From: Thermincola carboxydiphila | Lineage (GTDB): Bacteria; Bacillota; Thermincolia; Thermincolales; UBA2595 | Assembly (NCBI GenBank): GCA_016841325.1 | Contig: JAENZJ010000016.1 | Coordinates: 1 to 64,000 of the forward strand | Reading direction: 5' to 3' | DNA length: 64,000 nucleotides | Shown here: in pieces, positions 1 through 64,000 of the stretch | How the letters are laid out: each line of letters begins with the position of its first letter | Position numbering within the stretch: position 1 is the stretch's first letter | The notes under the pieces: generated by a model | Seen by the model: the letters and a program-made list of their open reading frames with translations, nothing else | Database searches by the model: none | Told to the model about the DNA's origin: nothing | Program-made: the position numbers and the translations under genes

Positions 1-232
1 TCGTCTTGAATCCAGATTAAGCCTATTTCACCCCTTTCATCTCATTTCCAAAAGTACTGTACAAAAGTACTTTCGACAAATTTCGACATTTATTCCATCT
101 ATTCCTGCCCGATCTGAATTTTTTCTAACTAAAAAAGCGCGCATATTTCAGTTCCCTATGCGCGCGCTTTTTTGTACTACATTCCTTAGCCTTTTCCACT
201 AATGTGGAAAAGATATATTTTCCTGTAGTATT
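1..232. other. Gene-free AT-rich stretch with inverted and direct repeats
   Basis: I see no coding region here. The stretch holds a short direct repeat (aaaagtact twice near 51-75), a tandem-like tttcgaca pair near 80-100, the GC-rich hairpin at 131-173 listed separately, and a perfect 9-bp inverted repeat with a 4-base loop at 191-212 (cttttccac / gtggaaaag). It is probably the spacer between the operon that ends at 307 and a gene beyond the left edge. Confidence 0.5.
131..173. terminator. GC-rich hairpin flanked by A and T runs, bidirectional terminator
   Basis: An A run, then gcgcgcata, an 11-base loop, tatgcgcgcgc and a T run. It can fold on either strand and has the layout of a factor-independent terminator. 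It most likely ends a gene that lies left of the window. A similar sequence lies downstream of sigK at 56582-56615. Confidence 0.6.
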
Positions 233-256
233 AAAAAACGCATGCAACCGCATGCG
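233..256 (-). terminator. Intrinsic terminator of the nusB / TsaD-like gene cluster
   Basis: Read on the minus strand it is cgcatgc, a short loop, gcatgcg and six T residues. It lies about 50 bases after the stop codon of the TsaD-like gene, so it probably ends the transcript that carries nusB and its neighbours. Confidence 0.75.
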
Positions 257-306
257 CGTAAGAAGAGTAAAATTCATTCACCTGGAGACAATGCCAATTC
301 AGGCAC

Positions 307-1314
307 CTAAGCATTGCCCTCTTTCGGTAACCGGGTAATATCGATATTCTTAAACCTGCTCATCCCAAGGAGAGCTGTACCAACCGCATTATCTCCGCTA
401 AGCTCGGGTGAAGCAAAATAAACTCTGGCTCCCACTGCCCTGTGTTGTAAACGTTCCCCCAGTCTTTTTCTGATATAGCGGTTTGCTGAAACACCGCCAA
501 TGACCAGGACCTCCTTTAAACCGGTCTCTGATACAGCCTTCCTGAGTACTTTTTCCAGGGTGTTAGCCACACATTTCTCTGCAGCCCTGGCAATTTCAGG
601 GGCAGGGATACCATCCGCAGCCAGTCGCAATGCCGCAGCTTCAGGGCCCGAAAAACTTATTTCATAACCCCTGACGGAAGAAGGCAGCGACAGCTCCCCC
701 CTGGCCTCTGTGGCTATCCGTTCCAGGTGTGGTCCTGCCGGAAAGGGCAGCCCCAGCCTTACGCCCACCCTGTCAATAAATTGTCCGGCGTGTAAGTCAT
801 TGGTTCCTCCCAATATTAAAATTGAAAAGTATTGGCCGCTGGTACCCATGTCTTTTCTGACCCGTAACAGTTCAGTGGTTCCTCCTGAAAGGTGTACAGC
901 AAGAAATTCTCCGGCCCGTGGGCCTCGCGCCGATATAATCCCTGCCGCCAGGTGGCCTTCCTGGTGTGAGACACCGGCAAAGGGGACATTCAGCACTCTG
1001 GCCATTGACTGGCCATAGCTTGCGGCAACCCGGAATACCGGCATATAGGAACCCTCTGCCGGCCTCGGGCACACACTTGCCGCAATTCCTGAAAACACCG
1101 CCGCCGAAAAATTCGAACCGATGCATTCAAAGAGCCTGGGCAGATTATTTACGTGTTGGAACACAGCCTCGTTTTGCGGAAGACCCCTTTGGCCACTGCG
1201 GACATCCAGCAGTTTTCTGGCCTCAAAAAGCAAGTTTCCCTCACCGTCAACAACAGCAAGGGAAGTCGTATAACAACTTGTATCTATCCCCAGGAATATT
1301 TCCATCCCATACAC
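307..1314 (-). CDS. Kae1/TsaD-family paralogue (annotated elsewhere as O-sialoglycoprotein endopeptidase)
   Basis: 335-aa ASKHA-fold protein of the TsaD/Kae1 type. The N-terminal phosphate-binding segment reads FLGIDTSCYTTSLAVVD. The metal-site pattern H-x3-H is seen in SHQEGH near residue 120, followed by the HLSGGTTELL loop and a C-terminal GGVSANRYIRKRL motif. True TsaD makes the N6-threonylcarbamoyl group of tRNA t6A. This protein is more divergent than a housekeeping TsaD and sits at the end of the asp23-nusB cluster, where such paralogues are common in Peptococcaceae, so I read it as a paralogue of unknown substrate. The start follows gaggtg by 8 bases; a second ATG three codons later is possible. 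It is followed by a strong terminator at 233-256. Confidence 0.8.
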   Translation of the reverse strand: MYGMEIFLGIDTSCYTTSLAVVDGEGNLLFEARKLLDVRSGQRGLPQNEAVFQHVNNLPRLFECIGSNFSAAVFSGIAASVCPRPAEGSYMPVFRVAASYGQSMARVLNVPFAGVSHQEGHLAAGIISARGPRAGEFLAVHLSGGTTELLRVRKDMGTSGQYFSILILGGTNDLHAGQFIDRVGVRLGLPFPAGPHLERIATEARGELSLPSSVRGYEISFSGPEAAALRLAADGIPAPEIARAAEKCVANTLEKVLRKAVSETGLKEVLVIGGVSANRYIRKRLGERLQHRAVGARVYFASPELSGDNAVGTALLGMSRFKNIDITRLPKEGNA

Positions 1315-1380
1315 CCCGCACCTCTAATAGCGCCCGTAACCACCTTTAACCATGGCAGTGATTACTGCCTGTAATCATGC

Positions 1381-1812
1381 CTATCGTCCGGAATTACTTG
1401 TAACCTTGCGGTAATCATCAAGATTTTTGACAACCTTGCCCAGGATTCCGTTAATGAATTTACCGGACTCGGCAGTACTAAACGTCTTGCCCAGTTCGAT
1501 TGCTTCATTGACAGCAACATTTGGCGGCACCTCAGAATAACAGAGTTCATAGAGAGCCATCCTCAGGATATTGCGGTCAACCACGGCCATACGTTCCATA
1601 TCCCAGTCCAGTGCGGTTTCACTGATAATCCGGTTAACTGCATCCATATGCCCCAGAACACCGTGAACTATGTCCCTGATAAACTGTTCCTGTTTTTGGT
1701 CAAGGTTGTTTTCCCTAATAACAAATTCAAGGGCATTCTCAAACTCCGTCTGCCCGATATCCATCTGGAAGAGTACCTGTAACGCCCCCTGGCGCGCTGC
1801 CCTTCTGCTCAT
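1381..1812 (-). CDS. nusB: Transcription antitermination factor NusB
   Basis: 143-aa all-helical RNA-binding protein. NusB with NusE (S10) binds boxA RNA and supports antitermination of rRNA operons. The N-terminus MSRRAARQGALQVLFQMD is the typical NusB opening, and the segment LYELCYSEVPPNVAVNEAIE, followed by a K-F-ING-LGK pattern, is the family signature. Length matches the family (about 140 aa). The start ATG has ggaggg 4 bases upstream. It follows DUF2273 by about 40 bases and precedes the TsaD-like gene, an arrangement (asp23-nusB) conserved in many Firmicutes. Confidence 0.95.
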   Translation of the reverse strand: MSRRAARQGALQVLFQMDIGQTEFENALEFVIRENNLDQKQEQFIRDIVHGVLGHMDAVNRIISETALDWDMERMAVVDRNILRMALYELCYSEVPPNVAVNEAIELGKTFSTAESGKFINGILGKVVKNLDDYRKVTSNSGR

Positions 1813-1853
1813 GAGACCCTCCGGAAATCTTTTGGTGAAATTAGTTTTCCCTC

Positions 1854-2069
1854 TTAACGCCTAAATATCCTGTTTACAAAGGCACTCAGGCTGTCGCCTT
1901 CATCAAGCTGCTTACCAAAAATATACCCCAGGACAACAAGGATAATAACGAATAAGGTTTGAAACACCCCGTATTCAATAATCATCCATCCCAACAGCAG
2001 GCCTATTAGGACACCTATCAGTTTTCCGAGATTATTGGCAAGGAATTCCTGCAATGTCTGCCCCGACAA
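1854..2069 (-). CDS. DUF2273 small membrane protein
   Basis: About 71 aa. Two hydrophobic segments span most of the protein (roughly residues 17-32 and 33-50), followed by a short charged tail that ends FVNRIFRR. DUF2273 proteins occur next to asp23 and amaP and are thought to belong to the same envelope-associated group. I prefer the TTG start at 2069 because aaggag lies 8 bases upstream; the GTG at 2078 overlaps that ribosome site. It sits 15 bases after amaP and about 40 bases before nusB, so it is very probably co-transcribed. Molecular role is unknown. Confidence 0.8.
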   Translation of the reverse strand: MSGQTLQEFLANNLGKLIGVLIGLLLGWMIIEYGVFQTLFVIILVVLGYIFGKQLDEGDSLSAFVNRIFRR

Positions 2070-2084
2070 GGTAACCACTCCTTT

Positions 2085-2636
2085 CTAGTTAAGCCTGCGG
2101 GTTCCCTGGCTGTTATCTGATTCAGATATGCTTTTCACCAGTATCTTAACAGCCTGTACTTTTATTCCGGCAATCTCTTCAATATAAGCCCCGACCTTTT
2201 GCTGAATCTCATCTGAAGTACCCGGAATGTTTGTCTCAGGCGCCATGGTAACATGCAGAAAAACACTTATCCCCTCTGGCAGACAGGCAACCCGGGGTTT
2301 AATATCCCTGACACCCTTTATCTGTGCAGTCACCCTGCGGACCATATTTTCAAGGGCATCAACAGAGACTCTTACCTGCCCCATTGCAGTCTCCTGCACA
2401 ACGGCCTGTGCAGGACGCTTTTCTGTAGACAGCGCCAGGAACAGGAACCTGATGCTTAGAAGAAGATATACTGCTGCCGCCACCCCAATCACCAGGCGGT
2501 CATTAACATGAAGTATGGCTACCCGGAACCATTCCACAGGGGTTGTCCAACCTGCGGCAGCCAATACAACTATAAGCAGTACAGCCATTACGCCAAGAGA
2601 ATACAATGACAGCAAGACCCTGTCGAAAAACTTCAA
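2085..2636 (-). CDS. amaP: Alkaline shock response membrane anchor AmaP
   Basis: 183-aa protein with two N-terminal membrane helices (about residues 5-30 and 50-70) and a cytoplasmic C-terminal domain related to Asp23 itself. In Staphylococcus aureus AmaP anchors Asp23 to the membrane. The start FDRVLLSLYSLGVMAVLL and the region around IKGVRDIKPRV fit the family. The TTG at 2636 has aagggag 9 bases upstream; the TTG at 2645 is contiguous with that site and less likely. It lies between asp23 and DUF2273. The 190-base gap to asp23 holds two hairpins (2693-2811). Confidence 0.85.
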   Translation of the reverse strand: MKFFDRVLLSLYSLGVMAVLLIVVLAAAGWTTPVEWFRVAILHVNDRLVIGVAAAVYLLLSIRFLFLALSTEKRPAQAVVQETAMGQVRVSVDALENMVRRVTAQIKGVRDIKPRVACLPEGISVFLHVTMAPETNIPGTSDEIQQKVGAYIEEIAGIKVQAVKILVKSISESDNSQGTRRLN

Positions 2637-2692
2637 CTGGCTCAACTCCCTTCGTCAAAGCCGCTTAAACCCCCCGATTAACAGAGTTCTTG

Positions 2693-2811
2693 GCGTCAGG
2701 TGGAGTTTGGACTCCATCTGACGCTTAGAAATCGTTATCCAGGAGCTTAGCGCCGCTTATCTCCCACCTAACGAGGCGGGAGTCTTAGCGGCGCTAAGTT
2801 ATCGGATAATT
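2693..2811. repeat. Two consecutive long hairpins between asp23 and amaP
   Basis: The first hairpin is a 14-bp stem with one mismatch (gcgtcaggtggagt / actccatctgacgc, 2693-2724). The second is a much longer imperfect stem: ttatcc 2735-2740 pairs with ggataa 2804-2809, cttagcgccgct 2746-2757 with agcggcgctaag 2787-2798, and ctcccacc with ggcgggag inside. Neither has a T run on the minus strand, so they look more like processing or stability elements, or a dispersed palindromic repeat, than a terminator. Confidence 0.65.
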
Positions 2812-2826
2812 CAGGGGGTCTCAGTC

Positions 2827-3228
2827 TTATTTCACCCTATGATCTTCTTCTTTGGACTCAGGAGTCGGGAATATAACTCCCTGGACATGCACATTTACCT
2901 CTACAACATTAAGTCCTGTCATGCTCTCGATTGCTCTCTTGACACTTTCCTGAATCTGAATAGCCACATCAGGAATCCTAATCCCATATTCAACGATAAT
3001 ATACATATCAACTGCGGCTTCTTTTTCGCCAACCTCGACTTTAACACCTTTTGACAGGTTCTTCCTGCCGAGGATTTCGGCGATGCCACCCGCCAGGCCG
3101 CCGCTCATTCCGGCTACCCCTTTAATTTCGGTGGCCGCCAGACCCGCAATTATAGCCACTACCTCATCAGCAATGCGGATACTCCCAAGTTCAGTATCAT
3201 GGCGTTCTATAAAATCCTTTTTCTCCAT
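2827..3228 (-). CDS. Asp23/Gls24 family envelope stress response protein
   Basis: 133-aa Asp23/Gls24 (DUF322) protein, usual length for the family. The segment IRIADEVVAIIAGLAATEIK is the family signature and is followed by GVAGMSGGL, a VDMYIIVEYG strand and a C-terminal NVVEVNVHVQGVIF. Family members associate with the membrane through AmaP and take part in cell envelope homeostasis. The ATG has aaaggaggt upstream. It is placed directly after accC, as in Bacillus (yqhY beside accBC), where deletion of the homologue disturbs acetyl-CoA carboxylase balance. The two hairpins downstream may set its expression relative to amaP. Confidence 0.92.
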   Translation of the reverse strand: MEKKDFIERHDTELGSIRIADEVVAIIAGLAATEIKGVAGMSGGLAGGIAEILGRKNLSKGVKVEVGEKEAAVDMYIIVEYGIRIPDVAIQIQESVKRAIESMTGLNVVEVNVHVQGVIFPTPESKEEDHRVK

Positions 3229-3303
3229 CAGGTTACCTCCTTTGCCCCTGGTAACTGCTATTATATGAATATTATACCAGATACGCAGTTATTTGCAAAT
3301 TCC

Positions 3304-4647
3304 CTAATCTTCAAGCCGCCTCTGGATAAAGTTTGTATAAAACTCGCCGCGCTGAAAAAATGCATTCTCAAGGATACGCAGGTGGAACGGAATTGTAGTC
3401 CTTACCCCTTCAATAACATATTCCTGCAGGGCCCTTTTCATCCTGGCAATAGCCTCATTCCTGTCCTTGCCCCAGACAACCAGTTTGGCGATCATGGAAT
3501 CATAATAAGGCGGAATGTTATAACCCGGATAAGCGGCACTGTCAATCCTGACTCCGGTGCCTCCGGGACTCAGGTACTCGGTAATCTGCCCCGGTGACGG
3601 CATGAAATTTCTGTGGGGGTCTTCAGCATTAATACGGCATTCGATGGCCCACCCGTTTATTGTAATATCTTCCTGGCCATACCCCAGTTTTTCGCCGGCC
3701 GCAATCCTTATCTGTTCTTTTATAAGATCTATTCCTGTGACCAGTTCTGTTACAGGGTGTTCTACCTGTATCCTGGTATTCATTTCAATAAAATAGTAAT
3801 TGTTGTGTTTATCAAGGAGAAACTCCACTGTACCGGCATTGGAATAATTGACAGCTTTGGCCGCCCGGACAGCCATTTCTCCCATCTTCTCCCGGAGTTC
3901 CGGTGTCATTGCCGAGGACGGCGCCTCTTCCAGCAGTTTCTGGTTACGCCTCTGGATAGAGCAGTCCCGTTCTCCGAGGTAGACGGTATTTCCGTAGTTG
4001 TCGGCAAGGATCTGAAACTCTATGTGCCTCGGTTCTTCAACATACTTTTCGATATATACCTCGGCATTGCCAAATGCAGCCTGGGCCTCAGACTGGGCTG
4101 TCTGAACCGCCTGGATAAGGTCATTTTTCGACTGGGCGACCCGCATTCCTTTGCCGCCACCGCCTGCAGATGCTTTTATCATAACCGGGTAACCTATTTC
4201 CCCGGCAATTTTAACAGCCTCATCCAGGTCTGAGATAACACCTTCAGTACCGGGTACAACAGGAATTCCGGCCTTGATCATGGTTTCTCTGGCCACCGCC
4301 TTGGCACCCATATTTTCCAGTGCTTCGGGGCCCGGTCCGATAAACCTGATTCCGCTTTGTTCACAAATCTCAGCAAAATCTGCATTCTCTGCCAGGAAAC
4401 CATAACCGGGGTGTATGGCATCCGCCCCGGAAACCTTAGCAGCACTTATAATATTGGCCTTATTCAGATAGCTGGAAACTGACTGGGCAGGACCGATACA
4501 GTAAGCCTCGTCGGCAAACCTGACATGGAGTGAATTCCTGTCAGCTTCGGAATATACAGCCACGGTAACAATGTCCATTTCCCGGCAGGCCCTGATAATT
4601 CGTAAAGCTATTTCTCCTCTGTTTGCTATCAGAATTTTGTTAAACAT
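3304..4647 (-). CDS. accC: Biotin carboxylase AccC (or pyruvate carboxylase subunit A)
   Basis: 447-aa ATP-grasp enzyme that carboxylates biotin with ATP and bicarbonate. Seen: the N-terminal [32 protein letters not shown], the glycine-rich ATP loop GGGGKGMR near residue 165, and the catalytic region [14 protein letters not shown] near 290. Length is that of a stand-alone AccC. It lies 60 bases after the fused carboxyltransferase/biotin carrier gene, so it can carboxylate that carrier to form a two-subunit pyruvate carboxylase. It may also serve acetyl-CoA carboxylase; no accA or accD is in the window. The start has cggaggt upstream. Confidence 0.93.
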
Positions 4648-4710
4648 TATACACCTCCGTTAACGGGTATGTTTTTGGGAATATGGCTGAATTTATTATC
4701 ACCAGAGCCC

Positions 4711-6657
4711 TTATACCTTCTCTATAAGGAACAGTGTCTGTCCGTACTCAACAGGCTGGTTATTCTCAACCAGAATCTCAACAATGCGGCCTGAAATTTC
4801 AGCCTCAATCTCATTCATTAGTTTCATGGCTTCAATAATACATACCGTCTGGCCTTCAGTTACCATCTGGCCCACTTCCACAAAAGGAGCGGCCTCCGGC
4901 GCCGGAGAGCGGTAAAAAGTCCCCACCATGGGTGCTACTATGGGAATAAGGTTATCCCTGTCCTGGGTTTTCTCTGCCGGTTTTTCGGGGACGGCTTCGA
5001 TTGCTGCAGTTTTTCCATTATTGGCAGCAGTCTCAGGAGATGCTGTAAAACCTGTTCCCGGCGCAGCCCCGGACTTTCTGATGGCAACCTTTACCCCGGC
5101 ACTTTCCAATTGGAGTTCACAGATATCTGTTGCATCCAGCATTTTAATAAGTTCCTTGATTTCTGATAAGTTCATGGTTTTCCCCTCCTTAGTCACTAAA
5201 CCGCCTAAGTCTTGCTTAACCTGTATATTGCTGTCCGGAAGACCGGCTTCTTCATCCTTGGGTTTTTCAACTGCGGGGGGCTCAACTGCTGCATCTTCTG
5301 TGTCCAACCCCCTGTTCAGCCGCCACTCAAAAAACTTCCTGGCAACCTGAGGGTACATTGCATACGATAATACATCTTCTTCAGACTCGGCCAAATCCTG
5401 TATTTCCTTCTTCATTTTATCCATTATAGGCTCCAGTAAGTCAGCCGGCCTGCCCTTGATCAGTTTGACATCACTGTCCCCCAGGATCTGCTGAATAATT
5501 TCTTCTTTTATGGGAGCAGGCGGTTTTCCATACTGTCCCTGAACATAAGCCCTTACTTCACCGGGCACCAGCTTATACCGCTTACCTGTAAGCACATTTA
5601 GCACAGCCTGGGTACCAACTATCTGGCTTGTCGGGGTAACCAGGGGCGGATAACCCATGTCCTCCCTGACCGCCGGTATTTCTGCCAGCACTTCATGAAT
5701 CCGGTGCAGGGCCTTTTGTTCCTCAAGCTGGGATACCAGGTTTGAAATCATGCCTCCGGGTACCTGGTGTTCAAATACCCTCATATCTGTAAGTCTGGTA
5801 ACTCCGCGTTCAAACCCGTACTTTTTCCTGAGGTCTTCGAAATATTTGGAAACCTCGAACAGGGTGTGGATATCCAGCCTCGTATCATGGGGCGATTCCT
5901 GAAGGATCCTGACAACTGTTTCCACAGGCGGTTGAGAGGCGCCAAAGGCCAGCGGCAGAGAAGCGGTATCAACTATATCAACACCGGCATCTGCTGCCTT
6001 CAGGTAAGCTCCCACTGCCAGCCCGCCAATATAGTGGCTGTGGAGCTGCAAAGGTAGGTCAAGGTGTTTCTTGATTGTTTTCACCAGGTCATAGGCCACG
6101 TGTGGTGAGAGCAGTCCTGCCATATCCTTGATGCAAATGGAATCTGCACCCATTTCGGCCAGTTTCAGAGCTGTTTCCAGATAGTGCTCCAGGGTATGTA
6201 CCGGGCTGATAGTATATACAACTGCAGCCTGTACATGAGCTCCGGCTTTCTTAGACATCCTGATGGGCACTTCCAGGTTCCTGATATCATTAAGGGCATC
6301 AAAAATACGGATAATATCAATTCCGTTCTCTACAGCCTTGTGTACAAAAGCCTCAACCATATCATCAGGGTAGTGTTTCAAGCCAACCAGGGACTGCCCC
6401 CGCAGCAGCATCTGCAATGGGGTCTTTTTTATCGCTTTCTTTAACTGCCTGAGTCTTTCCCAGGGGTCTTCATTTAAATACCGCAGGCATACATCAAAGG
6501 TTGCCCCTCCCCATACCTCCAGGGAGTGGTAACCCACCTGGTCCAGCTTTTCACATATAGGCAGCATGTCTTCAGTTCTCATCCGGGTGGCCCACAGGCT
6601 CTGGTGCGCATCTCTCAAAGTAGTATCAGTAATCTCAACCTTATTGGGTTTTACCAT
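4711..6657 (-). CDS. Pyruvate carboxylase subunit B / oxaloacetate decarboxylase alpha fused to an AccB-type biotin carrier
   Basis: 648 aa. Residues 1-460 are an HMGL-like TIM barrel plus the conserved PYC/OADA domain: [20 protein letters not shown] at the start, metal-binding HSHYIGG near 205, and the SQIVGTQA region. After an acidic, proline-rich linker comes a complete AccB-like module from residue 495 ([18 protein letters not shown]), an Ala/Pro/Glu linker and a biotinyl domain with [11 protein letters not shown] (biotin on the Lys). It would transfer CO2 from carboxybiotin to pyruvate, giving oxaloacetate. The start at 6657 has ggaggg 7 bases upstream. Odd: the AccB module keeps its own methionine and ribosome site inside the gene (see 5173-5190). 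AccC follows. No membrane decarboxylase subunits are nearby, so carboxylation is more likely than Na+-pumping decarboxylation. Confidence 0.88.
5173..5190 (-). promoter_or_regulatory. Internal ribosome binding site and ATG at the AccB module
   Basis: On the minus strand aaggagggg is followed by aaaacc-free spacing of about 6 bases and an in-frame ATG at 5175. The ATG opens a 154-aa product that begins exactly where stand-alone AccB proteins begin ([11 protein letters not shown]). The site is read through in frame as TKEGKT of the fusion. This suggests either a recent fusion by loss of a stop codon or deliberate production of both a fused and a free biotin carrier. Confidence 0.65.
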
Positions 6658-6720
6658 GTTTGATCCCTCCATTGTTTGTCCTAACTATCACAAATCATTC
6701 CCGTTATATACAACATAAAA

Positions 6721-6746
6721 CTCAGGTTGTGTTGTGACAACCTGAG
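6721..6746 (-). terminator. Hairpin between spoIIIAH and the carboxyltransferase gene
   Basis: A perfect 10-bp stem (ctcaggttgt / acaacctgag) with a 6-base loop, followed on the minus strand by tttta. It lies about 130 bases after the spoIIIAH stop and 65 bases before the next start. It probably ends or attenuates the spoIIIA transcript, which would leave the carboxylase genes to a promoter in 6660-6873. An operator role is the alternative. Confidence 0.55.
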
Positions 6747-6873
6747 AGTATAAATTTTGATAATAACGCCTGCTTTTTATAATTATATGCGGTGCAATAC
6801 CATATTTCAATATGTTTTAAACAAGTATACAATATTACGAATAATACAAACCTGTACAATACCTCATAATTTC

Positions 6874-7467
6874 TTATGGTTTTGCATAAACCGCGATATT
6901 TTCTGAATTTAACCCCGTAACCTTTGCCGCTATGGCGGTCAGCTTCTCCCTGTCAGGTTGTGTAAGTATGGGGGACTGCACTATTATTGTAACCGATTTA
7001 CCCTCAACAAAAACAACTGCTTCCTTAAAATCCTCTGCTCTGATCAGGTTCTCAAGTTTCATCTCCGTATCAATAGCTTGTGAAATACCCAACAACCTCG
7101 TCTGGGCCTCTTTTCTGATTTCCTCTGAAGAATGGCCGTTGTTTACAATCTCCCTCAGCAAATCGATCTGCTGGCTCCTGGTCCGGTCACGTTCCAGCCT
7201 GTACTCGACGAAAAATGCACCACTGTTCTCCTCATTATCAATTTTACTTTTGTCCCCGCTTCCGGTTTTCCCTGTACCGGTAATTTGCGTACCTTTGATG
7301 GCTCCGCTGTGCCCGGTGGCGATATCACCACTTCCTTTATCCGTTGTTGCCGTATCACTGCCGGATAATTCGCCGCCTGCCTGGAATAATCCCGCTAAGA
7401 TTAAGAAAAAGCCCAGAATAAGGAGCCCCGGCCACAATCCCTTTTTCCTGATAAATAACATACTCAC
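6874..7467 (-). CDS. spoIIIAH: Stage III sporulation protein AH
   Basis: 197 aa. One N-terminal membrane helix (about residues 10-30), a Ser/Thr/Gly-rich linker and a C-terminal ring-building (YscJ/FliF-like) domain of about 110 residues that includes QIDLLREIVNN and ends ENIAVYAKP. SpoIIIAH sits in the mother-cell membrane and binds SpoIIQ of the forespore to form the feeding-tube channel needed for late forespore gene expression. It follows spoIIIAG by 4 bases and ends the operon. Length is near that of the Bacillus protein (218 aa), with the shorter linker often seen in Clostridia. Confidence 0.92.
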   Translation of the reverse strand: MSMLFIRKKGLWPGLLILGFFLILAGLFQAGGELSGSDTATTDKGSGDIATGHSGAIKGTQITGTGKTGSGDKSKIDNEENSGAFFVEYRLERDRTRSQQIDLLREIVNNGHSSEEIRKEAQTRLLGISQAIDTEMKLENLIRAEDFKEAVVFVEGKSVTIIVQSPILTQPDREKLTAIAAKVTGLNSENIAVYAKP

Positions 7468-7471
7468 CTAA

Positions 7472-8149
7472 TCACCTGCTTTCCATGGGCAGGACAACTA
7501 CCTTGTATAAAGGGACATCAAGGTAAACCTGTACTGCCATCATCAGACTTGCCTTTATCTCAGGGTCTGCGGCTCCTTCCGAAACCACGATGACTCCTTT
7601 AACCTCTGGCTTAAGTTCCTTAACAACCACCGGCGTCTCCTTGCTGCCCTGGGTTTCCCTTACCAGTACAATCTGGCCGTCTTCGTTTATTTCTGTTATC
7701 GTGCGGTTTGCCCCTTTCTGGTCGCGTTCCAGGGTGTCTTTCTTATTGGTACTGGTATTTACCGCATAATCCTTCTCAGTAGTAGATGCCAGATTAACGG
7801 TAACCCGGGTCTCACCGGCACCGCTGATTTGGGCTAGGGCATCTTCCAGTCGCCGGGCCAGGAGATTTTCCAGATCGGTAATCTCTGTTGCCAGCGTTTC
7901 TGTCCCGTTGCTACCTCCGCCTGGGCTGATACCACTGTCCTCCGCGGTGGTTCCCGGACCGGAAAGGTCATCTAAAGGGTCATCCGCAACTTTATCTCCT
8001 GTGTCAAAAGTATTTGCCAGTATGATCAGCAAAATACCTGCAGCTGCCGCTAGCATTAGGGTGTTCAGTCTTCTGGCGGCGTGGTTTTTTTCTCCGGATT
8101 CATTTTTGTTAGCCAGTAATTTCCTGAAATATTCCAAGATCTTGTTCAT
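7472..8149 (-). CDS. spoIIIAG: Stage III sporulation protein AG
   Basis: 225 aa. A cytoplasmic N-terminal stretch, one membrane helix at about 27-47 (TLMLAAAAGILLIILANTF), then an extracytoplasmic domain. The conserved part runs from LENLLARRLEDALAQISGAG through VIVVSEGAADPEIK to LYKVVVLPM. SpoIIIAG forms a large ring (30-fold in Bacillus) of the mother cell-forespore channel. Its ATG overlaps the spoIIIAF stop as ATGA, which indicates translational coupling. Confidence 0.92.
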   Translation of the reverse strand: MNKILEYFRKLLANKNESGEKNHAARRLNTLMLAAAAGILLIILANTFDTGDKVADDPLDDLSGPGTTAEDSGISPGGGSNGTETLATEITDLENLLARRLEDALAQISGAGETRVTVNLASTTEKDYAVNTSTNKKDTLERDQKGANRTITEINEDGQIVLVRETQGSKETPVVVKELKPEVKGVIVVSEGAADPEIKASLMMAVQVYLDVPLYKVVVLPMESR

Positions 8150-8811
8150 GGTAACACCTCCTGTTTTTTTATTTCAATTTGGTCGACTGACAGGCCGTAG
8201 AAATCAGCCACCACTTCCCTCAGCCCCCTGTCAGTGCCAGGTTTTTCAACCGATTCAGGTTCGTTTTGACCCACCTCAATTTTCACCTCTACTTCATCTA
8301 TGCTTACCTGTCCCTGGCTGTCCCCGTTTTCCAGATCCTTGGCCTCACTGTCTTTTCCTTCACCGTTTACTGCTGCCGAATCATCAATCCAGAGGATAAT
8401 TTTGTTTATTTTGCCAAAGTCAGGAGCTGCCGTATCTTCAACCATCTCAACCTGCACATCGGTCACATTGGTATCCTGATATAGTCCGGACAATGACTTT
8501 ACCTGTTTTTCCAGTTTCTCTCTATAATCATTGGCAACCCTCCTGTCCCTTGTCCGGGCCATGTCCTTACCCTGATCTATCAGGGCCTGGGTATCACCGG
8601 TTATCCCGTCAGGAACAGTATTGAGGACCTCAAAATCAAAACCGGTGTTAAATATGGCCAGAATCGGATTCAAAACGGCAATAATGATAAACAATCCAAT
8701 AATCAGATTGATATATCTTTTAATATCACTTCTGGGCAGCACGATTTCCAGAAAAGCAGTTATCAGTATAATGATCAGAATACTTTTTACCATTATCCGT
8801 AATGTTTCCAT
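8146..8811 (-). CDS. spoIIIAF: Stage III sporulation protein AF
   Basis: 221 aa. Two closely spaced N-terminal membrane helices (METLRIMVKSILIIILITAF, then YINLIIGLFIIIAVLNPIL) and a soluble C-terminal domain. It belongs to the SpoIIIA channel complex. The open frame runs on to 9075, but the extra 88 codons cross a dispersed repeat and show no homology. The ATG at 8811 has ggggagg 6 bases upstream and gives the canonical N-terminus, so I use it. It is separated from spoIIIAE by an unusual 316-base gap, while every other spacing in this operon is under 35 bases. Confidence 0.92.
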   Translation of the reverse strand: METLRIMVKSILIIILITAFLEIVLPRSDIKRYINLIIGLFIIIAVLNPILAIFNTGFDFEVLNTVPDGITGDTQALIDQGKDMARTRDRRVANDYREKLEKQVKSLSGLYQDTNVTDVQVEMVEDTAAPDFGKINKIILWIDDSAAVNGEGKDSEAKDLENGDSQGQVSIDEVEVKIEVGQNEPESVEKPGTDRGLREVVADFYGLSVDQIEIKKQEVLP

Positions 8812-8905
8812 ACAATCCTCCCCGGGTATCCTGGCTTGATCCATCGCAACAGCAGTTTTTTTCGAGCCTTCGCGCTTAAGAGTCTTTCTTTTTTCTAGGT
8901 AGGCT

Positions 8906-9123
8906 CCGGAAATGACCGTGGAATATGGTGAGGTGTTGTACAAGATTATCCTTGCAATGGCGCCGTTTATGAGTCTTTCTGCAAAACACCGGCAACAAGG
9001 CAGGGAGTCCCCGCATGTCCGAACATGGCGAAGGCAACCGGGAAGTTTTGGCCTGCCAAAACGAGAGGCGGCCATCTTTTAAGAAATACCCTACCTCACC
9101 ATGTTAATTACTGTCATTTCCCG
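8906..9123. repeat. Dispersed palindromic repeat, long copy, inside the spoIIIA operon
   Basis: The left end ggaaatgaccgtggaatatg and the inverted right end (9090-9123, ggtgag and ggaaatgac on the other strand) form terminal inverted repeats. The first 85 or so bases match the copy at 34792-34909, including tatggtgag, tgttgtacaagatt and atgagtctt. About 100 further bases, with small internal hairpins, separate that part from the right end. No open reading frame with homology is seen. It resembles a non-autonomous MITE-type or REP-like element. The rest of the spoIIIAE-spoIIIAF gap (8812-8905) holds nothing else I recognise. Confidence 0.75.
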
Positions 9124-9127
9124 GAAC

Positions 9128-10381
9128 CTACCTTAACATCAGGCTGAAATCCCCTGCCCCCACCACTATGGCGATCACAAAAAAGAACATTATTCCAACT
9201 GCTGTCACTGCCGCAAATACGATTGTCAGGCTGTTTCCCATGAGATTCAGGGAGTCGGCAATGAGTTTGTCTCCGACCGGCTGAATAACGGCTGCCGCTA
9301 TTTTGTAAATGAGCATTAATGCAACTATTTTCAGCACCGGAAAAGCACAAATAAAAAAAACGGCCAGGATTCCAATCAGTCCCACAGCATTTTTCAACAG
9401 CAGTGATGTTCCAACAACAGCTTCCAGCGCATCGGAAAAGAGCTTGCCCACCACCGGGACAAAGACCCCGATACCGAATTTTGCTGTCCTCATGGCCACA
9501 CCGTCAGCAACTGAGCCGGCTATCCCCTGGACCATCATAAAACCGAGAAACACTGTAAAAAACAGCCCCAGCAATCCCATGCTCCAGTTTTTCAGCAGAT
9601 CTGCCAGTTTGGAGACATCAACCCTGTCGGTAATTTTATTGGCAAGTCCCAAAATTACCGAAAAAAATATCAGTGGAAATACGATGTTTTTTATCAGTGT
9701 ACTGATAGTACTCAGCACTACCAGGGTAAGGGGGTGGAAGAGTGATGCCGTGGTAATATTCCCCATTGCCGTAAGCAGTGTGATCAATAGCGGGAGCATG
9801 GCATGCATAAATGACACCATATCCTCTATGGCCTGCCGTCCGGTCTGAATAGCTATGGTGAATGAACCCAGCGCCAGGGAAAGGAGGGCCAGAAAGCACA
9901 CTGACCAGGCCAGTTTGCCCACTGTTCCTTTTTCAAATGCCGACTGGACATTCTGGAGAATGGCACAGAGTACGGCAAGTATCAGCAGCTGCCCCAGCAG
10001 CCTGGAATTGGCCACCATTTCCTTAAAAAGATATTTAAACAGTCCGGAGATAATATCTCCCACACCGACACCCAGCTCCCCGCGTGCCAGTTTTGTCAGC
10101 ATTTCCTTAAAGTCCAGCTGGGGCATATATGTGTTTAGATCACGGTTCAGTTCAGCCAGGTGTTTCTCAACAGTTTCCAGGTTCAGTCCGGCCATTTGTT
10201 CCTTCAGTTCTGCTTCTGCACTCACTTCAGATGTCGCGCCGTTCGCTTCAGCCGTGTTGACCGGAGAGGCATTTGCGGCCTGTGCCGGGACTGCAGCCGG
10301 AAAACCAATACACAGTAAAACTGCCAGGCTTAACATGACCGGAATTACAAATCCCCGGAAAGCGGATTTATTTTTCAACAT
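9128..10381 (-). CDS. spoIIIAE: Stage III sporulation protein AE
   Basis: 417 aa multi-pass membrane protein. A cleavable-looking signal peptide (about residues 1-35, ending in PAQAANA), an acidic soluble segment, then about seven or eight hydrophobic helices. Conserved stretches include GLANKITDRVDVSKLADLLK and GMRTAKFGIG-like AMRTAKFGIGVFVPVVGKLF. It is a polytopic core component of the SpoIIIA-SpoIIQ channel. It lies 22 bases after spoIIIAD. The dispersed repeat begins only about 5 bases after its stop codon. Confidence 0.93.
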   Translation of the reverse strand: MLKNKSAFRGFVIPVMLSLAVLLCIGFPAAVPAQAANASPVNTAEANGATSEVSAEAELKEQMAGLNLETVEKHLAELNRDLNTYMPQLDFKEMLTKLARGELGVGVGDIISGLFKYLFKEMVANSRLLGQLLILAVLCAILQNVQSAFEKGTVGKLAWSVCFLALLSLALGSFTIAIQTGRQAIEDMVSFMHAMLPLLITLLTAMGNITTASLFHPLTLVVLSTISTLIKNIVFPLIFFSVILGLANKITDRVDVSKLADLLKNWSMGLLGLFFTVFLGFMMVQGIAGSVADGVAMRTAKFGIGVFVPVVGKLFSDALEAVVGTSLLLKNAVGLIGILAVFFICAFPVLKIVALMLIYKIAAAVIQPVGDKLIADSLNLMGNSLTIVFAAVTAVGIMFFFVIAIVVGAGDFSLMLR

Positions 10382-10403
10382 GTCCCACTCCCTAAGGTAG
10401 CTT

Positions 10404-10790
10404 TCAAGGTATCAGTTTCAGCAGTGAATCAAATACAGCCACAATAACCGGAATAGCCAGGACAATCACAATTACCTTGGCCGCAAACTCTATCTTTGAG
10501 GCTACTGCGCCTTCTCCGGCGTCCCTGCATATCTGGGCCCCGAATTCGGCTATATAAGCTACCCCGATAATTTTCATGATTGTCCCCATGTACAGGACAC
10601 TGACATTTGACCTCTGGGCCAGGTCCTTCATCAGGGTTACCACCGAATTAATTTTCCCCAGCATCATGGAGAAGATAATTACTCCGGTGACAACACTTAA
10701 CTGGATGGCCAGTTCCGGCCGCTGTTGTTTGATTATAACTATAAGGACTGTTACCACCAGACCAAGGCCGACGATTTGCATGATTTCCAA
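10404..10790 (-). CDS. spoIIIAD: Stage III sporulation protein AD
   Basis: 128 aa with four hydrophobic segments; the N-terminal one reads GLGLVVTVLIVIIKQQRPELA. The stretch TIMKIIGVAYIAEFGAQICR is the family signature. It is a small polytopic membrane part of the SpoIIIA complex. Length equals the Bacillus protein within a few residues. It lies 14 bases after spoIIIAC and 22 bases before spoIIIAE, with an SD (gaggtg) in the gap. Confidence 0.93.
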   Translation of the reverse strand: MEIMQIVGLGLVVTVLIVIIKQQRPELAIQLSVVTGVIIFSMMLGKINSVVTLMKDLAQRSNVSVLYMGTIMKIIGVAYIAEFGAQICRDAGEGAVASKIEFAAKVIVIVLAIPVIVAVFDSLLKLIP

Positions 10791-10804
10791 AAGAGATTCA
10801 CCTC

Positions 10805-11002
10805 TTAATAAATTTGAAAAACAGAACGCACTGTCTCAAATAACCCGGCAATCTTGGGAATAACCATTGCCAGGACAACAACGATGCCCAGCAAAAGAGT
10901 TGAAAAGGCAAATTCATCCCTTCCTGCCTGCTTCAAAACAGTATATATCACTGTAATTACAATACTGATTCCGGCTAATTGAAAAATCAGGTCGGTATCC
11001 AT
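10805..11002 (-). CDS. spoIIIAC: Stage III sporulation protein AC
   Basis: 65 aa, two membrane helices (about 7-27 and 33-53) with the conserved hinge TVLKQAGRDEFAF between them. Size and sequence fit SpoIIIAC (68 aa in Bacillus). Start ATG has gggagg upstream. It is placed in the standard order between AB and AD. Confidence 0.93.
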   Translation of the reverse strand: MDTDLIFQLAGISIVITVIYTVLKQAGRDEFAFSTLLLGIVVVLAMVIPKIAGLFETVRSVFQIY

Positions 11003-11026
11003 TTACAGTCCTCCCTTAAAAAGTAC

Positions 11027-11548
11027 TTAATATAAAATCAGGACTAACAGTAATCCCCCCAAAAAACCCAGGTATTTGTAGACAATAGCGTTTTTCTTGG
11101 CTGCAGCTTCAGCCTCGGCGACAGCCAGTCGTATCTGGCTGAGCGCCACTTTAAGGTGTTTGGCCTGGTCTTCCCTGTCTGTTGCCCCCAGGGAAACCCC
11201 AAAACGCCTCAGAATCTGTTGGTCCTTCTGTGACAAAGCAGAGTGTGCAGAAAATTTGGCAACTGCCCTCTCCCAGGCTTCACCTGCAGTCACCCCTTCC
11301 ATCTTTCGCAGTTCTGCTGCAGTACAACTGAATAAGCTGCTAACCTCAGGACTGCAATTGAGGGCCACCTGTTCCATAGCCTCGGGAAGAGGAGTGGCCC
11401 CATATAAGATCTCGGTTTCCAGGAGCTGCAGCCCCTGGCCCAGGGATACCAGCTGCCGAGGCCGTTTCTCATATATCCCTGCCCACGTAAAACCCATTGT
11501 GGCACAAGCGCCAAGGGTCATACATGCACCAATGATTTTTATCACCAC
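11027..11548 (-). CDS. spoIIIAB: Stage III sporulation protein AB
   Basis: 173 aa. An N-terminal hydrophobic helix, a soluble helical domain and a C-terminal membrane anchor (YKYLGFLGGLLLVLILY). The segment RPRQLVSLGQGLQLLETEIL and the stretch KDQQILRRFGVSLGATDREDQ are family features; the fold is related to type II secretion GspF. The gap to spoIIIAA is 33 bases. Confidence 0.92.
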   Translation of the reverse strand: MVIKIIGACMTLGACATMGFTWAGIYEKRPRQLVSLGQGLQLLETEILYGATPLPEAMEQVALNCSPEVSSLFSCTAAELRKMEGVTAGEAWERAVAKFSAHSALSQKDQQILRRFGVSLGATDREDQAKHLKVALSQIRLAVAEAEAAAKKNAIVYKYLGFLGGLLLVLILY

Positions 11549-11581
11549 ACCTCACCTCACTGCTTTAAGGGAAGTCATACT

Positions 11582-12604
11582 TCATAAAAGGGATTTTCCG
11601 GCCCTGCAGTCGATAATGTCCTCTATTGTGCCGACTCCCCTGGACCGCCCCAGGATAATAAGCCTCTCAAAAATGCCCTGTTCCATGATATACCTGAGTA
11701 CCGGCCTCTGGGAAATTTCCTCCCGACCGGCCCCGTGGGCAGTGGTCAATACCTTAATCCCCGCATTTAATGCCTCTTCCAGGGCAGCAGCATCCTCCTG
11801 CCTGCCTATTTCATCAGTTGCAATAATCCGGGGGCCCATAGCCCTGATCAGCATCATCATTCCCTCTGCCTTGGGGCATCCGTCAAGGACATCTGTCCTG
11901 AGCCCTACATCTTTTTGTGGTATCCCGTGAAAACACCCCGCTATCTCAGACCGCTCATCAACAACTCCCACAGGACAGCCGATAAAGTCCAGTTTGGGTA
12001 TCCCTGTGCTCACCTGCCTGACAATATCCCTGAGCAGTGTGGTCTTTCCACACCGTGGAGGTGAAATTATTAACGTATGGCAGAACTCACCGGAAACCGG
12101 GTCAATCAGATACGGTAAAACCCTGTCAGCTGCTCCGGTCACCTCCCTGGCTATCCGGATGTTTAGTCCCGTGATATATTTGACGGTTTTTACTTTGCCG
12201 CGTTCTAAAACCACCTTGCCGGAAATGCCCACCCGGTGACCGCCCCTGATAGTAATAAAACCGTTTTTAAGTTCTTCTTCAAAGGCATATATCGAGGAAC
12301 TGCTGATTAGCTGGACAGTCCTTTTCATATCCTGATCGGTTACCGTGTAGCCAAACTCCGGGACAGTAGTTACCTGTCCCAGTGGGGTCACCAGTGCATC
12401 CTGTTCCGTGAGGCCAACAATGAGGGGTTTTCCCTGCCGCAGGCGGATTTCTTCAATCTGGTTGAGGATATCTCCAGGCAGTTCCACAATTATCTCCCTG
12501 ATCCTATTGGGCAGGACAGGCAGTATATCACGGGAAATCATACATACCATTGACTCCCCGTCTTTTTTGCATTTTTTACCTGGAACAGCGAAACTGTCAG
12601 CCAT
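11582..12604 (-). CDS. spoIIIAA: Stage III sporulation protein AA, ATPase
   Basis: 340 aa. A secretion-type AAA ATPase thought to energise the SpoIIIA channel. Seen: Walker A LIISPPRCGKTTLLRD near residue 180, Walker B RIIATDEIGRQED near 260, and TTAHGAGREE. The N-terminal domain with EEIRLRQGKPL-like sequence (IEEIRLRQGKPLIVG) is typical. The ATG at 12604 has aaggggg upstream; residues 1-20 may be an extension, with an alternative ATG at residue 19. First gene of the operon, behind a candidate sigma-E promoter and the terminator of the preceding gene. Confidence 0.94.
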   Translation of the reverse strand: MADSFAVPGKKCKKDGESMVCMISRDILPVLPNRIREIIVELPGDILNQIEEIRLRQGKPLIVGLTEQDALVTPLGQVTTVPEFGYTVTDQDMKRTVQLISSSSIYAFEEELKNGFITIRGGHRVGISGKVVLERGKVKTVKYITGLNIRIAREVTGAADRVLPYLIDPVSGEFCHTLIISPPRCGKTTLLRDIVRQVSTGIPKLDFIGCPVGVVDERSEIAGCFHGIPQKDVGLRTDVLDGCPKAEGMMMLIRAMGPRIIATDEIGRQEDAAALEEALNAGIKVLTTAHGAGREEISQRPVLRYIMEQGIFERLIILGRSRGVGTIEDIIDCRAGKSLL

Positions 12605-12625
12605 ACTTTGTCCCCCTTCCCTATA

Positions 12626-12655
12626 TAGTTATGGTTGCTGTACAAGTTTTATGAT
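12626..12655 (-). promoter_or_regulatory. Candidate sigma-E promoter of the spoIIIA operon
   Basis: On the minus strand tcataaaa is followed by 13 bases and cataacta, 21 bases before the spoIIIAA ATG. The spacing and the cata core of the -10 fit the mother-cell sigma-E pattern known to drive spoIIIA in Bacillus. The match to the -35 is partial. It lies just after the terminator of the upstream operon, where a promoter is expected. Confidence 0.45.
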
Positions 12656-12668
12656 TAAAAACGGGCGC

Positions 12669-12706
12669 AAAAAAACAGGCCTTCCGGCAAATTCCGCAAA
12701 GCCTGT
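12669..12706 (-). terminator. Terminator after the CD1247-like gene
   Basis: Minus strand: acaggc ... gcctgt stem extended by cgg/ccg, followed by seven T residues. It lies 18 bases after the stop of the CD1247-like gene and separates the aroQ-pepQ-efp unit from spoIIIA. Confidence 0.8.
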
Positions 12707-12723
12707 CAGCATGTTGCTGTCTT

Positions 12724-13185
12724 CTAGATGTCTTCATCAACCCTGCTTACCAGGGGCATTTCCCTGTTACCAGACAAAGGCACTCCCCTGTTATTCCCTC
12801 CCTCGATAAGGTCCTGGTCATTCACATAGACCACCTCATCACAGTTAGGACAGGTAACCTCTATCAGGTCTTCATCATCCACTATATCTGCTTCAAAACA
12901 CACGGTTTCATCACAGTTAGGGCAGACCACCTCTACCATGTCCTCATCAATCACGTCTTCATCACCGTACAGGTCTCCCTCGAGGTCATAGAGGTCTTCA
13001 TCAATACTCTCCACATAATCCTCCAGATCCTCGTGGGCAATTTCAATATCTTCAATTTGTTCTGCCAAATCGTCCAGAATCGAGATTATTCCTGACAGCA
13101 CCTTACCTTCCCTGGATGATTCATTGACATCCAAACCCTTGGACAGTCCCTGAAGGTAAGCTATTTTTTCCTTAGTGTTTTTCAA
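12724..13185 (-). CDS. CD1247-type protein with two CPNCDE zinc-ribbon motifs
   Basis: About 153 aa, very acidic. The N-terminal 40 residues (KEKIAYLQGLSKGLDVNESS) match the CD1247 N-terminal domain of Clostridia. Then comes an acidic helical segment and two copies of a CPNCDE motif (around residues 88 and 112) that together could bind one zinc. The TTG at 13185 has aaggggg 8 bases upstream; the upstream TTG at 13203 lies in that ribosome site. Constant neighbour of efp and spoIIIA in Peptococcaceae. No function is established; a regulatory or spore-related role is inference from position. Confidence 0.75.
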   Translation of the reverse strand: MKNTKEKIAYLQGLSKGLDVNESSREGKVLSGIISILDDLAEQIEDIEIAHEDLEDYVESIDEDLYDLEGDLYGDEDVIDEDMVEVVCPNCDETVCFEADIVDDEDLIEVTCPNCDEVVYVNDQDLIEGGNNRGVPLSGNREMPLVSRVDEDI

Positions 13186-13258
13186 GAGATAAACCCCCTT
13201 CAAAAAGTCTTATTGACTTACTTAGTATAACTTTTTTTGGGGGAATTTAAACAAAATT

Positions 13259-13816
13259 TCACACCCTCTTGATATAATTGCCGGTGCGGGTATCAATCAA
13301 CAGGACATCGCCAACCTCTACAAAGAAGGGGACCTGTACAACTGCTCCGGTTTCCAGTGTCGCCGGCTTGGAACCGCCGGAAGCTGTGTCCCCCTTAATG
13401 CCCGGGTCAGTAGCAGTAACCTCGAGTTCCACCTGATTGGGAAGGTCGACACCGATAACACTGCCCTGGTACATGAGGACACTCACGTTTGTGTTTTCCT
13501 TCAGGTATTTGGTAGCATCCGCGAGTTGTTCCCTGCTGATGCTGATCTGGTCATAACTCTGGTTATCCATGAAATTGTAGGCATCCCCGTCATTGTACAG
13601 ATACTGCATCTCCCTGCGGTCCAAATGCGCCCGGGGCATTTTCTCCCCGGCATTAAATGTCTTTTCCACAACAGCCCCTGTTTTGACATTTTTCAGTTTG
13701 GAGCGCACAAAAGCAGATCCCTTGCCTGGTTTAACGTGCTGGAAATCAACTACGGTAAATACCTCTCCATCAAGTTCAATGGTTACTCCGGTTTTAAAAT
13801 CATTGGTAGAAATCAT
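13259..13816 (-). CDS. efp: Translation elongation factor P
   Basis: 185 aa, the standard length, with the three beta-barrel domains of EF-P. It relieves ribosome stalling at polyproline. Seen: [20 protein letters not shown] at the start, the loop [17 protein letters not shown] whose lysine is the modification site in other bacteria, and the C-terminal [20 protein letters not shown]. It lies 74 bases downstream of the pepQ-like gene, a frequent pairing (aroQ-pepQ-efp) in Firmicutes. Confidence 0.96.
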
Positions 13817-13890
13817 GTCCTAGTCCAGACCTCCTCAGTAATTTGTATGTATTATTCCCATTGAGTGCTGCCTGCACAGCTGTAAGGCAA

Positions 13891-14958
13891 TTACAATATA
13901 ATAAGTTCTCTGGGGGACCGGGAAAGTATCTCACATCCGCTGCCAGTCACCAGTACCAGGTCTTCAATTCTGACACCGCCCCAATTGCTCAGGTAGATAC
14001 CCGGTTCCACCGTCATTGCCATTCCCTGCCGGACAACAGTGTCATCCCTGGGAGCAAAAGCGGGCTTTTCATGTATTTCCAGTCCCACACTATGGCCCAG
14101 CCCATGTCCAAAGTTGGCGCCATATCCGTTTACTGTGATAAAATCGCGTGCCACCAGGTCTACCTGAGAGCACTTGACATCCGGCTTAACAGCCTCCAGG
14201 GCAAGTTTTTGTGCCGTCAGGACAATATCATAAACCTTTTGCTGGTCCGCATCCGGCTTACCCAGGACAACAGTCCTGGTCATATCAGCATGATATCCGG
14301 CAAAGACTGCTCCAAAGTCCAGGATAACAAGTTCACCTGCTGCCAGTTCCTTATCTGTTGCCACACCATGCGGCAGCGCCGCCCGCGGTCCTGAAGCCAC
14401 AATAATATCAAAAGCAGACTTTTGGGCACCCTGTTTCTTCATATAATATTCGATTTCCAGCGCTATTTCCGACTCCCTGACACCGGGCCGGATAAAGTCG
14501 AGTATATAATCAAAGGCCTGGTCTGTAATTGAGGCAGCTTTTCTCAAGTCCTCAATCTCCTGCTCATCTTTTATCTGGCGTATTTTTTCCACAGCCTGGA
14601 AAAGGGAAATCAGTTCCACACCGGGAATTTTCTCTTTATAACCGGCATACTGACTATAGGTAAGGTTATCTCCTTCAAAGCCTACCCTGTTCAGTCCGAG
14701 GCTGGTTATCTGGTCTGCCAGGGCTTCTTCAACCACGGTACGCGGTTTAATTATGTGAAAACCCTCTGTTTCCTGCTGTGCCTGCTCCAGATATCTAAAG
14801 TCTGTAATAAAATAATTGTCAGACAAAGTGAAAAGAAGAATTGCATTTGTCCCTGTAAAACCGCTCAGGTACTGCCAATTTTCCTGCTTTGTGACAAACA
14901 GTCCGTCAAGCCGGTTTTCCTGCATTATTTTACGAAGTGCTTCTATCCTGTGTTTCAT
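13891..14958 (-). CDS. Xaa-Pro aminopeptidase / dipeptidase (M24 family)
   Basis: 355 aa. N-terminal creatinase-like domain (1-125) and a pita-bread metallopeptidase domain. Metal ligands are visible: Asp in [14 protein letters not shown] (two), His in [14 protein letters not shown], Glu in MTVEPGIYL and Glu in [11 protein letters not shown]. It removes proline-linked N-terminal residues from peptides in the cytoplasm. Its ATG overlaps the aroQ stop codon by 4 bases (ATGA). Confidence 0.93.
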
Positions 14959-15401
14959 TTTCGTACCTCATTAGCCAACGCTCTCAGGCCAAGTAAATAG
15001 CTATGGGCACCAAAACCCGATACCTGACCCAAACACACCGGGGCAATCACTGATTTACTCCTGAACTCTTCACGGGAATGAATGTTGGACAAATGTACCT
15101 CAACACATGGAATGCCAACTGCGGCGACAGCGTCACGAATGGCATAGCTGTAATGGGTAAAGGCTCCTGGGTTGATAAGGATTCCGTCTGTACCCGAAAC
15201 AGACCCGTGAATCCTGTCAATAAGCGCACCCTCGTGATTGGACTGGAAAAACTCCAGATCCAGCCCCAATTCCTTTGCAAGAACTGCCAGCTTACCATTA
15301 ATATCATCCAGGGTATGTGAACCGTAAATATCCGGCTCCCTCATCCCCAGCAGATTCAGGTTGGGTCCGTTAATCACGAGCACTTTAGGCAAAATTATCA
15401 C
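14955..15401 (-). CDS. aroQ: Type II 3-dehydroquinate dehydratase
   Basis: 148 aa, the normal type II size. It turns 3-dehydroquinate into 3-dehydroshikimate in the shikimate pathway. Seen: [19 protein letters not shown] with the catalytic Tyr, [12 protein letters not shown], and the [16 protein letters not shown] loop. It is first in an apparent operon aroQ-pepQ-efp-CD1247. The other shikimate genes lie at 25.0-27.9 kb (aroB, aroK, aroC) and 39.8 kb (aroE). Confidence 0.96.
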
Positions 15402-15495
15402 TCCAGACTAAAATCTTCCACTATGAAATTTTAACATAATTTCTTTATTTTGAATAGTATTTATTTGATTTGTTCTGCTGCCTGCCCACACCGGC

Positions 15496-16839
15496 TTATG
15501 ACCCGCTGATCATCATCTTTGAGATTCTGATGGTAGGCGAGCCTTTGGCACCGAAAAAGGTCAGGTCAGAGCCAACCTCCTCGACTTCATTAAGGAGATC
15601 CAGAATATTCCCGGCAATGGCTACTCCCCTTACCGGCTTTGTGAATTTACCGTTCTCAATCCAAATGCCGGACGCACCTACAGAAAAGTCGCCGGAAATT
15701 GGATTAGCTGTATGCATCCCCATTACGTCTGTAACATAAAGTCCGCTGGTAATATCCTTTATCATGTCATCAGGGTCTGTGATACCCGGTTCAATATAGA
15801 AGTTTGTGGTCCCCACCTCAGGAGTGCTTTTGAAGGAATTTCTGATACCGTTTCCCGTTGACCATACCTTGTCTTTAGCAGCTGTGTAAGTATTGTGCAG
15901 ATAACCCCTGAGCTCCCCGTTCCGGATGAGGACAGTTTTCCCCGTCGGCACACCTTCTCCGTCGAAAGGCGAAGAAGCAATACCCCCAGGCATTGAACCA
16001 TGGTCTGTTATGGTAATCTTATCAGACGAAACCTTCTGTCCCACCTTACCGGCAAACAGGGATTTCCCTTTCTGTGCTGCCTCTGCAGACAGCGCCGGAG
16101 CAATGATTCCCAGGAAACTGGTCCCAATATAGGGGTCAAACACAATGACAGCCTTCTGAGTATTAATTGATTTGGCTCCCAGCTTGCGGACTGCCTTCTG
16201 TGCAGCTTCCTGCCCGATCTTTTCAGGGTCCAGGTCATTGAATTTCAAGCCTATTTTAAGGGCAAACCCCGTCTGGCTATCACCGTCTTCTTCGGCAACC
16301 AGGTCTGCATAGCAGCCGCAGTACGCGCCCTGGTAAGATGTCATAATTCCCAGTGAATTGGCCAGGATAACCTCATATTCGGCATCAAAATATGAGGAGC
16401 GTTCGGTTATGGTAATACGTTTATCAAAACCTGCAGCAGATTTTTCTATTCTCCTGGCAATATCTATTTTCTCATCAACAGAAACCTGTTGTATCCGGGG
16501 ATCAAAGAGGTCCAGTTCATTATACGGCCCTCCCGGGCCTGGCATGATATTGAATTCGTCAGGGCTGGTTTTCTCAGAATTAGCCAGGGCCTGGCGTACA
16601 ATTTCATCAATTGCCGTATCTCCCAGGTCAGATGTAAAAGCAAAACCGATCCGTCCGCCACGGAATACCCTAAGCCCAAGGCCACGGTCCTCGGCAAGCT
16701 TCAATGTCTCCACAAAACCTTCCCTGACATCAATGCTAAGGTCTTTGGACTTAATTAAATAAGCTTCTGAGTGGCTGGCACCCAACCCCTGGGCCATGTC
16801 CACCACCTGCTTTGCCAGTTGGGCAAAACTGCTCACCAT
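15496..16839 (-). CDS. tldE: TldE/PmbA-type metalloprotease subunit
   Basis: 447 aa TldE/PmbA family protein. TldD and TldE form a heterodimer that degrades or matures small peptides; TldE lacks the HExxxH zinc motif, and I see none here. Conserved stretches include AYCGCYADLVAEEDG, VVFDPYIGTSFLG-like (VIVFDPYIGTSFLGIIAPA) and GVAIAGNI near the end. The zinc-bearing partner is at 23528-24955. The assigned ATG lies 12 bases from ggag, so a nearby alternative start within a few codons is possible. Confidence 0.9.
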   Translation of the reverse strand: MVSSFAQLAKQVVDMAQGLGASHSEAYLIKSKDLSIDVREGFVETLKLAEDRGLGLRVFRGGRIGFAFTSDLGDTAIDEIVRQALANSEKTSPDEFNIMPGPGGPYNELDLFDPRIQQVSVDEKIDIARRIEKSAAGFDKRITITERSSYFDAEYEVILANSLGIMTSYQGAYCGCYADLVAEEDGDSQTGFALKIGLKFNDLDPEKIGQEAAQKAVRKLGAKSINTQKAVIVFDPYIGTSFLGIIAPALSAEAAQKGKSLFAGKVGQKVSSDKITITDHGSMPGGIASSPFDGEGVPTGKTVLIRNGELRGYLHNTYTAAKDKVWSTGNGIRNSFKSTPEVGTTNFYIEPGITDPDDMIKDITSGLYVTDVMGMHTANPISGDFSVGASGIWIENGKFTKPVRGVAIAGNILDLLNEVEEVGSDLTFFGAKGSPTIRISKMMISGS

Positions 16840-16910
16840 AAAGAATCACTGCTCCTTTCACCCTCTCTAAAGTAGTATAATTCAATGGAAGTAAGAATAT
16901 TCCTGCATCA

Positions 16911-16970
16911 GGAGCTGTCGCAAATGACCTGAAGCGGAATATGGTGTGCTGTTGTACCGTTTTTCCGCAC
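16911..16970. repeat. Half copy of the dispersed palindromic repeat
   Basis: The sequence caaatgacc, aatatggtg, gctgttgtaccg and tttttc.gca aligns with the reverse complement of 34860-34920. The inner half and the opposite arm are missing or too diverged to see. It lies upstream of the TldE gene, in the 274-base gap 16840-17113 before the divergent AhpD-like gene; the rest of that gap is AT-rich with no recognised feature. Confidence 0.6.
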
Positions 16971-17113
16971 TGAGTGCCGTAGAAATCTATCCTTACGATG
17001 CCTATTGAAGCAGTAACATTATTCTTTTAAATTAAAAAGGGGAATATTAGGACTATCGCGAATAATAAGTACAACCAAATTAAACATTAAATTTTAGAAA
17101 AGGAGTGAGTGTC

Positions 17114-17410
17114 TTGGAATTGCTGCCTTTTATTGCGGCCATTGAAGACAGGGATGAAAAGTTTTTCGAACTAATGAAGGGTCTGCAGGAGCTGGTATTC
17201 TCGGAAAGCTCCCTTGACATCAGGACCAAACTCATGATTTCACTGGCTGTGGATGCCGCAGTTGGAGCCGACAAGGGTGTGGAGTCGATTTCAAACACCC
17301 TGCGCGGTATGGGTGTCAGTGATGAACAGATTGCCGAAGTACTCAGGATCACATACTTTGCCAAGGCGAACTCTATACTGGGAACCTCAATGGCTGCATT
17401 TAAAAAATAA
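17114..17410 (+). CDS. AhpD-like / carboxymuconolactone decarboxylase-family small protein lacking the CxxC
   Basis: 98 aa, all-helical, with the pattern TKLMISLAVDAAVGADKGVESI and MGVSDEQIAEVLRIT that aligns with the CMD/AhpD core. In active family members this helix carries CxxCxxxH; here the positions are Ala, Gly and Ser, so peroxidase or thiol chemistry is unlikely. The TTG at 17114 is chosen because aaaaggag lies 8 bases upstream. It is one of few plus-strand genes and ends in a hairpin shared with the convergent neighbour. Role unknown. Confidence 0.7.
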   Translation: MELLPFIAAIEDRDEKFFELMKGLQELVFSESSLDIRTKLMISLAVDAAVGADKGVESISNTLRGMGVSDEQIAEVLRITYFAKANSILGTSMAAFKK

Positions 17411-17445
17411 GAGGGCTGAACTACAGCCCTCTTATTTTTTCTTCC
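17409..17445. terminator. Bidirectional terminator between convergent genes
   Basis: aagagggctg / cagccctctt stem with a 5-base loop and a T run on both strands. It overlaps the last codons of both the plus-strand AhpD-like gene and the minus-strand gene that ends at 17421. Confidence 0.85.
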
Positions 17446-18182
17446 AGCTCTTTGGGAATGTTTAGTTTAGTCTTATCATAGTTTTCCGGCTCACTGATAA
17501 CCCTGAACTGCATGGATGCCAGGCCGAAAAAGGAAACCCTGGCGCGAACTTCGTAATTCACCGGAAGATATGTTTCCCTGGAAATGCGAAATACCTGTTT
17601 AATGTCTTTTAGCTCGGCCCCTTTGAGCTGTGGAGGCATAGCATCAGTTAACTCTGAAAGAGATCCTGCATCAGGGACTACCTCGATTACATATTCCTTT
17701 TCGGATTCGGTGACTACTGAAATATTGCGGTTTTGGGGGTCCGTACCGGCAAGGTTTGACACCGGGTCAACCAGGCCCAGCTGTCTGTAAAAAAACTCGA
17801 CAAACGGCCCCGTCGTCGGGTCCTCCTCCGGCTTCACCCATTTATTCCTGACAGGGCTTAAAATATAAATTTTGTTACCCTGGATGTACATCGATGCCTC
17901 CCCCGACATTTGGGGTATCTGCCAGGTGAAATCGGCCATCTGCCGGTCTTCTTCCCGGTCAACCCTGTTTGCTATATCCACATTTACCTGACTGCCTACC
18001 GATACCTTTGTTTTATACGTATAGGTGTCAATATTCCCGGCTGCATCCCTGGCTTCTTCCAGAATATCTGCAGCATTTTGGGGTTCCGGGGCTTTCCTGA
18101 GGGTATTCCATGGCTCCCAGAACCAGAGCATCACCCCTGCTACCAAAACCAGAAGCAGGAGTATTACCTTACCTTTTTTCAT
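17421..18182 (-). CDS. Membrane-anchored LppX/DUF6612-like protein
   Basis: 253 aa. One N-terminal hydrophobic helix (MKKGKVILLLLVLVAGVMLW) without a lipobox cysteine, so it is probably an uncleaved anchor. The outside domain of about 220 residues has alternating strands (ADFTWQIPQMSGEASMYIQG, VRNKWVKPE) like the LppX/LolA-fold lipoproteins that include DUF6612. The ATG at 18182 has aaggagg 5 bases upstream; the frame continues another 14 codons upstream without a ribosome site. The next gene upstream appears to carry a related domain. Ligand unknown. Confidence 0.65.
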   Translation of the reverse strand: MKKGKVILLLLVLVAGVMLWFWEPWNTLRKAPEPQNAADILEEARDAAGNIDTYTYKTKVSVGSQVNVDIANRVDREEDRQMADFTWQIPQMSGEASMYIQGNKIYILSPVRNKWVKPEEDPTTGPFVEFFYRQLGLVDPVSNLAGTDPQNRNISVVTESEKEYVIEVVPDAGSLSELTDAMPPQLKGAELKDIKQVFRISRETYLPVNYEVRARVSFFGLASMQFRVISEPENYDKTKLNIPKELEEKIRGL

Positions 18183-18229
18183 AACAGCCTCCTTGACTGA
18201 TTTCCTAAATAAATTATGCCTCAAAACGA

Positions 18230-18278
18230 AAAAAAAGAACCAGGGGTCGTCTCTAAAACCGAGGCGCCTCCTGGTTTC
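18230..18278 (-). terminator. Terminator after the stalk-domain protein gene
   Basis: Minus strand: aaaccagg ... cctggttctt stem followed by a run of T residues. It separates the gene at 18310 from the next gene downstream. Confidence 0.65.
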
Positions 18279-18309
18279 TTCCGGAAATTAACAGCTCCCT
18301 GTGGAAATC

Positions 18310-19587
18310 TTAAAGAGTTGACATGACATCAGTTGCAGTTTCAGCATCTTCAGGTATGGTAATCACCTGAGTCTTGTTAATATCTGAAAGGGTCATTGTG
18401 AAATCACCTTCCATAGACATGCTTCCCAGGGCTGCACCCATATCAAACCCCATATTCATTTCCATGTCGAAACCGTAATAAATATCATCCCGGTCACCTA
18501 TCCAGTATGTATAGTTAAGTTTACTGATAGTTATTGCCTTCATGGCTTCGCCAATCAATTCATTGAAGGTTTCATCATTCAACATTTCACCCATGGCTTC
18601 ATCCTCAGCAATGGCTTCACCATAAATGTCGGTAAATATCATTTCCAGAAGTTTACCCATTTTCAGACCGTTCATATCAAAAGATACACCTGTTGTCTGC
18701 TTGCCATTAATGGTTTTTTCCCCGGCAAAGCTTACACTGCGGAATGCTCCGATTTCTTTGGCGGCATCAAGAAATGCCTTATAATCAATTGCTAATGAGT
18801 TGCTTTGCGCAATAAGCTGGGCATATGCTTCTGCCTCTTCTGCGCTCATCTCCTGTTTCATCCACTTTCCTGTTAACGGGTCTTTAAAGTAAAATACATA
18901 ATCTTTAAATATGAACTCGAAATCCATTTCCAGGCTCTCAAATCCCTGGTTTAAAGTCATTGTACCATCAAAGGCATAGGCCGGGGCTTCAGCATCCATC
19001 TTCATGTTTCCGGTAATGCCCATCGTCATTTTCTCAGGCCCTGACGTCCCGGTGACTGCTATTTCCATGTCACCTTCCATATCAACACTAAACTGTTTGA
19101 TGTCCTTATTCTTCTCCATTGAAGCAGCCAGGAGGGCATATGCCTCTTCATCTATATTTACCGGAGTTTTAATGGATACGGTGCGGGTTGCTGCATCCCA
19201 GACAACCACAGCATCAAGGTTCTCACTTACAAAACGCAGGGGTATCAGGGTCCTGCCATCAATGATAGCTGCCGGTACATCCATAAGGACATCTTTTTCA
19301 TTTACCTTGGCCAGATTACTGTCAATCACCAGGATTACACTGGTATCACCCTTATTGACTGTAACGGTCCTGTTGGCTGCATTCCAGGTCACTTCTCCGC
19401 CCATTGATTCGATTATTTTCCTTACCGGCACCAGAGTCCTGCCCTCGCGAATCACCGGAGCCACATCAAAGGTAATGACCTCATCATCGATAAGGACTTT
19501 TACCGGTTCTGCCGCAGACGCCATACCGGCAAATGCGGTCAGGATAAATACGGTGCACAGGAAAATCCGTAAAGCTTTTTTCAACAT
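18310..19587 (-). CDS. Secreted protein with copper amine oxidase N-terminal (stalk) domains and an LppX-like C-terminal domain
   Basis: 425 aa. Signal peptide at 1-26 ending in AGMASAAE. Residues 30-145 carry two Cu_amine_oxidN1-type repeats, recognisable by GRTLVPVRKIIESMGGEVTW and GRTLIPLRFVSENL; despite the name these bind no copper and act as surface modules in Clostridia. Residues 150-425 form a beta-rich domain (MEGDMEIAV, LTGKWMKQEM) resembling DUF6612. It is probably exported and wall-associated. The ATG has aagggggag upstream, and a TATAAT-like box lies in the 105-base gap before it. Function unknown. Confidence 0.75.
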   Translation of the reverse strand: MLKKALRIFLCTVFILTAFAGMASAAEPVKVLIDDEVITFDVAPVIREGRTLVPVRKIIESMGGEVTWNAANRTVTVNKGDTSVILVIDSNLAKVNEKDVLMDVPAAIIDGRTLIPLRFVSENLDAVVVWDAATRTVSIKTPVNIDEEAYALLAASMEKNKDIKQFSVDMEGDMEIAVTGTSGPEKMTMGITGNMKMDAEAPAYAFDGTMTLNQGFESLEMDFEFIFKDYVFYFKDPLTGKWMKQEMSAEEAEAYAQLIAQSNSLAIDYKAFLDAAKEIGAFRSVSFAGEKTINGKQTTGVSFDMNGLKMGKLLEMIFTDIYGEAIAEDEAMGEMLNDETFNELIGEAMKAITISKLNYTYWIGDRDDIYYGFDMEMNMGFDMGAALGSMSMEGDFTMTLSDINKTQVITIPEDAETATDVMSTL

Positions 19588-19692
19588 TTTCTCCCCCTTA
19601 GTGTTAACACATATTGGTTATTTCTCCTTATTCAGTATATTATACAGCCGCCCTTATAATCCCTTTTATTTTTTTTATTTTTTATCTTTTTC

Positions 19693-21156
19693 TCATATTT
19701 CTCTCTCAACCTGGTGTTTGCGGCGGTCCTGGCGCTCTGGTCCGCCGTAACCTCCGGGCACGCCTCCCCTGACAAAAGAGACCGCTGCCCCGCAAAGGGC
19801 AATAACTGCCGCAGCCTTAAAGACAAGGCCGAGAGCCTCAACATAGGCTGTCTGCCAGGTGGTAACAGACTGCAGAAATTCAAACCTGGCCTTAAAAATG
19901 GCAACCGAAAGGGCCACTCCTATAACCATCCCGACATTTCTCACGGTAGCCACCACACCGCCGGCAACCCCCAGTTTGGGGGACGGTACAGTTCCCATTA
20001 CTGAACTGTTGTTGGGTGACTGAAACATCCCGGTCCCCAACCCCATCAGGGCCATTTTCCAAACCAGTGAGTGGGGTGACATATCAGCACTGACGTCTGC
20101 CAGCAAAAACAGGCCAATTGCATTAATACTCAATCCCCCGGTAGTCAGTAACAGAGGCCCTGTTTTATCTGAGAGCCAGCCGCTAAAAGGCGCTGTCAGG
20201 GCCATAGCCGCCGGGAAGGCTGTCATTACAAGGCCCATTTGGTAGGCCTTCAGTTCCAGCATCTCAGCCATATAGAATGGCAGGAGATATGTAGTGAAGA
20301 ACATGGCCACAAAAGACAGTAGTCCGGCTACGTTGCCGGCCAGAAACAGCCTGTTGCGAAAGAGGGAAAGGTCAATCATCGGCTGAGTAATCCTCAGTTC
20401 GGTGATAAAAAACACTCCCAGGAGAATAATCGAAGCTGCCAGGAGAATCAGTACCCGCTGAGACATCCAGCCAAATTCCTGGCCTTCTGACAGCCCTAAA
20501 AGGAAACACGTTATCCCCCCGCCAAACAGCAAAGCCCCAAAATAATCAAATTTCTGTTTTTGCAGTATATCTCTGTCCCTTGGCAGGATAAAGAGTGCAG
20601 CAATAAATCCCATGATAGCAATGGGAATATTAATATAGAATATAGCCCGCCAGCCCAGGCTGCTAACTAAAAAGCCTCCCAGACTCGGTCCGGTAAGGCT
20701 CCCAAGGGCAACCACGGTACCCATGCTTCCAAGGGCCCGTCCCCTTTCACGTGGCGGGAAACAGGATGTCACCAGGCCCATGGCATTTGCCATCATCATT
20801 GCTGCCCCGACCGCCTGAATAACCCTAAAGATAACCAACTGCTGTACGTTACCTGCCAGCCCGCACAAAGCTGAACCCAGGGCAAACCCGAGAAAACCCA
20901 CCGCATATACCCTGTTCTTACCAATGATATCTGCCAGCCTGCCAAATGCCAGCAGCATGCTTGAAATAGTCAGCAGATATGCAGTAACCGCCCACTGCAG
21001 AGTCTCCTTGCCGACACCGAAGTTTACCGATATAGTGGGCAGGGCAACATTAACTATACTCCCGTCCAGGGTGGCCATAAAGGTACCGGCAGCAACATTA
21101 GCAAAAACAATCCATCTGTAATACGGCCTCTTCTGTAACTTTTCCTTAAATGACAC
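19693..21156 (-). CDS. MFS drug exporter, DHA2 (EmrB/QacA) family
   Basis: 487 aa with about 14 hydrophobic segments, as in the DHA2 family. Seen: motif C-type sequence in TM1 (FMATLDGSIVNVALPTIS), the A motif GRLADIIGKNRVYAVG, and PSLGGFLVSSLGWRAIFYIN. It would export toxic organic compounds using the proton gradient. I prefer the GTG at 21156 (aaggcggtg 7 bases upstream). The ATG at 21177 overlaps the GGDEF stop as ATGA but has no ribosome site, so coupling is the alternative. C-terminal tail is Arg/Gly/Gln rich. Confidence 0.88.
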   Translation of the reverse strand: MSFKEKLQKRPYYRWIVFANVAAGTFMATLDGSIVNVALPTISVNFGVGKETLQWAVTAYLLTISSMLLAFGRLADIIGKNRVYAVGFLGFALGSALCGLAGNVQQLVIFRVIQAVGAAMMMANAMGLVTSCFPPRERGRALGSMGTVVALGSLTGPSLGGFLVSSLGWRAIFYINIPIAIMGFIAALFILPRDRDILQKQKFDYFGALLFGGGITCFLLGLSEGQEFGWMSQRVLILLAASIILLGVFFITELRITQPMIDLSLFRNRLFLAGNVAGLLSFVAMFFTTYLLPFYMAEMLELKAYQMGLVMTAFPAAMALTAPFSGWLSDKTGPLLLTTGGLSINAIGLFLLADVSADMSPHSLVWKMALMGLGTGMFQSPNNSSVMGTVPSPKLGVAGGVVATVRNVGMVIGVALSVAIFKARFEFLQSVTTWQTAYVEALGLVFKAAAVIALCGAAVSFVRGGVPGGYGGPERQDRRKHQVEREI

Positions 21157-21173
21157 GGGATGACACCGCCTTA

Positions 21174-22586
21174 TCATGAAGATGAATAATACTGTTTCTT
21201 GGCACGTTCAATGGGAGTCTCATCATGGATCCCCAGCTTATATTTTCTTTTATCCTCATACATGCTCTGGTCGGCCCGTGTCAGTATATCACTCAGCCCT
21301 TCACGCCCATATGCCGTTGCCGTACCAATGCTTAATGCAAGAGATATATCCGGATTGTCATTTTCCTCTTCGTTCCATCTGGCCACATTTTCCAGAATCC
21401 GCTTTTGGACAATAAGTGCATCCTCCCTGGTGGTATTAGGCAAAAGAATTACCAGTTCATCCCCGCCGTAACGGCATACGGTATCACTGTCCCTGACACT
21501 GCGCTGCAGGACATGGGCAGCAGCCTTGATAATCTGGTCACCCATGACGTGACCAAAGAAGTCATTGATAAATTTCAGGTCATTTACATCAACCATAATA
21601 ATGGTCAGATACAGATCTTTTCTTTTTAGCTGGGCCACAGCCTGGATTAGAATCTGGTCAAAATACTGCCGGTTATATAATCCGGTAAGGCCGTCAACAA
21701 ATGCCATTTGTTGCGTCCGGGCAAATAACTGGGCGTTTTTGATAGCTACAGCTGCATGATTGGCAAATGTATGTAGAAGCTCCTGTTCTTCCAGACCAAA
21801 GACGTCCCACTCCTCACTTTCCACCACAAGGGCCCCCAGACACTTGTCCTGGTCCTTTAGTGGCAGAACAAAAACTGCATTTGTTTCCGGCCTTTTTACA
21901 ATCCCGTCAAATCCCGGTCTGCCTCTTTCCAGGCAAACCATAGCACCCGACCTTATCGCAAAGGCAATAACACTGTCAGGAGAACCATAGTCAATGGTCT
22001 CTGCCGGTGTCTCTCCAAGGAGGCAGTCTGTGGTAGCCATAGGAACAATCGTTTCTTTTTCTTCATCCAGGAGATAAATTGTGCCTGTTGTAAAATTGAT
22101 TACCTCCACTGCCAGAAGCAGTATCTTAAAAAGGACATCATTAAGATTAAGTGATGAATTAATTGTGTGGCTTACCTTAAACAGCGCTGACAGTTCCTTT
22201 TGGGATTTGCGGATACGGTCAGTAAGCTCACGTTTACCGGTAATGTCCAGACTTACCATTACTATGCCGATAAACTCACCATCAGGGGTAAATATAGGTG
22301 ATACCAGATTCTCCAGGTCAGGTCCTGAATGAACATCAATTTTTTTCCATTCGGCAACCTTTAATTCTTTGATATCTTTAATAATTTTTTCAATTCCGGC
22401 ATGTACCCTTTCAGGGTGGCAGTCAAACAGTCTTCTTCCGGCAAGGGCCTCCTTGCGGATATTTTTCATCATAGCTGCCGGGGCATTGCAGTATCGGATA
22501 ATACCTTCCGGATCGACAAAGATAATTCCAATATGCATGCTCTCAAACAGGCTCAGTAAAACATCAACATCAAAAAACCGGTTCAT
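21174..22586 (-). CDS. PAS-GAF-GGDEF protein, probable diguanylate cyclase
   Basis: 470 aa. PAS domain (about 1-120, GIIFVDPEGIIRYCNAPA), a GAF domain (about 150-300, LLLAVEVINFTTGTIYLLDE), and a GGDEF domain (about 305-465) with FVDGLTGLYNRQYFD and the active-site loop RYGGDELVILL. The last residue of the motif is Leu rather than Phe, which is tolerated in some active cyclases. I see no I-site RxxD five residues before it (VRDSDTV is close). It would make c-di-GMP in response to an unknown signal. ATG at 22586 has gaggtg upstream. It overlaps the MFS gene, so both may be co-expressed. Confidence 0.87.
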   Translation of the reverse strand: MNRFFDVDVLLSLFESMHIGIIFVDPEGIIRYCNAPAAMMKNIRKEALAGRRLFDCHPERVHAGIEKIIKDIKELKVAEWKKIDVHSGPDLENLVSPIFTPDGEFIGIVMVSLDITGKRELTDRIRKSQKELSALFKVSHTINSSLNLNDVLFKILLLAVEVINFTTGTIYLLDEEKETIVPMATTDCLLGETPAETIDYGSPDSVIAFAIRSGAMVCLERGRPGFDGIVKRPETNAVFVLPLKDQDKCLGALVVESEEWDVFGLEEQELLHTFANHAAVAIKNAQLFARTQQMAFVDGLTGLYNRQYFDQILIQAVAQLKRKDLYLTIIMVDVNDLKFINDFFGHVMGDQIIKAAAHVLQRSVRDSDTVCRYGGDELVILLPNTTREDALIVQKRILENVARWNEEENDNPDISLALSIGTATAYGREGLSDILTRADQSMYEDKRKYKLGIHDETPIERAKKQYYSSS

Positions 22587-22781
22587 TACAACCCACCTCA
22601 ATCGGATACCACCTGAGTCCAACACCACGTCGAAGCAATATCATGCAAATATACCTTTCCACCAGACAGGCAGTGTTATTCAGAATGAATACTCTGTATT
22701 AATCTTCCAGTTCGACATCGCAATGATTAATCCTTTTTTTAGTTTTCATTAACAGGTTATGCAGAAACTGCGCTGCCGGAC

Positions 22782-22817
22782 AAAAAACAAGCTCCCAAAG
22801 TATATCCCCGGGAGTTG
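22782..22817 (-). terminator. Terminator after the ArgA-type acetyltransferase gene
   Basis: Minus strand: ctccc ... gggag stem with about 15 bases between arms, then gcttgtttttt. A short stem, so moderate strength. The rest of the 243-base gap up to the GGDEF protein start holds nothing recognisable. Confidence 0.5.
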
Positions 22818-22829
22818 CGCAAAACCAAA

Positions 22830-23285
22830 TCAGTTTATTTCAAGCAGTACAGCAGTTTCATCACAGTTGGGGAACTTTGGACAATCGATACATTCCTTCC
22901 AGACCTTGTGAGGCAGAACATCTTTTGAAACAACCCGAAAACCGCATTTTTTAAAGAAGACTGCCTGATAGGTGAGGGAAAACACCCTTAGAATCCCAAG
23001 TTCCCAGGCTTCCCTGACAAAACTGTTTACCAGTCCCCGTCCTATCCCCTGTTTGGTATATTCGGGGGCAACTGCCAGGGCCCGGACCTCGGCCAGGTCC
23101 TCCCACAGAATATGCAATCCTCCGGCAGCTATCACCTTCCCATTATCCTCAGCAACGGTAAAATCCCTGATATGTTCATAAAGCAGCGCCCGGGACCGGG
23201 CCAGCATCAAGCCTTCATTGGCATAGTGTGTTATCAGTGCATGAATGGCTTCAACATCACTGATTCTTGCTTTGCGATAAATCAT
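22830..23285 (-). CDS. GNAT N-acetyltransferase of the short ArgA (N-acetylglutamate synthase) type
   Basis: 151 aa GNAT fold. It starts IYRKARISDVEAIHALI, has the acetyl-CoA loop APEYTKQGIGRGLV and ends with a conserved CPKFPNCDETAV segment typical of the single-domain NAGS found in Clostridia and Deltaproteobacteria. It would acetylate glutamate for arginine synthesis. No other arg gene is nearby, so the substrate is inferred from family resemblance only. Confidence 0.78.
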   Translation of the reverse strand: MIYRKARISDVEAIHALITHYANEGLMLARSRALLYEHIRDFTVAEDNGKVIAAGGLHILWEDLAEVRALAVAPEYTKQGIGRGLVNSFVREAWELGILRVFSLTYQAVFFKKCGFRVVSKDVLPHKVWKECIDCPKFPNCDETAVLLEIN

Positions 23286-23481
23286 CCTACCATAACCTTT
23301 CCTCGAAAATATGATTAAACCAAACTACCGCGTATTATCAATCTAATATTCTGTACCCAAAAATTATATAATAGAGTCATTATATCATTATATGTTAAAT
23401 CTCTTCAATAATAATTTTTCTCAACACACAACAACATCAAAATACCCTTGTCTACGGCAAATAAAAACTTGAAAAAACGCA

Positions 23482-23521
23482 AAAAAAAGGAGCACTCAAC
23501 AATGTTGCATTGAGCGCTCCC
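23482..23521 (-). terminator. Strong terminator after tldD
   Basis: Minus strand: ggagcgctcaa / ttgagtgctcc stem with one wobble, then eight T residues. It ends the aroC-aroK-aroB-tldD transcript. The 195 bases from here to the acetyltransferase start are AT-rich and contain a tataat-type box near 23370. Confidence 0.9.
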
Positions 23522-23527
23522 TCATTT

Positions 23528-24955
23528 TCAGATCCGTCTGATTCGCTTTACCTGGGGACTGTTTTCATCCCCATGTGCTGTCCCTCCCACAACTATGTGT
23601 GGAATATGCATTGTTGGCTGGGCATCCGATACCGGGACCCCCTGGCCGTCCTTCCCGCAGGTACCTATTGTGTATCCAAGGTCGCTGCCTACCATATCAA
23701 CTGTCTGCAGGACCTCAGGGCCATTCCCGGTAAGGGTTGCCCCCCTGACAGGTCCGGCAATTTCCCCGTCCCTGATAAGGTATCCCTCAGCCACATCAAA
23801 GACAAAGTCACCATTAGTTGTATTTACCTGCCCACCACCCATCTTTTTCACCAGCAGGCCGTTTTTCACAAGCCTGATTATTTTTTCAGGGTCTTCATTC
23901 CCGGGAGCAATATATGTATTGCTCATCCTGGGAATAGGTCTGTCCTGATATGACTCGCGCCTTCCGTTGCCGGTGGGACGGGCCTCTTCATCACGCATGG
24001 CCGTAAGCCGGTCATACATATACTCTTCCAGTATCCCATCTTTGATAAGTACCGTCTTCTGTCCCCCGGTCCCCTCATCGTCAAACCTGAAAGAGCCGTA
24101 TTTACCTTTGATGGTGGCATCATCAACCACAGTAACCAGTTCAGAAGCTACCTTTTGGCCTTTTTGACCGGCATAAACAGACAGCTTTTTCTGCACCAGG
24201 TCTGCCTCCAGGCCATGGCCGCAGGCCTCATGCACCATGGTCCCGCCGGCTTCTCCGGCCATGACCACTTCCATTTTCCCCGCAGGAGCAGGCTTGGCTT
24301 CCAGCATTTTAACTGCCCTTCCCGCAGCTTCCCTGGCCACATCTTCAGGGCTGTATTCAGTTAAGAGTTCAAAACCCTGGAAACCACCCACAGCATCATA
24401 TCCTGTCTGGATCACGCCATTATCCATGGCCACTGTGTTTATCATAAACCGGGTCCTCACCCGCTGGTCCCGGACATAATCACCCTTTGTATTGGCAATG
24501 ACGACATTTTGAATAACATCCCCCAGCCCAACGGTTACCTGCTTAATACGGGGGTCAAATCCCCGTGCCGTCCTGTTACCCCTGACAACCATTTCAACCT
24601 TGTCATCGATGCTGACAGTATCAGGCATTTGCTCGATATCGAACTCAACGGCAGGTTTTATTTCCGTGAGATCTACAGTAACATCACGCCTGCTTTCAGT
24701 AGCAGCACTGACTATTCCGGCTACCTTGACAAGGCCTTCTTTTGAGAGGTCATTGGTGTACGCATAAGCTGTCGCATCTCCGGAGATCACCCTTATCCCT
24801 GCACCTGTATCTATCCCGGAATTAATCCGCTCAATCTTATCAGCCTCACAGGCAACAGCCACTGTCTTTTTTTCTTCAATGAATATATCTGCAAAGTCGC
24901 CCCCCCTGGCTAAGGCCAGTTGGAGTATTTCCTGAAGATCACCCTTTGCTAACAC
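23528..24955 (-). CDS. tldD: TldD metalloprotease subunit
   Basis: 475 aa. It carries the zinc motif as HEACGHGLEAD (HExxxH) near residue 245, preceded by GGTMV. Other conserved segments are GSFRFDDEGTGGQKTVLIKDG and GNGRRESYQDRPIPRMSNTY. With TldE it forms a heterodimeric protease that cleaves small peptides inside a central cavity. The start is a GTG with ggaggtg upstream. It is the last gene after aroB and ends in a strong terminator. Its partner lies 7 kb away at 15496-16839. Confidence 0.92.
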   Translation of the reverse strand: MLAKGDLQEILQLALARGGDFADIFIEEKKTVAVACEADKIERINSGIDTGAGIRVISGDATAYAYTNDLSKEGLVKVAGIVSAATESRRDVTVDLTEIKPAVEFDIEQMPDTVSIDDKVEMVVRGNRTARGFDPRIKQVTVGLGDVIQNVVIANTKGDYVRDQRVRTRFMINTVAMDNGVIQTGYDAVGGFQGFELLTEYSPEDVAREAAGRAVKMLEAKPAPAGKMEVVMAGEAGGTMVHEACGHGLEADLVQKKLSVYAGQKGQKVASELVTVVDDATIKGKYGSFRFDDEGTGGQKTVLIKDGILEEYMYDRLTAMRDEEARPTGNGRRESYQDRPIPRMSNTYIAPGNEDPEKIIRLVKNGLLVKKMGGGQVNTTNGDFVFDVAEGYLIRDGEIAGPVRGATLTGNGPEVLQTVDMVGSDLGYTIGTCGKDGQGVPVSDAQPTMHIPHIVVGGTAHGDENSPQVKRIRRI

Positions 24956-25016
24956 AGCAGCACCTCCACAGTTAAATACTTCGCCTCCGGTTTAGTGTTT
25001 GCCCCCGATTGCCTTA

Positions 25017-26126
25017 CTATACTTGATTTTGCTGTCCCTGGAGCACATTTTTCAGTATTTCATGGGATATCTCCGGGACAATTGCAGCTCTTCCTATGGT
25101 TTCAGGCAACACATACCTGACTTTGCCGCCTACCGCCTTTTTGTCGTGGTACATGCTTTCTATGATTTCGGCAATATCCAAATTCCCAAAACCGCAGGGC
25201 AGCCCGTATGTCGCAATCAGCCTCTCAATCCGGGCCAGATCGGGTTCCGGCAGCAGCCCTGTTTTCACCGCAGCCCTGGCGGCAGATACCATGCCAATGG
25301 CCACGGCCTCACCGTGGACAAATTCCGAATACCCGGTCAGAGCCTCATAGGCATGGCCAAAAGTATGGCCCAGGTTAAGAATAGCCCTGATGCCCTGCTC
25401 AGTCTCGTCCTCTGCCACTATTTCCGCTTTTATGCGGCAGGAGGTCTCCACAACACGAATAACAGTCCCGATATGCAGCTGCCTGACGGCCGGGGCCTCC
25501 CTTTCCAGAAACGTAAAAAAATCTCTGTCCCTGATGATACCGTATTTAATCACTTCAGCCATACCGGCCCTGAACTGCCGGTCTTCCAGGGTATATAATG
25601 TGTTTATATCGGAAAAAACCATCCTGGGCTGGTAAAACGCACCAATAATGTTTTTTCCCCTGGGATGATTTACAGCCACCTTTCCTCCCACACTGCTGTC
25701 AACCTGGGCCAGGAGTGTGGTTGGAACCTGTATAAAGGGAACCCCTCTCATATATGTGGCCGCTATAAACCCTGCCAGGTCGCCGATAACGCCGCCCCCC
25801 AGGGCAAGTACCGCATTGCTTCGGTCAAGGCCGCCGGTAAAGGCAGTATCATAAAGAAGTGCGGCTGATTCCAGGGATTTATATTTTTCCCCGTCAGGCA
25901 CCTCGGCAACTATAGTTTCAAAACCTGCAGCCTCCAGGCTGTCACTGACCTGCCTGCCATAAAGCGCCCCCACCGTCGGGTTGGTAACTACCATAATCCT
26001 GCTGCCAACCCCGAGCCTTTTGACATAGTCTCCAAGACCAGGGAGAATGTTGGCTCCGATATGTATGGGGTAGCTTTTGGGGCCCAGGTCTACCTTTACA
26101 GTTGTAATAGATTTGCTCTTTTCCAT
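25017..26126 (-). CDS. aroB: 3-dehydroquinate synthase
   Basis: 369 aa, usual length. It closes DAHP to 3-dehydroquinate using NAD+ and a divalent metal. Seen: PDGEKYKSLESA, GGGVIGDLAGFIAATYMRG, VPTTLLAQVDSSVGGKVAVN and the metal-ligand histidines in NLGHTFGHAYE and VHGEAVAIGM. Start ATG has aaggag about 12 bases upstream. It lies 64 bases after aroK. Confidence 0.96.
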   Translation of the reverse strand: MEKSKSITTVKVDLGPKSYPIHIGANILPGLGDYVKRLGVGSRIMVVTNPTVGALYGRQVSDSLEAAGFETIVAEVPDGEKYKSLESAALLYDTAFTGGLDRSNAVLALGGGVIGDLAGFIAATYMRGVPFIQVPTTLLAQVDSSVGGKVAVNHPRGKNIIGAFYQPRMVFSDINTLYTLEDRQFRAGMAEVIKYGIIRDRDFFTFLEREAPAVRQLHIGTVIRVVETSCRIKAEIVAEDETEQGIRAILNLGHTFGHAYEALTGYSEFVHGEAVAIGMVSAARAAVKTGLLPEPDLARIERLIATYGLPCGFGNLDIAEIIESMYHDKKAVGGKVRYVLPETIGRAAIVPEISHEILKNVLQGQQNQV

Positions 26127-26190
26127 GGATTAGCCGGACTCCTTCATCTGTTCTGCCATGACTTGTATCACCTGTATCAACCCTGTTCCT

Positions 26191-26721
26191 TCAGTTCACT
26201 TTGCCCTGCTCCTTCAGAAAGGTTTCATATACCCTCCTGACCGCTTCAACCACATCGTCAAGTTCCCGGCGGGAGGTATCAATCCTGTAAGAAGCAAGGG
26301 AATAATAAGGCTCCCGCTCGGCGAGCATCTTGATAATCTTCTGCAGGGGGTCTTCTGTTCGCAGCAACGGCCTGTTCTTCTTCCGCCTGGTCCTTTCATG
26401 AATAATCTCCGGCTTCGCTTCCAGGCAGACCAGTAGTCCGTTTTCCTTCAGTAATTCCACATTTTCACGGTCCAGTACGGCCCCGCCGCCGGTGGCAATA
26501 ACCAGGTTATCTTCACGGGTTATTCTCCTGACAGCCGCCTTTTCCTCGGAACGGAAGCGAATCTCCCCGTGTTTGTCGAAAATATCACTGACACTCATCC
26601 CGGTTACCCGTTCTATTTCCTGGTCGGTATCCACAAATTTCATTCCCAGCTTCCTGGCCAGTATCTTGCCAACAGTTGTTTTCCCTGTACCCATATAACC
26701 TATCAGAACCAGATTTGGCAT
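26191..26721 (-). CDS. aroK: Shikimate kinase
   Basis: 176 aa P-loop kinase. Walker A GYMGTGKTTVGK at residues 8-19, the shikimate-binding DTDQEIE, and GEIRFRSEE, GGGAV and RPLLR motifs. It phosphorylates shikimate at the 3-hydroxyl. It starts 2 bases after the aroC stop, which indicates coupling. Confidence 0.96.
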   Translation of the reverse strand: MPNLVLIGYMGTGKTTVGKILARKLGMKFVDTDQEIERVTGMSVSDIFDKHGEIRFRSEEKAAVRRITREDNLVIATGGGAVLDRENVELLKENGLLVCLEAKPEIIHERTRRKKNRPLLRTEDPLQKIIKMLAEREPYYSLASYRIDTSRRELDDVVEAVRRVYETFLKEQGKVN

Positions 26722-26723
26722 TA

Positions 26724-27884
26724 TTACACCTGCTTTACATATTCAACATAGGAATCATAGTTCCGTTTCATCTCGGCCAGGCTGTCTCCGCCAAATTTCT
26801 CGGCAACAGCCCTGGCAATTTCAAAGCCAACCACAGCTTCGCCCACCACTACCGCAGCAGGCACGGCACACACATCAGACCTCTCAATGGAAGCCTCATA
26901 GGTTTCCTTTGAATGCATATCCACACTCCTGAGGGGTTTGTACAGGGTCGGGATAGGTTTCATCACAGCCCTTAACACCAGCGGCTCCCCGTTGGTAATC
27001 CCGCCCTCCAGGCCGCCGGCCCGGTTGGTATTCCGATAGAAACCGCCAGAGGGGCTGTGGAATAACTCATCATGCACCTGGGAACCCCTGAGCCTGCCGG
27101 CCTGAAATCCGATCCCGAACTCCACGCCCTTGATGGCCTGAATGCTCATCACTGCCTGGGCCAGCCTGCCGTCAAGCCTGCGGTCATACTGTACATGACT
27201 GCCCAGCCCCGGCGGCAGTCCGCTAACAATGATTTCAAAAATGCCGCCAAGGGAATCACCTTCTTCACGGCAGCGGTCAATTTCCTGTTTTATCCTGGCC
27301 TCAGCTTCGGGATCCGCACACAACAGCTCCGAACGTGCTGCCCTCTGTGAAATTTCTCCGGCATCTCCGGGGATTTCAGTAATTTCTATGCTGCCAATGG
27401 CAGTTACATGACCAAATATCCTGATACCAAACTGTTCCACCAGCGCCCGTCCTGCAGTCCCGGCAGCCACCCTGGCAGCCGTCTCCCTGGCGCTGGCACG
27501 TTCCAGGATATTCCTTATATCAGTATGCCCGTATTTCAGAGCGCCGCTCAGGTCGGCATGTCCCGGCCTGGGTTTGGTTACCACCCGCTCATCAGTCCTG
27601 GCATCAGCCCCGGGGGACATAACCTCTGACCAGTTAGCCCAGTCCCGGTTTTCGATAACCAAAGAAACGGGGCCCCCTGTAGTGAGGCCACCCCTGACTC
27701 CTGCAGTTATGCTGACACTGTCTTTTTCTATTTTCATCCTGCCGCCCCTGCCGTATCCTCCCTGGCGTCTTGCCAACTGGATGTTTATGTATTCCTCGGT
27801 CAGGGGCACTCCGGCAGGAAGCCCTTCAACCAATGCTGTCAAAGCCTTTCCGTGGGATTCCCCGGCTGTCAGGTATCTTAACAA
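26724..27884 (-). CDS. aroC: Chorismate synthase
   Basis: 386 aa. FMN-dependent enzyme making chorismate from EPSP. Seen: [21 protein letters not shown] at the start, [30 protein letters not shown] and [11 protein letters not shown]. The TTG at 27884 is chosen because aggag lies 8 bases upstream and it gives the standard N-terminus; the GTG at 27893 is within that region. First gene of the aroC-aroK-aroB-tldD unit, directly after the pilus operon terminator. Confidence 0.96.
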
Positions 27885-27904
27885 ATCTACCACTCCTGTA
27901 AGAT

Positions 27905-27955
27905 CAAATAAAAATAGTAAATAACCACCTCTGTCCCGGTGTTATTTACTATTAT
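27905..27955 (-). terminator. Terminator of the type IV pilus operon
   Basis: Minus strand: atagtaaataacacc / ggtggttatttactat, an almost perfect stem of about 15 bp, followed by tttttattt. It lies about 70 bases after the last pilus gene and immediately before aroC. Confidence 0.8.
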
Positions 27956-28021
27956 GATGCTATTTGAGCCTGATGTCAATCTTAGGTTACCTGAAGCCAA
28001 TCACATTGAATAGTCTCAGGT

Positions 28022-28495
28022 TTACTGGATGTCAACTGTGCCCAGGGAGTTGATTTCCAGGGTTATGGTCCTGTTACTGCCGCTTTTTTCCTTTAAAATT
28101 ACGGTTCCTGTATCATTTGTATTACCGGACCTGTCAAAGACAATTTCTCCATGGCTGGCAGAATCTATAATGATATGCCGGTCCAACTGCTGCTCTTCCC
28201 CGGTCCAGACTGTCCCCCCGGCATTTTCTGCAAACAGCCGGTAATAAGCAGCATCAGCCGTGTTTTCAAACCGGACTCCATAAACAGTGCCGATAACACT
28301 TTGGGTAATAGACTTCTGTCTGGCCAGCCTTATATTTCCCGACAGTTTCTGGGCCTCGGTATCCAGGGCTGCCGAGTTTGCTGCTTTGGACAGTCCCAGG
28401 GGCAATACCAGGGCAGCAGCCAGACCGATAAGTACCAGCACCACGGCCAGTTCAACCAGGGTAAATCCTGACTCAGACCGGAACTCCCTTTGCAT
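28022..28495 (-). CDS. Type IV pilus minor pilin, GspH/FimT type
   Basis: 157 aa. Prepilin leader MQREFRSESG followed by FTLVELAVVLVLIGLAAALVL, with Glu at +5 of the mature protein as needed for pilin processing. The C-terminal beta domain matches GspH/FimT. The ATG at 28495 has gtagggg just upstream; an earlier ATG at 28525 lacks a ribosome site. It is the last gene of the pilus operon and probably part of the tip-initiating complex with the other minor pilins. Confidence 0.85.
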   Translation of the reverse strand: MQREFRSESGFTLVELAVVLVLIGLAAALVLPLGLSKAANSAALDTEAQKLSGNIRLARQKSITQSVIGTVYGVRFENTADAAYYRLFAENAGGTVWTGEEQQLDRHIIIDSASHGEIVFDRSGNTNDTGTVILKEKSGSNRTITLEINSLGTVDIQ

Positions 28496-28577
28496 AACCC
28501 CTACCCCCCTGTGTTTTATCATCAATTAATATATATAAAGCCTAACATAAAACTGATATATGACTAATATATAACGT

Positions 28578-29207
28578 CTAATATTTAAAAGGTGTCTGCT
28601 TCCCAGCAGCGGCATCAGGGATATCACTGTCATGCTTAAAATTACCGGCGCCGTATGCAGCTGCATAGGAAGTAAATTCAACTATGCACTCAAGCCTGGA
28701 CTGGTCCTTGATCTCATTAATGGTTATCACTCGGTTGTGGGTTATCCGGGTTAGATTTTCGGTTTCACTTACAAACTTGCTCACCTGTGCATAGGTGCCT
28801 GATACACTGACCTTGGCGCCAACTATTACCAGTCCGTTTTCAGGTTCTTTTTTGGTATCGGCATCACTTTCAGTAAATTCATATTTCATCAGGACAGCAC
28901 CGCTTTTTTCAGCAGCCTGGTTCAGATAATAGAGAAGTTCTGCTGATTCCGCTGACACCGGCAGTTTTTTTCGATACTCCTGAAGCTGATCTTTGATTTT
29001 ATCGAGATCTTCTTCTGAAGTATTGATGGTTTCTGCAGCCTTGTGCAGTTGTTTCAGATTTGCCGCAGCGTCAGCAAGGCGTACCTGGGCAGATTTGTAA
29101 TCATCTAATCTTGGTAATACCAGATAAGATATAAACAGAGCACAAAAAATTACTGTTGCTGCCAGGGTAATCAGGTTTTTTTCCCTTCCTGTCAGGGCCT
29201 GTTTCAT
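28578..29207 (-). CDS. pilO: Type IV pilus inner-membrane protein PilO
   Basis: 209 aa. Short cytoplasmic N-terminus, a membrane helix (LITLAATVIFCALFISYLVL), a coiled coil (about 45-90) and a ferredoxin-like C-terminal domain. PilO pairs with PilN to form the alignment subcomplex. Start overlaps the pilN stop by one base (TAATG). Confidence 0.87.
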   Translation of the reverse strand: MKQALTGREKNLITLAATVIFCALFISYLVLPRLDDYKSAQVRLADAAANLKQLHKAAETINTSEEDLDKIKDQLQEYRKKLPVSAESAELLYYLNQAAEKSGAVLMKYEFTESDADTKKEPENGLVIVGAKVSVSGTYAQVSKFVSETENLTRITHNRVITINEIKDQSRLECIVEFTSYAAAYGAGNFKHDSDIPDAAAGKQTPFKY

Positions 29208-29767
29208 TATTCATTCCCCCCTTTTTTGTCAGGGGTGACAGTAATTGAATATTCAATAGTATTTTGTTCATTGTTTTTGATACTGGAGCTGATAACCCCA
29301 TCTTTAAAATAGACTGAGTCCTGTACATTTTTGCCAAACCGGGCTATATCCAGGTGTGACGGTGACTCACCCTTAAGGACAACCTCAAAAGGCTCATTCT
29401 TGATTTGCAGGTGAGTAAGATTTACCGCGGCGGGAATTATCTCCCCGACTTCTGCCAGGTACCTGGACATCTTCGGTCTCTCTGAATTGAGCAGCTTGAT
29501 ATTCTTTTCTGACTTGCTCTTTTCGGCGGCCAGGGCGCCCCTGGTTTTGAGTTGTTGGGAAACCTCCTGCAAACCTTCAATTTCTTTATTTATCCGGTCA
29601 ACCTTGCCTAAGGTGTATTTTTCCATGCCAAAGGCATACAGATAAGTTCCGATACAGCATACCACACTGATGAGGCAGAGAGCCACCAGGACTTTGCTGG
29701 GACCTTCGGAGGCAGGCTTGGACTTAATTGAAGTTGACGGGTCAAGTAAATTAATCCGGTTTTGCAT
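29207..29767 (-). CDS. pilN: Type IV pilus assembly protein PilN
   Basis: 186 aa. The N-terminus begins QNRINLLDPS, the PilN signature that docks into PilM, followed by a membrane helix (about 25-48), a coiled coil and a small C-terminal domain. It lies directly after pilM with no gap. Confidence 0.88.
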   Translation of the reverse strand: MQNRINLLDPSTSIKSKPASEGPSKVLVALCLISVVCCIGTYLYAFGMEKYTLGKVDRINKEIEGLQEVSQQLKTRGALAAEKSKSEKNIKLLNSERPKMSRYLAEVGEIIPAAVNLTHLQIKNEPFEVVLKGESPSHLDIARFGKNVQDSVYFKDGVISSSIKNNEQNTIEYSITVTPDKKGGNE

Positions 29768-30859
29768 CTATTCCACCTCACTTAAGGCAAGGCCCACAAC
29801 CTGGGTCAGGGCCGTACCGGCTTCCTGAATTTCTTTTTCCAGATACTGTACCTTTCCCGACAACTGCATATGCCGGACCGGATCAAACGCCGTTACCGGG
29901 AGGTCCAACTCATCAGTCATATATGCATCCAGCCCCTTAAGCTGTGCGCTGCCCCCGGTAATGAATATCTTGGAAAACCGCTGTCCCCGGTGCTGGGCCA
30001 GGTAATAATCCAGGGAGCGTCCTATCTCCTTGACCAGTTCACCGATCACCGGAAGGAGAATCTCTGCTTTCTGGTACAGTAATACCGTAAGTCCGTGCTG
30101 GTCAGAATCACCGCTGAAATCAATCAGTTTCTTGGTCCCTTCAGCCTCTTCCAGGGGCATATTGTAGTGGTTTACCAGGGCCATACTCAGCTTGTCCCCG
30201 CCAAACCCAAGGGTCCTGGTAAATGACAGCCTGTCATTTTCAAATACAGCAATATTAGAGGAGCTTTTCCCGATATTAACGATGACATAGCTTCCGTCAG
30301 CCGGCACAAGAGCAGGGTTCAGGGTCTTCAGAGCCCTCTGCAGAACCAGGGGCTCGACATCAACAACCACAGGCTCAAGCCCGGCACCGGCTGCAATCCT
30401 GGTCATTCTTTTGATGATATCATTCCTCACTGCCACTGTCAGGACTTCCTGCCTCCGGGAACTGCCATCAGAGGTAATGCCGCATTTAATAAAATCAATG
30501 GTGACATCCTTCCCCGGAATAGGCAGTTGGGCCTCGGCCTCGATTCTGACGGCTTCGGCCAGTTCCCGGTCCGGCATGACAGGTACCGACAGGTTCCGCA
30601 CAATTACATTCTCCCCGGAAACAGCAAGGGCCACCCGGTTTGTGCCCAGCTGAACCTTACCGACCAGTTTACTCAGTGTGGCAATGACCCCAGGCTCGTC
30701 AATCATCATACTTCCTTCCATCAAACCGGGCGGGGTCGGAACCACTCCATAACCGGTTATCTCATAACCTGACCCGGCCTTTTGGGCCTCAACAAGTTTC
30801 ATCCGGTGTTCACCGATATCCAGTCCGATACAGGAAACCGTTTTCGAAAAAAGTCCCAT
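29768..30859 (-). CDS. pilM: Type IV pilus assembly protein PilM, actin-like ATPase
   Basis: 363 aa ASKHA-fold cytoplasmic protein. Seen: SCIGLDIGEHRMKLVE (phosphate 1), YVIVNIGKSSSNIAVFEND (phosphate 2) and KIFITGGSAQLKGLDAYM (adenosine loop). It forms the cytoplasmic ring that receives the PilN N-terminus. Order pilM-pilN-pilO is as in other type IV pilus loci; there is no pilP or pilQ, as expected without an outer membrane. Confidence 0.92.
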   Translation of the reverse strand: MGLFSKTVSCIGLDIGEHRMKLVEAQKAGSGYEITGYGVVPTPPGLMEGSMMIDEPGVIATLSKLVGKVQLGTNRVALAVSGENVIVRNLSVPVMPDRELAEAVRIEAEAQLPIPGKDVTIDFIKCGITSDGSSRRQEVLTVAVRNDIIKRMTRIAAGAGLEPVVVDVEPLVLQRALKTLNPALVPADGSYVIVNIGKSSSNIAVFENDRLSFTRTLGFGGDKLSMALVNHYNMPLEEAEGTKKLIDFSGDSDQHGLTVLLYQKAEILLPVIGELVKEIGRSLDYYLAQHRGQRFSKIFITGGSAQLKGLDAYMTDELDLPVTAFDPVRHMQLSGKVQYLEKEIQEAGTALTQVVGLALSEVE

Positions 30860-30900
30860 GCAATGTCCACTCCTTGTCTCTATGTCTCCGGCAGGGCAAA

Positions 30901-32403
30901 TTACAGTTCATCATAGTTGGCAATAATCTCTGTCCCAGTAAATTCGAACACTTTGTCAACAGGATTGTCGTCCCCGTCAATAAATTCGATTTGAAGTTCC
31001 CCACTGCCGCATTCCATATTGTTACCAGAGATTACACTTCCCGTTGCCTTGGCTTCCCCCTGTACAATTACATTATTCAGGGCAATGACAAAGCCCTGTA
31101 TTTCAGGTCCGTCAACTCCGGGCAGGTCAAACCCGCCGTGGTCACCGTAGAGTTTAAGATTATTTCCGGCAATTAATCCAACAGCCGCATAATCAGAACT
31201 GGGATAATCGTAGTCACCGCTAATGGTTATATCCCCGGTGGCCACTATCAGGGCATTCCCGCTAACCTCTCCTGTTAAAGTAAGGTCACCATCAACGAAG
31301 ATCACGTCATTATCATTAATCAGATGCCCATCCAGGGAAGTGTTCTTGTCAAAAGCCTTAGTAGCATGTTCCCTGATATAGTCCCAGTCTATTTCCGGCA
31401 TGATAACCGGCGGTGCCCCTACATTCATCTCCACTCCGGAAAAATCACCGCTTTGACCTATGATCTTGATTTCATCTGTTGTGCTGACAGGCCCCGAGAC
31501 TTCAATCCCTGCGTTATTGCCATTATTATTGAAATGTATGCTGGAATTTGAATGCATTGGCCCCTGAATCCTGATATCACCGGTTAATTGGAACATTCCG
31601 GTGCCGCTTCCCTGGCCAAGTACTGCATATTCAAAGGGACTATTACCTTGGTTGTTGGGTGGGTCTGTCTTTACCGTAACATTACAAGTGGCGGTAAAAC
31701 CTCCATCCTCTGTGGTTACGGTGATAACTGTCTCTCCAACCTCAACAGCCTCAATGACTGCTTTATTGTTACCTGATGCGGTCACCGTAGCAACATTAGG
31801 ATCAGCGGTTTCCCAGGTAACATTTTTGTTATCGGCGTTCGAAGGTTCAACAATTGCTGTCAGAGTATCACTTTCACCCGGAGCAAGCTGCAGATTGGCC
31901 GGGCTCAATGATACACCTGTTACCGGGCGCCTGCCAGTTTCAGGCGGTGGTGGTGGATCGGTAGGATCTTCTGTCTCTTCTTCGTCGTCATCCGGGGGTG
32001 GTCCAGCAGGTACATACTTAAATATAACATCTATTGTCTTGGTTGCAGTTGTCCCATTAGGCATCTTAGCGAAACCAACAGCGCTTATCCTGTATTTGTT
32101 GCCCCCCTCATCGATTACGTCATACCTGTATTCTCCGCCGGGGACATTGGTGATGGGGCTGCCTGACACTGCATTACCTGCATCTATGTCTTCCATAACC
32201 TTCTGTTTGGCAATGTCAACAGCGCTTTCAGCCACATACAGTGCCGCCTTGCTTCCTTCCTGAGCCGAGGCTACCTGTGAGTCAGTACCGGTCACTGCAA
32301 CCGCGGCTGAAGCCAGAATCATCAGTACTACAAACACCAAAAGGGTGAACACCAGTGCCGACCCCTGCCGGCTGTTCTTTAACTCTTTGATTAACCCCCG
32401 CAT
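30901..32403 (-). CDS. PilX-type pilus protein with an inserted bacterial Ig-like (Big2) domain
   Basis: 500 aa. N-terminal PilX_N-type segment with one membrane helix (SRQGSALVFTLLVFVVLMIL). After about 130 residues comes a Pro/Asp/Glu-rich linker (PDDDEEETEDPTDPPPPP), then a Big2 Ig-like domain at about 155-245 (VTGVSLSPANLQLAPGESDT, WETADPNVATV). The last 240 residues form a beta-rich repeat-like region (GDIRIQGPMHSNSSIHFNNN, VDGDLTLTGEVSGNALIVATG) similar to polymer-forming or beta-helical proteins. It probably lies at the pilus tip or surface and may mediate adhesion; that is inference. It follows the PilW-like gene by 40 bases. Confidence 0.75.
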   Translation of the reverse strand: MRGLIKELKNSRQGSALVFTLLVFVVLMILASAAVAVTGTDSQVASAQEGSKAALYVAESAVDIAKQKVMEDIDAGNAVSGSPITNVPGGEYRYDVIDEGGNKYRISAVGFAKMPNGTTATKTIDVIFKYVPAGPPPDDDEEETEDPTDPPPPPETGRRPVTGVSLSPANLQLAPGESDTLTAIVEPSNADNKNVTWETADPNVATVTASGNNKAVIEAVEVGETVITVTTEDGGFTATCNVTVKTDPPNNQGNSPFEYAVLGQGSGTGMFQLTGDIRIQGPMHSNSSIHFNNNGNNAGIEVSGPVSTTDEIKIIGQSGDFSGVEMNVGAPPVIMPEIDWDYIREHATKAFDKNTSLDGHLINDNDVIFVDGDLTLTGEVSGNALIVATGDITISGDYDYPSSDYAAVGLIAGNNLKLYGDHGGFDLPGVDGPEIQGFVIALNNVIVQGEAKATGSVISGNNMECGSGELQIEFIDGDDNPVDKVFEFTGTEIIANYDEL

Positions 32404-32443
32404 TTTAATCCCCCCTTAATAATAGGTAACCGTTAATTATCAA

Positions 32444-33040
32444 TTACATATCTTCCTGCCATTCCTCCAGGTTATCGGTGCTGCGGACAACTACTGTAGT
32501 CTCCACCGTAAGTTTCCTGTTTCCCGGGTTGATGTCATTCCTGTTGTCAGGATCAATTTTGTTGATGCCTGTGTACTCACCGCTTATTTGTATTTTATAA
32601 ACGGGCGGGTCTGAACTTTCCAGCACTATCCATGTCTCAGTAGTATCAATATTAATTAGATCCGGAGCTGTCACCGGTTCTCCGTTGAACTCCAGATAAT
32701 GCCTGCCTCCGGATGACTCCATCAAGTTGAAGGAATTGTGAGGTCCGGAAGTATCATAATCGTATTTGTATCTAACAATTTCATCCGAAACATGATTAAT
32801 AATAATGGTATTTGCCTTTGCCTGGCGCAGTTCCCTGCTCATTAACTGGAGCGCAGAATTAAGGTTCTGTCTGAGTTCCACCTGTGCCTGGGTAACCTGC
32901 CAGAAGTCATTGCCCTCTTTGAAAACAGGTGTAACGGCAACAACCAGGACACCAAAAATGACAAAGGCAATCAAGAGCTCGATCATGGTCAGGCCTGAGT
33001 TTTGTTTAATTAATTCCCTGCATTCAAACCTGAGTTTCAT
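32444..33040 (-). CDS. PilW-like minor pilin
   Basis: 198 aa. Prepilin leader MKLRFECRELIKQNSG followed by LTMIELLIAFVIFGVLVVAV. Leu replaces the usual Phe at +1, but Glu at +5 is kept. The C-terminal beta domain resembles PilW/GspJ. It starts 12 bases after the PilV-like gene, so the two are very probably co-translated. Confidence 0.8.
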   Translation of the reverse strand: MKLRFECRELIKQNSGLTMIELLIAFVIFGVLVVAVTPVFKEGNDFWQVTQAQVELRQNLNSALQLMSRELRQAKANTIIINHVSDEIVRYKYDYDTSGPHNSFNLMESSGGRHYLEFNGEPVTAPDLINIDTTETWIVLESSDPPVYKIQISGEYTGINKIDPDNRNDINPGNRKLTVETTVVVRSTDNLEEWQEDM

Positions 33041-33052
33041 TGAACCACACCC

Positions 33053-33490
33053 TTAATTTCTGTCAAATTGTCTGACTGTTACTAAGCTTGCTTCCTTGGT
33101 ACCGTTTTGGGTCCAGGATACTTTTATTTTCACGGTAACCAGTGTTGCCGGGTCCGGGGGCGGATCCGATGCGGGATTAAAGATAGCTTCAACCTCGTAA
33201 TTGCCCTCATTTTTGGAATAGGCATCACCCGAGGAGACACCTGAAATGTCACTATATCCCGGAAACCCAAAATCAGGGTCAGGACTGCTCAGATCACGGT
33301 ATTTCCATATTTCCATGTATTGTTCGGCAATGTTCATCGCCTTAACTTTATCGCGGTTAATGGCATTAACTGTTATTCCCGTTGATAAAAGGGTAAGGGC
33401 AGTCAGAATCCCGATTGACAGCAGCAGGGTGGCGACTACCACTTCTACCAGTGTCAGGCCCTGTTGGTCTTGTCTGAAAAAGTCCTTCAT
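33053..33490 (-). CDS. PilV-like minor pilin
   Basis: 145 aa. Leader MKDFFRQDQQG then LTLVEVVVATLLLSIGIL, with Glu +5. The stretch VNAINRDKVKAMNIAEQYMEIW is typical of PilV/GspI proteins. It lies 20 bases after the prepilin peptidase gene. Confidence 0.82.
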   Translation of the reverse strand: MKDFFRQDQQGLTLVEVVVATLLLSIGILTALTLLSTGITVNAINRDKVKAMNIAEQYMEIWKYRDLSSPDPDFGFPGYSDISGVSSGDAYSKNEGNYEVEAIFNPASDPPPDPATLVTVKIKVSWTQNGTKEASLVTVRQFDRN

Positions 33491-33510
33491 AATAATTCAC
33501 CTTCACGTTC

Positions 33511-34257
33511 TCATCCCAGGATAACCCGGAAATACCATGAAATTATCTGTTCTGACCAAAAATAAACCGTAATTGTCGCTCCTGATAAAAACGGGCCAAA
33601 GGGAATAGCGGTTTTGCGTCCTTTTCCCATCACTGCCATCAGAAATATCCCGTAAACTGCTCCGGCGAGAAACGCCAGGAATATGGCCATCAGGACTCCC
33701 TCCCAGCCGAGGAATATACCCATAACAGCAGCCAGTTTGACATCACCGAAGCCCATCTGGCCACGTGACAGCACAGCCACGGCGAAAAGCGACCCAAAAC
33801 CTGCCAGCAGTCCTTTCACCATAAAAACAATACCGGCTTCAGGACGAAACAGACCCACAACTAATCCGGCAGCAAGCCCGAATAAAACCAGTCTGTTGGG
33901 AATAATCCTAATATCTATATCGATAAATGCAACCACCAGCATTAGTGATGCCAGAATAATCACGGTCCAAAAATCAATGCTTAATCCGTATAAATAATAT
34001 GATAAATAAAAAATTACACCTGTTAATAATTCCACAATCGGGTAACGCCGGGAAACAGCCGCACTGCAGCTGAGGCAGCGACCTCTCTGAACAATGAAAC
34101 TGACTACGGGAACAAGCTCAAACCATTTCAGCCTATGACCGCATGCCGGACAGGCCGAAGGAGGATTGACCACCGACATCTGACGGGGAATACGATAAAT
34201 ACATACATTAAGGAAACTGCCGCTTATCAAGCCATAGATAAACACTATTGCTGCCAT
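33511..34257 (-). CDS. pilD: Prepilin peptidase / N-methyltransferase
   Basis: 248 aa, about seven to eight membrane helices. The N-terminal domain has two CxxC pairs (CPACGHRLKWF and CLSCS), which bind zinc in full-length PilD. Catalytic aspartates are in FIDIDIRIIPN and GFGDVKLAAVMG. It cleaves prepilin leaders and methylates the new N-terminus. The ATG at 34257 has aagga 6 bases upstream and is preferred to 34272. Confidence 0.93.
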   Translation of the reverse strand: MAAIVFIYGLISGSFLNVCIYRIPRQMSVVNPPSACPACGHRLKWFELVPVVSFIVQRGRCLSCSAAVSRRYPIVELLTGVIFYLSYYLYGLSIDFWTVIILASLMLVVAFIDIDIRIIPNRLVLFGLAAGLVVGLFRPEAGIVFMVKGLLAGFGSLFAVAVLSRGQMGFGDVKLAAVMGIFLGWEGVLMAIFLAFLAGAVYGIFLMAVMGKGRKTAIPFGPFLSGATITVYFWSEQIISWYFRVILG

Positions 34258-34287
34258 AAACAATCCTTCCATGAAAAGAGGGTAGGC

Positions 34288-34313
34288 GATGGCACCGCGG
34301 CAACGGTGCCATC
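34288..34313 (-). other. Perfect hairpin just after the major pilin gene
   Basis: A 10-bp GC-rich stem (gatggcaccg / cggtgccatc) with a 6-base loop. No T run follows. It starts 10 bases after the pilin stop and ends 30 bases before pilD. Such hairpins often protect a highly expressed upstream message or cause partial termination, which would raise pilin relative to the assembly genes. Confidence 0.7.
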
Positions 34314-34322
34314 GCAGGTGTA

Positions 34323-34703
34323 TTAGCTGGAACTTTTTGTGCCGCCTGTTATGTTCCCATTAGAATCAATATCATAATCAGAATAATCTTCCGGGGCATC
34401 AGGCCATTCCTTTATATATGGACCACTCCATCCGGCATCACCTGTAGTACTTGTTGCTTCAAGATCATCTTTTGAAGGTACTACTCCGGTATCTGCCATG
34501 TATCTGTCCACCGCAGACTGCAGCATCTGTATATTAGCCGCATTTGCTGCATCCCTGGCATCTTCCCCGAAGTTACCCACAATCCTCGGAATAACCAACG
34601 CAGCCAAAATACCCAGGATGACAATAACCACCATAAGTTCAATCAGGGTAAAACCCTCTTCCCGGCGTGCCTGTTTCATAAACCTGTTCATTTTTATTAT
34701 CAT
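34323..34703 (-). CDS. pilA: Major type IV pilin
   Basis: 126 aa. Leader MIIKMNRFMKQARREEG then FTLIELMVVIVILGILAALV with Phe +1 and Glu +5. Mature pilin of about 109 residues. The globular part has the GspG-like pattern AANIQMLQSAVDRYMADTG and WSGPYIKEWPDAP, resembling pseudopilins of the G type, as is common for Clostridial pilins. Strong ribosome site (ggggaggtg). A palindromic repeat (34792-34909) lies between pilC and this gene, and a hairpin follows it, so its transcript may be controlled separately from pilBTC. Confidence 0.88.
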   Translation of the reverse strand: MIIKMNRFMKQARREEGFTLIELMVVIVILGILAALVIPRIVGNFGEDARDAANAANIQMLQSAVDRYMADTGVVPSKDDLEATSTTGDAGWSGPYIKEWPDAPEDYSDYDIDSNGNITGGTKSSS

Positions 34704-34791
34704 GTCATTTCACCTCCCCTCGTCCAAAAACGTTAATTTTTTTCAGGGTCTTATGCTTGGGACACTTTCTTTTTCCATTACGGTTGATATC

Positions 34792-34909
34792 GGAAAGTAC
34801 CGCCTGGTATGGTGAGCTGTTGTACAAGATTTTCATTGCAGTGTCGCCGTTATGAGTCTTGCTGAAAATCGGTACAACAGCTCACCATATTTGACTACCG
34901 GTCATTTCC
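34792..34909. repeat. Dispersed palindromic repeat, compact copy, inside the pilus operon
   Basis: Perfect 18-bp inverted repeats at 34808-34825 and 34872-34889 (tatggtgagctgttgtac and complement), extended outward by ggaaagtaccg / cggtcatttcc. The inner 46 bases include atgagtcttgctgaaaatc, also found in the copy at 8906-9123. No coding capacity. It lies in the 231-base gap between pilC and pilA. Confidence 0.8.
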
Positions 34910-34934
34910 GGCAGCTTCCCGCAAATGCAAAAAC

Positions 34935-36155
34935 TTAATACTGTCCAACCACATCATAAATCTTCAGCATCGGCAGGAGGATACTGACAATCATCCCGCC
35001 AATGATTACGCCAAGGAATACGATAAGAAACGGCTCGATGAGTGATGACAGGTTATCCATGACGTGTTTTACTTCCTTTTCATAGAACTCGGCAACCTTA
35101 TGTAGCATGGCATCAAGGTTACCCGTCTCCTCACCGACAGCTATCATCTGAGTAACCATGGGACTAAAGACTCCGGTAGCCTCCAGGGGACCGGCTATCC
35201 CCTCCCCCTCCCGGATGCTGTCTTTGGCTTTTGCCAGACCATTGATGATTACCGCATTGCCGGAGGTTGCCTCAGAGACTTCAAGTGCCTGCATAATCGG
35301 GACACCGCTGTGGAGAAGTGTCCCCAGGGTGCGACACAGCCTGGCTGTAGCCACTTTGGCGGCAATATCACTGACCACCGGCACACGGAAAAGCAGCAGG
35401 TCAAACTTACGTTTCCCTTCAGGAGAACGCAGATAACGTACTGTCAGGATTACCACCAGGGCCATAAAGGCGATAATCACCAAAAAGTACTTCTTCATAA
35501 AAGCAGAAGTGGCTATCAGAATTTTGGTAATCAGGGGCAGCTCCACCCCCATGGATGTGAGCATCTTCTCAAATGTAGGCAGTACAAAAGTCATCATCAC
35601 TATAATGACAATTACCGCTATCCCCAGGACTATCGCCGGGTACCTGGTGGCGGTCTTTATTTTTTCCCTGAGTTCATATTCGTTCTCAAAGTGTTCCGCA
35701 AGCCTGTCCAGAGTCTCGTCCAGAATTCCGCCTGTCTCCCCGGCCCGTACCATTGAAACCATAATCGGCGGAAATACCAGGTGGTGTTTGCCCATAGCAT
35801 TTGACAGTGCGCTGCCACTCTCCACCTCTCGCCTGACATCATCCAGAGCCTCCCTGAGCCTGGGTTTTGAGGTCTGCTCAACCAGTATGGACAAGCCCTT
35901 CAGCAGTGGCAGGCCTGCTCCTACCATGGTAGCAAACTGGCGGCACATAATTGACAGGTCCCGCGCGGTAATGGCTGCCCACCTGGAAAAGGTCTCACCG
36001 ACACTGGGGGAATCAGCCTTTGCTTCAACCCTGGTCACTATGTACCCGCTTTGTCGGAGCTTATCGATAACCGTTTCCCTGGAATCTGCAGTAATCTGAC
36101 CTGAATGTACTTTTCCAAAATTATCTCTGACTTTATAGCTAAAGGTTTGGGACAT
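34935..36155 (-). CDS. pilC: Type IV pilus inner-membrane platform protein PilC
   Basis: 406 aa GspF/PilC family. Two homologous cytoplasmic domains (about 65-190 and 270-390) and three membrane helices, the last near 375-398 (FLIVFLGVIIGGMIVSILLPM). Seen: FCRQFATMVGAGLPL-like ITARDLSIMCRQFATMVGAG and YPAIVLGIAVIVIIVMMTFVLPTFE. It forms the platform on which PilB and PilT act. Confidence 0.94.
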   Translation of the reverse strand: MSQTFSYKVRDNFGKVHSGQITADSRETVIDKLRQSGYIVTRVEAKADSPSVGETFSRWAAITARDLSIMCRQFATMVGAGLPLLKGLSILVEQTSKPRLREALDDVRREVESGSALSNAMGKHHLVFPPIMVSMVRAGETGGILDETLDRLAEHFENEYELREKIKTATRYPAIVLGIAVIVIIVMMTFVLPTFEKMLTSMGVELPLITKILIATSAFMKKYFLVIIAFMALVVILTVRYLRSPEGKRKFDLLLFRVPVVSDIAAKVATARLCRTLGTLLHSGVPIMQALEVSEATSGNAVIINGLAKAKDSIREGEGIAGPLEATGVFSPMVTQMIAVGEETGNLDAMLHKVAEFYEKEVKHVMDNLSSLIEPFLIVFLGVIIGGMIVSILLPMLKIYDVVGQY

Positions 36156-36170
36156 TTATATCACCATCCT

Positions 36171-37232
36171 CTAATAGCCTTCCTGTACCAGGCGTTTAAA
36201 CCCGTCCTGGTCCATCGCCCTCTTGCGGGCTTCCTCATAGCTGATGATACCCCTCAGGTAGAGGTCTTTCAGGGAATTATCCATCATCTGCATGCCATAT
36301 TTGGCATTTGACTGGATAACAGTGTTCAGCTGAGGTGTCTTGCCTTCCCTGATCAGGTTCCTTACCGCAGGTGTAGCCACCAGGACTTCAACAGCCACAA
36401 CCCTGCCGTCCCTGTCTGCTCGTGGTATCAGAGTCTGGGCGATAACTCCCTGCAGTATGAGAGACAACTGCACCCTGATCTGGTTCTGCTGGTGTGGCGG
36501 GAAGACATCAATAACCCTGTCCACTGTCTGGGCAGCGTTACTGGTGTGCAGTGTGGCAAAAACCAAATGGCCTGTTTCAGCTGCGGTAATGGCAGTACTG
36601 ATAGTCTCCAGGTCCCTCATCTCACCTACCAGGATTACATCAGGGTCCTGCCGCAGGGCTGCCCTGAGTCCTGAGGCAAAGGTCATGCTGTCAATCCCGA
36701 TTTCACGCTGGTTTACGATACACTTCTTATGGGTATGCAGAAACTCAATAGGGTCCTCCAGGGTAATGATATGTCCTGAAATTTCCTGATTTAAGAGGTC
36801 AATCATGGCCGCCAGGGTAGTTGATTTACCGCTCCCCGTAGGTCCAGTCACCAATACCAGCCCATATGGCCTCCGGGCCAGGGTCTTGACGATCTCGGGA
36901 AGACCCAGTTCATCAGGTGTCATTATCTTTGGAGGAACTATCCTGATGGACATTGCCGGAGTCCCCCTCTGGCGGAAGACATTAACCCTGAACCGGCTCA
37001 GACCGTAGATAGCATAGGAGAAATCAACTTCCCCGCGTTCCTCAAAAATTTTACGGTGTTCTGTATCAATTATCTGGTCCATCAGGGCAGCCACGCTTTC
37101 CCGGTCCAGATTGCCTCCCGGTAACTGCCGGAGATTCCCGTCAACCCTGATAGTAGGATGCACATTTGTAGTTATATGGAGGTCAGAGGCCCCCATCTCA
37201 ACTGCCTTTTTCAGCAAATCATCGAAAAGCAT
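36171..37232 (-). CDS. pilT: Twitching motility retraction ATPase PilT
   Basis: About 353 aa from the ATG at 37232; the frame continues to 37361 (396 aa) and overlaps pilB. I prefer 37232 because the product then begins MLFDDLLKKAVEMGASDLHI, the normal PilT N-terminus, with an agaggtggag site before it. Seen: Walker A VTGPTGSGKSTTLAAMIDL, Asp box LEDPIEF, Walker B DPDVILVGEMRD, and the His box AETGHLVFATLHTSNAAQT. It powers pilus retraction. The C-terminal AIRNEG-type motif appears as VRNLIREGK. Confidence 0.93.
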   Translation of the reverse strand: MLFDDLLKKAVEMGASDLHITTNVHPTIRVDGNLRQLPGGNLDRESVAALMDQIIDTEHRKIFEERGEVDFSYAIYGLSRFRVNVFRQRGTPAMSIRIVPPKIMTPDELGLPEIVKTLARRPYGLVLVTGPTGSGKSTTLAAMIDLLNQEISGHIITLEDPIEFLHTHKKCIVNQREIGIDSMTFASGLRAALRQDPDVILVGEMRDLETISTAITAAETGHLVFATLHTSNAAQTVDRVIDVFPPHQQNQIRVQLSLILQGVIAQTLIPRADRDGRVVAVEVLVATPAVRNLIREGKTPQLNTVIQSNAKYGMQMMDNSLKDLYLRGIISYEEARKRAMDQDGFKRLVQEGY

Positions 37233-37335
37233 TTCTCCACCTCTTGAACTGCCTGGTAATTGTTCCGGTATATTCGCCGGTTGTTCGCCCGGTATATTCA
37301 CCTGTATATTCCGCCGGCCATCACGGTCGGCGCTG

Positions 37336-39042
37336 TTACTCAACTGATTCTTCAGCAACAAAAACAGCCCGCATTACTTCTTCAAGACTGGTCAGGCCAA
37401 GGGCGACTTTCCTCATGCCGTCCTGTTTCAGGGTCATCATCCCCTCTTCAATGGCCACACTCTCAATCTGGTCGGCAGGAGCCTTATTGGTAACCAGGTC
37501 TTTAATCCATGAACTCATGAACAGGACCTCCTGCAGGGCCAGCCTGCCCCGGAACCCTGTATTGCTGCATGCCGGGCAGCCTTTTGGCTGAAAAAGGACA
37601 ACCCGTTCACCGGGTCTTACCCTGATGCCCAGTTTTTCCACCAGCATATCTGAAGGTTCATATGGCTCTTTGCATTCGGGGCACAGGCGGCGCACCAGCC
37701 TCTGGGCAACTATCCCGACCACCGATGAGGCTACCAGGAAGGGTTCAATCCCCATCTCCACCAGTCTGGTGAGAGTGGCTGAAGCAGTGTTGGTGTGCAG
37801 TGTAGAGAGTACCAGGTGCCCGGTCATCGCCGACTGGATGGCAATCTTGGCTGTTTCAGAATCCCTGATTTCACCTACCATAATAACGTCCGGATCCTGG
37901 CGCAGTACTGAGCGCAGCCCTCCGGAAAAGGTAAGTCCGGCTTTAACATTAAGCTGTACCTGGTTCACCCCTTCCAGGGTGTATTCCACCGGGTCTTCCA
38001 GGGTAATAATGTTCTTTTCCGGGGTATTAATATCATTTAATACAGAGTAGAGGGTTGTGGTCTTCCCGCTTCCGGTAGGTCCGGTAACCAGGATTATCCC
38101 ATAGGGGTGGGTGATTACCGTGCGGAACTTTTTGAGTATTTCCGGGAGCATCCCCAGTTCCTGCAGGTGCATCAGCCCCCTGGATTTGTCCAGAACCCTT
38201 AAGACCACTTTTTCACCAAATATCGTCGGCAGGGTGGAGACCCTGAAATCAATTTCCTTTTTTTCGATCTTCATCTGTATCCGGCCGTCCTGGGGAACCC
38301 TGCGCTCAGCTATGTCCAGGTTGGCCATAATTTTCAGCCTGGAAATGACCGGGGCCTGCATCCTTTTGGGAAACTGGGTTACATCACTGAGTACACCGTC
38401 AACCCGGTAGCGCACATGAAGCTCCTTCTCTCTTGGCTCCACATGAATATCACTGGCCCTGCCGGCTACTGCCTGGGTAATCAGGGAATTGACCAGTTTA
38501 ACAATAGGGGCATCCTCTACTATTTCCCTTAACTGGTCCAAACCGTTTTCATCAAAATCCAGCCCCAGGTCTTCAGGGATATCTTCGACCATTTTAACTA
38601 TACTGTCTTTGCCAAAACAAGTGGCAATAGCGCTGTCGATATCACTTTCAGAAGCAATGGCAGGCTCAACATCATACCCTGAAGCTATCCTTACATCATC
38701 AATTGCCAAAACATTGAGCGGGTCAGCCATGGCCAGGGTGATCCGGTCATCATCCAGCTCGACGGGAATAACCTTGTACTTCAGGGCCAGTTGTTCAGGA
38801 ATCAGTTTCACCACTTCAGGGTCCAGGTTTCTCCTGCTGATATTGATAACAGGTATACCAAGTTTTGCTTCCAACACCTTCAGAACTGTCTCTTCATCGA
38901 CAAAACCCATATTAATAAGAATCCTGCCCAGGCGTTCATTGGTTTCCTTTTGCTTTTCAAGAGCTGCCTGAAGCTGGCCTTCTGTCAACAGGTTATCTTC
39001 ACGGAGTATTTCTCCGAGCCGTTTCCTGATGGGTAAAAACAC
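37336..39042 (-). CDS. pilB: Type IV pilus extension ATPase PilB
   Basis: 568 aa GspE/PilB ATPase. N-terminal GspE-N domain (about 1-150), then the motor domain: ILVTGPTGSGKTTTLYSVLND, ITLEDPVEY, RQDPDVIMVGEIRD and TGHLVLSTLHTN. A tetracysteine zinc site is present (CPECKEPYEP ... CPACSNTGF). It drives pilus assembly. GTG at 39042 has aggagg 7 bases upstream; the frame extends to 39105 without support. First gene of the pilus operon, about 160 bases after the MerR-like gene. Confidence 0.94.
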   Translation of the reverse strand: MFLPIRKRLGEILREDNLLTEGQLQAALEKQKETNERLGRILINMGFVDEETVLKVLEAKLGIPVINISRRNLDPEVVKLIPEQLALKYKVIPVELDDDRITLAMADPLNVLAIDDVRIASGYDVEPAIASESDIDSAIATCFGKDSIVKMVEDIPEDLGLDFDENGLDQLREIVEDAPIVKLVNSLITQAVAGRASDIHVEPREKELHVRYRVDGVLSDVTQFPKRMQAPVISRLKIMANLDIAERRVPQDGRIQMKIEKKEIDFRVSTLPTIFGEKVVLRVLDKSRGLMHLQELGMLPEILKKFRTVITHPYGIILVTGPTGSGKTTTLYSVLNDINTPEKNIITLEDPVEYTLEGVNQVQLNVKAGLTFSGGLRSVLRQDPDVIMVGEIRDSETAKIAIQSAMTGHLVLSTLHTNTASATLTRLVEMGIEPFLVASSVVGIVAQRLVRRLCPECKEPYEPSDMLVEKLGIRVRPGERVVLFQPKGCPACSNTGFRGRLALQEVLFMSSWIKDLVTNKAPADQIESVAIEEGMMTLKQDGMRKVALGLTSLEEVMRAVFVAEESVE

Positions 39043-39191
39043 AATTCCGCCTCCTGTCACATTGCATTTTACGTCAAATATCGGGAATAATCGCGATAAT
39101 GCCATTATTATGTAGTACTATGTAGAATAAATTCTACCCTTTTTTAGTAAATCCTGCTAAACTTGTCCCCGGCACGCACAAAAAAGACAAA

Positions 39192-39217
39192 AAAAATAGA
39201 AGCCTCTAAGCTTCCTC
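39192..39217 (-). terminator. Short terminator overlapping the end of the MerR-like gene
   Basis: Minus strand: gaagc ... gcttc stem followed by tattttttttg. It is weak by stem length but has a long T run, and it separates the MerR-like gene from pilB. Confidence 0.55.
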
Positions 39218-39697
39218 CTGTTCAGAAACCTTTTTTACCTGTATTTTGTCCTTCAGAAAATCCAGCAGGCCTTTATTTCTTTCCTCCAGCAGTTTCTCCT
39301 CCACTTTTATTTTCTCTTCCCGCAGCGCCCGGACCTGTTCAGCCAGTTTTCTGCTTTCCTCGCGGTAAGACTGCAGTTCGCGCAGTATTGCAGAAAACAT
39401 GAAAAATACTGTTGTCTTGAAATTACTTTCGATGCCAAGGCCGCTGGTCAGGGTCCGCTCCATTTCCAGTCTCCGCTGAGCCCCCTTAATCGTATACTGC
39501 TCAGTATAGAGCAGTTCTTTAATCTGGCTGAATACCTCCAGGTTCTTTTCGGTAAACCGTTTGTGCTGACCTTTTTTATTTTTTATATTAAGGAATTGAG
39601 CAAATTCCTTTTCCCAGAACCTGATGGTACTGGTCTCCACCTGTAGTATTGTAGCAACCTGCTGCAGGGTTAAGTTTCGTTCAGAAGGTTCGGCCAT
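39206..39697 (-). CDS. MerR-type DNA-binding protein
   Basis: 163 aa. N-terminal winged helix of the MerR type (LTLQQVATILQVETSTIRFWEKEF, KGQHKRFTEKNLEVFSQIKEL), then a long coiled coil (about 95-160, rich in Glu/Lys/Leu). There is no cysteine sensor motif. Similar proteins lie near pilus or cell-cycle genes in Clostridia. It sits just upstream of pilB and downstream of aroE, so control of the pilus operon is a reasonable guess, not shown. Confidence 0.78.
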   Translation of the reverse strand: MAEPSERNLTLQQVATILQVETSTIRFWEKEFAQFLNIKNKKGQHKRFTEKNLEVFSQIKELLYTEQYTIKGAQRRLEMERTLTSGLGIESNFKTTVFFMFSAILRELQSYREESRKLAEQVRALREEKIKVEEKLLEERNKGLLDFLKDKIQVKKVSEQEEA

Positions 39698-39823
39698 TTT
39701 GAATCACTCCCAACTTGCCGGTTAAAAAAGAGTTTAGTAGGTATTTCATTACCTGGATATCAAAATCCTTCATAAACGACAGTTTTTTTGCCATCATTTT
39801 CCAACATTGTTTGACATAATAAG

Positions 39824-40693
39824 TCAGTCAGTTACTGCTTTTGCAAGTGCTTTTCTCATTATGTCCACCGGAGCGTGATTACCTGTCCACAGCTCAAAAG
39901 CGATGACACCCTGGTAGAGGAGCATTCCCATTCCGTTCATCACCGGAAGGCCATGTTCTTTAGCCTTTTTTAAGAGCATCGTTTCCCCGGGGTTGTATAT
40001 CAGGTCACAGACTAGGACACCTTCCGGTATTTCTGATAACCTCAGTGGGGGCATATCATTGATATTTGGGTGCATACCAAGCGGTGTTGCATTGATTATG
40101 AGGTCAGATTCAGCCGCGGCCAGAGATATGGCCGTTTCATCCCAGGCAGCCTCGGTAACCGAGGTTGCTGCTGCTGAAGTGATAGTTTTTTTAAGAGGCG
40201 TTATCTCCTGAGGTACCGGTGAACTGAAGGTAATCCTCTCCGCTCCCTCAAGGGCCAGCTGTATGGCCACTGCCCTGGCAGCCCCGCCGGCACCGGTAAT
40301 GATGACACGCTTTCCGGCCGGGTCCACTCCGCCCTCTTTTCTGAGTGCAGCCACAAATCCCGGGGCATCAGTGTTATAGCCCGTAAGTCTGCCTTCCCTG
40401 TTGACAATGGTATTCACAGCGCCGATCAACCGCGCTTCGGGGGTCAGTTCATCCAACAGCTCCATTACTGCTGTTTTATGGGGTATAGTCACATTAACCC
40501 CGGTAAGATTCATCCCCCTGATCCCTGCCACAGCTTTTGGCAGCTGCTCCGGTTCTACGGAAAAGGGCACATAGACATAGTCAAGGCCCAGTTGGCTAAA
40601 AGCCGCATTATGCATGGCAGGTGAAAATGAATGTTCCACCGGGTAACCAAACAGCCCGGTTACTTTTGTTTTTCCGCTGATACTTTTATTCAT
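39824..40693 (-). CDS. aroE: Shikimate dehydrogenase
   Basis: 289 aa. NADPH-dependent reduction of 3-dehydroshikimate. Seen: GLFGYPVEHSFSPAMHNAAF, NVTIPHKTAVMELLDEL with the catalytic Lys, IGAVNTIVN, the NADP loop ITGAGGAARAVAIQLA and LIYNPGETMLLK. The ATG at 40693 gives the usual N-terminus and has ggggtg upstream; the frame extends to 40762 without a ribosome site. It supplies the step missing from the aroC-aroK-aroB group. Confidence 0.95.
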   Translation of the reverse strand: MNKSISGKTKVTGLFGYPVEHSFSPAMHNAAFSQLGLDYVYVPFSVEPEQLPKAVAGIRGMNLTGVNVTIPHKTAVMELLDELTPEARLIGAVNTIVNREGRLTGYNTDAPGFVAALRKEGGVDPAGKRVIITGAGGAARAVAIQLALEGAERITFSSPVPQEITPLKKTITSAAATSVTEAAWDETAISLAAAESDLIINATPLGMHPNINDMPPLRLSEIPEGVLVCDLIYNPGETMLLKKAKEHGLPVMNGMGMLLYQGVIAFELWTGNHAPVDIMRKALAKAVTD

Positions 40694-40882
40694 GCTCTGC
40701 ACCCCAGTCTTTAAACGTTTGAAAACATTCCCCAAAAAGAAAAAGGTGACCCAAAGGATCACTGAGGAGAGAAAACTGATTGTAGAAACCTTGTCCTTAA
40801 ATATATTATACTACAAACCACTGTCGTAACAGCTCGAAATCTGACCCCAGAAAAAATTTTTTATTAAGACACCCCTGTTGCG

Positions 40883-41407
40883 CTATGGACGCCTCCCAGG
40901 GGCATTAATTATCTGTTTCTTTACCAGTTTCCTGATTACTATCTTTTCAGCAATTCTGACAACCCTTGTGCCGAGAAATTCCTTTTTACTTATTGGCTTC
41001 ACCAGCACAGTATAAAATCCCAGCCTGTTCCCGCCACAAACATCTGTGAAAAGCTGGTCGCCGATAACAGCAGTTTCATTTGTTCCAGTCCCAAGGATCT
41101 TCATTGCCTTTAAGAACGGCTTCCGCCTGGGCTTCCTGGCCATGGCCACACCTGGGATCCCCAGCGGGCTCAGGATTCCCGAAACCCTGCTGTTAAAAGA
41201 ATTGGAAACAACACAAAGCTTAAGCCCGGCCGCGATATACTCCTTTAGAATTCCGGAAATTTCAGGTTCTATGGCCCCGCTTTCCCAGGAAAGCAATGTA
41301 TTGTCCAGGTCGATAATTAGTCCTTTGATACCCCTTTCAATAAAATAGCGGGGTGTAATATCTGCCAGGGAAGAAATATATGCATCCGGATGAAATAATG
41401 ATAACAA
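40883..41407 (-). CDS. YqeG-family HAD phosphatase (IIIA)
   Basis: 174 aa HAD phosphatase. Motif I LIIDLDNTLLSWES, motif II VVSNS, motif III lysine in RKPRRKPFLKAM and motif IV VIGDQLFTDVCGGNRLG. The YqeG family, related to mitochondrial PTPMT/Gep4-type phosphatidylglycerophosphate phosphatases, is widespread in Firmicutes. TTG start with aggagggg upstream. It lies between the polysaccharide deacetylase and aroE. Confidence 0.88.
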   Translation of the reverse strand: MLSLFHPDAYISSLADITPRYFIERGIKGLIIDLDNTLLSWESGAIEPEISGILKEYIAAGLKLCVVSNSFNSRVSGILSPLGIPGVAMARKPRRKPFLKAMKILGTGTNETAVIGDQLFTDVCGGNRLGFYTVLVKPISKKEFLGTRVVRIAEKIVIRKLVKKQIINAPGRRP

Positions 41408-41450
41408 AAGCTACCCCTCCTAAAAACCTTACAGGAATATTATACCACGT

Positions 41451-42506
41451 TTATTGCAATTCATCCAAGGAAGCAAAGGAATAACCCGCGGCCTTCATGT
41501 CTTTCAGTATCCTGTCAAGGGCATCCCTGTTGGATTCCGATACTGCGTGCAGCAGGATTACAGCCCCATTATGCACATTGTTCATTACACTTTTATAAGA
41601 TTCTTCTGCTCCGGGTTGATTGTTCACATCCCAGTCCTTAAAAGCCACACTCCAGAATACCGTCCGGTAACCCAGCTCCTTGCTGACTCTCAGGGTCCGG
41701 GAATTGAACTCTCCTTTTGGAGGCCTGAGATAGGCCATCGTTTGTCCGGTAAGTGTCTTAAATTTATCACTCACTGTTTGGATTTCCTTTTTAATTTCAC
41801 CATTGGTAATTGTGGGCATACTCGGGTGGTTTTCGGTATGATTTCCTACTATGTGACCTTCGGCAACCATTCTCTTTACCAGTTCAGGTTCTTTGTCAAT
41901 ATATTTACCTGTCACAAAAAACGCTGCCTGAACCCCGTTTTCTTTTAAAGTATCAAGTATGTCAGCGGTATACCCGTTTTCATAACCTTCATCAAATGTA
42001 AGGTAAACCCTCTTGAGGGACGTACTTCCGACATACCAGCCCCTGCCTTCCAGTTCCCTGACAAAATAGGGGTCAGTTTCAGGCTGCCGGTGGTCCTGGT
42101 TCTTTTTATACCACCAGCTGTAAGTCTTGCCAAGGGGTTCGTCATCATTTATCACGTCAGGGAAGCTCCCTGTTCCGTTATTATCAGAATTCCCCCCGCC
42201 GTCTTTATTCTCCGCATCTCCGGAGTCTCCCGGAATTCCGGGTCCCTCAGTGTTTTCGGGCTCCTTATTGTTCTCACCACTGCGGTCATCTTTGCCGGAT
42301 TCATCCGGAATTTCTCCGCTGCTGTTACCCGCAGGCTTGTCCTCTGGAGCACTGTTGTTTTGGGCAAACCCCAGCCCGCGTGCAATAGCCGAAACCCGGA
42401 AATCGCCGTAAAACAGGAAGGAGGCAACGAGTACAGGTACCAGTACTGCGATGATAACCCCAAACACCTTTTTCAGCAACTGTTTCATCTCCCTTAGGCT
42501 AACCAT
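41451..42506 (-). CDS. PdaA-like polysaccharide deacetylase
   Basis: About 351 aa. N-terminal membrane anchor (about 8-35), a long low-complexity linker rich in Asp, Asn, Gly and Glu (about 50-125), then a NodB deacetylase domain. Metal and catalytic residues: VYLTFDEGYENG (Asp-Glu), HTENHPSMP (two His), RPPKGEFN, and FWSVAFKDWD, the last typical of PdaA-type muramic-acid deacetylases needed for spore cortex delta-lactam. Start uncertain: ATG at 42506 has no clear ribosome site, and aagggag precedes codons 7-10. Likely acts on peptidoglycan outside the membrane. Confidence 0.85.
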   Translation of the reverse strand: MVSLREMKQLLKKVFGVIIAVLVPVLVASFLFYGDFRVSAIARGLGFAQNNSAPEDKPAGNSSGEIPDESGKDDRSGENNKEPENTEGPGIPGDSGDAENKDGGGNSDNNGTGSFPDVINDDEPLGKTYSWWYKKNQDHRQPETDPYFVRELEGRGWYVGSTSLKRVYLTFDEGYENGYTADILDTLKENGVQAAFFVTGKYIDKEPELVKRMVAEGHIVGNHTENHPSMPTITNGEIKKEIQTVSDKFKTLTGQTMAYLRPPKGEFNSRTLRVSKELGYRTVFWSVAFKDWDVNNQPGAEESYKSVMNNVHNGAVILLHAVSESNRDALDRILKDMKAAGYSFASLDELQ

Positions 42507-42578
42507 AGAGGTCTATTGTCATTATTCCTTACATTTTGATGTTTTTCCCGCTTCTCCTTCTGTTAATTTCCGGCAGTG

Positions 42579-42761
42579 CTACTGAAAATTCCGGACCATC
42601 AAAAGTCCCATTACTATTGAGATAAAGACTATTGTCCCCAATGTAATAAAGATAATCATCCGGATTGTTTCAGGACGGTTTTCCCCCTGTTTTTCGCGGT
42701 AAATAAGAATTCCCCCAAAACCGGCCATAAACAGTACCATCAACAAGACTGCACTAATCAT
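42579..42761 (-). CDS. Small two-helix membrane protein
   Basis: 60 aa from the ATG at 42761, which has aggagg 6 bases upstream. Two hydrophobic helices (ISAVLLMVLFMAGFGGILIY and IIFITLGTIVFISIVMGLLM) joined by a charged loop. I do not recognise a family. It lies between the acyl-CoA synthetase remnant and the deacetylase. Confidence 0.6.
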   Translation of the reverse strand: MISAVLLMVLFMAGFGGILIYREKQGENRPETIRMIIFITLGTIVFISIVMGLLMVRNFQ

Positions 42762-42864
42762 ATCAAACCTCCTGTAAAAATTTCGTTCATCTTTTTTATC
42801 AAACACCCTTGTCCTTCAATGGTCTTGTCTGATTAACTTCTCCACCGGTTCCCCCGATTCCTTC

Positions 42865-44102
42865 TCAGTCTGTAAACTCAGCTGCCCTCAGTTCCCTGCG
42901 TTTAACCTTGCCACTCTGTGTCTTAGGAAGTGATTCCACGAACTGAATTTTCCTGGGATACTTAAAAGGCGCTGTTTCTCTTTTTACATGTTCCTGAATC
43001 TCTTTAAGCAGGGGGTCAGAATACTGAAATCCCGTGCGCAGGACAATAAAGGCCTTAACCACATTGCCCCTGACCTTATCCGGGCTTTCCACGGCTGCTG
43101 CCTCCAGAACAGCAGGATGGGACACCAGGGCATTTTCCACCTCAGCAGGAGATATCCGGTAACCTGATGCTTTTATAAGGTCATTATTACACCCGTTAAA
43201 CCAAAAATATCCATCTGCATCTTTTTCGACCACATCCCCGCTAAAGTACCAGTCCCCCCGGAATACCTGTGCTGTCTTGTCAGGCTTATTCCAATACTCT
43301 TTCAGCAAACCCGGGGTGTCCCTGTGGACCAGAAGTTGTCCCGGTTCACCGGCAGGGAGGTCTGTTCCGTTCTCGTCAGTCACCCGGCATATAAATCCCG
43401 GTTGCGGTTTACCACATGAACCGGGTTTGATATCCATCCCCCTCATATTAGATACAAAAACCATACATTCTGTCTGGCCTATCCCATCAAGAATGTCATT
43501 ACCGAACCTGTCCCTCCACTCGTAAAACGTATCCGGCGGAAGAGGTTCACCGGCGCTGATACAATGCCTTAGAGAGGATAGATCATACTTCCCCCGCGGA
43601 TTCTCAACATTAAGGAGCATCCTGTACCCGGTCGGAGTTGCCGCAAAATTGGAAATACGGTATTTTTCAATAAAATGGAGCCATTGTTCGGGGTCAAACC
43701 TGCCTGCCCCACGATGGATAAAAACCGTATTTCCATGCTGCAGGGGGAGAAGGAAGTTATTCAGTATAGTAAATATCCAGTTGAGCTCCCCGATGTGGCT
43801 GACCACTTCGTTACCGTGATAAGCAGACCAGAAAATAGCGTTTGGTTCATGACCCCTTACATACTGGTGTGTATGTACTGCAGCTTTGGGATTTCCGGTC
43901 GTCCCGGAGGTGTACAGCATAAAAGAAATGTCGTCTTTACGGGTGTTTTCAATTTTACATTCATCACTGGCCTGTCGTAAAATCTCCTCAAATAACAACT
44001 ACCTTCGGAGGGTTCCCCGACAATGATCACATGTCTTAATCCGGGGCACTTATCCCTGACCGATTCCACTGCCTGTACATCTTGTCCATTTTTTCCTATT
44101 TG
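42865..44102 (-). pseudogene. Truncated, frameshifted acyl-CoA (acetyl-CoA) synthetase
   Basis: Remnant of an AMP-forming acyl-CoA synthetase. The main frame (42865-43998) carries YTSGTTGNPKAAVHTH, the IGQTE-type motif GIGQTECMVF, YFSGDVVEKDADGYFWFNG and the C-terminal PKTQSGKVKRREL with the catalytic Lys. About 34 codons further upstream (CPGLRHVIIVGEPSEG) are in another frame; one missing base near 43999 explains the shift. The remnant begins directly after the stop codon of the RCC1/SLH gene, so the first 130-150 residues of the enzyme are gone. It is very probably inactive. A sequencing error could explain the shift but not the truncation. Confidence 0.8.
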
Positions 44103-46646
44103 TCACTGGAACCTTATGTAAACCAGGGTGCGCATCAGCATTGCTGCCGCTTCGGCACGCGTCGCCCGGGAATGGGGGGAGAATTCCCCGTTCCGGTTGC
44201 CCTTGATTATCTGTGCTCCGGCAGCTGCGGAAACAGCCGGCCTGGCCCAGTCGCTCACAGAATCCCGGTCAGTAAAGGATACATTATAATTTGTGCTACC
44301 ACTGTCTGAGGGATAGCCGGCGAACCGGACAGTCCGGGAAACCATCACCGCTATTTCCTCACGGGTTATTTCCTGATACGGCCGGAATGTCCCGTCCCGG
44401 TAACCGTTAATCAAGCCCGCTACAGCTGCACTGTTCACTGCTTCAGCATACCATTCCCCGGAAACATCACTGAATACTCGTTTGTCCGTACCGTCTGTGA
44501 TTCCGAGGGCACGCACCAGAAGTGCGGCAAATTCGGCACGGGTGACTTTCCCGCCAGGGTCGAAGGTATCGCTATCTTTTCCGGTAACAATAAGCCGTGA
44601 TGCCAGTCTTTCAATATCCTTTCTCGCCCAGTGGTTCCTAAGGTCTATAAAGGTTTTTTGTCCTGTAACCACGGTATACCAGCCATTATCCCGGTGTTTG
44701 ATAATCGCACCGGCTTTACCCCCATCGGTCCCAAAAACCGCCGGAACAGGAGATAACATTTTGGTTACCGGATTGTACCGGACAGCTCCGGAAATATCTG
44801 AATTAACACTGTAACCCATGCCCAGAAAACGTTTTGTATAGCCGTCAAAGCCGCTGATCTCCAGTCTCTGTCCGTTGTCAGCCACTGCCCCGGCCCGAAA
44901 TTCAACAGGTATGGCTGTCATCATGAACCCCTGCCTGCTGACCTCCTGTCTTACTTCGCCTGCCATTGCTTCCTCTGCAGTGCTGATGGTTATTGCTATG
45001 CTGAAATTCTCCAGAGGCGCACCCAGTTTGGTTGATAAATTCTCAACATTTACAGCCGACACGGGCAGGTCAAAGGAACCGGCCGGTACAGCCACCCGGA
45101 TGACAGCCGAAGGCTTGCTCCGGTGCAGGGCGGCAATTACGTCTGCCGGAATTTCTGTGGTAATGCTCCGGCTGTCACTGTGCACCTGAATCACATAAAC
45201 ATTTGCTCCCGGGTCTGCAAGATCTATAAATTCACTGAGGGTACCACTGTCAACCTTAACCGGTCCCGCCCCTTCGGAGAAATCAGTATAACTGATTGTG
45301 GTAAGCCGCTCCGACGGTTCCGGGACAGGTATTACACTACCACCGCCCTCATACGGGCTGTCTTCAATGTCATTAGCTCCTTCACTGTTTTCCGTATTTG
45401 TATCACCGTCATCCGGGCCTGCCGGTTCCGGGAGACTACCGCCATTGCCGGGCACAGCACCCCCGATATCTCCCACACTGCCACCTGCCGAAATGGAAGT
45501 GAGTTTTTGCGGCAAAGTAACTGCATCAGGCTTGTTATCCTGGCTGCCCGGCTGAGTCAGGCCCCACTGCCAGAAACTGCCGTCACTCTGAAGGGCTATG
45601 GTATGGTTCTGTCCGCCGGCGACTGATACTATGCCCGTTAGCCCCGGTACTTTAACAGGGACAGTACTGTTACCTGTTGTTCCGTTCCCAAGCTGTCCCT
45701 GGCTGTTGGCCCCCCAGCCCCAGACTGTCCCTTCCCGGGTCAGGGCCATAGAATAGGAGAAACCTGCATTAATTGCCACCGCGTCCGTTAAACCGGAAAC
45801 CCTGACAGGCAGGTTCCGGTTTGTCGTGGTTCCATCACCTGCCTGCCCGGTACTGTTAGCCCCCCACGCCCAAACAGTACCGTCATTTTTCAAGGCAATC
45901 ACATGGTTTTCACCCGATGCCAGTGAGGTAACTCCTGACAGCCCGCTGACCATTACCGGGACCGGGCTGTCTGTCGTAGTGCCGTCACCGAGCTGTCCCA
46001 TCCTGTTGCTTCCCCAGGCCCAGACAGTACCGTCACTTTTCAGGGCTGCCGTGTGATAGGCACCTCCGGTGACCGCAATAATATCCGTAAGGCCTTCCAC
46101 CATTACCGGTACAAGGCTGTTGGTAGTTGTCCCGTCACCGAGCTGACCACACTCGTTGCTGCCCCAGGCCCAAACGGTGCCGTCACTTTTCAGGGCAATG
46201 GTGTGGCTGCCTCCCCTGGAAATATCCCTGACACCGCTTAGGTTTAAAACCTTTACGGGTATTGAACTGTTGCTTGTTGTTCCGTTTCCCAACTGGCCGT
46301 ACATGTTACTTCCCCAGGCCCAGACTGTACCGTCATTTTTCAGGGCTGCCGAATGGTAATAGCCTGCAGTAAGTGCAGTCACCCCACTCAGGTCCCTTAC
46401 CTGGACCGGTTCGGTACTGCCGGTTGTGGTCCCATCTCCCAGCTGGCCCTGGTGATTCCAGCCCCAGGCCCACACCGTACCGTCATTTTTAAGGGCAATC
46501 GTATGGTTATAACCGGCGGCAATTCGCGAAGTTCCCGAATCTGCCACGGCATCTGAAATACCCGGATAAAAACAAGTAAGCAGAAGCATTACTGTTAGAA
46601 ATACAGCAAAACCTTTTCGGACTATGTATAATTTAATTTTCCCCAT
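44103..46646 (-). CDS. Secreted RCC1-repeat protein with three C-terminal SLH domains
   Basis: 847 aa. Signal peptide (about 1-36), seven RCC1-type beta-propeller repeats (about 41-375; unit ALKNDGTVWAWGSN.GQLGDG), a Gly/Pro/Asp-rich linker (390-445), a beta domain of about 200 residues and three SLH domains from about 665 (RNHWARKDIERLASRLIVTG, VTRAEFAALLVRALGITD, ITREEIAVMVSRTVRFAG, ATRAEAAAMLMRTL). SLH domains bind secondary cell wall polymer, so the propeller is displayed on the surface. RCC1 propellers serve as binding platforms; the partner here is unknown. The stop codon abuts the acyl-CoA synthetase remnant. Confidence 0.88.
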   Translation of the reverse strand: MGKIKLYIVRKGFAVFLTVMLLLTCFYPGISDAVADSGTSRIAAGYNHTIALKNDGTVWAWGWNHQGQLGDGTTTGSTEPVQVRDLSGVTALTAGYYHSAALKNDGTVWAWGSNMYGQLGNGTTSNSSIPVKVLNLSGVRDISRGGSHTIALKSDGTVWAWGSNECGQLGDGTTTNSLVPVMVEGLTDIIAVTGGAYHTAALKSDGTVWAWGSNRMGQLGDGTTTDSPVPVMVSGLSGVTSLASGENHVIALKNDGTVWAWGANSTGQAGDGTTTNRNLPVRVSGLTDAVAINAGFSYSMALTREGTVWGWGANSQGQLGNGTTGNSTVPVKVPGLTGIVSVAGGQNHTIALQSDGSFWQWGLTQPGSQDNKPDAVTLPQKLTSISAGGSVGDIGGAVPGNGGSLPEPAGPDDGDTNTENSEGANDIEDSPYEGGGSVIPVPEPSERLTTISYTDFSEGAGPVKVDSGTLSEFIDLADPGANVYVIQVHSDSRSITTEIPADVIAALHRSKPSAVIRVAVPAGSFDLPVSAVNVENLSTKLGAPLENFSIAITISTAEEAMAGEVRQEVSRQGFMMTAIPVEFRAGAVADNGQRLEISGFDGYTKRFLGMGYSVNSDISGAVRYNPVTKMLSPVPAVFGTDGGKAGAIIKHRDNGWYTVVTGQKTFIDLRNHWARKDIERLASRLIVTGKDSDTFDPGGKVTRAEFAALLVRALGITDGTDKRVFSDVSGEWYAEAVNSAAVAGLINGYRDGTFRPYQEITREEIAVMVSRTVRFAGYPSDSGSTNYNVSFTDRDSVSDWARPAVSAAAGAQIIKGNRNGEFSPHSRATRAEAAAMLMRTLVYIRFQ
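45521..46526. repeat. Tandem coding repeats of about 153 bases (RCC1 units)
   Basis: Seven copies of a 50-51-residue unit within the RCC1/SLH gene. The DNA is repetitive (for example cccaggcccagac.gtaccgtca recurs in short stretches), so the region may vary in copy number by recombination. Confidence 0.75.
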
Positions 46647-46769
46647 TATCAGCGCCTCCCCCTGTCCATCAGCCGGGTATGTTCACTCCAGTATTATCCA
46701 TAATTCGACAAACTGTCGATGTTCCCTTCCCCGGGATAACAAAAGGTGTATTTTTTAAAGCTGGCATTA

Positions 46770-46798
46770 ACTAAAAGAGGCGGGTTTTACCCGCCTCT
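46770..46798 (-). terminator. Terminator after the SpeD-like gene
   Basis: Minus strand: agaggcggg / cccgcctct perfect stem with a 5-base loop and ttttagtt. It lies 18 bases after the stop codon. Confidence 0.88.
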
Positions 46799-46816
46799 GA
46801 ATTGTTTTAAAACCTA

Positions 46817-47635
46817 TTAAATTGATGAGTGCCTGAACACATTTCTCACCCATGACCCCGAATCCCGGGCCTGGGGAGCAGCAACCTTCTTAAACTGCTG
46901 ATATTTACTGCCGCGTGAAATAAGCGTTTCATTAACAACAGCACTGTTAAAAACCTGCTTTATCTTCCCTATTACTTCTTCATAATTAAAAAACCGGCAG
47001 GAAAAGAGGTCCAGATATGCCAGTCCCGATTTCTCAAAATAGTGAAGGCTGATATGGCTCTCGGCAATCATAGTCATTATCGAAATAACAGGTTCATCCT
47101 CAACAAAATTCCTGGTCACATATGGCCGCATAATAGGAGTCATGCCAATCTCGAAGGGAAGGGTATCAAACACACTAAACAACTGGTCCATGGTTTTGGG
47201 ACCGTTATAGTCCTCAAAGTCCAGAAATAGATGAGGGCCAAAATCCATTTCCTCATCAATTTCATTAAAATCAGGATAGCTTTCCTTACTATCTCTCTCA
47301 AGCAGATAAGATGCCGCTTTCTCCGCAGGAAAGGTTTCCCTGATTATCCGTTCCAGTTTGGCGGCATCAAACGGGGCTACAGAGACCATGTCAACATAAT
47401 AGGCTTCCCTAAAGGAAAATGTATGAATAGTGAAGTGCCCCCCTGCCAGAAAAACAAAGGCACTGATACCACAGTCTTCCGGAACAACACCATTATAGTA
47501 AGGCAGAATGAAAGGAGGCATGGCAGTTTTCAGTCCCAGTTTTGCAGGCATTTCCTCCAGAAATTCGTGTACCAGAGTTATGTCATCCAGGCGGGAACGA
47601 TATCCGTTATAGGCATCCATTACGAAATGGTTCAT
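46817..47635 (-). CDS. Tandem two-domain S-adenosylmethionine decarboxylase-like (SpeD) protein
   Basis: 272 aa, twice the length of a bacterial class 1b SpeD (about 125-140). Domain 2 (about 135-235) keeps the SpeD pattern AESHISLHYF...LDLFSC: Glu192-Ser193 is the self-cleavage/pyruvoyl site, His198 and Cys213 match the processing and donor residues. Domain 1 (about 1-115) aligns through AGGHFTIHTFSFREAYYVDM, but Gly66 replaces the Ser and the Cys is lost, so it cannot form pyruvoyl. The usual HTWPE is HYFEK in domain 2. It may decarboxylate AdoMet for spermidine synthesis or another amino acid, as some SpeD homologues do. Transcribed from a strong promoter through a leader terminator. Confidence 0.8.
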   Translation of the reverse strand: MNHFVMDAYNGYRSRLDDITLVHEFLEEMPAKLGLKTAMPPFILPYYNGVVPEDCGISAFVFLAGGHFTIHTFSFREAYYVDMVSVAPFDAAKLERIIRETFPAEKAASYLLERDSKESYPDFNEIDEEMDFGPHLFLDFEDYNGPKTMDQLFSVFDTLPFEIGMTPIMRPYVTRNFVEDEPVISIMTMIAESHISLHYFEKSGLAYLDLFSCRFFNYEEVIGKIKQVFNSAVVNETLISRGSKYQQFKKVAAPQARDSGSWVRNVFRHSSI

Positions 47636-47671
47636 TTTACATCACCTGTCCTTTATATCAAGGTTTGCCGC

Positions 47672-47713
47672 AAAAAACCCCGAGAGGCTCGGTTGAATTG
47701 TCCTCCGGGGCTT
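47672..47713 (-). terminator. Terminator-like hairpin in the leader of the SpeD-like gene (candidate attenuator)
   Basis: Minus strand: ccccggagg / cctctcgggg stem followed by six T residues, located between the promoter at 47749-47776 and the start codon at 47635. An upstream leader segment (cgaggg) could pair with cctctcg and disrupt the stem. That is the layout of a riboswitch or attenuator, but I cannot assign it to a known RNA family. Confidence 0.6.
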
Positions 47714-47748
47714 TTGTCCCTCGTTAGGCATCGGCATATTCATATCAT

Positions 47749-47776
47749 ATTATAGTATGTTGAATAATTTTGTCAA
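47749..47776 (-). promoter_or_regulatory. Consensus sigma-A promoter of the SpeD-like gene
   Basis: Minus strand: TTGACA (47771-47776) and TATAAT (47749-47754), both perfect, separated by 16 bases. Predicted start of transcription is near 47742, which gives a leader of about 105 bases. Confidence 0.8.
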
Positions 47777-47830
47777 CCCTTTTAGTCAGTATTGATACTT
47801 TACTAGTCAGCATAACTCAATTTTCAAAAC

Positions 47831-47846
47831 ACCACACTATGGTGGT
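47831..47846 (-). terminator. Short hairpin after the small ORF downstream of the MocR gene
   Basis: Minus strand: accac catagt gtggt followed by gtttt. Five-bp stem, weak, but placed 2 bases after the stop of the 59-codon ORF and before the next promoter. Confidence 0.4.
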
Positions 47847-47848
47847 TA

Positions 47849-48028
47849 CTACAGGATATTAAGAAATTTCTTTATATAATCCATGCATTTTAAACTAAAA
47901 TGCCCATCTGATATTGTCCGGTTTTTACCACCTTTTTTCTGGGTTTTCATTTTAGATTCATATTGTTCACTTTTCCAGTCTGATACACCAAACCGGTAAT
48001 ACATTTCAATCCTCTTTTCATCGTCCAC
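47849..48028 (-). CDS. Candidate small basic protein of 59 aa
   Basis: GTG at 48028 preceded by a G-rich site (ggggggggag, 4-5 bases before). The product begins MDDEKRIEMYYRFGVSDWKS and is lysine-rich in the middle, with no membrane helix or known motif. It lies 33 bases after the MocR gene in the same direction and ends just before a small hairpin, so it could be the last gene of that transcript. Evidence is position, ribosome site and an uninterrupted frame only. Confidence 0.4.
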   Translation of the reverse strand: MDDEKRIEMYYRFGVSDWKSEQYESKMKTQKKGGKNRTISDGHFSLKCMDYIKKFLNIL

Positions 48029-48060
48029 GGGTACTCCCCCCCCGAAGTATTTTAAGCAGT

Positions 48061-49557
48061 TTATACCATTGGTTTGATTTCATTATTTGACCACTTATGG
48101 GGATCTTTTAATGAATTTTTTATAATATAACACAAAGTTTTTATCCCTTCGTTAATTAACTCAGGTTTTGTATATGAGAAATTCAGCCGTATTTTGTTAT
48201 GCCCGTCACTGTTGTGATAAAAGACCGGCCCGGCAACAAATGACACTTTGTTTTTAACAGCTTCCTGCAATACCTGTATTGCGGACAGGTTTTCCGGCAG
48301 GGTAGCCCATATGTAAAAACCACCGGTAGGTTTGTTCCATTGCAGCCCCCTGGGTGCATGCTTTTCCAGAGCTGCAAGCATCAGGTGAAGTTTATCTGAA
48401 TAATATCTGCGGGAACGGATAATGTGGTCTTGGAGGTGACCTTCCCTGTAAAACAGATCTACCATTCGTTGTAAAACATTATTTGTATGTAAATTGGTAA
48501 GCTGTTTTCCGGCGGCAACAAATGGAGTGAGGCTTGGCGGAGTTGCCATCCACCCTAAGCGCAGTCCCGGACATAACATTTTTGACATAGAGCTGACATA
48601 CACCACATTTCCGTGTTTGTCTAAGGATTTTAATGCCGGCGTCTCTGATTCTCCGTAATTCAACAACCCATAAGCATCATCCTCAATAATGGGTATATGG
48701 TGTTTTCCCGCTATTTCCAACAACCTTTGGCGGCGTTCCATGCTCATACAAACACCGGTGGGGTTTTGAAAAGTGGGGATAGTATAAATAAATTTGGGTC
48801 TCACCCGGCAAATAATGTTTTCCAGTCGGCTGACAACCATACCGTCACTGTCAACCGGCACACCGATGATTCTCACTCCATATGCCCGAAAAATATCTAT
48901 TGCCCCCAAAAATGTAGGCTCTTCCATAATCACACAGTCTCCCGGTTCCAAAAGAATGCGGCTGATAAGATCCAGTCCTTCCTGTGAACCGTTGAGAACT
49001 ATAATGTTATCCGGAGATACTTCCACAGATCGGTTTTGCATAATGGATGTCAGTGTTTCCCGAAATGACCTGATACCGTGGGCAGAGTCATACTGTAAAA
49101 TTACATCAGCCTCAGAAAACAGAATTTTTTGACAGATTTCTGCAAACTTCTTTTTTGGATATAATTCAGGTGCGGCAATCCCTGAATCCATTGCAATTAA
49201 ATCTCTTTGCCGGAGCAGTTCCGACATTGTGAAATTATAAGCATTCATCAGGCTCTCACCGTGACCGCTTAACAACTCCTGCCATCCAAAAGAATCAGCC
49301 TGTTCCCTGAACTGCACTGATGTAACCACAGTACCTTTTCCAACATGTGGAGTAACATATCCTTGCTTTTCCAGGTCATGATAGGCATTTATTACTGTGC
49401 TTCTGTTTACACCCAGTATGGCCGCAAGCTTTCGTTCGGCAGGCAGGCATACCCCCTCTTTTAATGTTCCCACAGTTATATTATCAATAATCTGACTGGC
49501 AATTTGTCGGTATAAAGGAGTCTTGCTCTGGCGGTCCAATTTTATTTTAATCTCCAA
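48061..49557 (-). CDS. MocR-type regulator (GntR winged helix fused to a PLP aminotransferase domain)
   Basis: 498 aa. Residues 1-75 form a GntR winged helix (GVCLPAERKLAAILGVNRST, YHDLEKQGYVTPHVGKGTVV). Residues 110-480 are a fold-type I aminotransferase with the PLP lysine in YVSSMSKMLCPGLRLGWM and the ring-contact region IEDDAYGLLNYGE. MocR proteins usually regulate neighbouring genes in response to an amino-compound or PLP; some are true aminotransferases. TTG start with ggaggg 6 bases upstream. Likely targets are itself, the SpeD-like gene or the GltS-type gene on either side. Confidence 0.87.
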   Translation of the reverse strand: MEIKIKLDRQSKTPLYRQIASQIIDNITVGTLKEGVCLPAERKLAAILGVNRSTVINAYHDLEKQGYVTPHVGKGTVVTSVQFREQADSFGWQELLSGHGESLMNAYNFTMSELLRQRDLIAMDSGIAAPELYPKKKFAEICQKILFSEADVILQYDSAHGIRSFRETLTSIMQNRSVEVSPDNIIVLNGSQEGLDLISRILLEPGDCVIMEEPTFLGAIDIFRAYGVRIIGVPVDSDGMVVSRLENIICRVRPKFIYTIPTFQNPTGVCMSMERRQRLLEIAGKHHIPIIEDDAYGLLNYGESETPALKSLDKHGNVVYVSSMSKMLCPGLRLGWMATPPSLTPFVAAGKQLTNLHTNNVLQRMVDLFYREGHLQDHIIRSRRYYSDKLHLMLAALEKHAPRGLQWNKPTGGFYIWATLPENLSAIQVLQEAVKNKVSFVAGPVFYHNSDGHNKIRLNFSYTKPELINEGIKTLCYIIKNSLKDPHKWSNNEIKPMV

Positions 49558-49631
49558 CTTATACCCTCCAATTTTCAGTCATCCGGTATTATTAAGTCGA
49601 TTATACGCCAAATTGGGGAAATTAAAAACTA

Positions 49632-49671
49632 CCAATTATTCAGTGATTTGCCATCCAATTTTTTTACCAAT
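49632..49671. promoter_or_regulatory. Repeated attgg boxes upstream of the MocR gene
   Basis: The sequence attgg (ccaat on the plus strand) occurs at 49632-49636, 49655-49659 and 49667-49671, with a fourth related box near 49607. MocR operators are often direct repeats close to their own promoter, so these are candidate binding sites. The rest of the 262-base gap 49558-49819 holds only this and a terminator. Confidence 0.3.
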
Positions 49672-49717
49672 AAAAATACCGTGCCGGTAAATTTCATGCA
49701 GAAACTGTTTGTCGGCA

Positions 49718-49762
49718 AAAATTTAATGGCACCATCATCCAGAGGAATGGATAATGGCGCCT
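49718..49762 (-). terminator. Terminator after the GltS-type transporter gene
   Basis: Minus strand: ggcgccattatcca / tggatgatggtgcc long stem with a short loop, followed by attaaattttt. It ends the methyltransferase operon. Confidence 0.8.
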
Positions 49763-49819
49763 TTTCAAAATGATTGTATATTATAGAGGTTTTTTGTCAG
49801 TCAAAACTACGCCTAATCA

Positions 49820-51256
49820 CTATTTCTCTCCGGCCCTGGGTGCCAGCTTATTGCTGTTGTACCAGAAGCCTAACATCTTCGCTGCACCCAGTAATCCAAG
49901 AGCTGCAGTCACCAAAACTAAAGTTGTCCATAAACCGTACGTTGCAAAGAACACAGGACTTAATGCCACCAGAAACAATTCGATAGGAGCAATCAGAATA
50001 TAAGCCAATCCGTAATCTTCAAGAGCTTCACTCACAAAATCAGGGTCAACAATTCTCAGCAGGATTACCCCAAAAGCTACGACCCCGGTACTCCATCCAA
50101 AGGTGAATATTCCCCTCTCAAACCAATAATTACTTAACATTCTTGGTCCAAGAATATACAGATTAAAAAGTACCCATAAAATCCCCACAACTATCAGGAA
50201 CAACAGCGGCTGCCAGAATTGAACCACTACCGATATTTTAATTGAAGCAACTCCAAAACCAACCATATAGTCCGAAACGCCGCTTCCTATTCTGGTTACC
50301 ACTTTCTTATCAATATATCCGTCCATATTTAGCATCATCAGGAGTCTCTGGACTACAATGGCAGCAATCATGGCTGTTGAAACCTCAGGCATGTACAGGG
50401 GCTTCCCGCCAATGGTCAGCCAGGATATTTCCCCTATCCACTTGGTGAGGTAAATCCCGCCAAGGGTAGCAAAGAGAATGATAGCAGAATGCCAGGCCAG
50501 TGGGTCCATTGACATGGGAGACACAGTCTGCTCACCTACCGAGGCCCTCTCGCCCGGTGGCACAAGTCCTGTCCGCATTGACTCAGGAAGGGTGTAGGCT
50601 TCCTTAACTATTCTGGTATAACCCTTCCTGGTAGCCAGTTTTATCAGCAGTATCCCACCAAAAATCGCTACCAGCAAACCTATTGTCGCCATTGTCATTC
50701 CAACTGTTATTGCATTTTCAAAACCATATTTCTCCAGTGTCCCGCCAATTGCTGTTGCATATCCATGTCCTCCGGCAAATCCAGCCGGAAGCATCCACGC
50801 AAATCCTTCATGAAGCTGTGGCCACAACAATTTCATTACAGACAATCCGAGCACTGCAGCTATGGCAAACTGGGCTACTTCTGCAAACAGGTTGTACAAA
50901 AACGTACTTCCTGCTTTGTCAATAATAACCTTTTTGGATTCAAGTTTCTTTTGCCCAATAGGGAATGTGGCAAACAGTACAACAACCAGCAACCATGCAT
51001 AACTCCCCATTACAGTCGAAAATGGCAATACATTTAATACCTGGGGTCCTAAAACCAATCCCAAAAAACCCGCAATTACAGAGGCCGGTATAAAAAAGTT
51101 CTGGAAAAAAGGTATCTTGGCCCGGACAACCTTTCCAATGAACAGCAGGACTGCCATAAAACCAAAATCTTTTAGTATCGCCAGTGGTGCACCACCCATT
51201 ACTTTTGCTATAACATCCGGGTTCTTCACCGCTTCGGCAATCATTTCAGGTGTCAT
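49820..51256 (-). CDS. GltS-type (ESS family) sodium symporter in a methyltransferase operon
   Basis: 478 aa with about 11-12 hydrophobic helices. It resembles sodium/glutamate symporters: PASVIAGFLGLVLGP near residue 58, and LPAGFAGGHGYATAIGG near 160, the glycine-rich hairpin of ESS carriers. It is the last gene after the MttB homologue, 75 bases downstream and without an intervening terminator. This suggests it imports the methylated substrate or exports the demethylated product rather than glutamate. Start ATG has gggaggg upstream. Confidence 0.8.
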   Translation of the reverse strand: MTPEMIAEAVKNPDVIAKVMGGAPLAILKDFGFMAVLLFIGKVVRAKIPFFQNFFIPASVIAGFLGLVLGPQVLNVLPFSTVMGSYAWLLVVVLFATFPIGQKKLESKKVIIDKAGSTFLYNLFAEVAQFAIAAVLGLSVMKLLWPQLHEGFAWMLPAGFAGGHGYATAIGGTLEKYGFENAITVGMTMATIGLLVAIFGGILLIKLATRKGYTRIVKEAYTLPESMRTGLVPPGERASVGEQTVSPMSMDPLAWHSAIILFATLGGIYLTKWIGEISWLTIGGKPLYMPEVSTAMIAAIVVQRLLMMLNMDGYIDKKVVTRIGSGVSDYMVGFGVASIKISVVVQFWQPLLFLIVVGILWVLFNLYILGPRMLSNYWFERGIFTFGWSTGVVAFGVILLRIVDPDFVSEALEDYGLAYILIAPIELFLVALSPVFFATYGLWTTLVLVTAALGLLGAAKMLGFWYNSNKLAPRAGEK

Positions 51257-51331
51257 TTCCCATTCCCTCCCTGTATGTTTAAGTGTTTATATATTTCTGT
51301 TTACAGTTTTTGGTGATCCTTCTGCAAATTA

Positions 51332-52771
51332 TTATTTGATACCCGGTTCCATCTCCCTAATTTTTTTGTCTATCTCTTCAGGTATACTGTCCGGAGTATG
51401 ATTTTCAAGAATCTGGCGGGCCACTTCCTCAGCCAGGGTCCAGGTATCTTTACAACCTGCCTGTTCCCAGCCAGCATAATTCGTCCTGTTTGATACCTTG
51501 GGATAATAGAACTCCGTTCGCATCTTTTTTGCTGTCTGTTTTTCAGCCAGGAAGTTGCCTCCAGGTCCCACCTTTGTAATAACCTCAGCTGCAAGAGTAT
51601 ATTCATCAACTTCAATACCCCGTACAGCACGCATTACCTGTCCATTGATATCATTGTCAATTACATACTGGGCATAACTGATTGTCATCCCGCTGTCCAG
51701 CTGGCCTGCGGCCTCATGAATAAAATTGGCCCCTGCAAGTGCCGGCATAAGGGCTGTCAGCACCTTTTCATATCCAGCCTGCTGATCAGGCTGTTTGGAG
51801 TCACTGATACCGCCTGTAGAATAAAGCGGAAGCTTGTAGAACTGGGCCATCTGAGCTGCAGCAGCATTCATTATTCCTGACTCCACACTTCCAAAAAGGA
51901 AGGACATGGTCTGCATATCCATTATTGTAGGCACAGCGGAATATAAAATTGGCGCTCCCGGATGTACCAACTGGCTGAGAACCACGCCTGACAGGGCTTC
52001 CGCATTTAACTGGACCAGTGTTCCGGCCAGGGTGACAGGTGAAGTCGCTCCTGCCAGGGGAGCACACGATGTGGCAACGGGAAGCCCGGCTTTGGAAATC
52101 TTCATCAACATCCGGGTGCGCACATCATCAAATTTTAGAGGACTAAGGATACTGGAAATAAAAGATATAAACGGTCTCTCAACCAATTTATCTAGGCCCC
52201 CGGCAATCTCTGCCGCCATATTAATTACGCGGTCAACCCCGTCCTCAGTAAAGAGGCCGCCCATGATAGGTTTGGTAGTATTGTTTATTGAATGATAGAA
52301 ACGATTAACATCCACTACCTCAGTGTCGAGTTCATTAGGATAACATGGAATTACAAAAAAGTGTATATTGTCAAGTCCGTTAATCAAGCGGGCAGTTTTC
52401 GCAATATCTTCTACAGTTGTTTTTCTGCGTTTCCGGTCAAAGTCTATAACATTGAGAGCCGTACCCCCGGTACCCATATAAACCTTTGTCCCGCCCAAAG
52501 TGATATTTCTGGAGTCATCACCTCTACCGTAAATGGTCACTGTAGAAGGCGCCGTTTCTACTGCCTGCATTACCAAATCTTCATTAAAACAGGCCCTGTT
52601 TCTGTCATAGTCCACCCTGGCCCCTTTTTCGGCACAGAGATCCAAAGCTGCCCGTTCGTGAATCTCAACCCCGGCTTCAGCCAAAACGGTCATCGAAGCC
52701 TGATGAATCTTTTTAATGTCTTCATCGGTCAGGAATTTTAAAGCATTAGATTCTATTCCGCCTTTAAGCAT
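51332..52771 (-). CDS. Non-pyrrolysine MttB-family methyltransferase
   Basis: 479 aa of the trimethylamine methyltransferase (MttB) superfamily. The frame has no in-frame UAG, so it is not a pyrrolysine enzyme; such homologues (MtgB, MtpB, MtcB, MtyB) demethylate glycine betaine, proline betaine, carnitine or butyrobetaine. Seen: SCAPLAGATSPVTLAGTL, LVHPGAPILYSAVPTIMDM and GGISDSKQPDQQAGYEK. It would move a methyl group from a quaternary amine to the corrinoid protein encoded just upstream (27 bases). ATG at 52771 has aaaggaggggg 7 bases upstream. The substrate cannot be told from the sequence alone. Confidence 0.9.
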   Translation of the reverse strand: MLKGGIESNALKFLTDEDIKKIHQASMTVLAEAGVEIHERAALDLCAEKGARVDYDRNRACFNEDLVMQAVETAPSTVTIYGRGDDSRNITLGGTKVYMGTGGTALNVIDFDRKRRKTTVEDIAKTARLINGLDNIHFFVIPCYPNELDTEVVDVNRFYHSINNTTKPIMGGLFTEDGVDRVINMAAEIAGGLDKLVERPFISFISSILSPLKFDDVRTRMLMKISKAGLPVATSCAPLAGATSPVTLAGTLVQLNAEALSGVVLSQLVHPGAPILYSAVPTIMDMQTMSFLFGSVESGIMNAAAAQMAQFYKLPLYSTGGISDSKQPDQQAGYEKVLTALMPALAGANFIHEAAGQLDSGMTISYAQYVIDNDINGQVMRAVRGIEVDEYTLAAEVITKVGPGGNFLAEKQTAKKMRTEFYYPKVSNRTNYAGWEQAGCKDTWTLAEEVARQILENHTPDSIPEEIDKKIREMEPGIK

Positions 52772-52798
52772 ACTAAAACCCCCTCCTTTGTTCCGCAT

Positions 52799-53425
52799 TT
52801 AGGCCATTAATTTTTTGGCCAGCAGCACCGCTTCGGCACCGTCGAAGGCATAACCGTCAGCGCCTATTTCCCTGGCAAAATCCTCATCAACAGGGGCTCC
52901 GCCAACAATAACTTTGGCAGATATCCCTTTTTCTTTGAGTACTTTAACAGTATCCCTCATTGCCGGAAGTGTAGTGGTAAGCAGAGCAGATACACCGACA
53001 ATATCAGGATTGTGTTCCTCCACTGCCCTGATAAAGTTCTCCTCCGGCTGACTAATGCCAAGGTCAATAACCTCAAACCCGGAGCTTTCCAGCATCATAG
53101 CCACCAAATTTTTTCCTATGTCATGAAGGTCACCCTTTACTGTTCCTATTACAACCTTACCTTTAGACTTGACGTCTCCGGCTTTCAACATTGGTTTGAC
53201 TATTTCCAGACCTTCTTTCATGGCTTCAGCACATCTTAAAACCTCTGGGATAAATAATTCTCCGGAAGCCATTTTAGGACCGACAATATTCATAGCTTCA
53301 ATCAGACCATCCTGTACAATCGTTCCCACATCTATTCCCCTGTCAAGAGCTTCTTTGACCAGCTCAACTACCTGTTCTTCTTCTCCTTCAATAACCTGTT
53401 CCCTGAGCTTTAAAATTAGTTCCAT
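52799..53425 (-). CDS. Corrinoid protein of the MtgC/MtbC type
   Basis: 208 aa. N-terminal helical cap domain (about 1-85) and a Rossmann B12 domain with the cobalt-ligand motif GDLHDIGKNLVA (DxHxxG), SALLTTTLPAM and VIVGGAPVDEDFAREIGADG. It carries the methyl group between the MttB-type enzyme and the methyl-THF methyltransferase encoded on either side. Confidence 0.94.
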   Translation of the reverse strand: MELILKLREQVIEGEEEQVVELVKEALDRGIDVGTIVQDGLIEAMNIVGPKMASGELFIPEVLRCAEAMKEGLEIVKPMLKAGDVKSKGKVVIGTVKGDLHDIGKNLVAMMLESSGFEVIDLGISQPEENFIRAVEEHNPDIVGVSALLTTTLPAMRDTVKVLKEKGISAKVIVGGAPVDEDFAREIGADGYAFDGAEAVLLAKKLMA

Positions 53426-53470
53426 TATGCAAGTTCCCCTTTCTTATTTATATCAGTACATGGTTTATTC

Positions 53471-54271
53471 CTAAAATTCCAGTAAACCCTTGCGGAATGC
53501 ATCAAGATAATTGGTGGCAAACTGATCCTGGTTCATTAATACCTCTGCCGCCCTGATGGCCCCCATCATCTCCAGATTGCCCGGATCAAGGATTGCCCCG
53601 TCAAGTCCGGCGAACATACACATAATGAGAAAAGTCCTGTTTAACAGCCCTCTCTTGGGCAGTCCATAAGATACATTGCTGAGACCGCACATGAAGTGTA
53701 CTTCCGGATAGGCTTTCCTGATCCCCCTGATGGTGTCTGTCGCCACCAGACCCATTTCGGCACTGGTACTGACCGGCTGAATTAAGGGATCGATATAGAT
53801 ATCATCCAAAGGCACACCGTCTTTAAGCAGACTTTCAATAAGTTTTATGCCAACTGTAATTCCAGTCTCAGCATCCTTGGGCATACCGTGTTCGTCATCC
53901 ATGACAAGTGCTATAATCCCCGCCTGATATTCTTTAACCAATGGTAAGATGTTTTCATATCTTTCCTTTTCGGCAGTTATAGAATTAATTAAGGGTTTTC
54001 CCCTGTGTTCCTTCAGTGCTGCTGCCAATGCAAGATGATTAGGGCTGTCAATACAGCATGGCCTGTCCACTGCTTCCTGTACTGTACGCACCAGCCATGG
54101 AAGAGCTTCAACTTCTTCATTAATTAAGGTTCCACAGTTGACATCTATATAATTAGCCCCGTTTTCTGCCTGGGCTATGGCACGTCCTTTTACAAACTCA
54201 ACATCTCTTGCTTTGATTGCTTCACTGACTCCCTTAAGACTTGTATTGATTTTCTCTCCCACAATTATCAT
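53471..54271 (-). CDS. Methyltetrahydrofolate:corrinoid methyltransferase (MtgA/MtvA type)
   Basis: 266 aa pterin-binding TIM barrel related to MeTr of the acetyl-CoA pathway. Seen: IIVGEKINTSLKGVSEAI, GANYIDVNCGT, PCCIDSPNHLALAAAL, PLINSITAEKERY, LVMDDEHGMP and MCGLSNVSYGLPKRGLLNRT. It would take the methyl from the corrinoid protein onto THF, feeding the Wood-Ljungdahl or methyl-oxidation pathway. First gene of the operon, after a palindrome and hairpin. Start has gaggtga 6 bases upstream. Confidence 0.92.
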   Translation of the reverse strand: MIIVGEKINTSLKGVSEAIKARDVEFVKGRAIAQAENGANYIDVNCGTLINEEVEALPWLVRTVQEAVDRPCCIDSPNHLALAAALKEHRGKPLINSITAEKERYENILPLVKEYQAGIIALVMDDEHGMPKDAETGITVGIKLIESLLKDGVPLDDIYIDPLIQPVSTSAEMGLVATDTIRGIRKAYPEVHFMCGLSNVSYGLPKRGLLNRTFLIMCMFAGLDGAILDPGNLEMMGAIRAAEVLMNQDQFATNYLDAFRKGLLEF

Positions 54272-54301
54272 TTTTAGTTCACCTCAGTTCCTTTATAGTC
54301 T

Positions 54302-54325
54302 CTCAAATTCAGGCCTGAATTTGAG
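54302..54325. promoter_or_regulatory. Perfect 24-base palindrome upstream of the methyltransferase operon
   Basis: ctcaaattcagg followed by its exact complement, no spacer. It lies about 30 bases before the methyltransferase ATG, right after a TATAAT-like sequence on the minus strand. Placement fits an operator covering the transcription start. Confidence 0.6.
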
Positions 54326-54334
54326 TATTATAAT

Positions 54335-54353
54335 AACACTGCCAAACAGTGTT
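54335..54353. promoter_or_regulatory. Second inverted repeat in the methyltransferase promoter region
   Basis: aacactg, 5 bases, cagtgtt, a perfect 7-bp inverted repeat, immediately upstream of the TATAAT-like box (minus strand). It could be an activator or repressor site. The remaining part of the 264-base gap 54272-54535 is AT-rich apart from the terminator at its far end. Confidence 0.45.
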
Positions 54354-54464
54354 GATAAATAGCAAAATCCTGCTCGTTTTAACACTATCCTATCATATTG
54401 TAGAATTCCATACTATTTTCCGCTATTTTGTCAGCTCACAAGTAAAGAAAATACTGTGCAACAC

Positions 54465-54492
54465 AAAAAAAGCCCTTTATATTAAGGGCTTT
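54465..54492 (-). terminator. Terminator after the second corrinoid protein gene
   Basis: Minus strand: aagccctt / aagggctt stem with a 6-base loop, then seven T residues. It separates the PocR/AraC-corrinoid unit from the methyltransferase operon. Confidence 0.88.
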
Positions 54493-54535
54493 AACCATTG
54501 AACTTAGTTATCCCGGGGGTGTTTTAAAAAACAGT

Positions 54536-55180
54536 CTATTTGTTTTTTAATTTATTGAAGTTATCCTGTAAAAAATTTTTTAATTCAAAGGCATCTTCAA
54601 AGTAGTAATCTGCCCCGATTTCTCTGGCGAATTCGACTGTGATGGGAGTTCCCCCGACAATAACCTTGACCTGCTCCCTTAATCCGGCTGATATAAGTTC
54701 ATCAATAACTTCTTTCATGTCCCACATTGTTGTCGTCAGAAGTGCAGACATCATCAAAAAAACGGGTCTTTCCCTGCGCACCGCATCAACAAACTTCTTT
54801 GGGGAAACATTTACCCCCAGGTCAATGACCGTAACACCAACTGAAGACACCAGCATATTTACCAGGAATTTGCCAATATCATGAAGATCACCCGCAACTG
54901 TACCCAGTACAGCTTTAACACTTGTATTGGGTTTAATTTTCAGGTATGGCTGCAGCTCAGCCATACCTGCATGCATGGCTCTGGTGGACCTCAAGACTTC
55001 AGGCACCAACACGCGTTCAGTCTTAAACTTTTCAGCGATGATGTTTATTCCTGCGATCAGGCCTCTCTCCAGAATCTTATCAGGAGGATACTTTTCGCGG
55101 AGGGCCTGTTTGGTGAATTGTTGTACAGTTTGGGCATCCCCCTCAATAATGCCATTTATAATCAGACTGTAATCAAACAT
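54536..55180 (-). CDS. Second corrinoid (B12-binding) protein
   Basis: 214 aa. Helical cap then a B12 domain with GTVAGDLHDIGKFLVNM (DxHxxG), SALLTTTMWDMKEVIDEL and VIVGGTPITVEFAREIGADY. The ATG at 55180 has aggaggg 5 bases upstream; the frame continues into the preceding gene. It is paired with the PocR/AraC gene (10 bases apart) rather than with a methyltransferase. It may be an extra methyl carrier or a sensor partner of the regulator; the second option is speculation. Confidence 0.9.
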   Translation of the reverse strand: MFDYSLIINGIIEGDAQTVQQFTKQALREKYPPDKILERGLIAGINIIAEKFKTERVLVPEVLRSTRAMHAGMAELQPYLKIKPNTSVKAVLGTVAGDLHDIGKFLVNMLVSSVGVTVIDLGVNVSPKKFVDAVRRERPVFLMMSALLTTTMWDMKEVIDELISAGLREQVKVIVGGTPITVEFAREIGADYYFEDAFELKNFLQDNFNKLKNK

Positions 55181-55190
55181 AATATCCCTC

Positions 55191-56465
55191 CTAGAACAAG
55201 CTGTTACGATATACCAATGGGGCAACCCCAAGGTATTTTTTAAACACTTTACTGAAATAGCTCTGGTTTTTAAAACCCACAGTTTTAGCAACTTCCTCAA
55301 TACTGTATTGGCGTTTTTTCATTAGCTCGACGGCTTCTTCTATCCTGACCCTGGTCAAATACTCCAGGACGGTACAGTCAAGTTCCTGGCGGAACAGCCT
55401 GCTGAGGTGTGAAGGGCTAATATACAAATGAACGGCTATATCTTCGAGCTTGATAGGTTTGTTATAATTCCGGGTTATAAATTCTCTCGCCTTTTTAAGC
55501 ATACTTAAGTGTTTCCTGTCTGTAAGTGCAAAAATATCATTCAGAAACTTGTCTGTTATCTTTTGGGCCTGATAAAACATTTCCTCGATTTTTTCCAGCC
55601 TGTTCAATTCTTCATGATGCTGTTCCAGCACCTGCATGGCCCTTTCCGCATCCACGCCGCCCTCCACTGCTGCCCTGGATACCAGGGAAATTAGTTCCTG
55701 AATCCTTACTTTCACCTGCAGTTTTTCTCCCCTGGCTCTTGCGAACAGGTCAGCAAGAAGGCTGGCAAGGGTTTCTTCAGCCCTGTTGCGGTCACCGATT
55801 CTTATATACCTTAACAGTCTGCGTTCTTTTTTAAGGTAGGCCTCATAGTTATACTGCCATGATTCCTGAGATTTTTTACGTTCTTCAATTTTATTTCTGA
55901 TTTGCTGTTGCATTTTTTTGGCATCTTCAAGTTCATCAAGTATACGCACATTACGTTTAACCACGTGATTGACAACAATAAAAAGAAGGTCTGCTGCTGA
56001 CTGTGTCCGTTCCGGAGAAACCACCTCCAGTTTACCTGCTGCCTCTTTAAGCTTCTCAAAATCTCCAATCCTGGCGTTAAATATCGCTAACTCCTCCCAG
56101 AAAAATTCATCCGGCTCCCATAGCAAGACCTGTCCACAAATAATAGCCCCCACTGCCATACCCCTGATTATTATGGGTATTGCCCAGATGACCAATCCGG
56201 CATGACACCGGAAAAAATATGGTTCTTCCCACTTGGCGGCTTCCAAAGCTGCTCTTTTATATGAGTCCTGGCACTTTTGTGTTCCACCGGGGGATTTCCT
56301 CACAATATTACAAAACTCGCACCTTGTCTGACCCTGAGGTGCAAAAAAGGTCTCTCCTTCCGGTGTAACCGCCTCTGTATGCAGTCCGGTGGCATCTGTG
56401 AAACTGCCCAGGAAATCATTAAGGTATTTAACATTCAACTGTTGATTGTCACAAGATGTTTCCAA
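55191..56465 (-). CDS. PocR-domain AraC-family regulator
   Basis: 424 aa. Residues 10-170 form a PocR sensory domain with cysteines in RCEFCNIVRKSPGGTQKC and FFRCHAGL and a GAIICGQVLLWEP stretch. A coiled coil follows (about 175-235), then a helical region and a C-terminal AraC double helix-turn-helix (about 320-424; IKLEDIAVHLYISPSHLSRL, SIEEVAKTVGFKNQSYFSKVF). PocR domains sense small hydrophobic molecules such as propanediol in the pdu system. Here it likely activates the methyltransferase operon. Start is TTG after ggaagtgg. Confidence 0.88.
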   Translation of the reverse strand: METSCDNQQLNVKYLNDFLGSFTDATGLHTEAVTPEGETFFAPQGQTRCEFCNIVRKSPGGTQKCQDSYKRAALEAAKWEEPYFFRCHAGLVIWAIPIIIRGMAVGAIICGQVLLWEPDEFFWEELAIFNARIGDFEKLKEAAGKLEVVSPERTQSAADLLFIVVNHVVKRNVRILDELEDAKKMQQQIRNKIEERKKSQESWQYNYEAYLKKERRLLRYIRIGDRNRAEETLASLLADLFARARGEKLQVKVRIQELISLVSRAAVEGGVDAERAMQVLEQHHEELNRLEKIEEMFYQAQKITDKFLNDIFALTDRKHLSMLKKAREFITRNYNKPIKLEDIAVHLYISPSHLSRLFRQELDCTVLEYLTRVRIEEAVELMKKRQYSIEEVAKTVGFKNQSYFSKVFKKYLGVAPLVYRNSLF

Positions 56466-56581
56466 TTTAAGCCACTTCCATTACATTTTTCATTTAAAAT
56501 TACTATTATTCGTGGCTTTTTGTCCATTCCCTTTTTTTATTTGTTTCATAAGACACTATACGCTCGCTAATTCCCTAATAA

Positions 56582-56615
56582 TTAAAAAGCGCGCATACTT
56601 GAGTTGATGCGCGCA
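56582..56615 (-). terminator. Terminator after sigK
   Basis: Minus strand: atgcgcgcat, about 10 bases, atgcgcgc and a T run. It is similar in its gcgcgcat core to the hairpin at 131-173. Confidence 0.65.
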
Positions 56616-56624
56616 TCTGCTTTT

Positions 56625-57329
56625 TTAATACCCTTCAGCCCTGAACTCTTTTGTGAGCTTATTCAGAGCCCTTTTCTCTATTCTGCTTACATAGGACCTG
56701 GAAATGCCCAGTTTACGGGCTATTTCCTTTTGGGTCTTCTTAATGCCGTTAAACAGTCCGAACCGCAGCTGGAGTACATTCTTTTCCCGCTTATTCAGCC
56801 GCAAAACCTTTTCCAGCAGCCTTCGCTGTTCAAAGTTGCTTTCAACAAGGTCGGTGACAACTTCCGCATCGGTGCCCAGTACATCTATCAGGCTTATTTC
56901 ATTGCCTTCCTTGTCAACCCCGATGGAGTCATAGAGTGAGACCTCAACACGGTTTTTCTTAATGGCTCTTAAGTGCATCAGGATTTCATTCTCAATACAC
57001 CGGGCAGCATAAGTTGCCAGGCGGGTTCCCTTGCCCTTATCGTAGGTGTTTATTGCCTTAATCAGGCCTATGGTACCGATAGAAATCAGGTCATCATTGT
57101 CCTCCCCTGTGCTGTCAAATTTTTTGACTATATGTGCCACCAGACGCAGGTTGCGCTCTGTCAGGACATTTCGCGCATTTTCATCACCCTGTGCCAACAG
57201 GTCAAGGTATTTTGACTCCTCTTCCTCACTTAAGGGTTGCGGAAAAGTGTTGTTGGTGATGTAGGAGACCAGTAACAATAACCCTTTAATAAATGAAAAA
57301 GCGGCTAGCACCGCAAGCTCCGGTACCAT
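56625..57329 (-). CDS. sigK: RNA polymerase sporulation sigma factor SigK
   Basis: 234 aa, full length and uninterrupted, so there is no skin element. The first 20 or so residues ([20 protein letters not shown]) are a hydrophobic pro-sequence, removed by SpoIVFB in Bacillus. Region 2 carries [20 protein letters not shown] and [23 protein letters not shown], and region 4 has LQLRFGLF...[24 protein letters not shown]. It directs late mother-cell transcription (coat, cortex). Start ATG has gggggtgg upstream. Confidence 0.94.
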
Positions 57330-57373
57330 TTATTAAACCCACCCCCGAATCATTTTTTGAGTCATCACTCTAA

Positions 57374-57381
57374 ATTATATG
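57374..57381 (-). promoter_or_regulatory. Candidate mother-cell (sigma-E/sigma-K) -10 box of sigK
   Basis: Minus strand catataat, about 45 bases before the sigK ATG and right after the terminator of the upstream gene. It matches the sigma-E -10 pattern; no convincing -35 is visible because that space is taken by the terminator T run. Confidence 0.3.
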
Positions 57382-57383
57382 CT

Positions 57384-57406
57384 CAAAAAAACAGGGTGGT
57401 GCCTGT
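57384..57406 (-). terminator. Terminator after the EamA transporter gene
   Basis: Minus strand: acagg caccac cctgt followed by seven T residues. Confidence 0.65.
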
Positions 57407-57430
57407 ACGGGGAAAACAATATCTGGTAAC

Positions 57431-58375
57431 TCAGTTATCCCACTGGATCATAATGACAGCTGCCAGAATCAGGACTCCCCCGGCAATCTGGACAGGCAGC
57501 AGTTTTTCGGTAAACATGGCATAAGCGGCCAGTACTGTCACCACAGGTTCAAATGTGCTGATGATGGAGGCCTTGGCAGGTCCGATAAGTTTCATCCCCT
57601 TAAAAAGGGTCAAAATTGCCACAACTGTGGAAATAAGGGAGAGCCCGAGCACTGACATCCAGCCCCGCAACCCGATATCCCACTCGAATTGACCCGTCAT
57701 CCAGCCAACAGTGTTAAATACCAGCGCTGCTGCAGTTATAATATAAGCCGACATAATGAGGGGATTATTCTGTGACAGAACCCTGTTTCCGAGGACAAGG
57801 TATGTAGAATAAACAAATGCTGCTCCCAGTCCAAAAAGGACACCGGCTGTATTCAGGCTTTCCAGTGACAGGCCGACAACCAAAACCAGCCCGCTTAAAC
57901 TGGCAATCAATGAGACAACCTTTCTCCAGGTTAGCCTGTCGTCCCCCAGTCCGACTGAAGCCATTGTAACAATAACAGGGTACATATATAAAAGTATCCC
58001 TGCCATTGATGCCGAAGTCAGCCTCACCGCATTCAGGAAAAATGTGGACTGCAACCCATAGCCTACGGCCCCAAGCCCTGCCAGGTATAAAATCTGCTTT
58101 CTGCCCAGCAGGTAATTCTCTTTTTTCCAGAGTACCACCAGCCACATAACAGCTGCTGCAATCCCAAAGCGAAAACCTAGGATGGTTAATGTATTCAGAT
58201 TAACTGTATATGCATATTTGACAAATATTGCCATCAAACCAAAACTGGCTGCAGATATAATAACAAGAATGGTCCCCAGCAGGCTTTGCTTCCGGACCTC
58301 TGCGGTATGCTCCGCAGGAACAGCAAAATCAGGTTCTGTTTCCGATATGCCTTCTAAAGCTCCGTTATTTTCCAT
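57431..58375 (-). CDS. EamA/DMT-family transporter
   Basis: 314 aa with ten hydrophobic helices from residue 30 on, arranged as two EamA repeats (about 33-165 and 180-310). Typical sequences are LNTLTILGFRFGIAAAVMW, LTSASMAGILLYMYPVIVTM and IGPAKASIISTFEPVVTVLAAYAM. The family exports metabolites or amino acids, but the substrate here cannot be predicted. The N-terminal 28 residues are charged and acidic. Confidence 0.88.
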   Translation of the reverse strand: MENNGALEGISETEPDFAVPAEHTAEVRKQSLLGTILVIISAASFGLMAIFVKYAYTVNLNTLTILGFRFGIAAAVMWLVVLWKKENYLLGRKQILYLAGLGAVGYGLQSTFFLNAVRLTSASMAGILLYMYPVIVTMASVGLGDDRLTWRKVVSLIASLSGLVLVVGLSLESLNTAGVLFGLGAAFVYSTYLVLGNRVLSQNNPLIMSAYIITAAALVFNTVGWMTGQFEWDIGLRGWMSVLGLSLISTVVAILTLFKGMKLIGPAKASIISTFEPVVTVLAAYAMFTEKLLPVQIAGGVLILAAVIMIQWDN

Positions 58376-58523
58376 TTCTTGATGCTTCTCCTTAAAAAAT
58401 GATGCCTGGGATTAAGAATTACCAGTATTTACAATCATATTACCATACAATTTAAGAATTAGATATAACTATTTTTATTAAGTAGTCAGCATAATAATAT
58501 CAAACTCAAAAGGTGGTGAAATT

Positions 58524-58658
58524 ATGAGAAATATTGATGACAGGTATGATATTGGGACCTGGGCATTCCTGGGGACAGGCTGGTGGGTTTCACACCTTGC
58601 GGCAATCCTGGCAGTTGGATATATAGGATATTACCTCAGAAAAATGGTCCGGGACTAA
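58524..58658 (+). CDS. Small single-helix membrane protein of 44 aa
   Basis: ATG at 58524 preceded by aaaggtggtgaa. The product is MRNIDDRYDIGTWAFLGTGW followed by one hydrophobic helix (AAILAVGYIGYY) and a basic end. Ribosome site, start, stop and a hairpin at the end are all in place. No family recognised. It is convergent with the small protein at 58655. Confidence 0.55.
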   Translation: MRNIDDRYDIGTWAFLGTGWWVSHLAAILAVGYIGYYLRKMVRD

Positions 58659-58668
58659 TTCCCGGACC
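58646..58668. terminator. Hairpin shared by two small convergent genes
   Basis: Perfect ggtccggga / tcccggacc stem with a 5-base loop. It overlaps the stop codons of both small genes. No T run is present, so termination efficiency is uncertain. Confidence 0.6.
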
Positions 58669-58867
58669 GTCCTGCCCTCCCGGAGCCTGCCCTCTTCCGG
58701 ACATGTCTGACCAGGGCAAGTGATATTGCAGTCACCGGGATGAGGAGTATAGCCCCGACCCAGTACCTGCCTTCAAGGACAGCCCTGACCAGCATATAGG
58801 CATGAAAAATTATTGTAACTACATAAAAAACAGTCCGTACATTGAGTATATCTTTATAATTAAGCAA
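58655..58867 (-). CDS. Small two-helix membrane protein
   Basis: 70 aa from a TTG at 58867 with gggagg about 10 bases upstream; the open frame extends to 58939 without a ribosome site. Two hydrophobic helices (VFYVVTIIFHAYMLV and WVGAILLIPVTAISLALV) and a basic Arg/Gly-rich C-terminus. No known family recognised. Confidence 0.5.
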   Translation of the reverse strand: MLNYKDILNVRTVFYVVTIIFHAYMLVRAVLEGRYWVGAILLIPVTAISLALVRHVRKRAGSGRAGRSGN

Positions 58868-58960
58868 CCTGCGCCAACCTCCCTTTCCCCTTTTTAGTAT
58901 CGCAGATTTATGGTTGCCTGGCAACAGATAGATTTTCACAATTTGTTCACATTTTTGCCA

Positions 58961-58988
58961 TTGATTATTCTAAATCCTTTTTTATAAT
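58961..58988 (+). promoter_or_regulatory. Candidate sigma-A promoter of htrA
   Basis: TTGATT, 16 bases, TATAAT. The predicted transcript start would be near 58995, which leaves a very short leader of about 12 bases, so the assignment is tentative. Confidence 0.35.
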
Positions 58989-59007
58989 AAAAATTGAAAG
59001 GAGAGTG

Positions 59008-60156
59008 ATGCATGTGGTTAAATTAAAAGAACGTTTTTCACTCCTTGGGGTGATTATTATCGGTTTCCTGATGGGAGCCATGTTTGTGGCCGGTGGGGTT
59101 GCCGCCTATAAGCTCTATTTCCCTCCGGCTGTAGTGGCAGAGGATGGTAATAATGCTGAACCTGTAAAAATCGGGCCGACAGACATATCTCAAACTGTTA
59201 AAAAAGCCAGTCCTGCAGTGGTAAATATTGAATCATTTGCTACACAGACATCACAGATGAGTCCATTTATGAATGACCCCTTTTTCAGGGAATTTTTCGG
59301 TAGGAATTTTGAGTTTGAGCCATATCCTGAACAGTCTACCGGAATCGGGACAGGTTTTATCTTTGACAAAAGCGGTCTGATTATTACCAATGAACACGTT
59401 ATTCACGGGGCCTCCAAAATAGAAGTAACTATCGACGGATTTGACAAACCCCTGAGTGCAAAGGTGGTTGGCTCAGATCAGGAACTGGACCTGGCAGTAC
59501 TTAAGGTGTCGGTTAACAAAGACCTGCCTGTTTTGAAACTGGGTGATTCCAATAAAACTGAAGTCGGCAGCTGGGTAATCGCTATTGGTAACCCTTACGG
59601 CCTTGACCATACCGTTACCGTTGGGGTCATCAGCGCCAAGGGTCGCCCCGTACAAGTATCAGGCCGTATGTTTAAAGACCTCCTGCAGACAGATGCAGCC
59701 ATCAACCCCGGCAACAGCGGCGGCCCACTTTTGAATACGGCAGGTGAAGTAATCGGAATCAATACCGCAGTTAATGCATCTGCCCAGGGGATCGGTTTCG
59801 CCATTCCAGTGGCTACAGTAAAAGAGGTTCTTGATGATCTGGTAAACAACGGCAAGGTCACCAAACCCTATATCGGGGTCTATCTGCAGCCTGTTGACAA
59901 AGAACTTGCCGAGTACTTCGGTGCACCCGATACCAATGGAGCCATCGTTGCTTATGTGGTCCCCGGTAGCCCTGCTGAAAAGGCCGGATTGCGCAAGGGG
60001 GATATCATTGTGGAAATGGCCAAAAAGAAAATTAAGACTCCTGAAGATGTTACCAATAACTTAAAGAAGATAAAAATCGGAGATAAGGTCGTCTTCCAGG
60101 TGTTCAGAGAAGGGCACACAGAATTTATCACTGTAAAAATCGGTGAAAAACCTTAA
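59008..60156 (+). CDS. HtrA/DegP-like trypsin-type serine protease with one PDZ domain
   Basis: 382 aa. N-terminal membrane anchor (about 8-33), protease domain (about 60-270) and a PDZ domain (about 285-375). Catalytic triad: His in NEHVIHG, Asp in DLAVLKV, Ser in NPGNSGGPLLN. It degrades misfolded proteins outside the membrane. The ATG at 59008 follows aaaggag; GTG codons at 59005 and 59014 are alternatives. It is a plus-strand single gene ending in a terminator shared with the convergent AraC gene. Confidence 0.92.
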   Translation: MHVVKLKERFSLLGVIIIGFLMGAMFVAGGVAAYKLYFPPAVVAEDGNNAEPVKIGPTDISQTVKKASPAVVNIESFATQTSQMSPFMNDPFFREFFGRNFEFEPYPEQSTGIGTGFIFDKSGLIITNEHVIHGASKIEVTIDGFDKPLSAKVVGSDQELDLAVLKVSVNKDLPVLKLGDSNKTEVGSWVIAIGNPYGLDHTVTVGVISAKGRPVQVSGRMFKDLLQTDAAINPGNSGGPLLNTAGEVIGINTAVNASAQGIGFAIPVATVKEVLDDLVNNGKVTKPYIGVYLQPVDKELAEYFGAPDTNGAIVAYVVPGSPAEKAGLRKGDIIVEMAKKKIKTPEDVTNNLKKIKIGDKVVFQVFREGHTEFITVKIGEKP

Positions 60157-60165
60157 AACAAATTC

Positions 60166-60230
60166 AAACCCGCTCGCTGCACAGGTATGGCTTACAGCCG
60201 CCAAAACCTGGCAACGGCGGGTTTTGTTTT
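60166..60230 (+). terminator. Terminator after htrA
   Basis: aaacccgc pairs with gcgggttt across about 43 bases that can fold further, followed by gttttc. It lies in the 76-base gap between htrA and the convergent AraC gene. Confidence 0.6.
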
Positions 60231-60232
60231 CT

Positions 60233-61123
60233 CTAACTTTGTTTACAAACCTGCTTCCGGTATTCTGAAGGCGTCAGGCCGGTTTTCCTTTTGAAAGCCG
60301 TTGTAAAATGGCTCAGGCTGTTAAACCCTGTCATATAGCAGACCTGAGTGATGGAGTGTTGTCCTGAGCCGAGCAATTGGGATGCCCTGTCGATTTTTAT
60401 GTCCAGCAGAAATTCAAAAGGAGTTTTCCCGGTTTCTGCCTTAAACACCCTGATAAAATGATATGGACTGAGATTGGCAACCTGAGCCAGCGCATTTAAT
60501 GAAAGGGTGTCATGATATGATTCCATTAAAAAGTCGATGGCCTTTTTAATGTTCGTTTTCTCGTAATAATTCTTTTCCCTTACAGGGAACGAAACATTGT
60601 TTTCCACCGTCCTGAGCAGATTAACGACAATCTGTATGGCCAGGCTTTCAAGTATTAATTCATACCCCTGCTGCCTGTTCCTGGCCTCACAGGCAAACAG
60701 GCTCAGTAGTTCATTGAAGCCGGTAAAAAAAGCATCAGCCTTATTTTTGAAATAAACGTCACTTGTACCACTTATGGAACGTGATACTTTCCGGATCAGA
60801 GAGCGGTCTATCATCACAGCCGAAAAATAGCAGTTACTGACGGGTCTCGAGGGCCCATGGGCCTGATTTGGATTAAAGGCATATATGGTATTCGGTTCAG
60901 GCCGAAATTCGAGTTTATCAAGTCGGGTCTGCGGCATCACGTAAGGAAGCAAAAATTCGTAGGAATCATGTGCATGACTCCCTTCAGGCAGACTAATGCC
61001 GTTTTTAACCAAAGAAACCCCTATGCCCTTGGCGATTGTCAGATTAGTATCTGTTGCCAGGCGCTGGGGCGGAAAATGCGGGGGCGCCTCTCCAAAGAAA
61101 AGCCTTTTGCCATAATCATCCAT
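60233..61123 (-). CDS. AraC-family transcriptional regulator
   Basis: 296 aa. N-terminal cupin-like sensing domain (about 30-130, EGSHAHDSYEFLLPYVMPQT) and a C-terminal AraC double helix-turn-helix (about 195-293; LSLNALAQVANLSPYHFIRVFKAETGK, SITQVCYMTGFNSLSHFTTAFKRKTGL). Ligand and targets are unknown. Start ATG has gggg-aag upstream. It is a lone gene between htrA and the penicillin-binding protein gene. Confidence 0.88.
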   Translation of the reverse strand: MDDYGKRLFFGEAPPHFPPQRLATDTNLTIAKGIGVSLVKNGISLPEGSHAHDSYEFLLPYVMPQTRLDKLEFRPEPNTIYAFNPNQAHGPSRPVSNCYFSAVMIDRSLIRKVSRSISGTSDVYFKNKADAFFTGFNELLSLFACEARNRQQGYELILESLAIQIVVNLLRTVENNVSFPVREKNYYEKTNIKKAIDFLMESYHDTLSLNALAQVANLSPYHFIRVFKAETGKTPFEFLLDIKIDRASQLLGSGQHSITQVCYMTGFNSLSHFTTAFKRKTGLTPSEYRKQVCKQS

Positions 61124-61206
61124 TTACTTCCCCTCAAACCAACAGAATTATGTTATGGAACCATATTTACCCTTTAATAATAACCTGAATCGTATCGATT
61201 TGGCAA

Positions 61207-62850
61207 CTACTTCTCCAATTCCAGGATTTCCTGCATAATCTCCCTGAAGATCGGAGCAGCAGTCTGGCCTCCGCTCACCCCGTCCTTAACCATGACAGAA
61301 ACCACAAAACGGGGATTATTCAGGGGTGCATAGCCGCTAAACCAGGCATCAATATGTTCGTTTCCCGACTGTGCTGAGCCGGTCTTTCCCGCACTTCCGT
61401 AACCCTCTACCCATGCCTCTTTACCTGTGCCTTCCCGGGTTACCCTTTCCAGCATTCCCTGCAGTGTATATGCAGTAGCCTCCGATACGGCCCGCCTTTT
61501 TTTCCCCGGCTCAATAAAACGCTCCACCAGGCCCTCATCGCTGACCACTGCCTTTACCAGTCTTGGTGGTGTATAAATCCCGCCTCCGGCAATCACATTC
61601 ATCATTGCCGATACCTGGATAACGCTGGCCTCTACAGGCCATTGTCCGAGGCTTGCATTCGTCAGATTGTACTTCTTCCCGATAAGACTCAACTGATCTC
61701 TTGTGTCAACATCCTGATAACCTATTATATCTCCGGACCCAAAACCAAAACGCAGTGCATATTCCGTTAACTTTCCGGCACCCATTTCAAGTCCCAGCCT
61801 TGCAAAAACCGGATTACATGAATAGGTAACCGCCTGGGAAAAGGTTAGCAGGCCATGGCCTTCTTTCCGGTAGCACTTTACTATGTCATCCTGTTCGCCG
61901 ATACACAGGTATGTTTCCCCCGGTTCTGCAAATCCTTCTTCGAGGGCAGCGGCTGCAACAACCACCTTGAAAACCGACCCCGGCTGATATGGTAAAAGCC
62001 CATGATTGAGGTATGACTCCTCATGTTCTTTACGGGGGATTTCATCTCCAAGAAAATAATCAGGTCTGCTGGCCAGGGCCAGGATGTCACCTGTCCCTGC
62101 CTCCATTACAACAACCGCACCCTCCCTGACCCCGGACCTGTCCATAACCCGCTCAACCACTCCCTGGATTTGCCTGTCAATAGTGAGGACGACATCTTTT
62201 CGTTGGCTGTCAACTGGGTTTTCCTCAATCCTCAGCCCCAATCCGCCAATAAGCCTGCCCCTGGCATCAACAAACACCCTTGCTGCAGACCTGGGGGCAG
62301 CGCCGTTTAAGTCACTGTCATAGACAGCTTCAATACCCATCTTCCCTTCCCAGGTTTCTTTGTTTTTGCCCACACCCAGGAAACCCAGCACATGCGCTCC
62401 CAGGGATGGTTTCCTTTCGCGTATTTTGGCCTTTACCACCATTATCCCGGGTAGTGCCAGGCTTTTCAGTTCACCAGCCTGGCTCGCAGTTAAATCCCTG
62501 GGAATCATCTTTGCTTTTGTGGTAAAATACCCAGCAGCCTGTGAAATGTCTATATTCAGCACTTCAGCCAGCAAGCCTATCTCCCTGTCCCTGTCCTCCA
62601 CCTGCCACGGAAGTACAATCACCCTTTCAGCCTCCCGATAACCAGTCAGGGGAATCATCTTCCGGTCAAGAATTTGCCCCCGCGGCGGTATTTCCAGTGA
62701 TATCAGCTGTGTCTGCTGAGCCAGGGCCTGCCGGCTTAGCCGCGGTCCTTCATATATTTGTATATAGACCAGGTGAGCTGCCAGGCTGCAGAAAACCACA
62801 GCAAAACCACAAAACAAAAGAACGGTCCGTTTCCTGTTTCTGTTATCCAC
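61207..62850 (-). CDS. Class B penicillin-binding protein (PBP2/SpoVD-like)
   Basis: 547 aa. N-terminal membrane anchor (RTVLLFCGFAVVFCSLAAHL), dimerisation domain (about 45-240) and transpeptidase domain. Active-site motifs: PGSVFKVV (SxxK), YSCNP (SxN) and KTGSAQ (KTG). No PASTA domain. It crosslinks peptidoglycan; its small size and the lack of PASTA domains could fit a sporulation or elongation role. The GTG at 62850 has ggagggg 6 bases upstream; the frame extends to 62940 without support. Confidence 0.88.
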   Translation of the reverse strand: MDNRNRKRTVLLFCGFAVVFCSLAAHLVYIQIYEGPRLSRQALAQQTQLISLEIPPRGQILDRKMIPLTGYREAERVIVLPWQVEDRDREIGLLAEVLNIDISQAAGYFTTKAKMIPRDLTASQAGELKSLALPGIMVVKAKIRERKPSLGAHVLGFLGVGKNKETWEGKMGIEAVYDSDLNGAAPRSAARVFVDARGRLIGGLGLRIEENPVDSQRKDVVLTIDRQIQGVVERVMDRSGVREGAVVVMEAGTGDILALASRPDYFLGDEIPRKEHEESYLNHGLLPYQPGSVFKVVVAAAALEEGFAEPGETYLCIGEQDDIVKCYRKEGHGLLTFSQAVTYSCNPVFARLGLEMGAGKLTEYALRFGFGSGDIIGYQDVDTRDQLSLIGKKYNLTNASLGQWPVEASVIQVSAMMNVIAGGGIYTPPRLVKAVVSDEGLVERFIEPGKKRRAVSEATAYTLQGMLERVTREGTGKEAWVEGYGSAGKTGSAQSGNEHIDAWFSGYAPLNNPRFVVSVMVKDGVSGGQTAAPIFREIMQEILELEK

Positions 62851-63018
62851 AAATTTCCCCTCCGGAATACCTGATATTCCGGCAACAATGCCGCTCCCAC
62901 TAGCATAAACTCTGTGAAGAAATTTTATACAGGTCCGCACCGCTTAGCTCTGTTCATTTTAATGACACATCCATTAATTATGGGAATACGATAATAGTGA
63001 GAAAGGAGGACTGAACCC

Positions 63019-63909
63019 ATGCTATATTATGTACAACCGGGTGACACCCTTTGGAATATAGCCCGCCGCTTTAACACGACAGTAAGTGCCATTCTGGATG
63101 CCAATGTTATTTGTAATCCAAACCTTATTTTCACCGGCCAGCCCCTTATCATTCCCCGCCCTGGCCTGGAACTGCCCACTGCCGGAGCCGGGCCATATTA
63201 TGTCGTCTTACCCGGTGACTCCCTCTACTGCCTGGCCCGCCAACTGGGGACAACCGTTGCCGTCCTTGCAGGGATAAACTCCCTGGCTAACCCTGACCTT
63301 ATATACTCCGGTTCAGAACTGCTGATCATCCCGGATACCGTCCCTGACCCAGTCACCCTGAAGGCCGAGTGGGAAAGCACCGGAGGTTTCCCCTGTGAAG
63401 AAATCCCGGAATTCACCATATATGGTATCTACTACCTGGGTACATTCCGCTGGGCTAGTCTGGGCCGGAGAGCGTTACCCTACCTTCTGGACTTACTAAA
63501 CCATTCCTGTTACATTGTCCGCCTTTATACCCTGGAAGCCCTGGGCCGTATAGGAAGAAACTCCCAGGTCACCGTGGCCTTAACCCCGCTCCTGAATGAC
63601 CCCAACCCCAGTGTTGCCAAACAGGCTGCATTTACTCTGCGGCGGATTTCCCTGGTGCAGAGTTATGGGAAAAGGGTTCACCTGTTAACCACAAACAATG
63701 AACTCATTACAAATTTGAACACCGGTACACCTGTGGTCCCTATACCTGAGGGTACTGAAATCGTGGTGCTGAGGTGGCATATCCCCAGTCCAACCGGTGA
63801 GGAAGGCCCCAGAGGAGGGATCCAGATTTATGACCGTGTCCAGGTCGTGAATACAGGACAAATCGGTTACCTGCCCCGCTTTGGATTGGAGCAGCTGACC
63901 TTTATATGA
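63019..63909 (+). CDS. Two LysM domains followed by HEAT-like repeats
   Basis: 296 aa without a signal peptide. Two LysM domains (about 3-47, YYVQPGDTLWNIARRFNTTV, and 60-105, YYVVLPGDSLYCLARQLGTT). Residues 140-215 form HEAT-like repeats (IVRLYTLEALGRIGRNSQV, PNPSVAKQAAFTLRRI). The last 70 residues are beta-rich. LysM proteins made without export signals are typical of spore coat and cortex proteins made in the mother cell, as SafA and YaaH are. Strong ribosome site aaaggagg. The combination with HEAT repeats is uncommon. Confidence 0.8.
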   Translation: MLYYVQPGDTLWNIARRFNTTVSAILDANVICNPNLIFTGQPLIIPRPGLELPTAGAGPYYVVLPGDSLYCLARQLGTTVAVLAGINSLANPDLIYSGSELLIIPDTVPDPVTLKAEWESTGGFPCEEIPEFTIYGIYYLGTFRWASLGRRALPYLLDLLNHSCYIVRLYTLEALGRIGRNSQVTVALTPLLNDPNPSVAKQAAFTLRRISLVQSYGKRVHLLTTNNELITNLNTGTPVVPIPEGTEIVVLRWHIPSPTGEEGPRGGIQIYDRVQVVNTGQIGYLPRFGLEQLTFI

Positions 63910-64000
63910 TACTCACAGGCCAGGGGAGGTTCTGCAGGATATCCATTACCTCAGCATAAGTCTCAGGGGTGACGTGGACGACCACCTCTCCTGTGCCCGG
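63902..64000 (-). CDS. C-terminal end of a gene cut by the window edge
   Basis: The last 32 codons of a minus-strand frame, ending with TAA at 63902: GEVVVHVTPETYAEVMDILQ then NLPWPVSII. It overlaps the 3' end of the LysM gene by 8 bases. Too short to identify. Confidence 0.5.
   Translation of the reverse strand, partial: PGTGEVVVHVTPETYAEVMDILQNLPWPVSII

Follow-up and report, generated by a model that had tools for sequence, protein, structure and literature searches.

A decaying MITE-like palindromic repeat probably explains the long spoIIIAE-spoIIIAF gap in Thermincola

In the sporulation operon spoIIIA of Thermincola carboxydiphila, one intergenic spacing is far longer than all the others, which raises the question of what fills it, how it arose and whether it affects the genes downstream. 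The window analysed here comprises 64,000 nucleotides (positions 1 to 64,000 of the forward strand of contig JAENZJ010000016.1, assembly GCA_016841325.1) and carries the operon on its minus strand, as established with a list of open reading frames (ORFs) and NCBIfam models. The genes AA to AE were named by models above their cut-offs, AF and AG (145.8 versus 147.7 bits for the latter) fell just under theirs, and the model search of the operon gave no NCBIfam match for AH. According to the ORFs, AA-AB, AB-AC, AC-AD and AD-AE are separated by 33, 24, 14 and 22 nt, AF and AG overlap by 4 nt, and AG and AH lie 4 nt apart. The initial annotation was therefore right in describing the 316-nt gap between AE and AF (8812-9127) as the only long spacing, the rest ranging from -4 to 33 nt. 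It had also warned of 88 misleading codons at the beginning of AF, and in fact the ORF encodes 309 amino acids compared with 221 for AF, with the AF model spanning only residues 91-193 of the extended frame. This false N-terminal extension of SpoIIIAF is an annotation trap that is now accounted for. The coordinates of the features are collected in Table 1.

Table 1. Features of the spoIIIAE-spoIIIAF region and a related copy elsewhere in the window
Feature	Position	Strand	Basis or remark
spoIIIAE	9128..10381	-	NCBIfam TIGR02829, 380.5 bits
AE stop codon TAG	9128-9130	-	inside element terminus
spoIIIAF	8146..8811	-	NCBIfam TIGR02896, 58.5 bits (cut-off 61.3); relatives align from Met at 8811
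AF start codon ATG	8809-8811	-	true start at 8811
spurious AF frame extension	8812-9075	-	upstream of true AF start
shortened palindromic element	8897..9133	- (core strand = operon strand)	inverted repeats, profile and core-model matches
left terminal arm (core-strand sense)	9118..9133	-	pairs with 8897-8912; 16 nt, 88% complementary
right terminal arm	8897..8912	-	pairs with 9118-9133
likely degraded A-rich tail, then AF ribosome-binding site	8812..8896	-	resembles tail consensus
second family copy, reduced to short palindrome	34770..34925	-	full-length copy in the same place in G001 (L124)

The operon is split between AE and AF, as had been proposed, by a repeat element, which is expected to lie inside the spoIIIA transcript. 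Besides the terminal arms, two further pairs of inverted-repeat arms are recognisable in this copy (8908-8919/9110-9121 and 8922-8934/9093-9105), and the inner left arm is mostly gone. The profile of the repeat family matches it at about 8885-9091 on the minus strand (locus L001, 1496-1702; model positions 157-362), and a model of the family core does so at 8989-9142 with 72.8 bits. The description of the gap as mostly palindromic repeat holds for the greater part of its length, but about 8812-8896 consists of tail and AF leader, in which the AF ribosome-binding site GGGGAGG is retained (about 8816-8823). Likewise, the element had been placed within 8812-9127, and it does lie there except at one end, where it reaches about 9133, its terminus including the AE stop codon.

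Folded as RNA, the gap of the window's genome gives -111.1 kcal/mol (z -2.93), and 1 of 100 shuffles is as good. The corresponding z value is -2.75 in a second species of the genus and -0.99, hardly better than shuffled sequence, in a third, compared with -13.9 (-187.8 kcal/mol) for an intact copy of the family. No intrinsic terminator, sought as a GC stem followed by a T run, was predicted on either strand between 8700 and 9300.

Two other features of the window were recorded. Positions 51709-51806 (minus strand) match PYLIS_3, the pyrrolysine insertion sequence of mttB, with 49.9 bits, and from its sequence the genome probably uses pyrrolysine. In addition, six copies of a 107-nt repeat occur at 45649-46505 with an exact spacing of 150 nt, and this region therefore probably encodes a protein of 50-residue repeats.

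The comparison covered ten genomes of the class: three species of the genus Thermincola (g1), namely the window's genome (G000; 49 contigs, 3.43 Mb) and its congeners G001 and G002, and seven genomes from elsewhere in the class. Intact copies of the element are near-perfect hairpins of about 345 bp that hold no gene and are dispersed between genes. In the window's own genome, 39 matches were found at E<=0.001, some of them being the two halves of one palindrome, and the best match of the window element elsewhere in that genome reached E values down to 6e-62. As a member of this repeat family, the inverted repeat of the window is more than a product of chance. The core model, of 142 positions, matched six of the ten class genomes (G000 10, G001 23, G002 23, G004 23, G009 28 and G006 1), in counts that include some partial or reverse matches and miss copies that have lost the core. 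Under filters stricter than those of the class search, the remaining 392 of the 398 phylum genomes gave no match. The copies of G004 and G009 hold the same core between different outer arms, and conservation of the core across two families amounts to a mean column identity of 79%, unpaired bases included.

Rfam gave no match for the main core, either in the window or in any of 20 element loci, and the plasmid and phage collections gave none to the element. Two IMG/VR contigs that share a 20-mer of the core were set aside as chance, since the core model found nothing credible in them (best E 0.52). Those parts of the literature on Thermincola palindromic or interspersed repeats that were accessible contained no description of the element. 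The family is thus a new addition, specific to this lineage, to the small mobile repeats of palindromic type.

Several observations concern individual copies. The single copy of G006 (L036, contig C183) is nearly identical to one of G009 (L046, contig C33), shared flanks included, in spite of the two genomes belonging to different families; either a contaminated G006 assembly or a transfer is possible. Locus L135 (contig C9 of G002) holds two full-length copies that are 92% alike, their starts separated by about 1.3 kb, and a partial third copy close by. On contigs C14, C40 and C1 of G009, core copies fall within the first 30-220 bases, and the repeat therefore probably breaks assemblies.

The history of the spoIIIA site can be followed across the ten genomes, with gap lengths for minus-strand matches read from coordinates. 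In the three Thermincola species the AE-AF gap measures 316, 257 and 239 nt and always contains element sequence, whereas in the other seven it measures 4, 4, 13, 15, 25, 27 and 118 nt and the element is absent from all of them. The gap of 118 nt, found in G004, is occupied by an unrelated repeat of the GAGTGG type. The initial annotation had considered that relatives might show an equally long gap lacking the repeat; none does, as the element and the long gap occur together in three of three species, and in seven of seven other genomes the element is absent and the gap does not exceed 118 nt. The long gap thus comes with the repeat. The insertion lies exactly at the stop codon of AE and leaves the AE protein unchanged: in the three species with the insertion the codon is a TAG that belongs to the element terminus, and the relatives lacking the element have TGA or TAA in its place.

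Different interior parts of the spoIIIA copy have been lost in each of the three species, the profile positions kept being 157-362 in G000, 21-158 plus 306-354 in G001, and 204-360 in G002. Because each keeps something that another has lost, the three copies would derive from a longer ancestor shortened independently in every species. We do not claim that the spoIIIA copies are short because the full hairpin is harmful, since shortened copies are frequent at other sites of G000 and copies devoid of the core escape the core model. Downstream of the palindrome, the resemblance to the A-rich tail consensus of the family was compared with 2000 simple shuffles per genome, of which 2 (G000), 131 (G001) and 11 (G002) scored as well as the real sequence. 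On this similarity, the stretch is likely to be an A-rich tail in G000 and G002; in G001 the similarity to the consensus is not significant.

Mobility of the element was addressed by querying ten sites as joined flanks in three genomes. Readable empty alleles appeared at four of the ten: site L131 is empty in G001 and G000, and sites L114, L120 and L116 are empty in G000. The element has therefore moved. Besides the palindrome, the inserted unit contains about 45-105 nt to the right of it in core-strand sense, and many copies in Thermincola are indeed followed by an A-rich tail of that length, which is part of the insertion. A 68-nt query taken from the tail had 29 matches in the three genomes; these followed main-core copies, copies with a different core or short bare hairpins, and a few of them stood where no palindrome could be recognised. 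The tail at L181, read on the opposite strand, looks like a terminator-like hairpin. At L181 and L189, the region upstream of the tail contains a GAAC-N4-GTTC motif, which we take to resemble a LexA box. The insertion junctions show overlaps of 0-3 nt at three sites and unaligned bases at L116, with no clean target duplication. An enzyme of the RAYT type was rejected as the driver, since Y1_Tnp had no matches in G000 and G004, where the element is present, and was found in G003 and G005, where it is absent; no moving enzyme was found in a transposase search that covered Y1_Tnp only.

These properties place the element close to several known systems without equating it to any of them. Like bacterial MITEs such as Chunjie from Geobacter uraniireducens, it is short and intergenic, has terminal inverted repeats and is accompanied by many partial copies; it holds no gene in its about 345 bp, the only frame being the spurious AF extension, and its insertion is polymorphic between close relatives (L131, L114, L120 and L116). 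It differs from MITEs of the Chunjie type in that no clean target duplication and, within the Y1_Tnp search, no parent transposase was found, in arm ends that are matched copy by copy, and in an A-rich tail that lies outside the inverted repeats. With the BOX elements of Streptococcus (boxA-boxB-boxC), as described in PMC3049150, it shares, in a comparison of architecture only, a composite structure with constant ends and a variable middle, a transcribed hairpin and a location inside operons. However, it exchanges its middle core instead of carrying tandem repeats, and its arms are long and complementary along their entire length. REP/RAYT palindromes are also extragenic and dispersed over the genome, but REPs are given as 20-40 bp in PMC3733652, and the presence of a Y1 transposase does not track the Thermincola element.

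The orientation of the copies was examined in relation to the neighbouring genes. In G001 and G002, 39 copies were scored, 31 of which lie between co-directional genes, and the core strand runs in gene sense in 26 of these 31 (binomial p 0.0002, with three or more orthologous pairs entering the count twice). An upstream stop codon is located within about 25 nt of the element edge in 18 of the 26 by hand count, as at AE. A cruder ORF call over G000-G002 classified 52 copies as 30 sense, 8 antisense and 14 mixed. Replication direction was discarded as the cause of the bias, as all seven copies between lagging-strand genes follow the genes; the core strand agrees with the leading strand in 23 copies versus 16. 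Nor is the bias class-wide, since it is absent in G004 (3 to 3) and G009 (5 to 7). This count drew on 15 of 23 and 20 of 28 matches, respectively; of these, 5 and 3 were flanked by a gene on one side only, and 4 and 5 had neighbouring genes of mixed direction. The sense bias therefore belongs to Thermincola, the genus in which the tail is seen, and either target choice or selection could be its cause.

A different kind of evidence comes from the arms. In 42 usable copies out of 45, the two arms of a copy fit each other better than the arms of other copies, exceeding all 10,000 permutations. The mean score was 8.90 for own versus 5.87 for crossed arms in the outer 24 nt (highest permuted mean 7.21), and 19.07 versus 15.09 in the inner 36 nt (highest permuted mean 16.40). 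The alignment of 29 cores contains 43 pairs, 18 of them with changes on both sides. In a functional RNA, G-U combinations should be far more numerous than A-C ones. In the core, however, 19 G-U and 16 A-C cells were equally rare relative to 1193 Watson-Crick cells, and whole copies (n=18) gave 28 and 18, respectively. Template switching during replication has been reported to copy one arm of a palindrome onto the other and to invert the spacer (PMC8604942; see also PMC8794818). Because own arms match and G-U is hardly commoner than A-C, the arm pattern would fit template-switch repair better than selection on an RNA. Cores that are reversed in G000 at two shared sites (L003 versus L129/L148, and L006 versus L125/L140) fit template switching as well. 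Nevertheless, the flipped pairs are only 81-83% alike, no more than random copies, and each flip may for this reason represent an exchange or a new or second insertion.

The middle of the palindrome can also be replaced. Loci L012, L013 and L019 have the outer arms of the family around another core, which contains two hairpins with AYGGA-type loops, at L012 and L019, and resembles the Rfam family TwoAYGGAY (RF01731), scoring 43.4 bits at L012, over the cut-off of 43, and 39.9 bits, under it, at L019. The window copy and the main-core copies differ from this RNA in giving no match in Rfam, and four further tail-bearing loci (L180, L183, L191 and L199) gave nothing either. The general statement that TwoAYGGAY is the family was consequently rejected, and the resemblance is regarded as a lead and not as a result. 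At L041 (2140-2660), a palindrome flanked by main core seems to hold a second palindrome, with a TwoAYGGAY-like stretch at 2353-2510 below the cut-off (39.9 bits), and nesting of repeats is possible there. TwoAYGGAY has been proposed on motif grounds to bind CsrA (PMC4333381). The csrA gene is present in seven of seven good class genomes, with or without the element. It is conceivable, if improbable, that a mobile hairpin frame with interchangeable structured cores (a deeply conserved one, and one like the proposed CsrA-binding TwoAYGGAY RNA), inserted between stop codon and ribosome-binding site in gene sense, spreads ready-made cassettes of RNA control through operons, the essential sporulation operon included, with a palindrome geometry by which the arms would be rewritten and the core flipped during replication.

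Taking these lines of evidence together, the gap quite probably holds an ancient copy, now in decay, of a MITE-like palindromic repeat restricted to this lineage, a copy that is tolerated and has at most a mild effect. A single insertion would have occurred before the split of the genus and would have been tolerated for its position between the stop codon and the ribosome-binding site, and the copy would now be eroding. Its arms would have been kept complementary by template switching of the DNA polymerase, which perhaps also flips the core, and not by selection on RNA. Once transcribed with spoIIIA, it would probably fold into a hairpin of moderate stability upstream of AF, and any influence on mRNA processing or on the AF level would probably be mild at most. 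A palindrome arising by chance, or an ordinary long spacer with no repeat, could be read from the fold z of the window copy, which is only -2.93, but this reading can practically be dismissed given the many matches in the same genome and the gaps of 4-27 nt (118 nt once) in relatives lacking the element. We also hold it unlikely that the element is a regulatory hairpin under selection, by which the mRNA would be attenuated or cut between AE and AF and the level of AF-AH lowered. In its favour are that the element would be part of the transcript, that all three species carry it at this site, that the fold beats shuffles in G000 and G001, that the core strand follows gene direction in Thermincola, and that BIMEs, ERIC and Correia elements have been reported to attenuate or cut transcripts (PMC3049150). 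Against this stand the loss of a different part in each species, a fold in G002 that is not significant, the lack of a predicted terminator, the intact AF ribosome-binding site and the missing sense bias in G004 and G009.

There is likewise little probability that the family acts as a structured RNA, or as single-stranded DNA, with a conserved core that serves the cell, the spoIIIA copy being a degenerate paralogue. The pairs changed on both sides, a core conserved across families and the variant core resembling TwoAYGGAY within the same arms speak for it; G-U hardly commoner than A-C, a main core with no Rfam match, random orientation outside Thermincola, the many partial copies and the four loci that lack TwoAYGGAY speak against it. 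The explanation by a decaying mobile repeat has counterpoints of its own, as the core identity of 79%, unpaired bases included, suggests more than pure drift, and selection on RNA could also produce the sense bias of the genus (26/31). As for the proposal that the element lowers or uncouples the expression of AF, AG and AH, it would appear mildly disfavoured. For AG and AH, a separate internal promoter has been reported in B. subtilis and in C. difficile (PMC4605598, PMC6934232), and if that holds here, mainly AF would be exposed to a polar effect. Effects of such repeats on operons have been reported in both directions (PMC3049150, PMC10969869).

A repeat family with no Rfam match is now documented in these bacteria. 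With many copies per genome, with alleles in closely related species that range from empty or full to shortened or flipped, and with arms that co-evolve copy by copy, it is well suited to the study of how long palindromes persist. Should the alternative cores or the sense bias turn out to be functional, the family would moreover offer a route for distributing RNA regulators through operons.

Follow-up and report, generated by a model that had tools for sequence, protein, structure and literature searches.

A probable quaternary-amine demethylation cluster of Thermincola carboxydiphila that joins a non-pyrrolysine MttB homologue to an ESS-family carrier

The characterised non-pyrrolysine members of the MttB superfamily demethylate quaternary amines that bear an acid group (PMC12155760, PMC8604678). 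MtpB, MtcB and MtyB of Eubacterium limosum act on different carboxylated quaternary amines with one corrinoid protein and methyl-THF (PMC8604678), and in MtgB the residues Y94, N199, R309 and H345 are named as holding glycine betaine, which is a docking prediction only (PMC6855144). Operons that combine a non-pyrrolysine MttB homologue, a corrinoid protein, a THF methyltransferase and a carrier are already known. Only six members of the superfamily have an assigned substrate (PMC12155760), and most of the non-pyrrolysine homologues are without one.

Here, we describe a cluster of this kind in a 64,000-nucleotide stretch of the genome of T. carboxydiphila (contig JAENZJ010000016.1, positions 1 to 64,000; called the window), in which the carrier belongs to the ESS family. 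For comparison about 450 genomes of one phylum were sampled overall; individual genomes and fetched loci are given as G and L numbers.

Gene content and control region

Six genes and a control region are read on the minus strand from 56465 to 49820, with the gene for a PocR-AraC regulator first and the carrier gene last. The first-pass annotation had listed the same six genes on this strand, in this order and at these coordinates, and had placed a terminator and a palindromic promoter region among them; all of this held.

55191-56465, minus strand: PocR-AraC transcriptional regulator, 424 aa, TTG start (PF10114 147 bits, HTH_18 81 bits)
54536-55180, minus strand: CorA, methyltransferase-type corrinoid protein, 214 aa (B12-binding and B12-binding_2 domains, DLHDIG)
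54469-54492, minus strand: intrinsic terminator, 9-pair stem and T run, between CorA and the methyltransferase
54327-54355, minus strand: promoter-like site TCAACA-17-TATAAT for the enzyme genes (10/12 sigma-70-like, a consensus match only)
54335-54353, no strand assigned: dyad AACACTG-CCAAA-CAGTGTT between the -35 and -10 hexamers, read from the sequence, with a putative function
54302-54325, no strand assigned: perfect 24-bp palindrome CTCAAATTCAGGCCTGAATTTGAG, candidate operator or leader hairpin (shuffle test)
53471-54271, minus strand: methylcorrinoid:THF methyltransferase, 266 aa (NF005719 347 bits, cut-off 259)
52799-53425, minus strand: CorB, cognate corrinoid protein of the MttB homologue, 208 aa (B12-binding domains, DLHDIG)
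51332-52771, minus strand: non-pyrrolysine MttB homologue, predicted quaternary-amine:corrinoid methyltransferase, 479 aa (PF06253 399 bits)
49820-51256, minus strand: ESS-family carrier of an MttB-linked sub-branch, 478 aa (PF03616 57.9 bits, cut-off 26)

In family searches the regulator proved to be a fusion of a PocR sensory domain with an AraC DNA-binding domain, and an orthologue of it with 52% identity is found at the equivalent place in G098. CorA is encoded by the second gene, most likely starts with the ATG at 55180 and has an orthologue (54% identical) after the PocR gene of G098. Both CorA and CorB contain paired B12-binding domains and the cobalt-ligand motif DLHDIG (D-x-H-x-x-G), which places them among the methyltransferase-type corrinoid proteins; the top NCBIfam match of these proteins is MtgC, under its cut-off. 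CorB matched 1y80 (200 bits) and MttC 7xcn (149 bits) in the PDB, and its gene adjoins the MttB gene in L057, L058, L068 and L132. The product of the gene at 53471-54271 has a pterin-binding domain, exceeds the cut-off of NF005719 and is thus assigned to the methylcorrinoid:THF methyltransferases; its best PDB matches were 2yci/2yck (212 bits). Translation of the MttB homologue most likely starts with the ATG at 52771 (479 aa), which is preceded by a strong ribosome-binding site AAAGGAGGGG, and the 9 extra N-terminal residues of a longer call have very low model confidence. The next gene downstream of the carrier encodes a MocR-like regulator (48061-49557), separated by ~ 260 bp and terminator-like hairpins.

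Since a terminator follows CorA, the cluster is probably transcribed in two units, the first with the genes for the regulator and CorA, the second with those for the methyltransferase, CorB, the MttB homologue and the carrier. A similar hairpin with a T run is present after CorA in G098. The 24-bp palindrome lies directly downstream of the promoter-like site, is unique in the window and was obtained in 0 of 100 shuffles, and is therefore not expected by chance. A PocR-AraC gene directly followed by a corrinoid-protein gene was seen in three genomes (54536-56465 in the window; L058:11367-13404; L060:16527-19312). CorA may serve as a second methyl acceptor; a contribution to sensing by a corrinoid protein encoded beside PocR-AraC is conceivable, though no more than an idea.

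Identity and phylogeny of the MttB homologue

The MTTB domain spans the whole protein (cut-off of PF06253, 25 bits), which thus belongs to the MttB superfamily (COG5598/PF06253). Its reading frame is without TAG, and Ile331 (numbered from the 52798 start) is found at the column of Pyl334 of the Methanosarcina barkeri enzyme; a pyrrolysine reading is ruled out and the protein is indeed a non-pyrrolysine homologue, as annotated before. In addition, His361 takes the place of Tyr364 of pyrrolysine MttB. Superposition of the predicted structure (mean pLDDT 92.9) with those of MttB and MtgB gave TM-scores of 0.91-0.94. A search for charged pocket residues specific to carrier-linked MttB homologues gave nothing clear.

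The first-pass annotation had proposed a phylogeny against MtgB, MtpB, MtcB and MtyB. In a tree of 64 sequences, which of these four covered MtgB, the protein fell into a branch of 34 non-pyrrolysine members from Bacillota (97/92), outside the clade of MtgB and relatives (100/99) and outside that of the pyrrolysine MttBs (100/100). This also rules out direct descent from the pyrrolysine MttBs of the same genome. The best MttB match among ten genomes of its own order is only 39% identical and has a TAG, and its closest relatives, with 72-74% identity, are encoded in metagenome genomes of Syntrophomonadaceae and other Clostridia. The gene is likely to have arrived horizontally.

The Rfam model PYLIS_3 matched the MttB gene (51709-51806, minus strand) above its gathering score, although the gene is without TAG. 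A relic or live insertion element was considered and rejected, because non-pyrrolysine relatives in L056, L057, L058, L060 and L063 match as well, indicating that the model largely reads coding homology.

The remaining genome encodes further methyltransferase systems. L004 (G000:C46:1-20000) is a methylamine cluster with two MttB genes, each with one in-frame TAG, and a gene for the dimethylamine methyltransferase Dimeth_Pyl (MtbB) with PYLIS_2, implying that the genome uses pyrrolysine; with the two TAG-containing MttBs, the use of trimethylamine is presumably covered by genes other than those described here. On the same contig beyond the window, L006 (G000:C4:82001-90118) contains genes for the methanol methyltransferase MtaB and corrinoid proteins and a sigma-54 activator, and a RACo-type activator gene is located at C4:81273-82046.

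The ESS carrier and its recurrent pairing with MttB homologues

The carrier was described as GltS-type before. This is correct at the level of the ESS family, for which PF03616 scored 57.9 bits (gathering score 26), but not for GltS itself: the window carrier gave no match to the gltS equivalog model TIGR00210 (cut-off 310.75), and its nearest relative reached 25 bits. The structural model (pLDDT 81.7) resembles the elevator-type citrate symporter CitS and, weakly, the exchanger AspT; as the TM-scores are low, the match supports a carboxylate-carrier type of fold only. An anionic substrate, or a function as exchanger, as suggested by the first-pass annotation, is compatible with the data.

A search profile was built from four MttB-linked carriers and run over 398 genomes of the phylum. 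The four carriers scored above 830 bits and the next best hit 407 bits. Later matches of the carrier-only profile came from G400 (792 bits) and G429 (709 bits), which represent two other families, and both carriers are encoded directly beside MttB homologues. Thus, the MttB-linked ESS sub-branches adjoin an MttB homologue in 6/6 genomes from five bacterial families, four of these carriers having been used to build the model and only G400 and G429 having been found blind. The chance of a random gene being the immediate neighbour of an MttB gene is roughly estimated at ~ 2% in a genome with 42 MttB genes; therefore, the 6/6 pairing and the two blind cases are far from chance, and give strong support to a role of the carrier in the pathway. 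In the carrier tree, the MttB-linked carriers fell into two supported groups, one of {window, G098} and one of {G381, G298, G400, G429}, the single branch joining them being supported only 73/54. Where loci of the next-tier carriers (407 bits or less, 36-40% identity) were opened, there was no MttB in the fetched stretch, and the neighbours were opine dehydrogenase, alanine dehydrogenase and other genes. In L116 and L118 the carrier gene comes immediately after an octopine/opine dehydrogenase-like gene, and in L113 after one for alanine dehydrogenase; judging from these neighbours, N-substituted amino acids may be among the substrates of ESS carriers.

The whole unit is best conserved in G098. 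All six genes are present with 52-63% identity, and regulator, CorA, terminator, CorB, MttB homologue and carrier follow each other as in the window; only the methyltransferase gene has moved, to the end of the set. In the five-member sub-branch of MttB homologues, an ESS carrier is found only in the window and G098 and an MFS carrier in the other three, and the three nearest MttB relatives encode the MFS carrier where the window has the ESS carrier. Elsewhere in the clade, Opu-type ABC carriers are encoded close by. The carriers are thus modular and replaceable, and, as this holds for the ESS carrier too, the substrate of the MttB homologue need not be unusual. The earlier view of BCCT and OpuD types as the usual partners is too narrow for this clade, in which MFS, Opu-type ABC and SSF carriers are found as well.

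In G381 and G400, which belong to two families, a unit with three MttB homologues runs into genes encoding urocanase and formiminotransferase-cyclodeaminase; genes for imidazolonepropionase, histidine ammonia-lyase and glutamate mutase are also near in G381. The gene order is rearranged between these loci, with three non-pyrrolysine MttB homologues and the ESS carrier among hut genes in L063 and L123 (G381) and in L132 (G400). The urocanase of G381 was also considered as a thiourocanate enzyme of the ergothioneine pathway, which was rejected since its score of 440 exceeds the hutU cut-off of 375, whereas the thresholds of the thiourocanate models are not reached. G298 combines the unit with genes for glutamate mutase and methylaspartate ammonia-lyase, and G429 has only the regulator, two MttBs and the carrier, which makes the MttB-carrier pairing independent of other catabolic genes. 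In the loci fetched from G429 and G098, neither hut nor glutamate-mutase genes could be recognised. Neither MutE nor urocanase was found in the genome of T. carboxydiphila, and the use of hut or glutamate-mutase products was rejected for this organism on these markers. Since the hut and mut genes vary and MttB is present throughout, the MttB homologue is the constant partner of the carrier. In one lineage, the hut and mut neighbours are a hint of betaines that derive from histidine or glutamate.

Two further genes were observed in such clusters. Three MttB clusters (L063:11874-13907, minus strand; L132:2716-4686, plus strand; L060:19308-20000, plus strand) encode a hydantoinase-A-like ATPase (MutL/hydantoinase kind), 49-60% conserved, next to an AraC-type regulator or a corrinoid protein. 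Its two complete copies share a C-x-x-C motif, and it could be a corrinoid-activating ATPase. In G294, a DUF1638 protein is encoded after the MttB homologue (L057:15628-16311, plus strand).

Proposed pathway, alternatives and known systems

Families, tree, fold and conserved synteny all support the reading of the cluster as methylated-amine catabolic. On this basis, the locus is likely to comprise a pair of inducible operons that serve growth with a carboxylated quaternary amine. PocR-AraC would sense a ligand and turn on the enzyme promoter, and the ESS-family carrier would import the betaine, probably with Na+, or swap it for the demethylated product. The MttB homologue would then demethylate the quaternary nitrogen once, with Co(I)-CorB as methyl acceptor; the pterin-binding methyltransferase would pass the methyl group on to THF, and methyl-THF would enter the Wood-Ljungdahl enzymes. 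Stray Co(II) would be re-reduced by a RACo-type activator encoded outside the cluster. The set had been called complete for demethylation to THF except for a reductive activator; indeed there is no activator gene in the cluster, and the genome has four RACo-type activator genes and two CODH/ACS genes elsewhere, so that both the activator lacking in the cluster and the downstream route are encoded there.

Since the known non-pyrrolysine members act on acid-bearing quaternary amines, a carboxylated quaternary amine can safely be inferred, by analogy, as the substrate. A narrower proposal, which we regard as doubtful, is that MttB homologue and ESS carrier form a module dedicated to betaines of amino acids that are acidic or yield glutamate, e.g. 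glutamate betaine or hercynine (histidine betaine), and that in clusters of the G381/G400 type several MttB homologues free histidine or glutamate for the adjacent hut and glutamate-mutase pathways. The open-access papers searched contained no earlier report of such a route, nor of MttB in connection with hercynine, glutamate betaine or an ESS carrier.

Somewhat unlikely, too, is a carrier that works primarily as an exchanger and exports the demethylated (dimethylamino) product for betaine, in the way acetogens excrete such products. Betaine-demethylating acetogens do release the dimethylated product, which in E. limosum is dimethylglycine or dimethylaminoethanol (PMC12155760 and references therein); the lack of the tested hut and mut marker genes in the genome fits this as well. 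The low-confidence fold match, however, is led by the Na+ symporter CitS, with AspT appearing weakly.

It is improbable that the carrier works as an ordinary glutamate symporter which merely shares the operon or island and supplies glutamate or Na+ coupling, unrelated to the methylated substrate. All characterised GltS proteins transport glutamate (PMC12344293), and the hut genes in G381 and G400 and the glutamate-mutase genes in G298 speak for a glutamate-centred metabolism; these genes are, however, the ones whose markers were not found in the T. carboxydiphila genome and which were not recognised in the G429 and G098 loci, and the window carrier did not match the gltS model. A non-glutamate substrate, if true, would widen the ESS family.

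Glycine betaine is not favoured as substrate on sequence grounds, and a glycine betaine system of the MtgB type with an unusual carrier is most improbable. The MttB superfamily is common to both, MtgB is the best PDB sequence match (295 bits), and MtgC is the closest NCBIfam model for the corrinoid proteins, but the clades are separated with strong support and the four residues predicted to bind betaine in MtgB correspond to G112, S216, Y326 and E362. Finally, an MttB homologue that acts on trimethylamine without pyrrolysine, or a pathway running backwards to methylate a tertiary amine, is hardly credible: the score of 479.7 bits with the trimethylamine model TIGR02369 comes near its cut-off of 525 but stays below it, Ile and His361 stand where pyrrolysine and Tyr364 do, the pyrrolysine MttBs form a separate clade, and the genome has two TAG-containing MttBs presumably for this substrate.

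Demethylation of a carboxylated quaternary amine is the preferred reading. The recurrent carrier partner limits the candidate substrates to those compounds which an ESS carrier could take, and these can readily be tested as a set. None of the open-access papers searched describes a recurrent pairing of MttB homologues with carriers of a non-GltS ESS sub-branch.

Compared with known systems, the cluster resembles MtgB/MtgC/MtgA of Desulfitobacterium hafniense in having a non-pyrrolysine MttB-family enzyme of the same fold, a corrinoid protein and a methyl-THF methyltransferase, but its MttB homologue is only 33% identical to MtgB, belongs to another clade and has not kept the predicted betaine-binding residues; in the Methanolobus MtgB locus, the partner carrier is of the OpuD type (PMC6855144) instead of ESS. 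MtpB, MtcB and MtyB of E. limosum (with MtqC, MtqA and RamQ) are non-pyrrolysine homologues as well (PMC8604678), but MtcB and MtyB are encoded beside MFS carriers and unlinked to MtqC and MtqA, whereas corrinoid protein, methyltransferase and carrier are found in one cluster in the window. The choline system MthB/MthC/MthA/MthK of E. limosum also clusters an MttB homologue with a corrinoid protein, a THF methyltransferase and a carrier (PMC12155760); there, the carrier is of the EamA type and a choline kinase is present, whereas the window cluster is without a kinase. Pyrrolysine MttB shares superfamily and fold (TM 0.91-0.92 to 7xcl/7xcn) and differs at the Pyl334 and Tyr364 positions and in its clade. 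The Na+/glutamate symporter GltS has the PF03616 domain in common with the window carrier, which is without a gltS equivalog match, forms separate sub-branches and has MttB as its genomic partner.
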